From NCBI RefSeq assembly GCF_030867095.1, contig NC_081831.1, forward strand, positions 63,130,716 to 63,194,715: a DNA stretch of 64,000 nucleotides, in the 5' to 3' direction. A program made the position numbers and the translations under genes. Positions 1-64,000 of this stretch are shown piece by piece. Position 1 is the first letter of the stretch; the number at the start of each line of letters is the position of its first letter. Origin of the DNA: Alligator mississippiensis. Its lineage: Eukaryota > Chordata > Crocodylia > Alligatoridae. The notes beneath the pieces were generated by a model. The model was given only the letters and a program-made list of their open reading frames with translations, searched no databases and was not told where the DNA came from.

Positions 1-372
1 TACATAATTAAGATGCTTGAGACTTTTTCCAGCTACCTTCTACAGTGTTTCTGAACTGCTTTACAAAGGAATGGAAATCAGACAAAACCCATCAAGACAT
101 TTCTATTTAAACATTGTACAACTTATCCACATTCTTTCCCACTCTACCTTCACTTCTCTCTCCACCGTAAGCTGAGTCAAAATGTGCCAGGACGATTTGC
201 AATGGATAGAATTAGAAGCAACTGTGTTGAAGTCAGAAGGAGTCTTGCCTTCTTGGGTAGTCTCCCATTCTAAACCATTACAGACTTAATACAATAGCAA
301 TTATCTAGGCAGTCTGCAATATTCTCATCCACAACATCTTACAGTTCCAAATGCAAATGGGATAAGTTAAAC
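1..372. other. no gene seen
   Basis: AT-rich sequence with no exon-like open frame flanked by splice sites and no repeat that I recognise. Confidence 0.5.
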
Positions 373-593
373 CAGAGGTGACCAACCTGTACCGTGCATG
401 CCACAAATAGTACAGGAAGCCTCTGTATATGGCACACAGCAGATCAGGAAGGGGACAGGCAGAGGAGTAACAGATAAAGCAAGGAGCAAAAAACAGAGCA
501 GCAGATTGGCCAGGAGAAGGGGATTGCAGTGGCATGTGGGGAGGGTGCAGTGCTAATTTGTGGTATGCCTGCCAAAAAAGTTGGTCCCCACTG
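373..593 (-). mobile_element. short non-autonomous hAT-like element (221 bp)
   Basis: Read on the minus strand, the element begins CAGTGGGGACCAAC and its far end, also read inward, begins CAGAGGTGACCAACC, so the termini are imperfect inverted repeats of hAT type. The flanking 8-mers agttaaac and gcttacac agree at 5 of 8 positions, as expected for an old 8-bp target duplication. A second copy of the family lies at 47988-48197: both continue into a similar GGCAT-rich start and a pyrimidine-rich middle. No transposase is encoded. The open frames on the minus strand here are products of this repeat, not genes. Confidence 0.65.
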
Positions 594-2545
594 GCTTACA
601 CAATGCCCCAAGATAGGTTCCCAGGGCTGATTAAGGGATGTGAGCTGGAAGCATGACAATCAGACAGTCAGGATAAGCAGAAGTTAGGGTCTGAAGAAAT
701 AAGAATTTACTCAAATTTTGCTCAGAACCAAGATCTCAGACCTTCTTGTGGTTGACAGAAATGTAATTAAATTCCACTTCCAAAATTTCACTGCTGCCTC
801 TCTTTATGGAATTCCTGGCTCTCAGACAAAGCCAAAAGTCCAAGTGCTAAGACAGGATGAAAGCCGTCTCTCTTACAATATTTCCAGCACGACTAAATGA
901 GAAACTGCCTAATAAGTCTCGTCACACAAGAATTCCCGACCAATGTTTTTCAGTTTCAAGGAGCCCTAATCTTTCTTCTTCTCCAACTCTTTTGGGCCTT
1001 TCAGCTCCCAGCACAGGGGGAGTGCCTGAAAAAGAGGCAAGAGTATCTCTGTGCCCCAGCTATTCCCAGAGCTTGAACAGCCCCTTTGAATGCAGGAATC
1101 TCAGCAGGCAACGCAGGTATGGATGAAGCCTTCAGCAACTGAAGACATTCAGTGACTAGTATCCATCTTTAGGTCCATCCCTGGAACTCTCACTTTAAAC
1201 AAAGGTACTTTGTATTTGTATTATCCCTTTGTATTATATTCTCAATTAGCTTACAAGCAAATGCCCGTTTTAAAAGGCAAGTCAGGCCCCGTGTTGCAGA
1301 AGTTTCTCCAGCGCAGGGAGGGCACGCTGATGCCTCCTGCATCCAGGCTTCTCCACTGCTCCACTGCATATACAGTGTGTAGATGACACCAGGGGAGCCA
1401 TCCGTTTAATACATGACTATCTGTCTCCCTCTCCCCTTTCCTTTTTCCTCCTTCAGTATTGTCACCGAGTAGTATTTTAATCGGAGGAAACAGATATACC
1501 AAGGAAGTGAAGGGGGGGATAGGGGGAAATCACATCACAGGCCCATTTGCCAGTGTAAACACTTGATGACTTCCTGTTATTGTAGCCCAAAATGTACTGT
1601 GACATCATTTCAGGGCCTCCCAGAATCACCCAGGAGGAGGAAAAGGCAGCATTCCCAGCCCGCCCCCTGAGTGAATCCAGACCCTATATGGCAGCGGACT
1701 TTGCGAGGCTGGGCTGCAGGGAAGATACAGGATTTTCCAACACTTTCTTGTTCTTGGCAATGCTGAGATTTCATAAACAGGAAAAACTGCTTTTACTTTT
1801 CCTAAAGGGGATCCGTGTAGCCACGTGAAATATTGATGCTTGGAGCATAGGCTGCTGAAAGTAACAGCTGAGCTAAAATGTTAGAAGGCTTTTTAGACCC
1901 ATGAGGATCTGAAGGGATGGAACTAAAAATATACTCTCCCCCACCCCCCTACACACGAAAACGATTAGCAATGCCTTGCTCCCAAATGTCTAGTTTTCTG
2001 GGGAGGGATTTTGACAGCAATGTTTTGCTCCCAGTCCTTACCAAACCAAGGCAGCTGAGTCAATAGCAGTGGATTATGGGGAAGGGGAGGAAAGCAAATA
2101 TGGAATTGATTTGATCACCCTGACTGTAGCATGGACTGCAGATGTCATGTGCATTAAATCCAACAGACACTTTTATCAGGAATCTAAAAACCAAGAGGCA
2201 ACCTCTGCTTTGCCCAGACATTTAAACTAAGCTAGAGTCTGGTCCATCGGCCAGATTTCTGTCTTAGTTATTCTTGAGTTAATCCTGAATAACTTCACTG
2301 AATTAGCATGGTTGTGACAGCCATCAGAAGCCAGCCCACTAAGCCTGGTTCCCATAAAATTCCTGAGGGGAATAAGCATTGTACTGCACCCAAACCAAGC
2401 TCACCCAAACACTCCCTGCAACCAGTGTTTCAGACAAGTCAGGGTCTGACCTCTGCAATGTTTAGCTTCTACTAAAAAAGGAAATGTATTTTGTTTGCAT
2501 GTTTCTATATTAATTATAGTTTGGACTTCAACAACACCCTCTTGC
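594..2545. other. intergenic, no gene; promoter-like patch near 1.55-1.70 kb
   Basis: No coding exon is recognised. Around 1550-1700 the sequence becomes moderately GC-rich and carries a CRE/AP-1-like GTGACATCA, an ETS-like CTTCCTG and a CArG-like CCCTATATGG. That combination resembles a vertebrate promoter, but no downstream exon can be shown, so no gene is called. Confidence 0.35.
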
Positions 2546-2549
2546 AGGA

Positions 2550-2765
2550 TTGCAAAGCCCTTTATAACCATTCACTGATATAGCATAAAAGCACAGCATC
2601 TTCTTGGGACAGGGGACTATCACTATTGACATTTTGTAGGTGGGGAAATGGAGGCAGAGACATTGAATGCCTGACATAAATTAGAGTTTATAAGCTGCAA
2701 ATCTATCTTGCCTACAATCATACAGCAAGCTGTAGCAAAACTGGGAACAAAAGCCCTTAGTGCAT
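2550..2765 (-). repeat. MIR/CORE-SINE copy, antisense
   Basis: The order of blocks matches an inverted MIR-type SINE: a 'gcaaagccctttataa' start, then 'ggtggggaaatggaggcaga' around 2640-2660 (the reverse of the usual 'ctcagtttcccc' block), then 'catacagcaagctgtagc' and 'aactgggaacaaaagccc' from the tRNA-related end. It is diverged and therefore old. Confidence 0.7.
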
Positions 2766-3078
2766 GGCTTCAAGGCCTCCGAGACGCACCCAGGGGTGTT
2801 GCCATGAGACATACACCACCCACTTGCTCCCAGGACAACTGAGGAAGAGTCATGACATGATTGCTACTAGCAGGGTACTGAGCATGTGCATGAGGAAGAG
2901 TTTAAAGTGGCACAGGGACCACATCAAACACAGGCCGCATACATGTGTTTTGTTTATTGGGCAAGTGGAGCAGGCCTGCCATGCTCTACTGTGGTGCCGC
3001 CTACAGCTGGGGGGCACAGACTCACTCTTGACTTCTTGGTCATGGGGATTAACCACCAGACCCTCTCTCTAAATATGG

Positions 3079-3079
<1 letters not shown>

Positions 3080-3119
<40 letters not shown>
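3080..3119. repeat. (GT)n microsatellite
   Basis: About 19-20 uninterrupted GT units. It produces artefactual Cys-Val and Thr-His open frames on both strands. Confidence 0.97.
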
Positions 3120-3120
<1 letters not shown>

Positions 3121-4029
3121 ACAAGACACCATATACTGAGATTCGGAAGCATAAAGAATTGGAACCTGAAATGCTGTACATCTGACCTTAAAAGTGCCAA
3201 GTATCTCAAATGGGTAGTTTGCCAGCTTGGAGAGAGATACAAGAAAAAAAAAAGGTCTCTAATTAAAATATGCCTGGGATTGATGATGAAGGAAGACAGA
3301 CAGGTTCTTTCTGCAGTCTTCTGATACGGAAAAAAAAAATCAAGTGTCACTTTGTTGTTATAGAGCCAGAGCTGGGCTTAATGAAATGCCAAGATGGATT
3401 GTTCTGTGTTTGGAAGGAGAGCCAAGCCCATCCTCCTTGTGGCATCTGAGTGACTTTCAGACAAGATGACTATCACTGGGAAATAGCTTTCTCTTCAGTG
3501 CCCCAGGCCCTAGGGTGCAGCTGGTTAGCAAACTCCTTTTTGCATATCTAAGGCTTGAGACTGCATCTACTGAAATCAATGACAAAGCTCTTATAAACTT
3601 CAAGGGGGCAAGATCAGGACCCAGGATGTCCTATGTTCAGCTCCCAGATGTGAGAAAAGCAGCAATAAACCAAAGTGCTCAGATGCCAAGGCAACTGCTG
3701 CAAGATAATAAGCATCTGAATAGGATGGAATAGCCCTATTTGACTCCTGCTAGGATGATGATGATGCATATGGTGGTATGGCCCAAAGGGCCCAGGCAGA
3801 AGTCTGGGGCTTGCTGGGCTGGGCACTGTACCAATAGGCTGTGTTTGTAGTTCTTGAATCTCTTGTTTCCAACATGGCCTCCACAGCATAAAACATTTGG
3901 ATTGCACATTATGGACAGCAATAGCCTGTTTCAAAACAGTCTTATGCCCCAGCCAAAGGCATTGAAGAGTCAATATACAAATCCACCAGCAATCTACAGA
4001 CCTTCACCTGTTATTTAATCATAATTCAT

Positions 4030-4170
4030 CTTTTGAATTGTGGTAGTCCCCACAATGTGCTGGGCACCATCCATTCACACAGGGAGAGGCTGTCCACTCA
4101 AAGCAGTGCATGAAAACAATCAACAGATGGAGAGAGATGGAACAGACACACAGCAGGCTGGTACTTAGCA
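4030..4170 (+). repeat. amniote SINE-type fragment ('tgctgggc...gtcc' family)
   Basis: The segment 'cacaatgtgctgggcacc' followed by 'cacacagggagaggctgtcc' and a run of 'gatggaacagacacacag' matches a common sauropsid SINE tail. The same family recurs near 5200-5310, 13325-13440 and 60030-60110. The family name is from memory; the recurrence is seen in the window. Confidence 0.5.
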
Positions 4171-4487
4171 CAGCCCTATTATAATGTGCTTCAAGCAGCT
4201 CTGGAGGATTTCATCAGCACCGTTAAACATCCATTCTTCCTCCCATCCTTCTTTCCAGTGAAATCATGATCAGCATAGCCTTTTTCATAGATCGCCACAG
4301 TAACCAGGTAGGTAAATATTGCAGATTCAAAAGCTATGATCAGCCTCAACAGATCTTTAGACACACTCTGAACAAGCCGAGTCTGGAAGCAGTTGCTAAC
4401 TCACCTTAAAAAGCCACCTTTTTGGCAGCCTTGCAAATAACAGACAGATTACAGTGCAATTGCCTAGGGGAGCTGGTAGCACAGGAG

Positions 4488-4488
4488 G

Positions 4489-4519
<31 letters not shown>

Positions 4520-4530
4520 CAAAACAAAAC
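4488..4530. repeat. (AAAAC)n microsatellite
   Basis: About eight tandem AAAAC units preceded by a short A run. Confidence 0.97.
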
Positions 4531-4752
4531 AGAGTTCACAATATGATATCCAACTGCTCTTATGGATTAGCTGCCTTTCATAGAAACACTGTCGGAGCTA
4601 TTGGAAGTGAAGAGGAAGGAGCCCAGAAGCTAGCCCAGGGTTCTTTTCCATCTCATATTGCAATCAAATTTCATTTAGTACAGCTGCAGGCAAATCACTT
4701 CTCATGTCTCAATTGGCCTGGGATAAAAGTAGAATCCTGTGGCCAAGTCCAC

Positions 4753-4870
4753 TAGAGGTATGTCTACACTACAGTCAGAGCAAGCTCTTATAGCACACCT
4801 GAGCTAGCTTTAAGCTAGCTAGTTTGGGTACTCGGAGTAGTGACTTCTGGGGTTCATTTCTAGCAATACT
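4753..4870. mobile_element. possible DNA-transposon (MITE) fragment
   Basis: It starts with 'gtatgtctacactacag', a terminus resembling other 'gtctacac' elements in this window (for example 58003-58330), followed by partly palindromic AGCTAGC-rich sequence. The other end is not clear. Confidence 0.35.
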
Positions 4871-5199
4871 CAGGCTAGATATTTTATAACTTTATGAGTT
4901 TCAGTTACTACATAGTGACCATCTTATAACCATATTCAAAGAATCAGGATAAGGGACGGTTTAAAATGTGGATTATTCATTTGCATCTCTATAGTGCTCA
5001 TCAGTGTAGAATCATTAAAACAGTAATGTAGCTGTCCCTAGTTCTCTCTTGGATCTGCATAAGAACTAGGTTGTTTGATCACTTTTTCTATTGGCAATAT
5101 ATATTTTTGAGCATACGCCTGAGCTCTCTTGGTAAGGTAGAAGGAGCATAGCCCCCTATTTGTATCCACGCCCTGCCAGTACATTATTAATACTTCTTT

Positions 5200-5312
5200 A
5201 TAATTTATTTGTATTACCATAGTGTGCAGGAACCAAATCATGAGTCAGGACCCCCACAGAAGTGCAGTACAAATACAAAACAAAAAGGTGACCCCACAGC
5301 CCTTGTCTTGTT
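5200..5312 (+). repeat. amniote SINE-type fragment
   Basis: 'gagtcaggacccccacagaa' is followed by 'gtacaaatacaaaacaaaaa' and 'ggtgaccccac', the same block order as the copy at 4030-4170. It is short and diverged. Confidence 0.5.
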
Positions 5313-6020
5313 TGTGTCTGGCCTAAAGACGAGACAGATCTCTGAGAATCAACATTAAAGCACTGAGTTTTATTACCCATAATCTGTGAGTAAATACTAT
5401 ACATGGAAACTGTTTGCACTGAGCCTGCAGCAGCCCATTCCCTGCAATGAGATGTGGATGCAAGGATATGAGGGTAGAATCAGGTAGCACATTGAGAGGA
5501 TATGGCACAGAGGGATATGCGAGTGATAATAGCTGAGCTACAGAGAGGCATTATTCCATGATGGCCTTTAATTACATTATCAATCTGAAGCTCTTCCCAC
5601 CACCCCTTATTTCCTTATAGTAGAAGTTAAAAACTCAATATCAAATCAATGTTACAAGAGGCAGAAAATATTTAGTATATGCAGAGGATCACGAGAACAG
5701 AAAGACCATACTTCTGGTCTTTCTGTGGAGGGGGAAGGGCTTCTGTTGTTTCCCCCAGATGCCTCCGCCTTTGCCCTGCTTCCCTTTCTACATGGAGGGC
5801 CTGATTCACCATTGCTCTGTACCTGAAAGAGTCTTTATATCTACAAGGTGAGGTAAGATGCTGCCACTTGGACAGCATAGCACTTTGTCCGTCCTTTGAA
5901 CTGAGGCAAAGGGTAGCATAAGATGCCCAGCAATGGAGAAGCAGGATGAACACACTACCAAGTATTCTTCCAAGTAGGTAGGTCTCGTAGAAAAGTCTCT
6001 ACTTTCACATCTGTGATTAG

Positions 6021-7120
6021 TTTCATAGTAGCTAGGGTCAGGAGGGACCTGAACAGATCATCTAGCCTGACCCCCTGCCACAGGCAGAAATGAATGCTGG
6101 GTTCACAAGACCCCAGACAGGTGATCGTCCAACCTCCTCTTGAATTTGCCCAAGGTAGGGGCGAGGACCACTTCCCTGGGAAGTTGTTTCCAGATTTTGG
6201 CCACCCTAACTGTAAAATATTGCCTTCTGATCTCTAACCTAAACCTATTCTCCATCACCTTATTACCATTGTTCCAGGTGGTGCTGGGGGGAAAAGGGCT
6301 CTCTACCTATTTGCTGTTGATCTCCCCTGTTGAGTTTGTAGGCAGCCACCAGGGCCCCCCTCAGCCTCCTCTTGCTGAGGCTGAACAGGTTCGGGTCCCT
6401 CAGTCTCTCCTTGTAAGGCCTGTCCTGCTGCCCTCTCACCAAGCGGGTGGCCCTCCTCTGAACCATCTCCAGGCTGGCCACAGCCCTTTTGAAGTGCGGT
6501 GCCCAGTACTGGATGCAGCACTCCAACTACAGCCTGACCAAAGCACATAGAGGGGGAGTATCACCTCTCTGGACCGGCTTGAGATGCACCTTTGGATGCA
6601 TGACAAGGTATGGCTGTCCTTGCTGGCTGCAGTCTGGCATTGGTGGCTCATGTTCATCTTGGAATCAATAATGACTCCAAGATCCCTTTCCGCCTCTGTG
6701 CTTTCAAGATGGGAACTCCCCAGCCTGTATGTATTCTGTGGATTTCTTCTCCCAAGGTGCAGCACCCTGCATTTATCTATGTTGAACCCCATCCTATTCT
6801 CATCTGCCCACTTTTGTAGTCTGTCTAAATCTAGTTGCAGCCTCTCTCTCCTTTCAAGTGTGTCCACCTTGCCCCACATCTTCGTGTCATCAGCAAACTT
6901 GGACAGCATGCTTTCTACCCCCTCGTCCAAGTCGCTGATGAAGATGTTAAACAGTGCGGGCCAGAGGACCAAGCCCTGGGGTACCCCTCTGCTCACATCT
7001 GGTGCCAAGTTGAGTACAACCCATCCACCATTACTCTCCATCCACCATCAGCCAATTTTAAACAGTGCGGGCCCAAGGACTGAGCCCTGGGGTACCCCAC
7101 TGCTCACATCTCGCCGGGAT
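6021..7120 (-). mobile_element. CR1 LINE, 3' part of ORF2 and 3' end, 5'-truncated
   Basis: On the minus strand the translation carries the CR1 reverse-transcriptase blocks GVPQG, then FNIFISDLDEG, then FADDTK (the catalytic F/YADD box). A thumb/C-terminal region DLDRLQKWADENRMGFN and an IDKCRVLHLG block follow. The 3' terminus is the reptile-type end near 6021. The element lacks the endonuclease and most of the RT, so it is a dead, 5'-truncated copy as is usual for CR1. A 111-bp stretch around the GVPQG motif is present twice (from 6949 and from 7060). The reading frame is broken downstream of the RT core. Confidence 0.92.
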
Positions 7121-10100
7121 GTATTTATGCTTTCAATGTAAACATAGCCCTAACTTTTTCCCACTGCGCACTTAGTTCCAAAAACCATGCTACTTTCAGA
7201 TAGTGGCAAACTTGGTAGAGGTCCCTTCTGTGCTGACGTGGGGAAGTAGCAGGATGATACCATATAAGAGTCGGTACCAGACTCCTCTGCTGCTGGGCCT
7301 GATCAGAGTCAGGGTGATGATACCCAAGGTTTGAGTATGAATTTGGGCTTAACTTCACCCAGGGCATAGAGTTTAAGTTGAAAATAGCTGTTGCTCTACC
7401 CTAGTGGTCTGTTTCATGGGATTTGGTGGTAGCAGAGTGACATTTTGCAGTTCAGCTCTAGCCAGTGGGTGGATCACCCTGCATCCTGTCATTATCATGT
7501 CACAGAGGATTTCCCATCAGTTCTTTGCCAACCCACTAGGATCCAGATTAAAACTTTTTGGGAAACAAATTATGATGGATATAAGACTGTGAAACATAGC
7601 TGTATGAGATGCCATGAGTACCAGTGCTCTAGAAATACAGAGAGGTGCAAGGTAAGACTGAAACCTCTGTGCAGTGAGGTGGTCTGGAAGGGGCTCTGTC
7701 TGTCCCTGGTGAACAAGGAGCTCGTGACAGACAGTGCAGTTTCCTTCTGCCCTCGCTGGAGGGAAAGACTATAAAACGGACCTTTGCAGAGGCAAGGCAG
7801 GGAAAATCCCTATGGGCAGCTCAGCCTTCACATGGGAAACCCCCAAAGATGGGGGACTTTTCTATTTACTTCCTGCTTATATGAATGTATCATGTCTCTT
7901 GTCATTTTTATGGCCTGTCTTTTAAGAACAGCATGGGTAGGATAGCTACCACCCATTAAAACCACTGGGGTTATCCTGCCCTATGTGAGAGTTCAACACT
8001 GCACAGCAGTGACCAACACCCACTGAGAAGCAAGCTACCTGCTTTGGTTCTGAACCTTGCTCACCTCAAGAAGCTCAAAAGTCGTCTCAAAATATTTAAG
8101 ATTAAATCAACTGCATCAGCTAATTTGCTTCCACTGTGCAAGGACTGGAAGGATGGGGAGGAGCATAGAGAGCAGCATCAAATCAATGCAGAAAGGGGGT
8201 AGAACCTGTCATGCACTCAGGTGCCTTGAGCAGCACCTCCCTGTACAAGTACCAGCCAACAGGCTGACCAGCACAGAGAAAAGCTGTTTCAAGGGAGACT
8301 ATCGACACAATGCCTGTCATCTGAACACTGGCCTGGGAAAAATCTGACACTCCCTTCATCTGTGCTGTTTTGCCATGGTTGCCTTTGTGGTTTCTGTCTC
8401 CTGCTCCTAGTGACTAAGCGTGGACAAGGTCAGGCTTGATTTTTTCTGCTGGAATTAGGAACAGCCACAAAATATACACTCCTTAGAAACCGAGCCTCGG
8501 ATGACAGTGCCAAAGGGCGTGGGGGGCTGGCAGCCTTCATGACCACGCAGTTACTTATTTCCTAGAGGATGGTGTGACAGTAACAGCTTGGCACTTGGCT
8601 GCCCACTACCCAAGTTCTGAGTTTTTAAGGGAGGAGGAAGAGGGTTTCCATGTGAGATGGGAGACCAATCTGACATTTTAGGAGGAAACAGGAGTTATTT
8701 GGCTCTAGGAGCTCATCCTAGATTTATGATTGGTAGGAGGGAAACCATCAGGGCAAAACACACAAGTCTTCATTCCCCTGCAGCTCAGATCAGCAAACAG
8801 CCTTACACAAAGTGAGTGTGAAAGGCTACCAGATCATAAGGATGGTGTCACGCAGTCACTTGGCCCTGGTACAAATGACCATACAAAATGCAGAAGAGGG
8901 GAGAACCAAGCCTCATGTTTTGTAAAGATACTCCCATCCCAGCTGTCCTCTCCCAACGTTGGAGACAAAAAACGACTTCAGTGAAGTCAATGGGTCAGAT
9001 CTGCATCCCAACCCAGGTAGTACAAAATAGATGCAAGGTGATAAGTAGCAGAGAAGGATTCCTCTTTCAGGGGGTGGTTTACATTGTACAAGGCTGTCTT
9101 TAAACCACTCCACATTGAAGAGGTTACTAACAAGGGGGAAGTGGCCAGACTGTTGCTACGCTCTCCTCTCAGTGGTCTCCCCTCCCTACAACATCCTGCC
9201 CAACACCACCAGATCCTTCTGATGCAGCTAGTGTTTTGCATTGCCCCAAAAGCTTGCTGAAACTTTTTCTAGCTGTGACAAATACCTCATTACTTGATTC
9301 TGGGAAGATGAATGAAATAGAAGTCAAATCTATTTTATGCTAATTCATACTCCCACACAAGTAATCAGAAAATGCTCAGTTTTCCATCAAAAAAAGCAGT
9401 TTCATTGAAATCAAAATTTTCTAGAGGAAGGCACTGAATCTGATGAATTTTTGATGGGCAAAAGTGAAAACAATTTGGCTTTGCTTTTTTATTTAATCCA
9501 GTAACATCAGCATATCTCAGTATGCTAAAATGCATTTCAGTTCCTCCTTTTTTGACCTTGTATATTATATTAGGTTTTTAACTTTGTCTATATGAAACAT
9601 TTTAGCCTTATTGAAATTAAATACCAAGGCATTTGTGAAAACAAAACATTTCAGTGTTTCCAAACAGTCATCAGTTCCCAATAAATTTCCAACTGGTGAC
9701 TGTTTCACCTAATTCAGAACAACATCAACCACCAATGATCACAAATGCTAGATTTCCCACAAGTGACTGGAATTTGGATGAGTTTTCTTTTCAGATCTGC
9801 TCCACAAGTAATACTGTCTCTATGTGGAAGTCTTGGGGTCTGTCCTGGTGGACTGGCTAAAGCTTTGAAAAACATCCTGTAAGGCAGTGGCTCTCAAGAC
9901 ATACTCTGGTAACTTGTCTGAATTCAGCAGCACCACACTTCAAAAATTAAGAAGTAAAAACAAAAATAATAAAGTGATTCTTCTGTTGCAAAGAACCCAG
10001 CCCACAACAGGTAGGTCAGACATTTTTTTTGCCGCTGTGGATTCTTATTTGAAGCCTCTGGGTCTATCTTGTGAATCATGCGTGGATGCTTGCACATGTA

Positions 10101-11100
10101 TAGATGTTGCAGTGCTAATATTGTGCAGCAACCTTAGAAGGATCTCATGGTATCCTAGCCGGCTGCAACACCTTAGTGAAGAATCACAGCTGGAGGGCAT
10201 GGACTTGGAGTAACCAGGATGTTGAAGGCTTTGGGGAGGACAAGGTAATGCAAAAGGGCTTTGCACTCTCCCACAGCAATATAATAAAACACAGCCAATG
10301 ATATAGTTTCCCAGGGGAGTCAGCAAACTTGGTCTTTACCTCACCGTCCTCAAGCCTCATGTGACATCTTGAAAACACCAAGCCCATGGAAAAAGATGTT
10401 AGAATGAATGTATGTCCTTCAAAAGATGCTTAGAAGTCTGTAAATGGGGGACTTCCCCCAACCTGCTCTCAAGGTAAAACATGCACAGAGAGATATGGTC
10501 CAGATTGCCCCATCTGCTGAGGCCTCTTGCCCTTTATTAACTTAATAGGAAAACTCTGAAGCTACACTGCACTTAGAAACATAAGTGTTAGCCTAAACTC
10601 TTCTCTCAGCTAGCTGCTCTCAGTACTGCCACCTAAGGCATCTTTTTTTTTTCCCCTCTCTCCTTTTCCCAGCACCTCTCTTCTAAGACAGAGTTCAAAC
10701 TGAGACACACCTGGTCATGCTGCCCGTATGAGTCAGCAGATGAGCTATGAGTTTCCATACACAGTCCTAAACCTCAGCACCTCCCTGCAAAAAATCACTG
10801 TGATGTAATGCCAGTTTAGGCAGTGGGAATATCTAAAATTAGAGGGATCTAAAAATGCCACTCCACATCCATGTTTCACTGCACATTTCTTTACAGGACA
10901 CTTGGAGACAATTCGGGAATCAAAGTTAATTAACTCAGGCATGAAAGTACCAAGTCCAAACTTTCAGGGCAATTGCAATGTCTTAACAACAATTCTCACC
11001 ATTAGCTAAATTATTGGTGATCCTCATCACCAGAGGTCACCTAAATTAGCTCCAATGACTGGAGAATCTTCAAGCTACTTATCTTAAACATACGTTAGCA
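7121..11100. other. intergenic, no gene seen
   Basis: No exon supported by homology or splice sites. The longest open frames (about 108-109 codons near 7.4-7.8 and 9.9-10.2 kb) have ordinary base composition and match no family I recognise. A weak hAT-like start (CAGTGGCTCTCAAG) at about 9884 is noted without a matching right end. Confidence 0.5.
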
Positions 11101-11107
11101 GAAGCAA

Positions 11108-11252
11108 GGATTTCTTAGGGTGGTATCTTTTATTAGACAAACTGTAAAGTTAGACAAGCTTGCCTAACTTTATCCCAACTACAGAGTTGATCCAGTAAAA
11201 GATATCCTTGCCTCTTGCATAATTTCTGGACTATCACAGCTACAACATGACA
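11108..11252. repeat. ancient interspersed repeat with inverted half
   Basis: The right half carries 'ccagtaaaagatatcc' and ends 'ggactatcacagctacaac', matching the order in the copy at 36668-36826 ('cctaataagagatatc' ... 'agaccaacatagctaaaac'). The left half carries the reverse complement of the same motif ('ggtatcttttattagacaaa'), so the locus is a small imperfect palindrome. Confidence 0.55.
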
Positions 11253-12584
11253 CTTACACTACCATAACATACCTTGGTGGTATCCCATATGCAGAACACA
11301 TGGAAGCCTCCTTGGATTTTCCCCTATCATCCTTCCCCAGGCCTTGCTCCATTCATACCAAAAGGACCTCCAGAGACGGGTGTTTCAGAGATATTCACAC
11401 TTACCTTTAAAACTTCTAAGGCTACTCAAAGAACCTTGCCTGTCTGAGAACACACAGCATGAAGAATGAGGCAAGAAAAGGGATGGGCTGTTGTCCATCT
11501 TTCTTGCCACCAGGCCACGTGCAGGCAGGAGATGTGGCTATGTGGTCCAGGAGGAATTCATGACAGATTCTTCTCTCCCCAACAAATTTATGGAAGGGTC
11601 AGGCCTCTTCTCCTCCTACATATTTCTCTTGCCCAGGCCAGCTCTTTGAGATGGTTTCAGGCCCCTGGCCTGAAGATCTTTACAGCTCAAGAGCTCCCCT
11701 TGAAATGACCAGGTTCACTTTCTTACACTCTGCTTGTACCTTGGCTTGGCCCTTCATGGGCTGCACAAGGTGCCTGGAATTGGTGCTAGGTCCTAACTCT
11801 TGCCTGGGTGCCTGTCTGACCCCTTCGTTGTGGGGTGAGACCTACAAAACTCATCACCCCACCCCACTGCAAGAAGTAATGCTCCTACTTCTGCAGGAAG
11901 AATTTGCTGCTCCTTTCTTCCCTGGGGGACTTTGCAAACCTGGCCTCAATGCAAGCAGAGGAATTGTTTTTCAGAGTGCAACACTCAGCCTGACAAGTAC
12001 CAGCTTGTGGCTGGGAGAGATTCCTTTCCCCTGTGACTTATCCCCAGGGTTCATTGTGAAAGCCTCGCCTAGCTGCACAGGGGGGGCGGGCAGATGGATT
12101 TGCTCACAAGTCAGTTCCCAGGACTTCCCCTTTTCACTGTAGTGGATGACTCTTACTCACCCCACTACTCCAGCTTCACCACTGCCTCCAAGCTCAGCTA
12201 CTCCAGTAGCCCCAGATGTGACTGCTTGGGGGCAATTAGGAATGAGTCTGAATCTGGATTCAAACATGATCGCCATTGGGATTTCACAGCTGCTCCTTAG
12301 TCTTGGCAGTGAACTAAATTCCTGGATCCAAATGCTCCTTTATCATAGTGGTTTTGTCCCACTTCTAATCGGAGCTGAAAGGAGGCAACAGCTGAGGTGA
12401 TAAACTACTAAACTACTTTGCTGAAAGCCTGCAGGAGAAATTGCTTTGCTGCTTGCATACAATTTGCCTTCTGGGCTTGGGGTCTGACTGAGATTTGGCT
12501 CCGTACCTGACTGTTCTGCAATGGTGCCCACTCCCAGAGCTGCTGGAAGGTTCCTGGTAGCAAGTCTTTCTCTCCTGCAAACAG
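11253..12584. other. intergenic, no gene seen
   Basis: A 163-codon forward frame lies at 11651-12142, but it has no recognisable domain and no flanking splice context, and low-complexity Cys/Pro/Leu content suggests chance. No repeat recognised. Confidence 0.45.
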
Positions 12585-12762
12585 GAGTCATGTGGGCTAG
12601 TGGACAGAGCACTGGCCTATGATTCTGGAGACTGGGGTTCTCCTGGCCAGCTGGTTCCTCGTCTACAACTTATGTTCCTTGCTTGTGCTTCAGTTTCCCA
12701 TCTGTAAAATGGGGATAACAATAGTGTCTTCTTTTGAGATCTGCTGATGAAAAGCTAGCTAT
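12585..12762 (+). repeat. MIR/CORE-SINE, sense
   Basis: Reads 'gtgggctagtggacagagca', then 'actggggttctcctggccag', then 'cagtttcccatctgtaaaat' and 'ggggataacaatag', finishing 'gatctgctgatgaaaagct'. These are the tRNA-related head, core and LINE-related tail of a sauropsid MIR-type SINE. The middle (before the 'cttcagtttccc' block) is shortened. Confidence 0.9.
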
Positions 12763-13324
12763 CTTTTTTTTGTTCTACAGAAGCTCCAATGCCATTCCCT
12801 TCTTGGATCCCATTGTGGGGCATAAGACAAAGACAATACAACATCCAACTGATCCCTGGTGATCCAAACAGCTTCTTGAGGCTGTGTTTTGGGTGTTGGC
12901 AAAAGCAGCCTGAGCTGGGACCAGCAGTCACACACACACCTCAGAGACATGTTCCAGCCCAGTCCCCTGTATAGAACTAATGTTCTTCCATTTTGGCACA
13001 ATGGCATTTTTACCCATCATCAGTGTCATTAATGGGAGTTTAAAAGAGCACACCTTATGTGTAGCTATGAAATGTTCATCTTTCCCCTCTCCTTCCATGG
13101 CACTGAAATTGGGGTTGAAATAAAGTTTTGCAGTATGTGTGTTTTTAATATCCTGGATGATATGCCCCAGTGATGGGACAACTATTTAAGAAAAGCTTCC
13201 AAAGCTATTATTTCCCCTCTGGCCTTTAGCTGAGATGATGATTTTTTGCCTTCAGCACCTTGTAACTTGGCTGGATGATCTCTCTGGAGGGGATTATGTC
13301 ATCCGCTGACTGGAGCGTCCGCGT

Positions 13325-13440
13325 TTAATGTATTATTATTTATGTGATTATTTTCCTTATTTAAAGCAGTTAGCCTGTATGGCAATTAGGCGTCTAAGGA
13401 AATGAGGTTCTTTCCCTAAGGAACTTATAATCTACATTAG
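13325..13440 (+). repeat. amniote SINE-type tail
   Basis: 'tattattatttatgtgatta' is followed after about 60 bp by 'ctaaggaacttataatctac', the usual 'gagcttacaatcta' ending of this family. Confidence 0.45.
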
Positions 13441-13763
13441 AGAGATCATTAGTGAATAATTGAACTCTAACTAATGCTTGGCAACATTCCACAAGCAGAG
13501 ATCTCACATGTGCTACTCCTGCGACTGAACGGCAGGCATCGATCTGACTCAGCCAGTTTAAAGACAAACAGCATATAGGTTTTTCAGCCATTCTTAGGAT
13601 ATCTACCTCCACAAATGCACACAGGTTACCTATTCTCAGCTGGCATAATATGGCATGGTGCCATTGTCTTCAGTAGAGCTATGTCTATTGATGCTAGGTG
13701 ACAATCTGACCTGTGGCACATCACTTCTGTTCTTCTCAGTAAGCCAAATGCATTTGTTGGAAG

Positions 13764-13825
13764 ATCCCCACAAAAGGATGGGGCACTGTGCCCCATCCCC
13801 ACAAAAGGATGCTGCACTGTGGCAA
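13764..13825. repeat. 31-bp tandem duplication with palindromic core
   Basis: The 17-mer atccccacaaaaggatg occurs at 13764 and again at 13795. Between them sits ggggcactgtgcccc, an almost perfect palindrome. Confidence 0.85.
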
Positions 13826-14130
13826 AAGTGCGGGCTCTGTTGCCTTAACAAAATGGTTAACCTTCTCTCTTACATTCCTTATAAACTACCATTTTTTGAG
13901 TGCCTCACAAAAGGGAGCAGACTACTGTAGGACAGAGGTAAATTTGGATCTAAATGGAAGTATGTGACTGGAAGTGATGTTGGGTCCAGTTCTGGTTTCA
14001 AGTCATGCTGACTCTGCAAAAATATATCATAGCCTGTAAGAGATCTCCCTCTGCTGGACACAGGCTTAATAGTTAAGTTTCTTAATCAGGAAAGTTGGAG
14101 TTAGTTCACTGTGAAACAACTGGGAAAAGA

Positions 14131-14274
14131 AGGGCCATTCTATCTGGGCCGCGGGGCCCCTAAAAAATATAGAAAATTAATATCAATCTGCCCTGGGCTG
14201 CCTGTCTTGCGGCCCTCGATGGCTTGCCGAAACTCAATAAGTGTCCCTCTGCCCAAAATAATTGCCTGCCCCTG
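14131..14274 (+). mobile_element. hAT-like element fragment (right part)
   Basis: Closely matches the ends of the longer element at 44748-45651: 'gccattctatctgggccg' and 'cccctaaaaaatatagaaaa' correspond to its left part, then 'gcggccctcgatggcttgcc' and 'attgcctgcccctg' to its right terminus. The internal sequence of the longer copy is missing and the first 50 bp are lost. No coding capacity. Confidence 0.75.
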
Positions 14275-15381
14275 CATTAGGCAGAGGGTGGCCAGATTTG
14301 GTGTATAAATAACCAGCTCCTGCAACAAATGGCTTCCATTATTTTTTAGGTTTAAGGCAGCGATGGAGGAGGCATGGCAGAGCAATGCTATTCTGCCTGA
14401 TCTTCTACCATGAAGTTCCATAAGTACTCTTACAGCACTGGCAAAAATCAGAACAACCCCATGGCTACTAGATTCAGATCACTAACTCCTCTCTGATTGA
14501 CTTTCTTTCCCTGGTGCTAAGCATACTTGAGATGCAGGAAACAATCTTATTCTAGATATTGTGTGTTTGGGCTCTAATGACTTCACTTTTTATGTGAAAT
14601 ATTTAAAGCCATATCATTCTGGCTATGAGAAGGAATGAATTCATCAGTGATTGCACTAGAGTGGGGAATAAAGATAGTAAAAGTTTTAATAAAAATAAAG
14701 CAGCTTTCACCTTATACCCGTATGCAATATAATCACACCCATGGACAAAAGTTAATAGAAAGTTTAATAAAAGTACAGTTTTTTAAACTTAGCATATAAA
14801 AGACAAGTTTGTTATTCAGTAGGCAACACAACAACCTTTAACCATTATCCTTACTATATTAGCCACAGGACCTGATTTTGTTTCTTTACCACAATGGGAA
14901 CATACAGTCTTGGATATTACAAAGAAAAAAATATTTAAAAATAGATTAAAACAAAGGCTACTAAGTTAAAAAAGTTAATGTTCCTACTTTATAAAAACAT
15001 CTATAGCAGGTAAAATAATGGAAATCATATTTAATAACGTATATTATATTTTGTTTCTTATATGATAAAAACCATGTAGATACTGTGATTAATAGTACAG
15101 CATTTTTGTTACATACGAATCATTAATGGTTGAAACTGTGGTGAAGCACAGAATGTAGGAGATGAAATCACATTGACATTAAGGGAATGTTGTCATTGAT
15201 TTAACTGGAGCCAGAATTATACTCATGAAGAATAACAGATTCAGAGGGTTTCTTATAAAAAGCCAGACCCATGAGTAGCCTGGAACAGAAGACTTGCAAT
15301 TTTGAACATGCTTTCCACTAGGATATGCAGACTTTATCTGTAATCTAAGGGAATATGCCATTAAAGGGCTCCCTTATTATT
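14275..15381. other. AT-rich intergenic, no gene
   Basis: Strongly AT-rich from about 14.6 to 15.2 kb with no exon and no repeat I can name. Confidence 0.5.
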
Positions 15382-15554
15382 CACTGGGCACATCTACGCG
15401 TGTGCCCCACTGCACAGTCATTTAGTACTTGTGCACGGGTCATTTCCAACCCTATTGCGTGGTAGCAGTGGCATCATGGTTAGTGCCCGCCGATGCTATG
15501 TCGCTGTACAGAAGAGCTACGATGACATAGCGCCTCATATAGATGTGCCCACTG
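15382..15554. mobile_element. MITE with about 15-bp terminal inverted repeats
   Basis: The left end reads CACTGGGCACATCTA. The right end read inward is CAGTGGGCACATCTA, differing at one base. The element is about 170 bp, non-coding, and of unknown superfamily. The target duplication is not clear. Confidence 0.6.
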
Positions 15555-17230
15555 ATGCAATGGCAACTTACTTGGGCCTAATTCAGGTCTCCCACTGTTT
15601 TTTTGATTGGCGTAACTTCCTTGGGTCAGTGTATTTCCTCCAGATTTCCATGGCGCAAATCAAGATCAAAATCAGGTCACTTCAATTTACAAGTTAAAAA
15701 AAAACCGTACGCTGACAGTATTAGCTATGAGGACAGCAAAGTCAAACCAACCCTGTTTCCTAGGTCACACTGATCCCAGCACAGAGAACACTGCATCCTT
15801 TTCTTCCTTAATGCAATATGACAAGACAGAGCAGGATTTTTGTAGACCCTGATTACTCCTTTCCGGTCAAATTTATGATGGAGTGGGAGTTGTTCCTTGG
15901 TGGATTTTACCCCTACTTGAAGGTGCTGTTGGGCCACATCCAACCCTGTATGGAAATGGATTTCTCTGCTATTGGCAGGTGGCTTGGACTAGCCACGCAC
16001 AGACACTGTGCCCATGGTCCCCCTCCCACTGCTTGGCATCATGGAGCTCCTCTGGCTACAAGGAAATCCACTGGCTCCAGGGTCCAGGATCCCTTTGAAA
16101 ATCCAGGCAAGGCTCTCTGCTGCTGGTAACATGGGTGGTGAGGAGACAATATACTTTCCTACGTGCACTCACCTCCTTCTACCCTGTCAGCCCACTGAAC
16201 ATTTCTCCTTCGCCTCCTTCTGCTTCCCCTCATAGAGTAGAAACTTCTTAGTGGGGTCCAGTGCCACGGAGATGACTGACTCTCTACCTTCCATGAAGAA
16301 AGGTAAGACAGTAGATTGAGGTAGACCCCTCTGGAAGTAGACACTAGTAGCAAGCTCTGCCCTTCTCATGTTAGCTACATGTTTCTCCCCAAGCAGGAAG
16401 TCTATTAAGGTGGAAATGTGATGGTGAGTTCAGTGGCAATGCGTAGGGGGTGCATGGAGGTGCACGTGCACTCCCTGAGAGCACTGCGCTCTCCACTTAG
16501 ACCCCCCGACCTGGTTGCTGACTGGTCACTGGCACATGCCCCCCCTGACTAAGGTGGCACCAGTTGCCCATGATGGTGATACTAGTGACTAGGTGCTGAT
16601 GAGGCATATGGTCTGCATCCTCAGCTGTTGTAATCAGATCAGCTCCTTTGAAGTCACTAATCTGTACCTAATAGTTATCTGGCCCAGAGAATCCAGTGGA
16701 CTGCTTTGCTCAGGGCTGTCAAAGACTTGGCACCACAAAATACCCACTCATTAAGTCCTGTTTTGAACTGATGTCTCTGGAGTTAGGGACATTGCAGGAT
16801 CCTGATCTCTCTTTCTCAGTGTGGGCTTTCATCCGTGCATGCTCTGATCACTTATGGCAGCTTTGCAAAATGAAGAGCTTTTTTCAGGCTGGTGAAGCCC
16901 TCTCTTTGATTCTTGATGAACCCATCCAAAGTGCATTTTCCCCTCTTTGTCTGACATGGGACAGGGGATGATTTTTTCCCATGACTCTTATGCCCATTGT
17001 ATTATCCTGTGTGTCACTGAAGTGCTGCTCAACATAGCGATATGCCATAAAGTGCATTAGCCACTAAAACTGAAAGCTACAACTTGCATCTGGGTCCCTG
17101 CCACTGGGCAAATAAATGTGGCCTGGAATATTTCTAAATGTATGTGCTCAATCCACTTTGTGGTTGGAACAAATCCCATCAGAATTAATCTGAAGGGGAC
17201 GGAGTGGCAGCAGCTCTAATATCAATGGCA
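15555..17230. other. intergenic downstream of the channel gene
   Basis: Contains the presumed 3' UTR of the minus-strand channel just below 17231, though I cannot identify its poly(A) signal. A GC-richer stretch at about 16433-16560 ('gtagggggtgcatggaggtg', 'cacatgccccccctgact') resembles a hAT remnant, but its ends are not defined. Confidence 0.4.
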
Positions 17231-18034
17231 TTATTCCTTTCTGCTCATTTTCAGCTTCTGTTTGGATATGGCAATGGCATAGTAGCCTTTAAACTTGACT
17301 AGGAAGATGGGGATTGGGATGATAATAGTTAACATGCCGAATATTGCAGCTAAGGCAGCCGTCACTTGGCCAAATGTGGTTAGAGGGATGATGTCTCCAT
17401 AACCCACCGTAGTGAGTGTGATGAGAGCCCACCAGAAGCAAATGAGAATGTCTGTGAAGTGTAAATCTCCAGTGAAGGAAGGGTGAATTCCCAGCAACTC
17501 GCCATAGAAAAAGAGGGAGCCAAAGAAGAGGGTTTCAAAGGCCAGCATCATCAGCAGGATACAGATCTCTCGGAGGATGGACTTGAGTGTGTAGGACAGG
17601 ACTCTCAGGATCAGAGGGGTCTCTATGAGCTTGGATATCTTCAGGAGTTTGAGGAGATAGACTACACGGACAGAGCCAAGCCAAAGGCCAAGTGTTGGCA
17701 TTTTCTGGATCTGCTTGGCTGTGAAGAGCTCAATGTAAACTGGGAAGAGGGAGAGAAAATCAACAACATTCAGGGGGTTCTTGAGGAACTTCTTTTTGTC
17801 TGGGCAGAAGCAAAACCGCATTGAAAACTCAAAAGTGAACCAGAGGACACAAAAAAGCTCCAGGTGGAGCAAGTATGGAGCCTGGTGGTAGTATGGCTCA
17901 TGGACGATGTGGGTGACTTCAGAATGGCTGACTATGGTGAAGTTACCAGCAAAGAAATCAAACTGGGCCTTTGTCTCCTCACAGAATATGATGACGATGC
18001 CAATGATGAACAGCAAAGAAACAACAGCCAAACA
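17231..18034 (-). CDS. KCNC-like coding exon 2 (S1-S6 and stop)
   Basis: Acceptor CCATTCCTCTGCAG precedes TGT (Cys165). 267 codons cover the whole membrane domain and end with TAA at 17231-17233. No donor is seen before the stop, so the short tail looks genuine. Confidence 0.92.
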   Translation of the reverse strand, partial: CLAVVSLLFIIGIVIIFCEETKAQFDFFAGNFTIVSHSEVTHIVHEPYYHQAPYLLHLELFCVLWFTFEFSMRFCFCPDKKKFLKNPLNVVDFLSLFPVYIELFTAKQIQKMPTLGLWLGSVRVVYLLKLLKISKLIETPLILRVLSYTLKSILREICILLMMLAFETLFFGSLFFYGELLGIHPSFTGDLHFTDILICFWWALITLTTVGYGDIIPLTTFGQVTAALAAIFGMLTIIIPIPIFLVKFKGYYAIAISKQKLKMSRKE

Positions 18035-20319
18035 CTGCAGAGGAATGGAAATGTGAAAGGTGACATTAGTTCAGTGTAAGGGCATCACATAAATTCATAG
18101 CTTCATTTCATCCATATGATCCCTCATTTCAGCCATATGATTCCCAGCATTAGACATTCCCTACTCTCAGACTAACTTTAACCCAATTTCCTTCTCAAAA
18201 TTGTTTCACATTCACAGAATCTTTTTTTCTCTTCTGTCCCTTCCTACAAAGTGGAGCCGAGTCAAGGAATATACCTTGAACTGCTGACATCTAAGATTGT
18301 AAGAAATGGGAGGTAGATCTGACAGCTGGAGAGTCATGGGCATGCATCATGGCTGATCATGGGGCAGATTCACTGGGTATATCCACACTGTTTCCATGGT
18401 GCTTTTGGGGAAGGATGCTCCCAGACATGCTCTGCCTACCTGGTCTGGCTTGTATATACCAAACCCAGAAATGTGAGGTTAAACCATTCTAAGGGCATCA
18501 TCAGAGACTGCCCTGGAGATATCTGTTTCCAGCAGGCTTGAGAGAGGCAGCAGGGGCAGCTTTAACACAGCATCTCTAGGATTGATGCCTGTGAACAGTA
18601 GTAGTTGGATAGGGCATGCTTGACAATGCTTCTTCTCCAGAAACACTAGAGGCATGGTGCAGAAGTACCCACTGAGGTCTCCCTAAAGCCAAGTATGTCT
18701 CAAAGGCCCTGCTGCTTCAGATAGGCTGGAAAATGTCTTCTGTCTTCTCCAATTTCAATTTACTACCTCAAGTACCTGTTTTTCTAATATGAAAGAGGTG
18801 TGGGAGGTACCAGCGAGGACATACTGTGTGCAGGGAATAGGGATAAACAGCAAGGGAAACAGCAGGAAGCATGAGAATAAGAGAAGTACTCTTGAAAGCA
18901 CTAAATAACCACTTAACTGTACAGAGCACAGCAGCAAATAGGCAGCACCAGCATGCAAAGCAGTGGGGCACAGCAAAGGGACATAACAACAGCAGGCAGA
19001 GCACAAGAGCAGAGATATGGCAGACAAAGATAAAAAGGAGTTTAAGTAATATGGAATAGGATATACTGGGGAGCTGACCCACTGCACAAACTGAAATCAG
19101 CTAGGGGCTAACAAGGACCTGGGACAGTTGCTTAACATTGGCTTGACCATTACATGATTTTAGCCTGTTTTTAAGGTCTAGAAAAGCAGGGGCCTGGGTT
19201 GAAAACACTGATAAAGAAGCAGATTTGATTTTGAGTTGCATCAGCCAGTACAGATGATAAATATCTGAAGTGACCATTTCACAAATAACCCGTAGCCTCA
19301 AAGCTGATCCACGGAGGCATTCAGCAGTTATGAAAATCAATCAGATCACAAAGTGTTCTGAAACCCCCAAATGGGATGCATTTGCAATAAATAGAAAGTC
19401 CGACTCTGTCCTCACCCCCCCATTTAGAGCAACCCAAATCCAGGAGTTTCAGTAAAATACCAGCGGGGGACATAACTGGCTCACAGGCTCCTAAATGTTT
19501 TGTATTGCTTATGTATGTTGTATTGCTTTTGTATGTTTTGCATTGCTTAACAACTAGTAGATAGCAGGACTGGAAATCTTGATGAGGTAATCGCAGTATG
19601 ATCCTGTGAATCAGAGCAAATGGAAATCCATACTAAAAATCTTGGTGAATCAGGCTTGTCCAGGGATATTTTTTGAATGCTTGTCCAGGGATATTTTTTT
19701 AATGCCATTATTCAAGTAGGTGTAAGTAAGACATGTGCATGGAGGTTGTATACTTATTAGTTTTTTCCCCAAGTTTCTAAATTCCAAGAACCCCAACAGA
19801 TACAGATTTGTGCTGGGGGAGCATTACCTTGGCTCCTAAAGAGGAATAAGGCTTTTCAAAGATAGCCCAGATCTTTGGCTGCCACCTGGCTCTCCAGCTG
19901 AAATCCCTTCTTTCCATCTGGACTATGAGACACTGGTCATCAGCAAGCTCATTCTCATCCCACATATTGAACTCTTCTGGCTGCCTCTCCTTGTTGTTCA
20001 GCTTCAGCCAACAACAGGGTGCTAATTGTGCGTCACTTATCTCCCAGAAGGCCAGCTCCTCTTCTAAGACTGACCTGCAGGTGTCTGCAGGGCAGTGGAG
20101 ATGCTTGGTTCTGTAATAGTTCAACACATAGCCAAAGAGTTCAGCACTCCTGTCAAAGAAAAATTCTTTGGTGCTAGAGTCATATTCATACATGCTATGG
20201 GCATGAGGCTCTGTGAGCCTGCACAGCTTGGTCCCTGGGAAGGTGCGGAGGGTGCTACAGTATGTTTCATGCCTGATTCCCCCAACGTTCAGGATGATCT
20301 TCTCCTTTGCACCTTCCAT
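17231..20319 (-). CDS. Kv3/KCNC-like (Shaw-type) voltage-gated potassium channel subunit, divergent
   Basis: Two coding exons, 20319-19828 and 18034-17231, joined in phase 0 give 431 residues. The start is supported by an in-frame TGA immediately upstream (20325-20323) and a good Kozak context (A at -3, G at +4). Residues 1-110 form a T1 tetramerisation domain (NVGGIRHETY, FFFDR, NYYRT) with the exact zinc motif H75-x5-C81-x20-CC103. S1 lies near 167-185, followed by a possible N-glycosylation site NFT at 195. S2 is CVLWFTFEF and S3 NVVDFLSLFP. S4 is at about 285-302, S5 near 315-335, the filter TVGYGD at 373-378, and S6 has PIP (404-406) where Kv3 has PVP. YYAIAISKQKL matches the Kv3 end of S6, then the protein stops after ten residues, lacking the long Kv3 C-tail. 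S4 is unusual: R287 is kept, the next charge is Tyr290, then Lys293, Lys296 and Lys299, and Glu302 replaces a basic residue. The frame is intact. Closest family KCNC1-4; no orthologue can be assigned by eye. Confidence 0.92.
19500..19550. repeat. degenerate 18-bp tandem repeat
   Basis: Three near copies of a 'tgtattgcttatgtatgt'-like unit in the channel intron. Confidence 0.6.
19655..19703. repeat. 25-bp tandem duplication
   Basis: 'cttgtccagggatatttttt' occurs at 19655 and again at 19680, about 140 bp from the end of coding exon 1. Confidence 0.85.
19828..20319 (-). CDS. KCNC-like coding exon 1 (T1 domain)
   Basis: 164 codons ending in AAG followed by the donor GTAATG. The end WQPKIWAIFEKPYSS sits where KCNC genes also have their T1-S1 intron. 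Confidence 0.92.
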
Positions 20320-20379
20320 CTTTCAGGGACCAGGGGGTGGCTGCACGTCCCCACTTGTTTCTCTTCACCTCTACAGGTC
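20320..20379 (-). other. 5' UTR part of KCNC-like coding exon 1, with candidate acceptor
   Basis: A strong pyrimidine tract and CAG (CTTTCTCCCTCTTGCAG on the minus strand) end at 20380, 60 bp before the ATG. The first coding exon probably has a spliced 5' UTR, as in other KCNC genes. Confidence 0.45.
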
Positions 20380-22320
20380 CTGCAAGAGGGAGAAAGGATA
20401 AGAGCAAAAATTAAAAGAATAAAACCTATAAGACTGCAAGACTGAAGCAGGAAGGTTTTCTATGGCAAGTCACACCACCACCACTGAAGTTTGTTTCATA
20501 ACCTCCCTGAGCACTGCCAATTCCTAGAGACCATGCCTGCCCTTCTGCTCTGTTCTGCTTAAGATGTGTTGGAAAGCCACACTCGTCGCTGTCCCTGCTA
20601 TCCAAGCCTCTTCTGGTAGTGTGCTAGCAACATGACTAACATCTGCCATGAATTATTTGTTCTCTCATCCGCACCCCCACAGAGAAGTGCGAGCAGTGCA
20701 GAGCCTTGTTTGGCTTGCCTTCTTGTTTAGGATACATGTTGTTCTGTATTTATGTTAGAGAAAATAGGTGCAAAGACATGCACCTTGCACTTGGTGCAGA
20801 AAGGGTAGTCACTCTGCAGCCTTGAACAGACACCAAAAAAGTGTGTCTCCTGCAGGGACAAGTTTTACCCTTATTGTGAAAAGTGCTGTTGTGCCAGAAC
20901 AGTAACGTTTTCTCCCAGGGTCTTCACCCCAAAATTTTGGGAAAATTTTAAGACCACACCTATGGTGCCACATCCAGGAGATTCTTCTCTCTCTCCACGT
21001 GTCATTGATGCTAGTGGGATTCAGTGCTGTGTGTCTGCAGGGCTGTGTGGAGCAGCCCTGTCTGCAGTAGGGTTGGGAGGATCAATCCCCTGAGGTTCTG
21101 TTTTTCCCATGAGTTTTCCCATGATGGAGTCATGTTGGACCAAGCTATCTTCCCAGCTGCAGGACGCTGTTCCTGCCTGGAGCCTACTAACGAGACCCCT
21201 GGATCAGCTAGGGGGGCTTCCCACAAAAGCCACTCCCTTCTCCCAGGGGCTGACTGCGGTGCCTCCCTCCTTGGTACTCCATCACTGAACACTGTAATTC
21301 TCATTCCATTCCTGATCACTTACAAGCTGTCATCAACTTTACGATATGGAACATGAGACACATTGAGCCCAAATGTATGGAGTTCATTACTCAGTCTGGT
21401 AACAATTTCATTAAAGGAAAAGAGATTCTGTGCATCATCTTCAACCCTCCCACACTCCCCAGTTAATTGCAGCAGGACAGAATCAGGACAATGATGTCCT
21501 TGGCTTGAAAGGAGGTAATCATGCCTTGAGGTACCCATAGATGTCACACACCCAGACACCTCTGTCATTTCTGACCTATGCCATTACTGGAGTCCCTTCC
21601 TCATTGCCATTTGTATCACTCCCTCCTTTACTGGGTCTTGTTGTCTTCTTCCTTCCTATACACACACATACCTGCACCTTGCCACTCATTTCTGTCTGTA
21701 GTCTATACTCTGGTATAGAAGAATGGCTTGCTGTGCCAGGGTCATGCATGCAAAGCCTCCCACTGGCACCGGTCTTTTCCCTTCTTTCCAGAAGGTCACT
21801 TGTGCAGTCTGGGTGGTCTGAGTTAAGGAGTGTCCACAGCCTGTTTTCCCCAGTGACTTGCTGGTTGTCATGATTTGAAGCTATGAGAGAGGTCCAGAAG
21901 GGAAGGGGTTGCAGACTATTTCCACATGTTACCAGGCTATCTGCAAGGTGCCCTTCCAGCAAAGCTCAGTAAGAGGAGGCTGGAGCCTGGGCTTACATGT
22001 TCAGCAGAAACACAATTAATTGATGTTCAGCTATCATGCTGACTCGTTCAGCACTTACATATGCACAAACCAAAAGTTCATATACAAACACACACTGCAT
22101 TGAACTGAGTGATAGAAAGTAAGGCTAAGACTCTCTGCATTTAGCAAACCTCTTAAAAACGTGCCGTTCATTCTACTTTCAAACCATCTAAAAAGCAGAG
22201 TAGTTTTTAGAGCTCTTGCTAAACCTGTTTACCTCTGCTGACAATATTAGATGCCTCCTGTTCAAATGTACAAATCCCAAGTGAGAAATCAACTAAAAAG
22301 TTACATTTTTAGATTCTTAC
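20380..22320. other. intergenic or 5' intron of the channel gene, no coding exon
   Basis: No recognisable repeat or coding exon. Overlapping open frames on both strands at 21.5-22.0 kb have no family resemblance. Confidence 0.4.
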
Positions 22321-22368
22321 CTTGGTGCTATTGCAGCAGCTTTGTGACCAGGAATGAAGGGAAGAAAC
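22321..22368 (-). other. candidate non-coding 5' exon of the KCNC-like gene
   Basis: On the minus strand a 48-bp segment is bounded by an acceptor CTTTCTTCTTCCAG and a donor AAG|GTAAGAATC, both close to consensus. It has no ATG and lies 1.9 kb upstream of the acceptor at 20380, so it could be a 5' UTR exon. There is no conservation evidence to hand. Confidence 0.3.
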
Positions 22369-25169
22369 CTGGAAGAAGAAAGACAAGTTCAGTGAAAACA
22401 GGATGTTCAGTGGCTGGGCTCCAAGCTTGAGGCTCATGGATGCCAGAAAACAAATCCAGCCAATAGAACAGCAAAGATGTTGAGCTCCCCCCTCTGAGCC
22501 TGTCCTATCAGCAATTGCTTTCCATCCTCAAGGGAATAACACTCGAACAAGTCAACAACTGCCGGGCCAGATGTGCTCCTGACCACATTACACTGTGCCT
22601 CTGCCACCCACTGTTCTTCTAACAACCTCAAAGGACAACAATGTTTTGGAAATATGTGGATCTCAAACTTCATAGGCCCAATTTAAAATTAAAATGTTGA
22701 ACAACAGAAACGGAGGGTGAATTCTAGTTTTTCTTTTTTTCCCTTTCCTTATTCCCTTTTGTTCATTACTCAGGTTAAAGGGGGGAAAACAACCCCCCCT
22801 CCCCTTTTTATAAGGGGCTTTGTATTTATATTGGGATGCCAAGAGATTAATCTTTTGCACCTGCAGGTTTCAAATTTTTGTCACTGATTATTTTAGGAGG
22901 AATTTAAGCATATAACTGTTGATCTTGGTAAAGAAAGATATTATCTAACCTAGCTATGTCTGAGATGATTTAATTTCCTCTTCAAAGGCCATGCTTAGAT
23001 TTGTTCTCTCTGGATACCTGAATAATTCTCTCCGGATATACCTTCAACATGTCTAGCCTAAACAAAGCTGTTCACTAAGGCCCCAGAGTTTTGGCTGATT
23101 TAGTTTTAAATTGCATAAGCATAGGGACAGACTGGGACCTCAGCAAAGGAAGTGTTAGCAGACAGTCAAGCCAACTAGGTTCATTTCATTTAAACTTAGT
23201 ACTTATACTCCTTAGGACCCTGAAATCTTCCTTTCTTCTATCTGAAAAAGAGGGATTTCCATTTGGGTCTTACAGGCTGATGTACAGAGCTGGTTCCTGG
23301 TCTCCCCAACATATACCATTCCTGCAGTGAAAGGGGCCATAAGCCGCAGTAACTGAACAGCTGACAATTTGTACTTCCAAAGGTGGAGCACATCCATCAA
23401 ATGGGTCCACAATGACCCCTCATTCCGCCACCAGCAAAGGCATGTGGCTGATGAAGAGGTGTGGCAAGGAGTTGCTGGTCCACTCTAGGGCCAACAGTAG
23501 CTGGTTTGACTTGAAGCCTTGTCTTGTGGGGAGCAGTAAGCGGTCTTTGCCCACCTCCTTAGTTTGGCATTGCGTGCAGCTCACACAGACCCCACAGACA
23601 TTTGGGGTCTGGCAAATGTCTGTATTCCACATTTCCCTCTGTTCTAGTTTTTGTGGGAACATCTGGGCCTAAGTGAGACAAAGTCCTTCTTACAGTCACT
23701 TGGTCATGGACAGTATATCTGATTCCACTGTGACTTCCCACAGTGTCCATAACCAGACTGTTCCTCTCCATCTACTCACTCCCCCCATTGTCCCAGATTT
23801 GTGACTCTGGAGCCTTTCATAGTATGAAAAGCCTTTAGTTATCCAGTTGTTTTCTAAACCCTTATTTAAATATGGGTGTCCAATTAGCAGTTCTACACTC
23901 TCCAAGTCCTTCTTCAAATCCAGTGAGTTTGTATATCCTCCATTTGCTTCCCCCTTCCCCCCCACCCCGGGATTCTTGGTCCCAGATTAACTGATGCTAC
24001 TTACCTGATTTATCCCTCTTCTTCTATGGTCTCTGTTAGCTTCATATTTAACAAAGGAAGCCATAGGCTCCACAGTACTGTCTGCTGGATACTTTTGCAT
24101 GGGCAGGTTAAACATTTGCATTCAGTCAGGTTACTGAAGCCCTGAATGCTAGGGTGGTATGATCCAAAAGAGGAAAACCATTGAAATAATGGAAAACAAA
24201 ATTATACAAGCTGTTCCCGAGGTCTGAATAAAGCTCTTTGATATCTGTACAACAGCTTGTGCTTTCTGATTGTTGTTAAAAAGCAGATGAAAAGTGCAAA
24301 TCCAGTTCCCGAGCACAGGGCCCCTTTCCAAGATTTTGTGCCTGGTATCTTCCGAGAATTCGCTCTCCCTACATGGGGCACTGCAGGAGTTTGGCAACAA
24401 ATGTCAAACCTCTCCCTCCTCCTTTCACTTTTCTTTGAGTAATGAATCTCTTGTTTCATTTTGACCTAGATTTATTAAGACCCAAGGGCCAGGCTGCTTG
24501 GGGAAAAGTTGTTACTGTAGTAAACTTTGCTGCTTTTCCAAAGCCCACATTTTAATAGAACTGACTCAGCTCCACTTGCTGTTGAAATGAAGTCATTGCA
24601 CTTTTTCCAATAGTGGTGACCAAATCCATCTGCTGAATATGAGGGTTGAGCTATTGTTTCCTATTTTCCAGTTCCAGATTCTTTATTGCATTTCTCCCCA
24701 GCTCAGTCTTGTAATTAATCAAAGAACTTTTGAGTACAGAACAGACGTTCTAGGATATTTTCCCCATTTGCTCATATAAAGGAATGTCTGAACTATGTTC
24801 TCACACCAATCTACAATTGGTGTGACATAACTGACTGACTGAAACTGCTGTGACTTTACACCAGTATAATAGGGACAAGAGGAGTGCGGTCCAAAAAGAT
24901 TTATAATCTGCAAAAGATTAAAAAGGTTCTTGAAAGGAACAGGGGGAGTGAGATTTGCAGGTGGAGATGACCAGCAGTGTCTCGTACAAAAGGTGCCTCC
25001 GAACAACAAATTCTGAGTATATGACACCTGAGGTTCTGAAATGCTTGTAGGAAACAGAACCCAAGGGGATACAAAATAGCTATCTATCCCCATTCAGTAG
25101 CAAATGAGGGGCATAGTTTCTCCCACCAATCTGATGATTCTTTGCTCCTCCATAGTTTTATAACCTACT
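22369..25169. other. intergenic, no gene seen
   Basis: Ordinary composition, with no exon or repeat recognised on either strand. Confidence 0.45.
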
Positions 25170-25460
25170 GGCCTAAGGGCCTTGTTACATGGTAATTTTG
25201 GGTGGCTCCAGTAGCTCTTAACCCCTGGATTGTCCACGCAATAATACTTTAAAGTGGCTTAAAGCACTTGTTATGCGGCTCAAAGTTACGCCACTCCAAG
25301 GCAGGATTACCTCTTGGTAGGCATAACCCAGCTCCTGTTCCATTAAGGGGTAGCCACTCCACACAGATGTGCCACTCAGGTTGAAAGTGTGACTGCTCCA
25401 AACTCCAAGCTAGCCCTAAGCTGATCAACATTTGTAAGTGTAAAATAATAAGACCCTAAG
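25170..25460. mobile_element. possible MITE
   Basis: The left end 'taagggccttgttacatgg' and the right end read inward 'ttagggtcttattatttta' are weakly alike, about 290 bp apart. Non-coding. Assignment is tentative. Confidence 0.35.
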
Positions 25461-28400
25461 CCAGAAGAGCCCTTTTATGCTCCTCTAACCTATAGAAGGA
25501 CTATTTGAGTATGAGGAAGCAGTAAGTGACTGCCACCCACTCCAGACCACAATAGAGAAGAGAATCTGAGCTCAAATTGTTACTAACAGATGTTCCTTGT
25601 GTGTTAGAAGTAAGTGTGGGGAGTCCCTCCAGTTCTGAGGCGAGAGGTGTTTATGTCATGATGCCTGCTGCAACTGGCAAGTTTTCTTGTACTTAGCAGA
25701 GAAACCAAGGAGAAAATGGACCATGGAGGTAGAGCAAACCCCTCACCCCTAGAAGAATTCTGTGCTCACTGAAGAAAAAGCACATTGTTGGGGGTGGGGG
25801 AAGCCTACACAGCTGACACCCCTCATGTGCCTTTTCTAAGGGTCCATAATATAATATCACAGGCTGTCTCTACATTTGCAGTGTATCTGGAAGTACCAAT
25901 AAAATAGCCCAAGAGAGAGCAAGTGTGTATTTGCTACAGGAATCTTACTCACTCTCTACTAAAATTAGCCTTCAGGAAGCATAGGAAGTTGATAAAGAGA
26001 CTCAAGAATAGTAACATAATTAAGAATGAAATCTCAGTGAAACCCCATTTAACTTAACAGGAAACTGTGACTGTGAAGGCCAGTTGGAAGAAGCACATTC
26101 AGAACAGAAGTGTGACAGAGTGGCTGGGGGTGAAGAGAAAAGAACCACACTTGCACCCTCCCTTTCACCTGTAAGGGGTCCAGGATCCTCCGGGATGGCA
26201 TGGAGCTCCGGGAGCAGGGCTAACTGGACTGGAGCTAGTCCCCACTTTCGACTTCACTGAAGAGAATGGTCCAGCCAAGAACCGGGGGCAGGGATGACTC
26301 ATGGCCAGGATCCAGACAGTCCAGCCAGGAGGCGGACTCACGTGTGGTGGTGGAACCAACCAGGCATGTCTCCCCTAATGAGGAGCAGTGAGCCAGCTGC
26401 TGTAGGCACAGTTCCTGACCCCACAGGGAGCATGAGTTACAGCTGCGCAGCAGAGATGGATCCAGATTTGTGGTGGAGATCAGATGCACTCCTTAAGAAG
26501 CCCTAGAAGTTGACCCATGGGTGAGGACAGACAGCAGCATTTGCAGAGCAATGGATGGGTGAGGAGCAGCTGAGCTGCTCACCTTTCGTTGTACTGTACT
26601 AATCCATAATAGACTGCTAGGTATCCCCAGGGCAAACCCCAGGGCATTTGACCACAGAGGGGGGAACTTTTGAGACTTTATGCAAGGTAAAGCGTCAGTG
26701 ACTCCTTGATAAGGACTAAGGGTCCGTGAAGCAATATCCACATGGAGGTTGAGGTGGGAGTGTAGGGGCCGGAGGAGCTCCTAGTTTGTTCCTTATGGCT
26801 CAACATCTGATGCAGTCAGCAGTACTGGAGATGAGCAGCTCACATAGGCTCCACTCTTAAGAAGATGGCATAATCCCTGGATGACCCACCACCTCCCTAA
26901 TCAGTATTATGCCAAAGTCGTGGCAGGAGAGATTGTGAGGACTGGGATACCCTAACCTTCTGAGGGGAGAGAACAGACAGTGACTGCGTTGTGGAGACAT
27001 GGCTACGTAAAACCACCAAGATGTCTTCTTCTTTAAAAAAAGGAAGTTGAAGATGACTCAGTCACAAGAAGTTACATTTCTTAACCTGGAGATTTTCAAT
27101 TTTTCAAAATCACTGTTCTCAGGAAGGTAACTCTTTTGGACAACCAATGGGCTTTTCTTTCTGGATCTGCCTGCAGTCCAGCTTGATGTTGTTTACCAAG
27201 CTGCAGCAAGGTGACTAAAATATTAACGTGGCGGATTACCAGGATGCAGTATATGAGTAAGAGCCAGAGGTTAATTTGTTAGCAACACACTAAAAAAAAT
27301 GATCTGTCAGCAGATTTACGGGATGGAATTCCACAAGCCTGCTGAGAAAGTCAGCTGCAATACAAGTAGTTAATTTTGCTTGAAAAGTTAAAATAATTGG
27401 CATTTTTATTATGAATATGACATAACAGATTTTCTCTGTTGCATTTTCTCTTTTTCTTCTTGGGAGGGTAGCTACACAGAAATTCTGAGCATTGCCACTA
27501 TATGCCCAGTTCTCATGCTTTCCATTACTGCAAACAGATTTTTGAGTGGAGGGGGAAATAGGTCAGAGTTTGCTAGTTTTGAAGTTACCAGAGGCTAAAC
27601 CCTTCTAGATTTATAAGTCCAAGGAACAGATTTTTTTTCAGTGAACTCCCATGGGGAAGGGAGAATTTCTACTTCCTCTAGGGTCAAGGTCTTCTCATAA
27701 CCATGGGAATCATACTCACCCTCATCTGCACAGAACAAAGTTTACAGGTGCCTTTGTAGTTAGGATGGTTTTTTCCACCAGATGAAAGCTTCACAGACAA
27801 CAACCAAGCCAATATGAAGTCTCCAGATTCATGCATGAAGTTCCCACAGGGGCTTCTACAGAAACCTCTCTCAGGATTGTCATTTGCAAGAATATAAAGG
27901 ATATCTGCTTATCAGGGGAAAAACAGAAGGAATACTTCCCTCTAAAGACATTAGCTAAGTAACAGCCACAGATAGAGCTGCTGACAGCATATAGCTGATC
28001 ACCTAGGGCTTCTGGAGAAAACCTAAAACAAGCACTTTTCTTACATAGTTTATTCCAGTTAGCCACACTGAGCATAACTACAAACTTAGTAGTAGTGCTT
28101 TGAAGAAGCTGATACTTAGATTTCTTTTGCATTGGAACTAATATTCTCTGTCTGGAAACAGGATTGAGTGAACTGATAATCTGCTCTGGAAGCAATTGGA
28201 CACATCTCCTGAAAGGCTTCCTATTTGGAAATGTGCATCTTGTCTTGACAGATAAAAGAGCAACATGTGGATCTCAGTCCTGAGAAGCAGGATTATTTTG
28301 GGCACCTGAAGGACACCAATTACTTCTTGTCAGTTCTGGCATTACTGAGTGCCAGTCCTGAAAAGTTTAAAGAGTTGGGGACTGCATCACTCATTCATAA

Positions 28401-28950
28401 TGCAGCAACTTGCCATTTACATTGCACAGTTACAGGATTTATCTCAGAAAAATAGTTAATAAAAGTCAAATTCTTTTGAGTTAAGAATTGAAACTTTTAC
28501 TTTTTATTATGTTAAATATGTCTAAAAAGTTATATATTTGTAAATTATGATTATTCATTTAGGTTTACTATCAAAGTTACTTAATACTGTACATTTTAGA
28601 ATTGTTTTAAAGATGGGGGAAAAGGAAAAACAGTAGGTTTTTATATTGTTAAACACTGCTTGTCAATGTGTGGCTTTCATTTAATTGTTTAGTGTCTTTG
28701 CTTTTATAATCTATGCAGAGTAGCAGAAAGCTTTGGGTTATATCTGCCCAAACCTTTCTAGCAGACACAGTATGACATATATTAAATTTAGTGTTTTTTG
28801 CATTTTATATTTATTTTGTTTTTCTTTTTCCTCTTTTCCCTCATGATCTTTTCAAGAGTTTGCTTAGGAATGCATGCTGTTATGAACTCTTAATATATGG
28901 GAGAATGTGAGTATTATAAACTATGGCAGCGTACAGATAAATATTGTATA
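25461..28950. other. intergenic; anonymous GC-richer segment 26.1-26.9 kb
   Basis: From 26111 ('tgtgacagagtggctggggg') to about 26.9 kb the composition changes and resembles the kind of sequence seen in reptile LTR fragments, but no second terminus, primer-binding site or coding part is visible, so it is not called as an element. The rest holds nothing recognisable. 28.45-28.9 kb is very AT-rich. Confidence 0.35.
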
Positions 28951-28989
28951 TTTGATTTATGGAAAGTGGCAAATTGCCAACCATATACA

Positions 28990-29380
28990 AAGTTGAACAT
29001 AGAAGACAGTCATGGAGAAAGTCCAGCCCTATCAAATGTGTATCTTGGAATGTTAAGGGCCTTAACAGATCTTTTAAAAAGAAGAAAATACTAATTTCTC
29101 AGAAAACAGAGGGCTGATAATGCTATGTTCCAAGAAACTCATCTGTTGGTAAAGGAGTCTGAAAAATTAGAGCAAGGTTGGCTTCAGTTAGCAAGCTATA
29201 TTGTGTATAACACAGAATCATATGGAGTTTCTATTTGAGTATGTAAAAAATGGTGCCCATAGTTAACAACTTATGATCCAGGGGGTAGATGTGTTGTCAC
29301 AAATGTTAAAATGATGGATTTTATTTTTATTTTGGGATGCATCTATGGTCTCAATGCAGACAATTCAGCATCTTATCATT
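28990..29380 (+). mobile_element. L1-clade LINE fossil, endonuclease region
   Basis: Forward translation gives SWNVKGLN followed by a basic stretch FKKKKIL, then ADNAMFQETHLL, EKLEQGWLQL, YGVSI, and GGRCVVTNV with GCIYGLNAD. This is the order of the N-terminal half of the L1/Tx1 apurinic endonuclease (SWNVxGLN, QETHL, the GW block, GVAIL, GR and YxxN). It is distinct from the CR1 elements around it. The frame is interrupted several times and no RT follows, so it is an old fragment. Confidence 0.75.
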
Positions 29381-29512
29381 CTTTTTTGTCAAGCTGTCTG
29401 AATTTGAATCTTGTCTGAAAAGACCATCAAATTCAAGGGAAAACCTGTATTCTAAGAATATTTCTAGCTACATTTTGCAGACTAAGGTGCCTGAGAAGGC
29501 AGCCAAAATAAC

Positions 29513-29948
29513 TCATGGCCAGTGCTTCAGCACATCTCCAACTTCTGGTGCGACTCTGGGAGGAGGCATGGGCAGGTTTTGGGAGTGATGGAGGTAGATC
29601 TGCCCAAGACTTCCATTCCATGCAATGCTCTCCAACACTGCCTCTGTCTCTTCATGACAGCTACAAACTGGACAATAGCATCCTGATCCCCTCAACAGCT
29701 TCTGCCTGCTTTTTAGCCTCCAATACTCCCCTCTGGAGCAGGGAGGCACAGCACTCTCTCCATGCATCTGTGGTGGTGGCCTGCTCCGGGGCTGTTGACA
29801 GCAGTTCTGCAAGCATCTCCATTCTGTCTGGCTCTGGCATCTGGCTGTCCTTAGGGCTCCAGTAGCATGCTGTGGTCTTGGGTTTAAATGAGGTCTGGAG
29901 GCTGCAGGTACTGGTCCTGAAAAAAGTAGCAGAGAAATAGATTTTCAT
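29513..29948 (-). other. open segment of unknown origin near the Myb/SANT pseudogene
   Basis: Two overlapping minus-strand frames contain LEAKKQAEAVEGIRMLL and a Cys/His-containing stretch. The position, 0.5 kb downstream of the Myb/SANT-like pseudogene on the same strand, would suit its C-terminal coiled part, but I do not recognise the sequence. Confidence 0.25.
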
Positions 29949-30485
29949 TGTGAGCCTCCAGATTTTACAGATAAAATGATAAACTTTTCTACATCAGCTG
30001 TCTGGACTGTTATCCCCCTTTAATTCCATCTTCTGGCTTCCAGGATGAATAGTTTATGTTTCCCCTTGCTTCCCATTATATATGTTAATGAGATCCCACA
30101 TTCCAGTAGCCCTTATGCTTTAACCTCCCTGGGACATGACCTGCAGTCCTGGGAGGAGTAGACAGGGAGGCTGGAAGTGATGAGTGATTGCAGTGGGGTG
30201 GGGGGAGTTGTAGCTGCCAAATTTCAAAGGGGGGAAGTTCTGGATGACATGCATGGCACCCCAGAACCCAAACCCCTGTCCCAGGAGTGAGTTCCCTGCA
30301 CTTGCAAGCCCTGCTCCTGCTAGCTGGCGCGAGAGTTGGCAAAAGTTTCTGAAGAGCTTTTAGAATAGGGCCCAGGGAGTAGAAGGGGGGTGCCCTCCCT
30401 GCCCCCACCCTCAATAGTAAAAAGGGCAAGAATCTCTGCTAATGGTCCGCTGATGATTTATCATTCACAAGATGCTGGAGAACTC

Positions 30486-30890
30486 TCATGTCCAGCTATT
30501 GCGGCACAAGATGGGTGTCCAGAAGAGCTGGAAGTTGGGGTGGGGGGATGCCTCATACTCATGGCTGTCATTAGGGTGGGATGATGTTGGGCATATCCAC
30601 CGACTACTGGGATTGCATGGAGTCATCCCTACAAGGATCTGTGACAGCTCTTCATGAGTGGCGGTGATTTGCTGGGCACCAGAGATCCACTTGGCATCTT
30701 GTGTCCTCATATACCACAGCTGGAGGATCTTTGTCTTGGCCCTGCACTGATGCCAATCCCGTTGATGTCCACGAGCTGTAGAAATCTCATGAAATACATC
30801 ATGGTTGCAGGGGGCTTGAGCAGAACGCCTGTAATATCTCTTCCTCAACACAAATGGAAAGCAAGTTGAGCGCCTCTTCCGAGAACCATC
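30486..30890 (-). pseudogene. Myb/SANT-like DNA-binding domain pseudogene
   Basis: The minus-strand translation matches the Myb/SANT-like domain that is highly multiplied in turtles and crocodilians. Helix 1 is W(F)SEEALNLLSICVEEEIL (30888 downwards), then HDVFHEISTARGHQRDWHQC for helix 2 and the QCR(V)K motif, then AKTKILQLWYMRTQDA (family: VKIKELRQAYQKTKEA), then a counterpart of RFYDELHAILGG reading HEELSQILVGMTPCN. The first helix is in a different frame from the rest, so at least one frameshift separates them, and several conserved residues are changed. It looks like a decayed copy of a dispersed gene family, related to Harbinger-type DNA-binding proteins (family knowledge). No upstream exon found. 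Confidence 0.7.
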
Positions 30891-30924
30891 TGACGGAGGA
30901 TGCCAGACCAGGCACTGCTCAAAG

Positions 30925-31204
30925 CAGGGGGTTTCAACTGGGGGTATGCATACCCTGGGGGTACTTCTGATGACCTCAGGGGGTACTTGGCAGCGGGTGC
31001 CCCTGCTGGCACTTCTGCCGTGGGTATGCTCACCGATTGGCTGTGGAGGATCCTCCCCCTTGGTCTGACTGGGGGGGGGAGAGACCCCCCTCCCCGGTCA
31101 CTGATTGGCAGCTGAGGGACCCCCTGCTCATTTGGCCACTGGGGGACTTCTGCCTTCTCAACCAGCCACTGAGTTACAATGACCCAAAAGGATGAAAGCC
31201 CCTG
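30925..31204. mobile_element. short hAT-like element (280 bp)
   Basis: The left end is CAGGGGGTTTCAACTGGG and the right end read inward is CAGGGGCTTTCATCC. The flanks ctcaaag and ctctaaag form an 8-bp target duplication with one indel. Non-coding, CCCC/GGGG-rich interior. Confidence 0.75.
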
Positions 31205-31789
31205 CTCTAAAGCCATTATGGGTACCAGGGGGTGTCCCGACAGGCTTTTTGGCCCAGTTGCCCTAGGCAGCCACCTTTGCCGCTTGCATGGAACAGGCGG
31301 CTTCAGCCCCGGTCTCCCTGCGCACCCAACACCGTGGGACAGAACGTGCGACCGGAGCAAAACTGTAGGGCTGGAAACGCCACGCGGGATGGGCACAGCC
31401 GTCACAGGTGGTCTCCCATGCGCCTCTGCTCCAACAGGGACAGCTGGCAACGCTTGCCACAGCAGGGTGGCTGCTGCCCTCAGTGCACCACTGAAGTGGA
31501 CGGAAATGCCTGGCATTCAAAAAGCTGTTGGGCTTGGCCCTAAGAAAGCCCTGAATTTCGCTTGATTTTGGCACCATTGCGGCTACAGGATCGCTCTTAG
31601 GAAGGGACGGGCAGGCAACACTAGGACTCCAGGGGATAAAGGGTGAGGGGCAGCTTCCCCGGGGGAAGAGAGAGGAAGCAGCTCCCCGGTTCCCGCGCAC
31701 TGCCGCCCGCCCCGGGCCCGAGAGCTCCACACTACCCGGCCCCCCAAGCTCCAGCGAGCCACGCTCCAAGCCTTTTATGACGCCATCAG

Positions 31790-31866
31790 CGGGCGCCCAA
31801 TGGGCGGGGGACGGAAGTTCCATCGGGCTGGGGCGGGCTCCCATTGGCTGCGGCGCGCGGCGGGCC
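31790..31866 (+). promoter_or_regulatory. LAS1L core promoter
   Basis: Within 70 bp of the ATG are a CCAAT box (31797-31801), an ETS-type CGGAAGT (31812-31818), GC boxes (31802-31810 and 31830-31837) and an inverted CCAAT (ATTGG, 31843-31847). No TATA box is seen. The arrangement fits a constitutive ribosome-biogenesis gene. Confidence 0.7.
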
Positions 31867-31994
31867 ATGGCGGGGCGCAGCGTGGTGGCCTGGCGCGGCA
31901 AGGCCGAGTGGGACCAGGTGATGGTGGGGCTGTACGGCGGGGACGGCCGGCTGCAGCAGCACGCGCTGGACCGCGTGTCGGCCTGGAAGAGCAG
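31867..31994 (+). CDS. LAS1L: LAS1L exon 1
   Basis: Encodes [18 protein letters not shown] to the W-K-S motif. Donor AG|GTGCGG, phase 2. The N-terminus lacks the extra residues before VVAW found in human. Confidence 0.95.
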
Positions 31995-34900
31995 GTGCGG
32001 GCCGGGCGGGGCGGGGGGAAGTGGTCCTGCCCTGCCCTGCCCTGCCCCTACCCCTGCATCAGCCCTTTCTCCTCCTGCGTGTCCGGCTGCAGCCCCCCCG
32101 GGGCTCTCGGCTTCCCCCCGCACAAGCCCTGCTTAGCCCCGTGCCCTGTGCTGGGTCCCGCGGCGCCATCTCTGCCCCAGACCCCTCCGTAGAGTCCCAG
32201 AGAAGTGGGGCCAGGGGCAGGTCCCCACCACCCCAGACACCGCATTGCCTGCGCACTGCCCGAGACTGGCATCGACCCCAACAGCACCCCAGCCTGCCAC
32301 AGGCAAAGTAGGGGAGCCGCGGTACTGACACCCCTCTTCTGTGAAAGGTTGCCAGCAGATGCTCAAGAGATCCCAGGTAGAGGCCATGCCCCCACTGCAG
32401 AGGAAGGCAAACACCCCGCACCCCTCATCCAGGCAATCTCATCATGGGGTAATATTGCTCTTGGACCTCAAATATGGCAGCAGTCTGACCTCGACCCTTT
32501 AGCCAGGAGCCTCTGGCTTTTGTCTCAGCGGGAGGGTTGGCACAGTCAGTCGGATGGGTACACACCACGGGGGGTTTGCCTTCCCCTGTAGTGGGGGGCA
32601 TGGCCCTCTACCCAGGCTCTCTTGAGCATATAGTGATGTTTCAGAGAAGCGGGGCGTTGACTGTCACAGTTCCCCTGCTTTACCTGTGCCAGGGTAGGGT
32701 GTTAGGTCTGTTGTGTCAGGGTTGATAGTTATCTTTTGTAGAGTGTAAGATAGATAATGGGTTTGTCTAGGATGGTCTGGATAGGACTGATCCTTCCTCA
32801 AGCATGGGGTTGGACTAGGATCAGTGTTTCTCAGCCCATGGATCACTACTCAAAAGTAGGTTGCAAGAATATATGAAAGGGTCATGAACAAAATTTTTAA
32901 TGTGGATCAGCAGACTTTTAAAGAAGGATCTGTTTTTAAGGAGAAAAATATGGGAAACTCTGGCTTTTCCCTTGCAGGCTGGCAGAGTTCCCACCTGTGA
33001 GGGGCTGCTTGGGGCCCCCATTCCCCACACATTAGGAGGCTGGGGGCAGGAGGCAGCAGGTCAGAAGTGAGAGGCACCAAGCTGGGACTGCCCGTCGGTG
33101 TTTACAAATGGGTCCTGGTACAAAAAAGGTTGAGGATCACTGGACTGGATGACCTCTGGAGGCCCCTTCCAGCCCTGCTTCTCTGTGAGACTGAGTCCTC
33201 AGCCTTGGCTGTAGCCAACACACAGGGTCTCTGAGGGGGGCTTAAAAACATCCTGGCACATGTAGCAGATGGTGAGGGAAGGGGGAGGCAGGGGCAGCCA
33301 GCAAAGCCCAGAAGCATGGGAAATGCCCAAAGTAGAACACCTCTTTTATCCCCAATCAGTGGCTGTCCAACCTCTCCTTGAAGACCTCCTGTGATGGAGA
33401 GTCCACAACTTCTCCAGTAAGTCTGCTGTCAAAAAGGGATTGGACAAGTTTTTGGAGGAAAAAGGCATCAGTCGCTATCAAGCATGGGGGCTAGGGGTAC
33501 AGCATCTGAATCAGAGCTTCCTAGATCTTCAATGCTGGAGGCCGCAAGTGAGAGAGGAACAGTGTGAAAAAACAACTCTGGTCACTCTGCCTTTCAGCAT
33601 CCACGCTCTTCCACACCATGGTGCAACACAGGCTTATGTTGCCTCAGAAGACTCGTGGGGCAGTGCCCACCAAGTGAACTACTGGAAAAGCAACAACAAA
33701 TTGTTTGGGACACCTAAAAACATAACAGGGACAGGAGTGAAGGCCACAGGTTTATAACTAGTGCACCGAGTGGGGACACCGAGTGCCCACTGCCATGCTG
33801 CAACAAAGGCCTATTTGGCACTTTAGTGGTTTATGGGTAAAAGACCCACCCTGTGAAACTATAAGCCCCCCCTCCAAAAAGGAGGCTACTAGGAAAGTGG
33901 CAACTAATTGTTGCTTGGAACAGATGATAACAAAGTAGCAATGGGAGTGAGGGTCAAAGGTTCAAAACTAGTGTGCCAAGGGGGTCACTGAGTAGAGCAC
34001 ACTGGGCAGTGTGACACAGGCCTATTTGTTGTCTAGGGACCCTGGACCAGTGCGTGCAAGGAAACACTATAAGCCTTCTTAGGGAGGCCACTAGTTAGGC
34101 AACAACTGAGTGCTTGGGACAGCGAAAGACAGTGGACAGGTGTGTGGGTCAAAGGTTTAAAACTAGGATGCCAAGGGTGGATACCAAGCAGAGCACACCG
34201 GGCAGTGCCTACTGGCACAATGTGACGCAGACCTATTTATCACATTGAGGAACGTAGGTCTAGGCCCACCAAGTAACCTACTGGCCTCCCTCAGGCAGGG
34301 AGGCTACAAAAAGGTGACAACTGATTACTGGGGATAAATAGTAAAAAAACGGACAGGAGTGCTGGTCAAAGGTTAATAACAAGAGTGCCAAGGAGAGACA
34401 CTGAGCAGAGCACTGGCATAGTGTGGCACTGGAGAATGGGCAAGATGGACCCAGTAAATGGCAGTAACCCAGTAAATGGCAGTTCTTATGTTCTCTCCTA
34501 ACCATGCTCAAGATGTCCCTCCAAGTCAGGGGCAGTCCACAGTACTCATATTGCCCTGGCCCTGCCCCAGCAATGGACCTTGGTTGAAATCATGCAGGGC
34601 ATCTCTTATTCCAGGCACGAGCAGAGTCTGCCAGAGAGGCCACACTAGTCCCTGGTTCGTGCTGCAAGTCAGTGATGACTTGAGTGGGCTAGGAATCCAC
34701 CTTCTCTCCATCCTGCCATCTTTATCCACTACCTCTTGCAGCCTGAGGCTACAGAACTAAGGGGGAAAAAAGAGCTTAAACTCAAATGTTTAATTATGAT
34801 ATGTCTATAGAAAGTATTCCCCTTACGTTTTCTGTATCTGTAGGTATGGACAGAGAATGCCTTTAGCTGTGGATTGCACTACTGATCTGATTCGCTGTAA

Positions 34901-37900
34901 AATCCTGGATATGTCTGGCAATGTGAGCTCCCACGAGCTGGTCCTTTCCTATGGTCTAGCCCTGGTGAGGTAAGACTTAAACTGTTAGATACACTAAGGG
35001 ATGTGGGGAAAAAAATCCAGGGAGGGCATGATTCCCTTTGATAATTTAATTCTGTAGCTCTCCCAACAGCCAAAGTAGGGTTTGCAAATTAAGCCTTAAG
35101 AAAAAACAGAAAGAAAAATGTCTTCTGTTTTTGCACATCAAGTTATGGTAGTTTTTTCTTGTATGTAACCTACACACAGGTTTGTGAATCTCATCACTGA
35201 GCGCAAACAGAAGATATTTTACATTCCTCTGAGAAGACTAGCTAAAGAGGTAAGTATTGGATTCCTTAGTGGAGCACTTCACAAAGGAAACGTCACAGGC
35301 CCTCAAGGCCATTTAGTTTACAAACCTTATTTTTTGTGTCACATTTTTTAAAACAGCATTAGGGTTAGTGCATAGATCTATTTTGAGGGGAGAGAAAGGA
35401 TGAGGACAGTGGGCTGGGAAAAGAAGCACATTCTCATGAAGACAGCTTGCTTAGCAAAGATGAAGTAACAGTAGCATTTGGGGACTCATACTCACAGCTC
35501 TGTCTCACATGCAGGAATGGGAATAACAGCTTGGTAGGTATACCCCCTCCGATTTTCCTTGGTCTGAAGTGCTGCTTTTGATTTCTAATTCTGAAGGAGA
35601 GAAGGAAGTAGTCTCCAATGACCAACCAGGCATCAAAATATTGAACTCACTGCAGTAAATGAGTATTTTCCAACATGAACTATGGCCTAAACTGCTTCAT
35701 AGGATTAAATAATGATAAGGATCTCAGTGTGAACAGTACATCTCTTAAAAGCATCACCTAACGTTGTTGCAAACATTTCAGACCTTTGGAACTTCAAACT
35801 ACAGGTAATTCCTCCCAAACCTTTGTTTAACTTCACTCCTGCTCCAGTTCCTGGTAATTTCTCTCCTTAGTTGCATTGAGGGGCCTTTAACATGGGCTGG
35901 TCCTTAGAACTACGCAAATGACACTCTTGCACAAACTACCAGGCACCTCGCTCAAAAACACCAAGAACACCCTAACTGACCACAGGGCACAGTCACTGTC
36001 CTGCCACTGCAAGAACATAAGGATGTGAAGTAGTTTAAGATAGTCAAGAAAGGGGACCATGCTACCCTGCTGCACTGCCCCCTGTTCCCTCCCCCCCTGC
36101 CATGGAGGTAGTGGGAAGAAAATAAATAGACAAGACAAAGGTTAATCTGACTGCAAAATAGCAAACGTATAGAGGGACTAGTGTTTTACTTGAAGGTACT
36201 TCTAAAGAGTCATAGATTTTCTTGAAGGGATGATTCCTAACTAAAGTCATATTAAGGGTAGTGCGGAAGAAGAGACATCCTCATCCAAAGCTTGGAATGA
36301 AGAAGTTGATGAAGCAGAGGTGTAGGAAGGCTATTCAGACAGGCAGAGCCACAGAGAAGGATGTTCCAGGCTATAACAGGCTTTTAGTATCTAGCCTTAC
36401 TCTTGTGATTGCCATTAGATGCAACACGTGTTGTTCAGAAACAGTTGTGCTTCTTTTTAAGATGAATATTCCAGTTTGGGTTGTGGATCTTCGTCATGAT
36501 CTGACCCATGGGAAGCTGCCCCAGCTGAATGCATGCCGAAAAGGTAAGTGCCATGCTCATCCTACTTTGCATGAAAGGAACTTTTCCACCCAGGGTAAAC
36601 TATAACATCTTTCTAGTCTCCTGTGCATTACAAATTTTCATTTTTACCTGGGAGAAGTGTTATAATCTGTGCATTCTCCTTTGCCTGAGGAAGGGCGTAT
36701 GAGCCCAAAAGCTTGCAAATAAAGGATTTTTTTTTGCAACTATTTAGTTAGCCTAATAAGAGATATCATCTCTGCCAAGAGTTCTGCATATTTTTTTGCC
36801 TGTAGACCAACATAGCTAAAACATGTATCCATGCTCGTCCTACACACACAGCACATCTGCTTCCCGATCTCGGAGTCATCTTACTCTGGGATGCTCTCTT
36901 CTTGTGGGTCCGCTAGGTGGTGCTGTAATACCAGAGTCTGCTGCCCACGTAGTAGCAGGTGATAGTGAAAAGCAGTTCCTCCCAGGGGAGGCTGCAGGGA
37001 GAGTCCAGCTAGGTGGAAGTGATTGGCATGTCCCCGATAGAAGGCTGGCAGGAGGAAGGGGAAAGAATGGGGAGGAAGAAAGAAAAAGCTAGGGGATGAG
37101 ATGCAGCAAAAGGTTTCTTTCCTCAAGAGAAACCATCAGGCTTCTCCACATCTGGGTTGGGGCAGGGAAGAATGGGGGGAATCCTATCAGAGATGATCCT
37201 GCTCACTTGGTTGAAGGTTTGAAGTTCCCCTGTAGCTTAAGTCCATTTAGCTTACAAACATACAAGCATTATAAATCCCATCTGCTGGTAGCAGGGACAG
37301 AGGGTTTCAAGACTGGGGAAGCCCAGGCCCAGTCCTGTCTGAGTCCCAGCCCAGGGCGCCGAGGTGAAGCTTTCCAACTGGGTAATTCTTGCCAGCCCTC
37401 ATACCACATCCTCTATCTGCCCCTCAAGCTAGCTGTTGTCATCACCTCCCATAGTGGCAGCCTGAAGTCCTGCTACTGCTTCTCAGGCCCAGACTTTCCT
37501 CCAGACTGCATGGGCCTTCCTTTTTATCTTTCCCTTGCAGGTTGGGTCTCATTCCTGATTGATTAGTCAGAAGACTTCAGCTGACACAGGGGCCTAATTT
37601 TCCATTAGGGCTCTGGTTAACCCTTTCCTTGCTTTGTGGGGTTATTGAATCTTTCTTGAAGAGGGGGATTCTGGCACCTGATTTATCAAGGGGGGGACCT
37701 TGATAAATGAGAGAATTTTTTTAGAAGTTTTGAGAACTCATAATGCTTCTAGTGAAATAGGATATTCAGCACCTCTGAATAGATGGCCTGATTTTTAGGC
37801 TTTTAAACATATGTTGTGGAACCTGTAAGCCTCAGTCTTAGTACTGAGATGCCAGAGAAACTTGGCTAGAATCCATGTTGGATTGGGTAGTGGCATTTGA

Positions 37901-40900
37901 CACATGACTAGCAGTGAAATAGTGGCTGGAGAAATGGAGATTTTTGCTGGGCTGCTCCACCTTATTTTGGTAGTTCACTGTTCAGACTGTCTCCATCCTG
38001 TTGGTAAAAATCACCAGTTAACTTTCTGAAACTTCCACTTTTGGGACTGAAATTTCACTTGCCTCTGCCTAATACAGTGAGTTGCAAGAATGCACAAAAG
38101 CCCATGCTCCACACCTGCATGTGACACAATCCCCCAGAATGGGAATTGGTCTAATGTCCCCATCACACAAGTGTTCCTTTCTTTGTAGTCTTCTCACTTT
38201 TTATTAATGGGGTGTTGTTAATCTTAGAGTAACTTGGTTGCTAATGCCAATTAACGAAATGTTTGCTGGATTCTAATGAATGGTGAATTTCTGTTCTGTG
38301 AGGACAGAGCAAATGTGTCTTGCTGTTCACCTGCAGGATGTGATGTTGTGTTAGAGTGGCTCCGAAGAACGTACTGGAGCTGCCAGCTGGGCAATAATCT
38401 GTCTGGAGAATGTGAAGAAGAGCAGGATGAAGAGGCAGAGATGACAGCAGTAACAGAGACAGAGATGGACAGTGACACAGAGGAGGCTCAGGACCTGCAA
38501 CCTCAAGGTTACCTGAAAGACAAGGAGTTTCATGGTGGGTGTTTGAGATGAGTGAGAGATCAGTTAGTGTGCTTCTTTTGTGGCCGAATGCTCAAGGCTG
38601 TCCATTATTTCAGAGCTTTCATCTACAGCAGGGTTAACCCTTTCCTTGCTTTGTGGGGTTATTGAATCTTTCTTGGAGGGGGGTATTCTGGCACCTTGGA
38701 TTCTTGGCAGGGTGCACAACTCAAATGCTGTTGAGAGCTTCTTACAACTTACATTTTCCTGTGGAGGGTGGTCATCAGCATTATACTTCTGTAATGTCAT
38801 CTTGTCATCACAACAATTACAGGGTATGCCTGGGGGATTCTGCTGTTCTCACAGATTAAAACAGATGGTCTCCTCCTGCCTTGCCCCGTCACTGCCCACT
38901 ACCTTGCCCCTCATGGGAGTTTGTACCATTGGATGCAGTCATGGCTTCTGGTCCTGCTCCTGTTCCCAGGTAGATGCAGATCAGGATTGCAGTACAGCCA
39001 ACTCACTAAGGTGCCATACTATATAGTGTGCACCCCAATCTAAAAGTTTTTTTGCACTTTTCTTTGAAGTATCTCAGTTCAGTCACTGGAAACAAAATAA
39101 TGGGTCATGTGAACCATTGGTCCAGCACTCTTTCCTGCCTATGCAGGGGGTCAGACTCGATGATCTGTTGAGATCTATGACTCTCCTTGGCAACTCCTGT
39201 ATTATTTGAAGAGACTGCAGACTGGTAGTATAGAGTAATCAAAGGGCTGCCCAGCTGCACATGCATGGTCTTTTTGCATTTTAATGCCATATGCACTGAG
39301 TGTGAATTGAGTAGCACTTAAATATTAGCTTGTTGACTATTTAAATTCTATATTTGTGCTTCTTTCTAGAGAAGGTCAGAAATGTTCTGATATCCTACAG
39401 AAATCAGCAGTTCGGGGTAAGTCCAATTTGTTCATTAACTCTTCTAGCTCATCTTCTTTTTCTGTTGAATGCAATCTTTGTGCTTTTCTCAATATTCTTG
39501 TTCAAAGACTGAGAAACCTCTGTACAGGGAGGCTTGATTTAGACTATCTGGATGCTTGCTTGGCCAGGTCATTGTACCAAAAGTTTCAGTGTACAGAAAT
39601 CCCTGATTCCCCCTTCCCACTACACCTCTTTTCATTTCTTAAATAATCCTGCAAGCAGAACTTACCCAGAAGAGGCACACTGGTATCTGTGCCTAACTCA
39701 TGTTGCTTTGCAGTCCAGCCAGTAAACAGTGTAAATAGGGCAACTTTAACTAGTTTCCTAATAGGATGGTTTCTGAGGCATAATAGTTAATTCAGCAGCC
39801 TGTAGATGGGGTTGTGAGCATTGCAGAGGTAGGGAGAACTATGTTGTGGAACTGAGATGTGCTGTTGTCTCTGTTGGTGCTGTCTTGCATGATTCATTGA
39901 AGCAAAATGTCATGGGTTCACTGAAAAAAACCCAGAAATTTGAGTCTTTTGACTTCTGATAGGATCACAGTTTACATCATGTTGTCCATATAGGTTTATT
40001 TGAAATAATCCCACTCTTGTCTGTAGTTCCTGCATCTTTGTGGGTGCTTAGTAATTGTGCTTTTAATTACTGAACATGAAGCCCTCAGGAATTAATGCCT
40101 TAGTCTTTTTAGTGTGAGGTCTTTAGTCTGGTTTTCCTGTCATTCAGCCTGTTGTATTTTGAAGGTGACTCAGTGGCTGGGACAGCACTGGGAGTTGCAA
40201 GATCAGGATTCTTACCTTTTTTTTTCTATTTACTGAGTTTGACTGGGCACATTTTTCTCCCTTGTCTCAGGTTCTTTCCCTTAAAAAGATACATTGTTAC
40301 TTAACCTCATTCTGAGGTATGTTAAATGAATCTGGTGACAGACTGTAAAAACCCTTTAGATACGATCTGATGTGCAATCTACTGATGTCAATAGGAGGTG
40401 TCCTATTTTACTGTTGGTTTTGTGTCTCATCCCTTGAGAGCTCTTCATCCGTTTCTGTAGAAAGTAGTTTTCCTGTGACACCTTCTCATCCGCACCCTGA
40501 AGCCAAGAGACCATTCAGTTAACCATAGGCGAGAAGCCAGTGGGCAGTCTTGCAGCAAGTTTCAAAATAGAGTCTCAAATTTTTGAGGCATATGTTAAGA
40601 TGACATGACATCTCTTTTCTAGTTCCTCAGGACCTTGGAAACATTGCATTCTTGGGTCATGTGTAAATACATAACTTCTGTCTGAATGTTGCTAGTGTTA
40701 AAAGTAACACCCAAGCTTATTAGAACTGTAATGTCACATGGAAAAAATACTTTACTAGTTTATTTTGTACATTCCCCAGTACTTCATGGAGGAAAAATGG
40801 TGAAACAGATGACACAGTGACTTCCCATTTTAAAAGGGCAATAGAGGGGAGAGGAAAAAGTTTGAAACTGAATAGCAAAATGTGACTATATAACTGCAAG

Positions 40901-43900
40901 AACTGGCATGGAGGGAGAGGGAAGGGGGCTGTACATCACTTGAAGTAACTATATTTTTTCACTCATTGCTGGAATTTCTAGGTGATGTCTGGCATTTTAG
41001 GCTGCCTATATACGTGCTTGGGCAGGAGGGGGGTTGCATTCTAATTAGAATGGTTCCTGGAGATCCACTCTAATTAAAACACCTCGCTGTCACGTACATT
41101 AAGCCAAGCCCCTGCAGGTTTAAAAATGGCCACAGGACACTTTATCTAAGCTTCATTCAACAAGATTTAGTTAAAGCGCCCCAGCAGCCTTTGTTAAACC
41201 TGCAGGGGCTTAAACACGTGATGGTGAGGCCATGCTGGAGTGTTTTAATTAGAACATGAACCAACACATGCATAGGCAGCTGTAGTGTCTTCTTGGCTGA
41301 ATGGCCGTCTTCTGAGAATTCCCCAAATTTGGTGCAAGACTTTGAAGGACACGCACAGCAGTGCTTTCTCAGTGACAGATACTTTACTTTGGGCACCTGA
41401 GTCCTATTTCCACATTTTAAACTTTTCTCTTGGTTTCGTGACATCTCCAGAAACAAAACAACATCATGACTTAGGATTGGTATGTGTAGTGGGCCATGGG
41501 GAAGTGTCCTGCTGTGATCATCAAGTAGCTGAGCTAATTTTTTATGCTTCCTCCTGCAACTGCACTTTCTACATATGCTGTTTTTTGAGTTCCATGCATC
41601 TTGTTCGTTGCTCTTTTAATAAGATGATGTTTCAAGCCTGTGCTTCTGTACAGTGTAGTCAAGTGGTAGAATGTAGCTAGGCGTCGAAGAAGAATCTTCC
41701 AAGTGTGTGCTGGATATTATTGCCATTTGAAAAATTTACTGTCAAACAAAAGGTTTTGATCTAAACTAATAGAAGCGTCTTTCATTCTCTGACTACTGTT
41801 TGAAGGCATTGGGCTGAAGCTATAGGGGAGACCACATGTGTCTGGTCTCAAGATAAGTCTAGTTTCTTGTGTGGAGGAACACAAGATTATTTGTTGTTTG
41901 TTATCCAGAAGGATGGATAATAATAACTTGCCTACACCTCCTTTAGTAACCTTTAGAAGGCATGGTTGTAGCTGGTTGCCTGACCTCTGGGTTTTTGTTT
42001 CTTTTAACATGGAATTGGAAGAAAAACTTCTGTCCGACTTTTTTTAGGGAAGGAGTTCTGTTATTGGCTCTTGCAGAGTCAAAGATAATGATACTCAATT
42101 GATGTCATGGAACTAGTGTCTTTAAGGCAATTCTGATGCTTGGAAAAAGAAAGCTCCCTTCCGTTAGCTGGAATTTTGTCTGGAGTCTTAAAATCCTTTC
42201 CATTACTACAGATTTAATTTTAAAATGCAATGTGGTAATGGATGGTGGTAGCCATGTTTGTTCTTGTGTAGTTTTGACAGAAGGTCTTTTACTGATGTCA
42301 TTATATTATCTCTAAAGACTTCTCTTAAACTAATGTTTCAGTGTTCCATAATGAATATCTGTGATGTCTTGCTCAGCATTTTGGAGGTTGCATTGTAAGT
42401 AAGGTCTTTCTGATGGCCCCAAAGGTGATTAATGTTCTTCTTCTCTTCTTTGCCATCCAATCTGCAGGCAGATTTTTTGTAAAACACTCACATTTTATCC
42501 TTAATCCACTTCATATTTATTAAGTCTTACATTAGCATTACATGTTCACGAGGTCGCAAGAACTACACAGTTAATTGGGGTGCTTTACTGAAAAATCATT
42601 TCTAAATGGCACACAGAACATATCTGCTTGAGTGGGGAGGGAAGGACAGTCAGATGTGGGACTACTGTCCTGCTCTTGCTCCATCCAATTTGTCTGGGCG
42701 TTTCTTTGGGATTGGGATTCCAAAGCCACTCTTCCTCCTTACCCGCTCTTATTACATGGACATAATACAATTTAGTTTAATTTAATGGTGAAAAGGTTGA
42801 CTAGATAATGGGCCTTTTTGTCACATTAGTGGCCCATGCTATTACTGAGCAGAGGAGGAAGTGACAGTACCAATTCATAAGGTGGGGGTTGTTCTAATGG
42901 TGCTACTCAGGGTCTTGTGTCCTGAAGGAAAGTAGGAAAGATGGAGAGTGAGAAGTAGGAAAGATGGAGAGACTTGCCATAGTTGCTCTGTGTAGGAGGA
43001 GGAAAGCTGCTTGTTTTTGTTGTTAAAACTCTTGGCTCATCATGGGATGAAATTCTGCAGACTTCTCTATTATCTTCCCTCCTCTGCTGCTTCCGTAGTG
43101 CTGGATATGCCCAAGTGGAATTTCCATTTGTAACCAAAATCACATGCAGTGAGGTCTGACTTCACCACAGCCCATTCAAGAAGCTCCACATGACTGATAC
43201 TTGATGAAGGAAGTTCTGACCAGGGGCTGCAGATTCAAGCCACAGCAGCAATTGTGTGTGGTTTACTCATGGGCTTGGTTTGGGGTTTTGGTAACAACCT
43301 GTTTCATATGCTTGTTTTAAAGAGGATGCTTTCTTATTTGTAAGACTGCATTGAAATAACAAACCTTGAAACCTTGAGACATTATGGAAATAAATAAGTA
43401 TAAAGGGTACAAAAAAACATATGACTAGCCTAGAACTGCACAGAGAATTAGAAGCAAAACTAAGATTAGATATCCGGTATCTTGTGACCCAGTCTCATAC
43501 TTCCATATCAACTTCATTGTGCCTGGAGCTTGTGTTGACCCTAAAATCAGATAAGTTTCCATCTAAACTTCTTTATTTAAAAATTAATATGTGGCTCATT
43601 AAAAAATAAAAGATCATGTTTGATAACACCAGCCAACAACAAGCTTAATGCAGACCCAAATGTTTTTGTTATACTGGTTCAATGCCAGTTTTAATTGTCA
43701 GTGGGTGTATCTACATGTGCACTTTACTGTGGAGATGACTAATTAGCTCGGCAGTAAAGTATCATAGTCTACATATGCATCAGTATTAGGGTGCAATAAA
43801 CTAACTCCACCAGAAGATAGTACTGTTGGGGACTGTACTGTGTTATGGCCGAGTAATTAACTGCAATCAAACGCTTGTGTAGATAGTGACCATGGGTTAA

Positions 43901-46900
43901 AATTGCACCCAGTCAGCCCATGGAGCAGGGGGCCAGAATCCTGCCTGCCACATAGCCACACAGCTCTTCCTGTTTGGCTCTCCTGTGCCTCAGCCAGGCT
44001 CACTGCCACCTAACACCACCAACCAGGGCCCGGGGCTGACTCCCTGAGCCTGCTGCCAGCTTAGGCCTGCTCCACCCTGCCTCAAATTGATGCTGTCCTG
44101 GGCACATGTGTAGATGCTGCAGTCAGGAACATTGTACTCCGTCCAGCTCAAAGTTCACTGGAGTTTATCAAGCCACATTAACTGCATGTGTAGATGCACT
44201 CAATGTCAAACAGCTGGTATGACTGACTGATATCCACTGTTTTGAAGCCTTTTATGTTAATTTTTTTCCCTTACATTTTTGTATTGATATGTCGAGTAAG
44301 CATTTTCACAAAACGGGGTAATTAAATGGACAACAAACTGAAGTGATGGAAAGAAATAGAGACTTTTCTCTGAAACTCAACAGAAGCAACATTGTTAACA
44401 GAGGAGCGAGATTTGCCTTATTATTATTTTTGCAAGACTTTCATCATGGTGGTGCAGCAGGTCAGTCCTAACCTGGCTGACTTAGAAACAACCTTCCATG
44501 TAAAGACAGTGTTCCAGTAACCTAATATTATTTGCCCCAGGCAAGGATTTTGAGTTAGATGCTTCATTGGGTACAAGTAGTTCTTACATCCCTATGTTGA
44601 TGAACTAGAGACATTCTTGAATGGGCTGCTGTTGATAAAATGGATAGTCTGAAATTCCAAATAGGACTGTAAAGTGGGAAGTGCATTCTCTGTAAGGTCC
44701 ATGAATAGAAACATGCTTGCAGACAAATTAATCTCTGGGATCAAGATCAGGGGTGAGTAAAATACAGCCCGCGAGCCGGATCTGGCCCACCAGGCCATTC
44801 TGTCTGGCCCATGGGACCCCTAAAAATTTTAGAAAATATTTATCTGCTCCTGGCTGCCTGTCAAAGGTGACATGATACCCCCAGGGGTAGTAGGACCCAG
44901 GGGGAGCCAACATCAGGAGACAGGAGCCCAGCCCGCCCCACTCCTAGCCAATTCCCTGCTTTCCTGAGCCTGCCCTGTTCCAGCACCCTGTGGCTCCCAG
45001 CTGCATTGCTGGACCGGGAGCACGGGCCTGCACCAGTACCGTGTGTGTGTGTGTGTGTTCATAGGGCGAGTGCCACACGCACACCCCACCATACACATGC
45101 ACCCATACCTGCTTCTCACTGCTTTGCACACAGACCCCCATACCTACCCACACTCCACGTATCCACACCCACATGCTCCCTCACCCCACATCTATCCCCC
45201 CCACATCTATCTACCCCCACATCCTCCCTTACACTCCACACACCCACAGCCCCCCACAAACATACCCCCCCACACAATATACAGGAATAAGACTTGATTT
45301 TAAGCTATTATATACAGTCACCTCTATGTGTACTACACAAACGCATGTAAATCAAAACAAAAATATTTTTTGAAATCAAAGTAATGAATGTTTTAGATGT
45401 TCACTTTTTAGAATATAATTTGGTATTTTTCTGGTTCCAAGATGGAAAAACCCCTTGCTGAAAGGAGTACTTCTGGGGGCAAGGGGAGGGACTTCTAGTG
45501 GCAAAAGTCAGGGGTTAGGGAGCGGAACTTCCAGTCCCAAGATGGCAACCAGGAGGCAGGGCACCTGTCAAGTGGCGGAGCTGCCAATGCAGCCCTCGAC
45601 AGCTTGCCAAAATTCGATAAGCGACCCTCTCCCCAAAATTTCCCGCTCCTGAGCAAGACCATAGCAATCCTCATCTGAAATTTGGAGTTCAACCAGTTGC
45701 TTAGACAACTTCCTGGTGCAAGTGTTGGAGCAGCCAGCTAGGGGCCATGCTCTTCCTGACATGCTGCTCACAAACAAAGAAGAAATGGTGGGAAATGTAG
45801 CAGTGGATGGAAACTTGGGCAGTTGTGACCACAAGATGATTGAGTTCAGGATCTTGAGGAAAGGAAGGATGTGGAGCAACAGCATAAGGACCATGGACTT
45901 CAGAAAAGCAGACTTCGGTTTGCTCAGAGAACTCAGGGGCAGGATCCCCCGGGGAGTCCAGGAGAGCTGGCTGTGAGGGCCGTCCCGGGGGGTGAATTGG
46001 GGCGACTGTTCCAGGCCCCACGCTTTGGGGGGCCCCACAGAGCTGGGTGGAGTGGCCGCAGCGACTCTGTGCTGCTGTTGCCACCGGCTTTGTGTCCGGC
46101 TGCTCGCTACCCGCCTGTGGCGGTGGCTTCTTCGCATCCAGGGCGTGTGGGATAAGGGCAGGGCCCTGCATGAGCATTATCTCTTATTAATGCTGTTTTG
46201 TCTCATGCAGGTGTTTCAGGAGTTTCAGCCCTTTGGGAAGGCCCAGAAAGTCTGGTGTAATCCTTCCTCTGAGGTGGAGTGGATCTTAGCCCAGATCAAA
46301 GACTTGGTGCAAGAAAACAGGTATGGTCCCAAGAGAGAAGCACCCTCTACCCCAGGGAGGGCCCCAGTCCTGAAGAGTGCCTTATCTACTGTTTTCTAGT
46401 ACCATTTTACTTAGGAGTGCACTAATAGAGATTTTGGGGGCCGATACCAATAGCCAGTTTTTAAGGTGGCATATGGGCTGATACCAATCTGATTTCCAAT
46501 ATGGCTTGGAGAGCTGCGTCCAGCTGGTAAGTCTGTTGTGGTGGAAGGGGAGTGGGGAGGGAAGGGGCATGGGGAGGCAGATCAAGGCCCCTGCGGTGAG
46601 GGAGGAGTGGGACTGGGGTTTGGGCTGGGGTAGGCACTGTCCAGCTGGGGTGGGGCAGGGCGTGGTACAGAGCTGCAGCTTGTCTGGAGGAGGGGGAGGC
46701 TCCCATTGCTGCGTGCACCCCAGGAGGGCATGGGGGTGTGTGCCTCTGGATCTGCATGGGCCATGGGCAGGCTGGGCTGCCGCTGCGGGCTGAGGTCAGG
46801 GCTGTGAGGGACTCTGTGCTGGGCCCCCAAAATATTGACCCAAAATTCGCCATAGCCCCCCACAGCCGCCCCTCTGAGCGCTGCCGCTGCCCGCCCTGAG

Positions 46901-49900
46901 CACAGCCCGGCCCAAGCCACCCCCCACCCTGCACTGGGAAGAACCCGGCACAGCCCCGGCCCAACCCACAGCTGCAGCCCACCCTGCCCTGCGCAGATCC
47001 AGGGGCACACGCCCCCTGTGCCCTCTCAGGGTGTGCGCAGCAGCAGGAGCCACTCCCCCTCCCCTGTGCCCTCCAGACGAGCTGCAGCTCCGTCCTCTGC
47101 CCCGACCCGGCTGTGCAGTGCCTGCTCTAGCCCCTGCCCCACTCCCCCCTCACCGCGGGGGCCTTGATCTGCCCCCCCATGTCCTTCCCTCCTCCCCTTC
47201 CACCACAACAGACTTACCAGTTACACGCAGTTCGCTACGCTGTCGGGCTGTGATCCTCTCCGCTGATGTGCTGCAATGCAGCTGCACACATGCACAGGGC
47301 ATTTTTCAGCCACATCAGGCCAATTTCTGACAGTTAATTTTCTTTATATCAGTGCTGATCCGATATCGGACCAATGTATCAGTGCGCCTCTATTTTACAG
47401 TGTGCCATTAAGTGAGTTACAGACAAAGCCATAGGAGGCTGCAGGTAATTCATTAGCATTTGAACTCTGCTAAAGAATGTGCTCTCTGCCAGTGGCTGGT
47501 CAGCAGCTGCTCCTCCTGGCTGACTTATTCATTCCTATTTCCTTTCTTCCATCCACAAACCACTGCAGCTACATGCTCATGCATGATCCTGGGGTAGTAG
47601 CTTTATTATTGACAATTGGCTGTGTCATTGTCATTAAGTATTGCTTTGAATGTTGACCATTGGCTTTTTGGTTTTAAGTTATAGCAAAACGTTTTGTCCC
47701 TGAAGTGGACTATAACCAGTGCTTTGCCAAACTGGGGTAGTGTTTCATGGAGGCAGTAGGCAAAATGGTTGCAGAGAGGAGGAAAGCAACGGGGAATGGG
47801 GCAGCAGTTTCTCGTGTACTTTACATTTCTGCAGTGCTTTCAACCTGAGGATCTTCAGGCATTGTGTGCCCGATTCAGTTTTACAGCCGCCTGATCAGGT
47901 AGATGGGTTTGAGCTCCCACAGCAGCCTTAGGGGAATGATAGTCCTGTTCTATATCATTAGATACTCTTATGAGCTGTGGCTTAGAGCAGTGGGGGTCAA
48001 CCTTTTTCACAGGCATGCTACAAATTAGCCCCACACATTACCTGAGTAATACTGTGATTCCCTTTCCTATCTGGTCTCCTGCTTTGCTGTCTGTTTCCTG
48101 CTCTATCTGCTGCTGTGCTGCCTACCCCCTCTCTGATCTACCACTTGCCACACACAGAGTCTTCCCTTGTTCTTGTGCCTTAGCTTGGCCACCCTCAGCC
48201 TACAGCATAGTTTCTCAACCTGTGGTATGTGTACCCCTGGGGATATGCGAGACACAGGTGGGGGGTACACGGTTACCCCAACACACTCTGTTTCTTGCCC
48301 TCTTTTCCTCTCCAAACTATGGCAAAAACTTTGGTGCGCCATGCATTGCATGGCACTTTACATTCCCCAGTAATAATTTGGCGTGCCATGCTTTGCGTGG
48401 CACTGGGTTCAGTCCTCCTAGCTTTGGCCAACATCACCTCTAGCCCAGGTACATACTTGAGTTGTGCACCCCTGGTGTGAAAGGTGGCAACCCTACCCAC
48501 ACCAGATCAGACATCTGTCATATCACGGCTTTATATACACAGCCCTTCTTCCAACATATGATACACATTAGTCTGTAAATATAAAATCCCCTGGAAAATT
48601 GAGTGTTGGGGTACTTGTTAAAGTTTTCAGAAGTTAGTGGGTACTCGCTACTTAAAAGGTTGAGAAACACTGGCCTAGAGGACTCTGTTGGATTGAGGTC
48701 CATTATGTTAGTTGCCTTATAGACGTATCTGAAGACTGGTCTTTGTTCTAAGGAATACACATGCTAAGACAAGAAACATCTGCAGTTTTGTGGGAAAGAA
48801 AATAGCAGCCCTTCTATAGATACTGAATGCAGATATCAGTTAGCAAAATCAATATCAATAAGCTTTTTCTAATAATCAGAACTATGAAAACTGACAACTG
48901 TTTTCCATGTGCCTTTCATCCTGGCCAGTTAGCTGCGTCTTAAAGGCACTGTGCTGCCAGGAGAGCCTGAGGAAGTGTTAGGTAGTAGCTTTCCCCTCTG
49001 GAAAAAGGCATGAAAATCTCAGCATGGAAAGGTGGCTGATGGATACTTGAGGAAGCTAGTAAGGTGAGATACTGGGGGGAGAGTTGTGAATGGCTTTAGA
49101 GAGAACAATAAAGCCGTGTTTAAAGTGAAATGGGGTTCACTGGAGGGTTTCAGTATGGCAAGTGATGCATTTGCCTTAGGCAAAAAGGAATCTTAGTGGA
49201 TGGAGTTGCTGTAACTGAGAAGCTGTGCACTTGGGTATGATCACACACATTGTCTCTATAATGTTGCCTTATTGGTGCACTTATCCTTTTGATGATATCT
49301 ATTCAGGGTTTTGTTGCAAGGCGATTAGAGGATTAAACTCCTGTATATACTCCCCTATGCTCCACGCAGAGCATGAAGGAGCCACAGAACAGCTGGCAGT
49401 ATCCAGTAGGATCCTTGAAATCACAAATTTGCCACTTAGCTTGGGAGTCCCCCAACTCTGTCTGAATTGCTGCTCTAGGTTTCATGCCCCCTTAGATGTC
49501 CCCTCTCTCATCTTCTGCTCCATTTTCTCTGCTGTGCAAGAGAATCAGGAATGCTTAGCCCTGGAAATATGTTTCCAAGTCAATCCAGAACATAGTTCAG
49601 TGCTTAGAATTAGTCTTCTCCAAATCTCAGAACATGGAGCTGATTGTAGCTGTGCGTGGCCTTTCAGAGGCATCGCTGTTTTGAAGCTGCTGTCCTATTT
49701 CTGCTTAATATCACTGTAGGCAGTGGGGGAGCTGGATGTGCGTCAGCCCAATTAAAACACTGGGAGCTGATGACATGATAGGGAACTGGTGGCCTTAGGG
49801 CTGCAGACCTGAGCACTCTCGGGGTTCTGCAGCACTTACTTTCTGCCAGTGGCGTCACAGAGCTACGCTAACATTTCCCCTCTAAATTATTTATGCCACA

Positions 49901-52900
49901 TAGCTTTTTTTATAAGCACATCATGCTGTATCTTGCTGTGAATATTTCATGTGGGTGCTTGGAAGAATTTTCTCCTGGCTGAATTCAGCATCTAAGCTGT
50001 GCCTGATCTTTGCTAGCGTGGGGCAAAATAGACAGTTGGTGAGTGGGATGGGATTCAGAGGCAGCCCTATCAATTAAAACTTTGCCAGTGTACCTGTGTC
50101 TGGGCACCAGGCTGGAGTTCTGTAGAGTGAGAAGGGAGGAAACAAGCCTCTAGGAGTTGTGTGTGTTTGAGCAGAAAGTTACACAACACTCTCGTTTTTG
50201 GTAGTTGGAGGTGGTGACATCCAGTCCTAAGACAGGGCTACTGCTGAGCCTGGAACATACAGCAGACATCTGGAAGTGGGTTAGAGACAGTCCATGGAGT
50301 GTCAGATCAGAGAGCCCTAGTAACTTGCAACCTAGAGCTGCAAAAGAAAATTGCAGTTATTATTTTTCAGCTGTTTTTGTTCATTTTCTTAATTATTGGA
50401 ACTTCTTATCATTTGTTTTCTTGGTTTGGGGGGGATCTGGATTGATTGCTTGAGACATGAAGGGCATGTAGAGCTTTTCAGCTCTAGGTTACTTGGTTTT
50501 AGGCCAGATCATGACCATCTAATGGCTTGAAAAGTAATGTTTCTTGGTGCAGATATGGAAGAGAGAGTCCAGTGCATCATTATGTGTGCTATTGAACAGC
50601 TCTTATATGACACACAAGAGGAATCTCAGTGGCCTTTTATAGCACCTGTAAAACATTTTGGACCCTCTGAATAAACAGCAGGGATAAGGACACAGTATTG
50701 CTGGGCATGTGGGTCTTCACAAAAATGCCTCACAGGAGGAGAAACAGTAGAATAGTTTGGGATATATTTATTTATTTAATAATGTTTCCAGTCTTGTAAA
50801 AATATCCCAGGGGAGAGGACTGCAGGATGGATGTGCAGGCTGGATTCCCATTACCCTACATGACTCTCTGCTGCTTTGCAGTCGTGACTCAGACTGCAAA
50901 GGCAGATCAGAACAATCATTGTTGGTCTTTCAGTAAAAGAGGCAAAACAATCTGGGCTGCAAGGCAGCGAGGCATTGCATCACTATGGATAGCTGAGACA
51001 CAAAATGCAAATTCCATTTCAAAGTAAAGTCTGGGAGCTAGGAGTTTATCACCAGTTACTTGTGCAGGGCTATCTTGTGACCTGCTGGCTAGTAATAGAA
51101 ACCATTCAGCATAGATTTCATTTCCACCTTTCACTGATTTCACTGCTGAGAGCTTCCCTCAGCGTTTCACAGCAGTGACGTGGTGCCGTGGCTAGATGAC
51201 AGATAAGGAGCCAGGTGTAGCCTACACCCTAAAGAAGCCTAAAAAGAGGGAGGAAAACCTTCCATTTCAACTATGTCACTTGTGCTAGGCTCCAGAAAAA
51301 TACCCCCGATTACGTGATGCGTCTTTTTTATTTTATGGTTTCTAAGCCTTATTAACAAAATGTTGTTGCCAGATTCTATTACGCAGCTGTCTTCCTTATC
51401 ACCTTACACTGCCCAGGGCTTTTTATGGTTCTCTGAAATTCAGGCTCCAAATAGCAAGACCAGGAAAAGAGCCAAATGGGAGAAGCCGGTTTCTGTGACT
51501 CTCAAAATGCTGTGGTTTGTGTCTCCAGTCCTTTCGTGGTATTGTGAGTGACCCCAGGGATCAAATAGCAACCTGAAACTCGCTGCACTGCTATGCAGGG
51601 AATTCCCCTGGGGAACCACCTCTATGGGGTGGGATTGTGAAATAACTACTTTCTGCAGAACACCAGAGCCCACAGCCATGACGCTGCTGGAAAGAGATTT
51701 CACAATTGCATTAAACTGCTTTGGAACTTTTCACCCTCTGATACATTTTTCTCCAAGCCTTTTTTAATGGGAGAGTTTCTTTCCTGTAAGTGCTGATTTC
51801 ACAATTGCAGCCTTTGAGCCAACTCTGGTAGTCAGGCTTGGGGAAAGTAACTCGCTTTCCAGAACAAGACAACTTTTCCGTGGATGCCTTAGTGCAGATC
51901 TTTTGGACCCCCGTTCCTATTCCTGAGGATAGCCTTAGAGAGAGGCCGGAGCCCAGTCCTAGACGGGAGAAGACCATAAGGCACAGGAAGATGTGGACGC
52001 TTTCTCTGCAGGCTTCAGAGCACAGGGATGGTGCTTCTCATCTAGTCACAACTGCCTGTTACTTTACTTTCACACAGGAGACATGCTGACCACACCCAGA
52101 GAACTGAAAGTGAAGCAGTGCGAAGTGGAGAATCTTTTTATCTTAAAATACAAACTTTAGATTTGGAGATAGAAGCTTTGGGCTGGCAGGGCAGAGACAT
52201 CTGCCTCCCTGCAGCTTCCATCAAAATCCCTGTAAAAAGGTTTGCATCTATGTTCACCAAAGATAATGTAATATTTTTCTTCTACTGGCACCATTCTGGC
52301 AACCACTGCTAGTGCCCCTGCCACAGCTGTGTCCCTTGTAAGCAGTCTGCATACCAACCTCTAGTCTGCTATGGGAGGGGCTGTAGAAAACAGTTCTGGG
52401 TTGTTTTGTGCTTCAGTGTCCTCCCAGAACACGTGATCCATTCCTATCCCTGGCATCCGTGGGTGAAAGCTTCTGGTTGTGGCAGCTGCTAATTCAGGAA
52501 CAAACACATCATTTTAGAAAACAATTTGAAATCAGGGGGATTTTTTTACTTCCTTGAATCAAGCCAGCCGATAGGACTGGAGCTGATTTAGCTAGGCATG
52601 GAAGGCTGGTCTGTTGCCTTGGTTTCCTCATCCAAGAGTAGGTCCTAGGCCCTTGCAGTGTGTAGGAGAACAGAACGATGGGAAACTATCATTGAAATAA
52701 GCCACTGAATAGATCAAAAAGGGCATAATGTAAATAGAAGCAAAAATACTGTGTTTAATGTATCTGCACTCAGTTTTGAACCAGGATAGCATAGGTGCTA
52801 TAAGAGGAATTGGCTGAGCAGCTGTCTTCTGGTGAATTGGGCCCTTGCAATGTGATTTACATTGGGTACCTACAAATACCTAGTTGCTTTTGAATTTTGC

Positions 52901-55900
52901 CCTGTATACATAATGTAAAAGTATGCTAATGTCGCTAGAGCTGGTTACAACTTGGAATTTACATTTGGGGAAATTCTGATGTTTGAAAGTTGCCATTCTC
53001 ACGAAAGGAAACTCCCAATATCTTTCATTTTGGAAAAATACCATTTGGGTTCCCTTTTTTTTTGTCCTGAAATGGGACATCAGAGCTTCAACCTGATGTT
53101 TGCGAGTCAGTGCTTCTGGGTAACCTGCTGTGCTGTGGGGAACCAGGAGGCCGGGGAGGTTGCAAACAGTCAGCCAGATGAGCAAGCAGGAACTCGGGCA
53201 GGGTTTCACTTGCAGAACCTCGTGCCTTCCATTAACAAAAAATCGGCTTGAGCAAATCTGCATTTTCCCTTGAAACTGCATTTTGTTGGGAAACCAGTGC
53301 TCGTTACTCAGTTGCTTAATGGAACTGACTGGAATCATGGGATATGTCACCAGGCATGAAGGCAGCTGCATTTGTAGAAGTGTCTTGTGGCGATGCCTCA
53401 TGCTGGCTGGTACGCAGCATTTGGGCTAGTTGGGAACTGCTGGCTGGCTCCTGCCTCTAGGACAAAACCTTTGCGCTCTGGCCTCCAAAATGCATTCTCT
53501 CTCCTGGGTGGAAGTGAGGGGGGAAGAACTGATGTTCTGAGAAATGAAGGGGCATAGGATGAATCAGAAAGGCAGAGCCAGGGCTGGGATTTAGGTTGCC
53601 CTGGCTTCCTGATCAGTCCTTCACATCATACTTTTCCTCTTTCTATTTTTATTCCAAAGATTAGAAATACAAACCCTTAAAGAATACCGACTGCTATATT
53701 TATAGTCAAGGGGAGGCTGTACCTATTTCCAGCTGCAGAAATGCTCTGAGTGGTGACATTTCTCTTCCTCCTACAGGTCTTACTTGAGAGTCAAGAGTAA
53801 TTAAAAGCAGCTCCCAGAAAAGAATCTTGCCTCTGTCTTTTACCTTCTGCATAAAAAATTGTATGTTACTGTGCAAAAAATGAAAATAAGACCCCGTCAC
53901 ACTCTGGTTCTCATTGATCTTTATATAGCAACGCAAATGCTGTACTTTTAGCATGGGCTCACTCCTCCTCTCAATGCCAGCCTGCTTTAATGGGAGTCTT
54001 CCAGAAATGGGCTGCATGTGAATAGCCACTGCATCCCTGAAGCTTTAAGGAACTGAATCAAAACCCTGCGTCTTGCTTTTGGCTGGTGAGGTTCTGCCAG
54101 TCGCCCCTTGAAACTGAGGAGATGAGAAATGGTGCTTGCACATCAACAGTGAGGCGAGCACAAGTGCTTTAAATAGAAAAAGTTGCTTTAAAAACTGGAA
54201 TGTGTACAGGTTCAATATGTAAGGAGCTAATGTTTTGAATGCCCCTATGTTAATTGGAGCTGCTCCATGCGGTCGATTGCTCTTCTTCAATGTGGTATTA
54301 CAGCACTTCAGGACAGTGTTATGAGCATCACATACACCTCAGTGCTCCTGTTTCCCTGTAGACTTCCTGGACGTGCCAGGATTTACAAAAGACTGACCCT
54401 CTCCCTTTCTCCTTTGAGAAGACAAGGCATTATCAGATTTCCTTCTCTATTTTGAAAGAAGCTTAATAAAAATAAAAGCTTTTTTTGTTTCTTAGAAAAT
54501 ATACATTCCATCCTTACACCATAGGAAACATGTTAATTGGGAGGAGAAAGAGCTTCAAATTGAAAACACATTAATTTACAAGTTTGGGCATTGCAGAGAC
54601 TGGGAAGGTGGTGGGGGCGGTCCAGTACCCAGTTCCAGTATATTGTGCTACTCAGGTAATCATCTCTGTCACTTGCTATGCCCATGTGACTCTGAGTACA
54701 ACTCACTGTTACATTGCTCTGCATAGAGTGTGCACACACTGGGTGCAGGGAATTAGGTGTCTTTCCATGTCTGGAAGCTAGTTCTGCTTTTAATGTAAAG
54801 TCTCCTAAAACTTCTGTGCTTGAGGGAGCTGTGACCCAGCAGCCTTCCTGAGTCAGGTGTGCTTGCATCACTCTTGTTTGAATGGTTGCCACATTGAGGG
54901 TGGCATGTTCATGGAGGTAGCCTGGAACAATTAGTGAGAAGCCGTCATTAAGTGTAAGAATACAGTAATTATCCCAACACAGATCCCAAAAGAGAAAAAG
55001 CTACATTGGAATTTGATCTGTAAGGCAAGTCACAGTCTGCTGCTGGCCTTCATAAATGTTGGCTTCTCCTGAGTCACCTCATTACTGCACGAGCAGTTGT
55101 ATATGCTATGTCTGCCCACAAAGACTTTTTTAGCTGGGCTTAAGTTCATAGAGTCCCACATCAGCTATAACTATCTTACCTGCGTGTTCAGGTTTGAGGG
55201 CCCTTCCACCCCTCCCCATCACAAAATACAATGGAGTTTCAGACACCATCCTCTAGCAAAGCACGTCTCCTTAACTCTAGTTCTGTCCCTGCAGCTCCAA
55301 AGAGAGCATGGCAGAGATGCCAGTTCCTTCCTGGAGTCATTCAGTGTTTGAAAATGGCGGATAAACACTATTCTCAATGCTGTCTCGTGTGTTACCAAAT
55401 AACGAACTTGACTTCCAGTGCTGGGTAGTTGTAGATATTTATACATAAATCTTCTGCTGGGCCTTACTACCGAGCATAGTCGAACTTAGATAGGTTGTTC
55501 TTTCTCTAGTCGGTGGAACCAATTCCTCCTGCTTGCATCTGGACCTGGCCTTGGGCTGTGAGCTGCTGGTCTCTTAAACTATGGTTAAGTGTGATTGCCA
55601 TGTGGATGTGAGACTCCAGGCACAGTAGAAAATTACAGCGGTGATTCAGACAGGAGGTTCTGATAGTTTGGACCAGCATCTTACCATGGCATGTTGCCAG
55701 AGGTGCAAAAGACAACATGTCTCTGATGTGACTAAATGCAGTTGTCTTGGCTGCTTGTGGTCCTTATAAACCTTGGTTGAGATATCGAGAGCACTGCAGG
55801 GGACTGAGATCTCTATTGTCAGTTATAGATATTTCACTGCAACAGAAGATATGACTAAATCCCCTGCACTATATTTGACATCTTAGTGCCAGTGAATTTC

Positions 55901-58900
55901 CACCCCCATCAGTGTAGGTGTCATTTCAATGTCCTGGCCAAGGAACAGTTGTATAATTGCACTTTCCTTCCAATTTCAACGGATACAGTGTCATCACTAC
56001 CAGCCAAAGCTGGCTAAGTATTTTGTGCCCTGTTAAGCTGTTGCTTAAGCTGTTCATTAACTAAATGAACCCATGTATACAGCTTGCAGTGTTTCAGGGG
56101 CATGATACGAGATGCTTCAGAAATGTAAGGACTGACTGGGACTTCCAATTTCTCTAGGGATGCGGTAGCTGAAGTGCTGCTGGAGGACGGCTTTCTCATC
56201 CCAACGGTGGAGCACCTGGACACTTTAAATATCAAGTCTGATGGTGAATGCCTACTTTATTTTCTCTACTGAATTGTTGGCCTCTCTGAAAATCCTAACT
56301 CACGGGTTTCCCAGTGGGTGGTCTCTGGTTTCCCGAATTTTATTACACTGGCAGAGCTTTATTGCTTTCCTTCATGCAAACCCTTTTATAGTATCTTTTT
56401 AGACAAAATAGCTCTTACTTATGTGTGAGCTGAGCTTAAGTTGGCAAAGGATGAGCAAAACAGAGGTAGGTTTTCCTGTGGTTTACAGCATGATTCAATC
56501 AGGCATCCTACTTTCTGCTTTTGCTGAAATATTGTGTTAATTATCCGTTCATTGCTTTTCCTATTTCTTCTCTTGTTATGGTTCTCAGTGAGAGTAGGGT
56601 GCCTGGAATAAAGTGCAGGACTACTGAACTCAGTACCCTTTGACCCAAGCACTGCACCAGTTGTCATGTCGAAAGTATTTCTGTTTAATTATAATTTTTT
56701 TTATATAGAAACCAAAGAGTTGCTGGACGTCCCTCAGCTATTTTACTGTTTCTGGCAGCCTCTGCTCAAGGGTCTCCATTCCCAAGACTTTACACAGGCC
56801 TTGATAGAGAAAATGTTTGCTAACCTGAAACAGTGCTCTGAATCTTCAGAACTCCGGTCTCAGTACCTGATCAACTGGATTGCTGAACTCTTGACTGCAA
56901 GCACCAAAGTTAAAGCCAGTGAGTGAATGCCTTCAGGTTTACTGAAACTGAATTTAAGATCCTCTCCTGTACAGTCTCAAGAGAGAGAAAGTCAACAACA
57001 CTTGCAAGCTGGAAATGCAGGGATTCTAATTATTAAACAGGCTCCATAAATTTATAATGGCTTTCAGGATTGACAGATGAAGACAACTGCATTCAGTCCG
57101 CTGCAGTGGATGGAAATAATTTTTATTAAAAAATGCATGACGGCTTCATTAAGACTTGAAAATGTGGTGATTTTCCCAGGGTGGGAGCATAGAATTATAG
57201 AGAAGTTGGGCTGAAAGGGACCTCAGGTGGCTATCTAGTCCAACCCCGTGCTCAAGGCAGGATCACCTGTATCCAAACTATCTTATTACAAATCCAAACT
57301 ATCCTATTACAAATACCTGTCTAGCCTATTTTTAAAACTATACAACCAACTCTGCCACACAGATACCTGGCATATTTCCCAAAACCTCAGACACCTTCAC
57401 CTGGCACAAGTAAAGCAGGGGAATGAGGGCACTGTCAGTGTCTTGCCACTATAAGGACAGAAAGTGGTAGTTAAAAATACACTTGACAGAACTAAGTAAG
57501 AGGAACATTTCCTCACTGCAGAGAAAGACGAAAAACCCATAGTCCATTCTGCTAAAATTCCTTCTTGATTCCCAGATGTGGCCTGACCCTGAGTGGAGGT
57601 GCAAGAACCTCTGCGTTTTTTTAGTCCCAGCAAGAGCTTTGGCACACCCCAGTCAAAACCCCAAGTCTTGACAGCAGCTAATGCCCAGTTCTTCTGAGGA
57701 ATGTGAAAAAAACCCTTGACACCTCTAGCAACAAGAGGGGAAAAAATCCTCCCCAGTCCCATGTCGAGGTCAGCAAAGCTCAGAAGAGAGAAAACTAGAC
57801 GCTTCCCCCCCCTGCTGTGCAACCCAGGGACCATAACCTGGTTCTAGACAGATGACATCTTGACTGGAGAGCTAGCATTCCCCTTTTTTGTCATCCTACC
57901 CCTTCCATGAACTTATCCTGGTTCCTTAAATCTTTAAATCCTGCAAACGAGATATCAAAACTGGCAAATCTGTACTGTTTTGCTCTGGAAGCAGCTGCAT
58001 TTTTGGGTTTGTCTACACTAGAAGAGCTGCTGCTCTTCCAGCTATGCCAGCTTTGTTATGTGGGCAGAGTGCCCTTGTAGAGATGCAGCATATGCCCACA
58101 GGAGTTGTTTTTGCACAGCTATACCACGTCCCTGAATGACATAAGGAAAGCAAACAGAAACCCTTTTCTGTCTCCATAGTTGTATCCATGCCAGGGGTTT
58201 CATCTGCGTAGCTACACAGGCTGGAGGCTGTGGTGTGTGTTTTGTTCCCTCCAAACACCCCCCTTTTTCCTCCACCCACATACATGTAGCTGTTATAGCT
58301 GTGCTGCCAAACCTTAATAGCATAGACCTGACCTCAGAATTGGGTGGAAGAGCGACCTGCAAAATGCCTTAGTCCTAGCTATTAAGGAGAGTAGTGGCTT
58401 AAAAAATGTCAAGGCGTGGGTACAACCAGTGCATTTCTTCTTTGTGAAACTCCCTCTCTTCCCTGTCTTCCTTTTTCTAGGGAAGAAAATGGAATCCTGT
58501 TACCAGAGTCAGAAAAGGAAGCTGTTTCTCCGCAGAATCCCTTTGCAGTGGCTAAAGCTCATTGATAATTGCTTGGGAGCTCCCTGCTGGGCAACTCCCC
58601 ACCTCCTTCGGCTGTAAGTGACCCCATGACTTGGGGAAAAGCATCGGGAGCAGGAAGCAGAGTTCTGTGGTGTCTCTTGACTGTCCAGTATGTTGTTATG
58701 ACCAATAGTTCCTTCCACTTCTTTCACTTCTGTGGAAAATTTGGTTTATATAACGCATATTGTTCCTGCTCTTTTCCCTCACTGTGATATGAAAGAGGAA
58801 AAAGCAGAACTTTTCAGGGTGTTTCCTTTGCAAGGAAAAACTATAAATGTGCTGTAGAACAAAACTTTCTCTCATATCACTGACTTCTAAACATTCAAGA

Positions 58901-61900
58901 TACTGGAAAAAGCAGGGGTTGCTGACATGGCAGAGAACATGTAACTCATAACTTCCACTGAACAGTGGTCACTCCCATTTCACACAAAAACTTCAATTAG
59001 GATTGAAAAAGAGAGAGAGACACTGCTAAAAAAGAAAGCAAGAAAGAGGGGTTAGCTTTTGCCTTGTACCCCTGGAGAGGATTATCACCATTTCCTACCA
59101 ATCCACTACAAAGGGGTGGGAGAGCAAGCCTGGAAGCACCCTTGTGCAAGAGGCTTCTGGTTTCTGTAACACTCGGTTCTTGCATGTGAGACTGATTCTG
59201 TTCTTCCCTTCCTAGGATTCTCACGGGTATGGAGCCTCCTTTGCCTTCAGACACTCAGAAAAATCTTCTTTACCTTTCCTCCATCTACACTCAAGAAGGA
59301 AGTTCCCTCTCCAGTCCAGGGTCTTCTTCAGATACTAGAGGACAGCCAATTTATACAATTGAGAGCCTACAGTGGAAGGCCAGGCAAGTTAATCTGGCCA
59401 AAGTGCAAGGCCAGATGGCAAAAAGGCAAGAAACTGTACTGGGTGGAGGCGAAGATGAAGAAGAGGGAGAGGAAGGAGATGAGGAGGAAGAAGAGATGGA
59501 AACAGAGTCACCTTCTTTGGAAGAGCTCCTGCATCCTGTGAACACGTTGGCTGTAGCTGAGAAAAGGGCTGCACTGCAAGGATCTGTTTGGCAAATTAGT
59601 TCAGGTAAAAAGGTCACAGACTTCCTCGCTCTCCCTTTCTCACCAGCAGGTGTCATTTGAAATGCAGAGGCTCCTGCAGACTGAAGCTTGTTTCAAAGCC
59701 ACGTCCATGCCATGCCCCTGTAAACTTCATTTTTCCAGCCTTCCATTTGCATATAGATGTCTCTTCTCTAGCAGTGCCTTAAACTAGGATTGCTTCTTTT
59801 ATGTCCATGTAGTTAATGTTTCATTAACTTCATCATCAAGCATCACCCTCTGTGGTTAATATTCCAGTGTAGCTGATTGATGGAGGAGTGGCTGCCAACT
59901 AAGCAGTAAAGAAACACCAGTGCTTCACGGACTGCAGCAAGATGTGCCAAAACCTTCCACTTATCAGACTGGAATCACCAAAAAGATCACTGGGATCACT
60001 AACCCCTGGCATGGATGTTGTTTATTAGTGATGTATTTAGGTGCTTTCCAAGCAGCTGCCATTTCCCAGGAAGTTTACAGTCTACATAGACAGCTGGCAG
60101 AGGGATGGACCAAGACAGTAAAAGGGAGTGACCTAGCAGTTTAGCAAGTGCTTCGTTACTTCCCTGACTCCGCTGCTCTTTGCCAGTTTAGACTTGCTGG
60201 GGTTTTTTGGAAGGTGTGATAGTATTCTAAGATTTACTGTGGTCATGGGTGAAGTGTGACTGTAGGAGGGTCTTGCAGAGAGGGAGTCTGGGTAGAGAAG
60301 AGCCTGGGAAGTTTGGTCTGGGGAGACACTCCAGGCCCAGGGCTGCCTCCAGGCCCAGGGCCCGTCTGGGAAAGACAGTTAATATTTCTGCCTTCCATCA
60401 GAGAGAAATTTTTCTGAGTAAAAATATCCTTGGTTGTTGGAGCAGCTCTGCCTAGTTAACCTGACGTGGGCAGCTTACCGGAGATGAATGCTTTCCACCT
60501 TACAGTTTGAATCATATAAAAAGGAAAAATGCATATGAAGCCCCCTCCCTGCTGTCTGACATCTTTAAGTAGCTTGTTAGGTACTTTTCATGACGTTTTT
60601 GTTTATATCTGACTTGTAAAAAAAATGTAACGTTGGCCCAAAGTACATCAATATAGTTCTGGACCTAAAAAAAAATTGCAAAAACTCTCCCTCTACCCAG
60701 TAGAGTAGAAGCAGATGACTGTATCCAGGTGATTCACAGCCCACTAAATTCATAGCAGGTTGCTGTATTTCGGGATGAGCTGCTCAACTCTTTGCTGTGG
60801 TTTTACTTCAGAGAGCCTCGCTTCTCTTTTTGGGTGGATGTGTCAGTGGGCCCACAGACCTGATGGAGAAGTGGTGCCCTCTGAAGTAAAAGCCACGGTA
60901 GTCAGGTGAAGTGCTGCAGCTGTACTGCACAGCTGTTTGCTTTAGCTGTGTATGCTCCCAGTTAGTTTGCAAACTCTCAGCTTCACAGGGAGTACGAAAC
61001 CTAAGCTGGCAGCTATCCAGGTTCTGCTGTACCACAGCATTTCATCGTGGTAGTGATGTTTTGCCGTGGCCTGCAGTATTTAGTAGTTGACCCTGCAAGG
61101 GAGAGAACTTGCTTCACAGACATGGCAACATGTATCTCAAAGTTGCAACAAAAAGCACCAAACACTACTTGTGCCATCCTTTAATTGTGTTACGGTGTCA
61201 CCTGGAACCGCCATCACAGATGAAAGCAGTGTTTTACCTCATGCTCTAAAGCCACGAAGCCACAGTCCTTGCCTACTCAAAGAGCCTGGTCCTAGTTTCT
61301 GTTTGAGAACTGGGAGCAAGTTCTGCCTGGCAAACAAGGGTCCCCAGTGTTTTGTTCACATTTTGTGCATGGCTGAAATAGAGTCTTTCTAGGGCCAAGC
61401 TGGGCATTGACATTGTCTTAATGGTTCTGCCCTCAGTAAGTAGCTCATGGCAGGTGGGGTGGGTGCTGCACTTGACGTTTCCATGTACAATAACTTCCTT
61501 ACTAGGAATTTTACCTTTTGAGATCACTTTCCCATCCGTCCCCTGCCACCACCCATCACCATTCCAGAGTCAACAGCCCATCATAGGAAAGTAAGTGAGA
61601 CTGAAACCTTTGCTTTCCACATAGCAGTTGCATCTTTCATTCAGCTCCTGAAACCTAACTCAGCAACAAGTCTCTTCTTATCTGTGAAATTTTGAATCTG
61701 AGGGGAAAAATGATGAGTATGGATGGTCTGTTTTTAGAGTGCAAGGCTCCCAGTCAAATGAAGGAGCAGGTTGTGGTGGAGGGGATACAGCAGTGTTGGC
61801 TGTCACTGTAAGAACCTACCTGTAAACCGGAAGAGAGGGTTTGTATTTCCCCAGGGTCTTTGTGGGTCTTTTCCTTTTGCCTGCCTTCCCCACACCTGCA

Positions 61901-62929
61901 GTCTCACGCACACAATTCTTGCAGGCTATTCAGAATTCCCCAGCGTCTGTCCTCTTGCCTTTCCATTTTGTAGCCTAAGTTCCCATATCCAACCAACACT
62001 GAATTTTCCTATTGCCCTTGGGTTGAGACTTTTGAATGATTCTTCAGGAATTTAGCAGAAAATTCTTGCAGGTCAGTGGGAGTTGGGTGCTGAAATTTCA
62101 TAAACTCTTGCAACTTGTGTTTTACCTGTCTTGTCTACGGCATGTTTGTTCCAACTGTTCCCTCCCTCTTGAATTAAAAAAAAATATGTCCCATGTCCTT
62201 TCTTTGCTGTTGGGGACCCTGGCAAAGAGGTTATCATGGATAGAAACCACTGGAACAAGCTGTGGGGGGCAAATATGCAATATTCAGATCTCTAGAAGGG
62301 AGAAAAAGTTTTACATGTATGTGAGTGGCTTCTTCTATGTACAAAACCTTGTGTTTTTTTTAAGAGAACAAATTAGGTGCTTTCCTGAAATTTGCTAAGT
62401 AATACATGTGTATTGCTGCCTTCATTTCAAACACGTCAGAACTCAGGTAATAAGAGGAAAAAAAAGTGTTCTAGAACGTTGGTTTTTAGAGCCTGGAAAT
62501 GTTTCCTTAACCTGATCAGCATGAAGTATATACTGTTGCAGTATAACATTTTTCCTGTTGTCTTACGTGGCACAGTGATCTTTTCATGGAGCAATAGTGA
62601 TTAGAAATAAAATTAAGAGGAGATAAGATGTCCTGCTGTATCGATGCCACGCTATTTGCACAAAATCTAAAATGAATGTACAGCTTATAAATGGATACGT
62701 ATACATATGTATATACATATACATTTGAAGTCAACTTAGAGCACAGGCTTCCAGTTCATGCATTGAATGTTTTTTCCAACCTAGATGAAGTACAATGGAA
62801 AGACTTCCCTCTTGGGAAACTCCCCGGTCAAGCAGATGAACCTGATGGTCTCATGGTGGAGCATTATTCTGTGATGTCCCTGATCGATCAGCCAATGACA
62901 AGAGATGAGAGGCATTCTCCCAGTATGAA
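31867..62929 (+). CDS. LAS1L: LAS1L, pre-rRNA ITS2 endonuclease subunit (partial at the 3' end)
   Basis: LAS1L is the HEPN nuclease that, with the kinase NOL9, cuts ITS2 in the nucleolus and associates with PELP1, TEX10, WDR18 and SENP3 in 60S maturation. Twelve exons with GT-AG junctions join in one frame: 31867-31994, 34844-34969, 35180-35249, 36462-36543, 38337-38534, 39370-39416, 46211-46320, 56158-56243, 56709-56918, 58481-58613, 59216-59604, 62785-62929. They encode 574 codons plus two bases. The HEPN domain covers about residues 5-155 ([22 protein letters not shown]; catalytic R119 and H124 in LRHDLTH). Further LAS1 blocks are [31 protein letters not shown] and [11 protein letters not shown], then [12 protein letters not shown]. 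Acidic runs lie in exons 5 and 11. Human LAS1L is 734 residues; this copy has shorter acidic linkers and lacks the terminal exon, probably beyond 64 kb. The start is the first ATG in the CpG island and aligns with the conserved VVAW block. Confidence 0.96.
32200..32440 (-). mobile_element. CR1 3' region, antisense
   Basis: On the minus strand the blocks GTTTGCCTTCC, CTACCTGGGATCTCTTGAGC and CTTTGCCTGTGGCAGGC follow the same order as the sense copy starting near 32566. It is a second CR1 3' UTR-type fragment in opposite orientation. Confidence 0.65.
32566..33190 (+). mobile_element. CR1 3' end, sense, split by a hAT insertion
   Basis: Contains 'ggtttgccttcccctgtag', 'aggctctcttgagcatatag', 'gtgttaggtctgttgtgtca' and then the CR1 ending 'catggggttggactag', which resumes after the inserted hAT (32822-33142) as 'gactggatgacctctgga', 'ggccccttccagccctg'. 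No coding part remains. Confidence 0.75.
32822..33142. mobile_element. hAT-like element inserted into a CR1
   Basis: The left end is CAGTGTTTCTCAGCCCATGG and the right end read inward is CAGTGATCCTCAACC. The flanks actaggat and act-ggat form the target duplication with one indel, and together they restore the CR1 sequence 'ggactggatgacct'. Non-coding, 321 bp. Confidence 0.85.
33350..33424 (-). mobile_element. CR1 3' fragment, antisense
   Basis: 'tgtccaacctctccttgaag' and 'tgatggagagtccacaactt' are the reverse of a CR1 3' region block. Short. Confidence 0.5.
33425..34492 (+). mobile_element. CR1-like 3' region enclosing a tandem array
   Basis: Starts with 'gattggacaagtttttggag' and 'gaaaaaggcatcag' and ends with 'atgggcaagatggaccc' ... 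'ggcagttcttatgttct', the beginning and end of a reptile CR1 3' UTR. Between them lies the tandem array 33600-34430. Confidence 0.55.
33600..34430 (+). repeat. about four diverged tandem units of roughly 180-210 bp
   Basis: The phrase 'acaggcctattt' (or a close variant) recurs near 33627, 33806, 34016 and 34227, and 'gtcaaaggtt.aaaactag' and 'gagcacac.gggcagtg' recur in step. Units differ by perhaps 20-30%. Non-coding. Confidence 0.8.
34844..34969 (+). CDS. LAS1L: LAS1L exon 2
   Basis: Acceptor TATCTGTAG, donor AG|GTAAGA. Encodes [18 protein letters not shown] to YGLALV, a HEPN helix pair. Confidence 0.95.
35180..35249 (+). CDS. LAS1L: LAS1L exon 3
   Basis: Acceptor TACACACAG, donor GAG|GTAAGT. 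Encodes [20 protein letters not shown] (human RFVNLISERK). Confidence 0.95.
35250..36461 (+). other. LAS1L intron 3
   Basis: No further gene or repeat recognised. Open frames on both strands near 36.0-36.2 kb look like chance. Confidence 0.5.
36462..36543 (+). CDS. LAS1L: LAS1L exon 4 (catalytic HEPN motif)
   Basis: Acceptor CTTTTTAAG, donor AAAAG|GTAAGT. Encodes [20 protein letters not shown] with the R-x4-H nuclease signature intact. Confidence 0.96.
36668..36826 (+). repeat. ancient interspersed repeat, second copy
   Basis: 'gcctgaggaagggcgtatga', 'gcccaaaagcttgcaaataa', 'cctaataagagatatcatct' and 'gtagaccaacatagctaaaa' form a block order I know from a widespread vertebrate repeat. It shares its 3' half with 11108-11252. 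Confidence 0.6.
36827..38336 (+). other. remainder of LAS1L intron 4
   Basis: GC-richer at 36.9-37.6 kb with a 156-codon frame of no recognised family. 'aaccctttccttgctttgtg' occurs at about 37619 and again at about 38635 (intron 5), so a short dispersed segment is shared. Confidence 0.45.
38337..38534 (+). CDS. LAS1L: LAS1L exon 5
   Basis: Acceptor TTCACCTGCAG, donor CATG|GTGGGT. Encodes [13 protein letters not shown], then an acidic Glu/Asp/Thr stretch and the start of the LKDKEFHE helix. Confidence 0.92.
39105..39190 (+). mobile_element. CR1 3' terminal fragment
   Basis: 'gcctatgcagggggtcagac' and 'tcgatgatctgttgagatct' match a CR1 3' end in sense orientation. Confidence 0.6.
39370..39416 (+). 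CDS. LAS1L: LAS1L exon 6 (47 bp microexon-sized)
   Basis: Acceptor GCTTCTTTCTAG, donor GGG|GTAAGT. Encodes [16 protein letters not shown], aligned to human ERARELLVSYEEEQF. Confidence 0.92.
39417..41002 (+). other. first part of LAS1L intron 6
   Basis: No exon or identifiable repeat. Confidence 0.5.
41003..41288. mobile_element. fold-back MITE
   Basis: The left half (GCTGCCTATATACGTG ... TAATTAAAACACCTC ... AGCCCCTGCAGGTTTAA) is repeated inverted in the right half (inward GCTGCCTATGCATGTG ... TAATTAAAACACTCC ... AGCCCCTGCAGGTTTAA). The arms are about 130 bp with almost no spacer. Superfamily not determined. Confidence 0.8.
41289..43699 (+). other. LAS1L intron 6, no gene seen
   Basis: AT-rich, with no recognisable exon or repeat. 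Confidence 0.5.
43700..44203. mobile_element. MITE-like DNA element with 'gtgtatctacatgtgca' ends
   Basis: The left end is GTGGGTGTATCTACATGTGCA. The right end read inward is GAGTGCATCTACACATGCA. The ends are about 500 bp apart with a GC-rich, Pro/Ala-like non-coding middle. Confidence 0.65.
44748..45651 (+). mobile_element. hAT-like element, longer copy (904 bp)
   Basis: Left terminus CAGGGGTGAGTAAAA, right terminus read inward CAGGAGCGGGAAA. The flanks atcaagat and agcaagac agree at 6 of 8. Same family as 14131-14274. The interior carries a GT run (about 45041-45058) and a long C/A-rich 'ccacacccc' tract (45110-45280). No transposase frame. Confidence 0.85.
45041..45280. repeat. GT run and C/A-rich low-complexity tract
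   Basis: A nine-unit GT run followed by irregular 'ccacacccacat' repeats inside the hAT-like element. It generates Pro/His/Thr-rich artefact frames. Confidence 0.85.
45716..45975 (+). mobile_element. CR1 LINE internal fragment (endonuclease-RT linker)
   Basis: Forward translation [20 protein letters not shown], then [12 protein letters not shown] and [18 protein letters not shown] matches the CR1 block LLLTNREELV..SDHEMVEF..DFRRANFGLFRDLLGRIP. An internal piece without ends. Confidence 0.85.
45976..46165. repeat. GC-rich unidentified repeat-like segment
   Basis: 'gccgtcccggggggtgaatt' to 'cgcatccagggcgtgtgg' is much more GC-rich than the flanks and ends 45 bp before exon 7. It looks inserted but I cannot name it. 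Confidence 0.35.
46211..46320 (+). CDS. LAS1L: LAS1L exon 7
   Basis: Acceptor TGTCTCATGCAG, donor CAG|GTATGG. Encodes [20 protein letters not shown] to IKDLVQEN. Transposon-derived sequence lies close on both sides. Confidence 0.94.
46411..47392. mobile_element. hAT-like element with a very long internal inverted repeat
   Basis: Outer ends TAGGAGTGCACTAATA and, read inward, TAGAGGCGCACTGATA. The 7-mer attttac flanks both ends. Inside, CTGGTAAGTCTGTTGTGG at about 46524 is repeated perfectly inverted at about 47222, and similarity continues for some 250-280 bp per arm around a spacer of roughly 170 bp. Non-coding. It lies 90 bp downstream of LAS1L exon 7. Confidence 0.85.
47393..47825 (+). other. 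LAS1L intron 7, no feature
   Basis: Nothing recognised in this short stretch. Confidence 0.4.
47826..47936. repeat. possible SINE fragment
   Basis: 'tctgcagtgctttcaacctg' followed by 'aggatcttcaggcattgtg' resembles the 'gtgctttacatctgaggatct' end of an inverted MIR-type SINE. Weak. Confidence 0.35.
47988..48197 (+). mobile_element. short hAT-like element, second copy of the 373-593 family
   Basis: Begins CAGTGGGGGTCAACC with a GGCATGCTACAAATTAG continuation shared with 373-593 (minus). Flanked by gcttagag and gcctacag (6 of 8). Confidence 0.7.
48206..48672 (+). mobile_element. hAT-like element next to the previous one
   Basis: Left end CATAGTTTCTCAACCTG followed by a 'tgtacccctggggatatgcg' block. 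Right end read inward CAGTGTTTCTCAACC. Flanks gcctacag and gcctagag (7 of 8). 467 bp, non-coding. Confidence 0.85.
48673..56157 (+). other. rest of LAS1L intron 7
   Basis: About 7.5 kb without a recognisable exon, RNA gene or repeat. A 164-codon frame at 49225-49719 and a 173-codon minus frame at 52880-53401 show no known family. Confidence 0.45.
56158..56243 (+). CDS. LAS1L: LAS1L exon 8
   Basis: Acceptor CAATTTCTCTAG, donor GATG|GTGAAT. Encodes [20 protein letters not shown] (human AVLDAFLDDGFLVPTFEQL). Confidence 0.95.
56709..56918 (+). CDS. LAS1L: LAS1L exon 9
   Basis: Acceptor TTTTTTTATATAG, donor CCA|GTGAGT. Encodes the strongly conserved [18 protein letters not shown] and the [10 protein letters not shown] helix. 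Confidence 0.96.
57188..57840 (-). mobile_element. CR1 3' region, antisense
   Basis: 'gggctgaaagggacctcagg' and 'ctatctagtccaaccccgtg' mark a CR1 3' end at about 57188. The sequence up to about 57840 reads as the reptile CR1 3' UTR and explains the 145-codon minus-strand frame there. In LAS1L intron 9. Confidence 0.7.
58003..58330. mobile_element. MITE-like DNA element ('gtttgtctacacta' end)
   Basis: Left end GGGTTTGTCTACACTA, right end read inward near CAGGTCTATGCTATTA, 330 bp apart. Non-coding. In LAS1L intron 9. Confidence 0.5.
58481..58613 (+). CDS. LAS1L: LAS1L exon 10
   Basis: Acceptor CCTTTTTCTAG, donor CT|GTAAGT. Encodes [20 protein letters not shown], matching human SLDWPRMVESCLGSPCWAS. 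Confidence 0.95.
59216..59604 (+). CDS. LAS1L: LAS1L exon 11
   Basis: Acceptor CTTCCCTTCCTAG, donor TTCAG|GTAAAA. Encodes [12 protein letters not shown], then an acidic run from [20 protein letters not shown], then [16 protein letters not shown]. The acidic run is shorter than in human. Confidence 0.95.
59605..62784 (+). other. LAS1L intron 11
   Basis: 3.2 kb. A SINE-type tail ('ccaggaagtttacagtctac') lies at 60030-60110. A short near-tandem duplication of 'tccaggcccagggc' is seen at about 60329-60362. An alternating TATACATATG tract lies at 62695-62725. No other gene. Confidence 0.5.
60030..60110 (+). repeat. amniote SINE-type tail
   Basis: 'tgtatttaggtgctttccaa' then 'ggaagtttacagtctacata' and 'gacagctggcag' match the family seen at 4030, 5200 and 13325. 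Confidence 0.45.
62785..62929 (+). CDS. LAS1L: LAS1L exon 12
   Basis: Acceptor TTTCCAACCTAG. Encodes [18 protein letters not shown] to MSLIDQP, matching human RWDTFPLGRMPGQ and LLDQP. Donor AA|GTGAGT; if unspliced, the frame stops two codons later at TGA 62931-62933. Confidence 0.93.
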
Positions 62930-64000
62930 GTGAGTAGTGTTGGGATGGGGGCTGTCTGCGATTGGATCATCAAATGTATATTATCCAAGTTCAGGGCTTA
63001 TGGTGTTGCAAGAAGTTGGATACCTATATATTTCTAGTGGTTTGAGCAATACTTGAAATTGTTCCCTTTGCTTTCCAAGTTTGCGTTTCATTTATTGTTG
63101 CACCAATGAGAGTAGTGCAGAGGGCAAAGTTGTGGAGGCTGGGAGGACAAGGAAGGGTAATGTCTGACCTTGAGTGTGTTTGGAAGGAAAAAGGTAGGAG
63201 GCTTAGAGACCTTCGCTGGGTAACATCAACTGCTGACAACTTGGATTATACCAATATCCTGTTAGCTTAGTGTGCAGATTTATTCAGTGACAATCAGTGA
63301 ATGAAAAATAGGGTAAAATAGGGTTTTACAATATCCACAGTCCCCTCTTATGTGCTTAAGAAACTGTAAAGTTAATTTTAAAACTCCAGATATGTGTTTC
63401 AGGAAGCAGTTGGTTAAAGAATATGTGTTCTAATACTATAGAACTGATTTTTTTTTTCCCCAAAAGCGTCAACAGCCTTATATAGTAGGCATAAGCAAAC
63501 AGAAACTTCTCTCTTTATATACTGTACACGGATGCTATGAAATATTTACTGAATGGGGTCATTGTCAGCTCATGGCAATTATCCAGTCCTCTGCTTAACC
63601 CAAGATAAATCAGACCTCCTTGTGGGCTGTTCCCAGCATTCATAGAGTTGCTGAAAACCTTCAGAAAATTTGAGTGGCTTGTAATAGGACTGAAATCATT
63701 ATTGGTTGGCAGTGATATGTAAGGTTGCTAACCGTCTCCAGTGTCTTGCAAAACCACTCCTGAAAGCAATGGCTGACACCTGAGTGGAAGAATCCTACCT
63801 GCAGCTGATCCTTCTGCTGCCTTTTCTCCGTAGACAGTCTCAGGATAACTTTGAGAGACATTTGTGTAATCGCCACCATGATAAAAGCAGCTCCTTGTTT
63901 CCTAAGACTTTGTTTTCTGTTTTGCAGCTCATGGGTTGGTTTTTTATTTTATTTTATTTTAACTGTCTGAAAGCTAAATGCTGTTGTGTCAGTGGAGAGA
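62930..64000 (+). other. LAS1L intron 12 or 3' region, truncated by the window end
   Basis: Follows the exon 12 donor. A good acceptor (CTGTTTTGCAG) ends at 63927, but the frame after it soon runs into a (TTTTA)n tract (about 63938-63960) and a stop, and does not resemble the LAS1L C-terminus. The true last exon is probably beyond 64000. Confidence 0.4.

Follow-up and report, generated by a model that had tools for sequence, protein, structure and literature searches.

The window, by which we mean the whole 64,000-nucleotide stretch of Alligator mississippiensis DNA analysed here (C8:63130716-63194715), carries an intact Kv channel gene that belongs firmly to the KCNC (Kv3, Shaw-related) family, is additional to the KCNC1-4 genes of the same genome, and has a rebuilt voltage sensor. 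Our leading reading, held at about even confidence, is that this constrained fifth KCNC, probably KCNC1L, encodes a functional subunit with a weak sensor that acts in a modulatory role, mainly within mixed Kv3 tetramers.

The gene lies on the minus strand at 17231-20319. Its two coding exons encode 431 residues with no internal stops. The features of the gene and of its neighbor within the window are as follows.

20320-20379, minus strand: putative segment of 5' UTR; the 3' splice site before it, with CAG at 20382-20380, looks strong (sequence read by eye)
20319-19828, minus strand: coding exon 1 (492 nt), with the start codon and T1 domain, ending in PYSSLGAK at a Kv3-type splice junction
20298-20014, minus strand: T1 / BTB_2 tetramerisation domain, residues 8-102 (Pfam PF02214, E 9.3e-25)
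19827-18035, minus strand: intron (1793 nt), GT..AG, reading GTAATG...CTCTGCAG, at the T1/S1 boundary as in same-genome KCNC1-4
18034-17231, minus strand: coding exon 2, with S1-S6, the pore, a very short C-tail and the stop (Ion_trans PF00520, E 2.3e-24)
17621-17668, minus strand: altered S4 charge ladder, R287, Y290, K293, K296, K299 and E302 (from alignments)
17393-17410, minus strand: K+ selectivity filter TVGYGD, residues 373-378 (read from the translation)
17309-17317, minus strand: S6 hinge PIP, residues 404-406 (read from the translation)
31885-31998, plus strand: LAS1L, first Las1 match (PF04031, E 1.1e-5)
36456-36548, plus strand: LAS1L, further exon (PF04031; the sole Las1 place in the genome search)

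The ATG sits in a context of A at -3 and G at +4. Two codons before it the frame is closed by a stop, so exon 1 provides no N-terminal extension, whereas same-genome KCNC3 and KCNC4 continue in frame with additional N-terminal sequence. The pyrimidine tract and CAG at 20382-20380 suggest an upstream non-coding exon, which we predict from the sequence. The HX5CX20CC pattern, the name given to the Kv3-type T1 zinc motif, is present exactly (H75-X5-C81-X20-C102-C103 in the translation), and the charge-transfer partners are unchanged (WFTFEF in S2 and the Asp of NVVD in S3). The filter reads TVGYGD against TLGYGD in same-genome KCNC1-4, and is followed by II where KCNC1, 3 and 4 have MY and KCNC2 has MC. 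The earlier note on this DNA had described the frame, splice sites, zinc motif, filter and S2/S3 charge-transfer residues as intact, and all are indeed present. It had also remarked on a short C-tail of about ten residues, which we count as 6 beyond the conserved KQKL. A longer C-terminus hidden behind a donor just before the stop is ruled out by the absence of GT from the final 57 nt of the reading frame, although a donor farther upstream could still yield one. The translated protein scores far over the cut-off for both BTB_2 and Ion_trans in Pfam, and the closest solved chains are Kv3.1 (best, E 6e-109) and then Kv2.1 (6e-63); the Kv3.1 match and the strong domain scores show that these features are not due to chance. 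AlphaFold2 modeling of exon 2 alone gave a prediction too poor to help (mean pLDDT 46, pTM 0.28). A broken-frame pseudogene is ruled out by the intact reading frame and a retrogene by the presence of the intron. No repeats of at least 30 bases were found between 14 and 24 kb of the window.

The locus is flanked by an ERM gene and LAS1L. LAS1L is divergent to the Kv gene and lies 11.6 kb from its start codon; the Las1 match at 31885-31998 was found by the ORF scan of the window, the genome search reporting only 36456-36548. On the other side, 96 kb to the left of the window, C8:63034404-63034568 holds an ERM C-terminal exon. Since MSN adjoins LAS1L at human Xq12, this neighbor is probably moesin. 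The neighbor-gene scan covered 217 ORFs (106 + 111) hand-picked among 356 ORFs with a length of 62 aa or more (a count made before low-complexity filtering), and at E 0.01 Pfam returned Las1 twice and reverse transcriptase once. The reverse-transcriptase fragment, at 6439-7047, resembles CR1, in keeping with a sauropsid genome.

The family assignment rests on searches of the 2.35 Gb genome (195 contigs), on phylogeny and on gene architecture. The BTB_2 search produced 48 matches, and among the 30 read five are Kv3-type, namely the window gene and four other loci with a T1 identity to it of 47-59% in these matches. The same five loci stand at the top of the 33 matches from the exon-2 search, the four others at 39-40% identity. 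These searches score best candidates only, and within 30 of the 48 T1 matches and the best 5 of the 33 exon-2 matches they show one extra KCNC locus beyond KCNC1-4, which is the window gene. KCNC1 is on C2, KCNC2 on C4, KCNC3 on C5 and KCNC4 on C14, all separate from the window gene; we take these names from the sequences and KCNA neighbors, with orthology assumed. The suspicion that the gene is none of the four standard KCNC paralogues is thus borne out, and a mis-spliced or misread KCNC1-4 is ruled out since each of the four sits elsewhere in the genome. The clade uniting the window gene with KCNC1-4 has bootstrap support of 100 in a 20-row tree (100/97) and 99 in a 13-row tree (99/99) from which the silent-subunit and KCND rows were left out. 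All five genes have the intron between T1 and S1 at the same place, between PYSSxxAR and xVAF. In domain order, intron position, zinc motif, charge-transfer center and pore the gene is like KCNC1/Kv3.1 (PDB 7pqt, 8f1c, 7phh), from which it differs in its overall sequence (~42-45% identity), in having PIP for PVP, in the S4 substitutions described below and in being without the long C-tail. A canonical S4 and PVP, present in the four same-genome KCNC genes, are counted here as usual rather than defining characters of the family, so that membership by descent stands.

A fifth gene of this kind is probably already in print. Zemel et al. (eLife 2023, PMC10241522) named a sauropsid KCNC paralogue KCNC1L, and the extracts of that paper present it without functional data, leaving its function open. 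They report it missing from mammals, amphibians and fish, with an origin possibly after the mammal split, lacking in songbirds, and at a locus seemingly duplicated in lizards and snakes. We consider the window gene to be probably KCNC1L because our searches of the genome turned up no other KCNC beyond KCNC1-4. Both are members beyond KCNC1-4, and the window gene has KCNC1 as its best or near-best match (42-45% identity), KCNC3 being marginally ahead in one comparison. One copy was found here, in contrast to the published lizard and snake locus. The extracts describe neither sequence features nor S4 nor function, and the orthology is an inference. Among the matches listed in our literature searches, this was the one relevant paper on a fifth Kv3 gene or KCNC1L, and no report was found on KCNC1L function, a rebuilt sensor or a comparison with silent subunits. 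The partial text of a 2025 review counts four members in the Kv3 family (PMC12184066), and a 2013 songbird survey describes six novel K-channel genes, of which those named in the extracts are not KCNC (PMC3711925).

The most striking alterations are in S4. All four same-genome KCNC genes read R-VV-R-FV-R-IL-R-IF-K-LT-R, whereas the window gene reads R287-VV-Y290-LL-K293-LL-K296-IS-K299-LI-E302. The altered sensor described in the earlier note is therefore real and its S4 reading correct, with the refinement that the third lysine, K299, is the ordinary K5 of KCNC1-4. The pattern R-R-R-R-K-R has thus become R-Y-K-K-K-E, with R2 replaced by Tyr, R3 and R4 by Lys and R6 by Glu, and these six positions together carry a nominal charge of +3 in place of +6. 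Among R1-R4, which are said in the excerpted text of PMC3355112 to carry gating charge, three positions are still positive, two of these as Lys. The same excerpts offer a Tyr at R4 of Kv6.4 as a possible reason for the smaller apparent gating charge of that subunit; further papers on Kv6.4 are PMC12637593 and PMC12206438. The S4-S5 linker and lower S6 are remodelled as well. The S6 hinge is PIP at 404-406, as the earlier note had read it, in place of the PVP of KCNC1-4. The note's use of this motif as a sign of changed gating does not hold, as PIP is standard in Kv2: both same-genome KCNB genes and the solved Kv2.1 chain have it. For the same reason PIP is ruled out as evidence of silent behavior.

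Divergence is unevenly spread along the protein. The identity of the window gene to KCNC1-4 is 56-59% in T1, 35-36% in S1-S3, 37% in S4 plus linker and 40-42% in S5-S6, against 73-87, 73-77, 98-100 and 88-95%, respectively, among KCNC1-4 (five of the six pairs). Three silent-type subunits compared with one KCNB gave 34-52, 37-45, 59-68 and 53-60% for the same segments. The segment kept strictest by Kv3 channels is therefore among the most altered here, and the assembly domain is the best kept.

These changes raise the question of whether the gene is at work or in decay. The window gene has kept 64 of 91 residues universal to KCNA, KCNB and KCNC and 55 of 152 conserved in KCNC only (Fisher p 3.5e-7), the universal T1 columns being undercounted owing to a run of X in one KCNA row. 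That the changes avoid universal residues means that constraint follows channel function, a pattern that a working channel would produce and drift would not. At the nucleotide level, dN is 0.51-0.55 between the window gene and KCNC1-4 and 0.14-0.16 among KCNC1-4, synonymous sites being near saturation in both comparisons. Constraint on the window gene is real, and much looser than in KCNC1-4. A relic on which constraint has been strongly relaxed, and which is on its way to losing function in this lineage with no stop acquired yet, would account for the very long branch of the gene (2.26, 3.27 and 2.29 changes per site in three trees, the second being the 13-row tree), for the change of 27 of the 91 universal residues, and for a 1.2 kb downstream region in which a scan for nine types of polyA-like hexamer found one AATACA only. 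Loss could also be very recent, as neutral simulation with drift of 0.02 substitutions per site leaves 352 of 1000 frames stop-free. However, the same simulations, which model substitutions only and not indels, leave 11 stop-free frames per 1000 at 0.1 and 0 at both 0.2 and 0.5, and a relic is difficult to reconcile with the bias against universal residues and with the intact frame, splice sites, zinc motif, filter and charge-transfer residues. We regard this explanation as improbable.

If the gene is functional, the nearest points of comparison are the silent Kv5/6/8/9 subunits (KCNF, KCNG, KCNV, KCNS), which likewise diverged fast from a conducting parent and have many changes in the S2-S6 core. 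Over 72 core positions that do not vary among 14 conducting Kv subunits encoded in this genome (8 KCNA, 2 KCNB and 4 KCNC, with KCND absent from the set), the window gene has 25 changes and seven silent-type subunits 13-21; the count took in 21 of the 29 non-window loci, the other eight being mostly split over exons. We recognised the silent-type set and its KCNG-like and KCNS-like members from their sequences. Lys for Asn in the S6 NNF motif (N229K) is common to the window gene and two KCNS-like genes, and an S4 Arg-to-Tyr change, at R2 in the window gene, is found at R4 in three KCNG-like genes. Two differences stand against these likenesses. The three silent subunits in the 20-row tree group with Kv2, and the window gene with Kv3. 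The second proline of the PXP motif is kept in the window gene and missing from all seven silent-type subunits, a tally that is not independent of the naming because the set was picked by recognition. Its absence from known silent subunits is described in extracts of PMC4623978 and PMC3440756. Silent subunits are presented as Kv2 partners in the partial text of a Kv3 review (PMC12184066), and an interaction with Kv7 is reported in PMC11335225; PMC3519636 deals with regulatory Shaker-family subunits in a sea anemone. Among the matches listed, the excerpted literature on silent subunits offered no example of one partnering Kv3.

The retained proline bears directly on the main rival to a modulatory role, a homotetrameric K+ channel of low gating charge, for which pore, filter and hinge all look usable. 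With this proline kept the subunit may well open as a homotetramer; the filter, charge-transfer center and S2/S3 acidic residues are intact, and PIP occurs in conducting Kv2. Such a channel would be expected to have a shallower, shifted voltage dependence because of its reduced S4 charge, together with low external TEA sensitivity. Set against this are the number of core changes, above that of every silent-type subunit counted, and the location of the Glu at the R6 site and the Lys of the NNF motif in the coupling region. We treat a homotetrameric channel as a tentative alternative, possible rather than probable. Going by Kv pharmacology, the Ile that takes the place of Tyr after the filter would lead to weak block by external TEA, whichever of the two functional readings applies.

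The modulatory reading, which we prefer, draws on the intact two-exon gene with its Kv3 intron position, on its place in the Kv3 clade, on the evidence of constraint, on an assembly domain kept better than the gating module, and on the number of core changes and the substitutions found in silent-type subunits too. The retained proline tells against it, as do several conservative substitutions (I to V or L, for example) among the 25 core changes. Since T1 has kept the Kv3 zinc interface, the subunit should tetramerise with Kv3.1-3.4. Its sensor would be weak, with the charge-transfer center kept, 3 instead of 4 charges at R1-R4 and an acidic R6, and would change the mixed channel in its slope, threshold or inactivation. 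By analogy with the action of Kv6.4 on Kv2.1, activation of a mixed Kv3 tetramer might become less steep and be shifted in voltage, or closed-state inactivation might be promoted.

The origin of the gene is a question on an axis separate from its function. In the best 20-row tree the window gene falls outside KCNC1-4 (80/92) on a branch of 2.26, compared with 0.08-0.15 for the others. At synonymous sites the differences from KCNC1-4 have reached saturation (pS 0.67-0.75), as have those among KCNC1-4 (0.58-0.73), and KCNC1 is not favored among columns that match in part (3, 4, 2 and 5 columns match KCNC1, 2, 3 and 4 alone). These observations point to a fifth KCNC branch that is at least as old as the KCNC1-4 split and was lost in other vertebrates, rather than a sauropsid duplicate of KCNC1. 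We put this forward at somewhat less than even confidence, as several results pull the other way. Long-branch attraction may affect the placement. AU tests keep pairing with KCNC1 or KCNC3 (p for KCNC1, 2, 3 and 4 of 0.145, 0.073, 0.139 and 0.031 with 20 rows and 0.247, 0.070, 0.351 and 0.076 with 13), the 13-row tree leaves the inner order of the window gene and KCNC1-4 open, and a seven-row tree weakly unites the window gene with KCNC1 and KCNC3 (78/94). The reported absence of KCNC1L from mammals, amphibians and fish, with its possible origin after the mammal split, is also against an old branch (PMC10241522, as excerpted). An origin after the mammal-sauropsid split nevertheless fits poorly with synonymous saturation equal to that among KCNC1-4, a saturation which also means that no date for the split of the window gene can be obtained.

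Kv3 channels set the speed of neuronal firing. On a broader and more speculative view, which we think unlikely though worth stating, a fifth KCNC lineage dating back to the KCNC1-4 split was lost in mammals, amphibians and fish, is absent from songbirds, and has turned into a dedicated Kv3 modulatory subunit tuning sauropsid high-frequency firing, an independently evolved Kv3 counterpart of Kv5/6/8/9. The gene would then bear on brain differences between songbirds, reported in the excerpted text of PMC10241522 to be without KCNC1L, and other sauropsids. A fifth subunit that is intact yet has its S4 rebuilt would be a natural experiment on the gating charges that Kv3 needs, and its genomic address and altered residues make the sensor question directly testable. 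If the modulatory reading is true, this gene may provide Kv3 with a counterpart to the silent subunits of Kv2.

The stretch 31000-32300 is high in GC and elevated in CpG: the CpG observed/expected ratio reaches 0.59 at 31-32 kb, whereas the 15 windows between 16 and 31 kb range from 0.04 to 0.22. The first Las1 match of LAS1L, the divergent plus-strand neighbour of the Kv3-like gene, overlaps this GC-rich stretch, which is probably the LAS1L promoter island. A second GC-rich block lies at 46000-47300 (GC about 56% across 46-48 kb) and probably falls inside LAS1L. It contains long ORFs that overlap one another, and a Pfam scan returned no matches for those ORFs of the block that were scanned. 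Three further features were recorded:

56612-56923, plus strand, open frame, candidate later LAS1L exon
59196-59657, plus strand, open frame, candidate later LAS1L exon
6439-7047, reverse-transcriptase fragment (RVT_1, E 1.6e-9), presumably CR1-like

The two open frames resemble later LAS1L exons, and neither had a Pfam match above the cut-off.

Elsewhere in the genome, one KCNA-type gene on C14, which also carries KCNC4, was omitted from the reduced 13-row Kv tree because its T1 part is given as a run of X, meaning that the bases there are either masked or unsequenced. The residue immediately after the filter is Cys in KCNC2 (exon 2, GYGDMCP) and Tyr in KCNC1, KCNC3 and KCNC4, a position linked to external TEA block.
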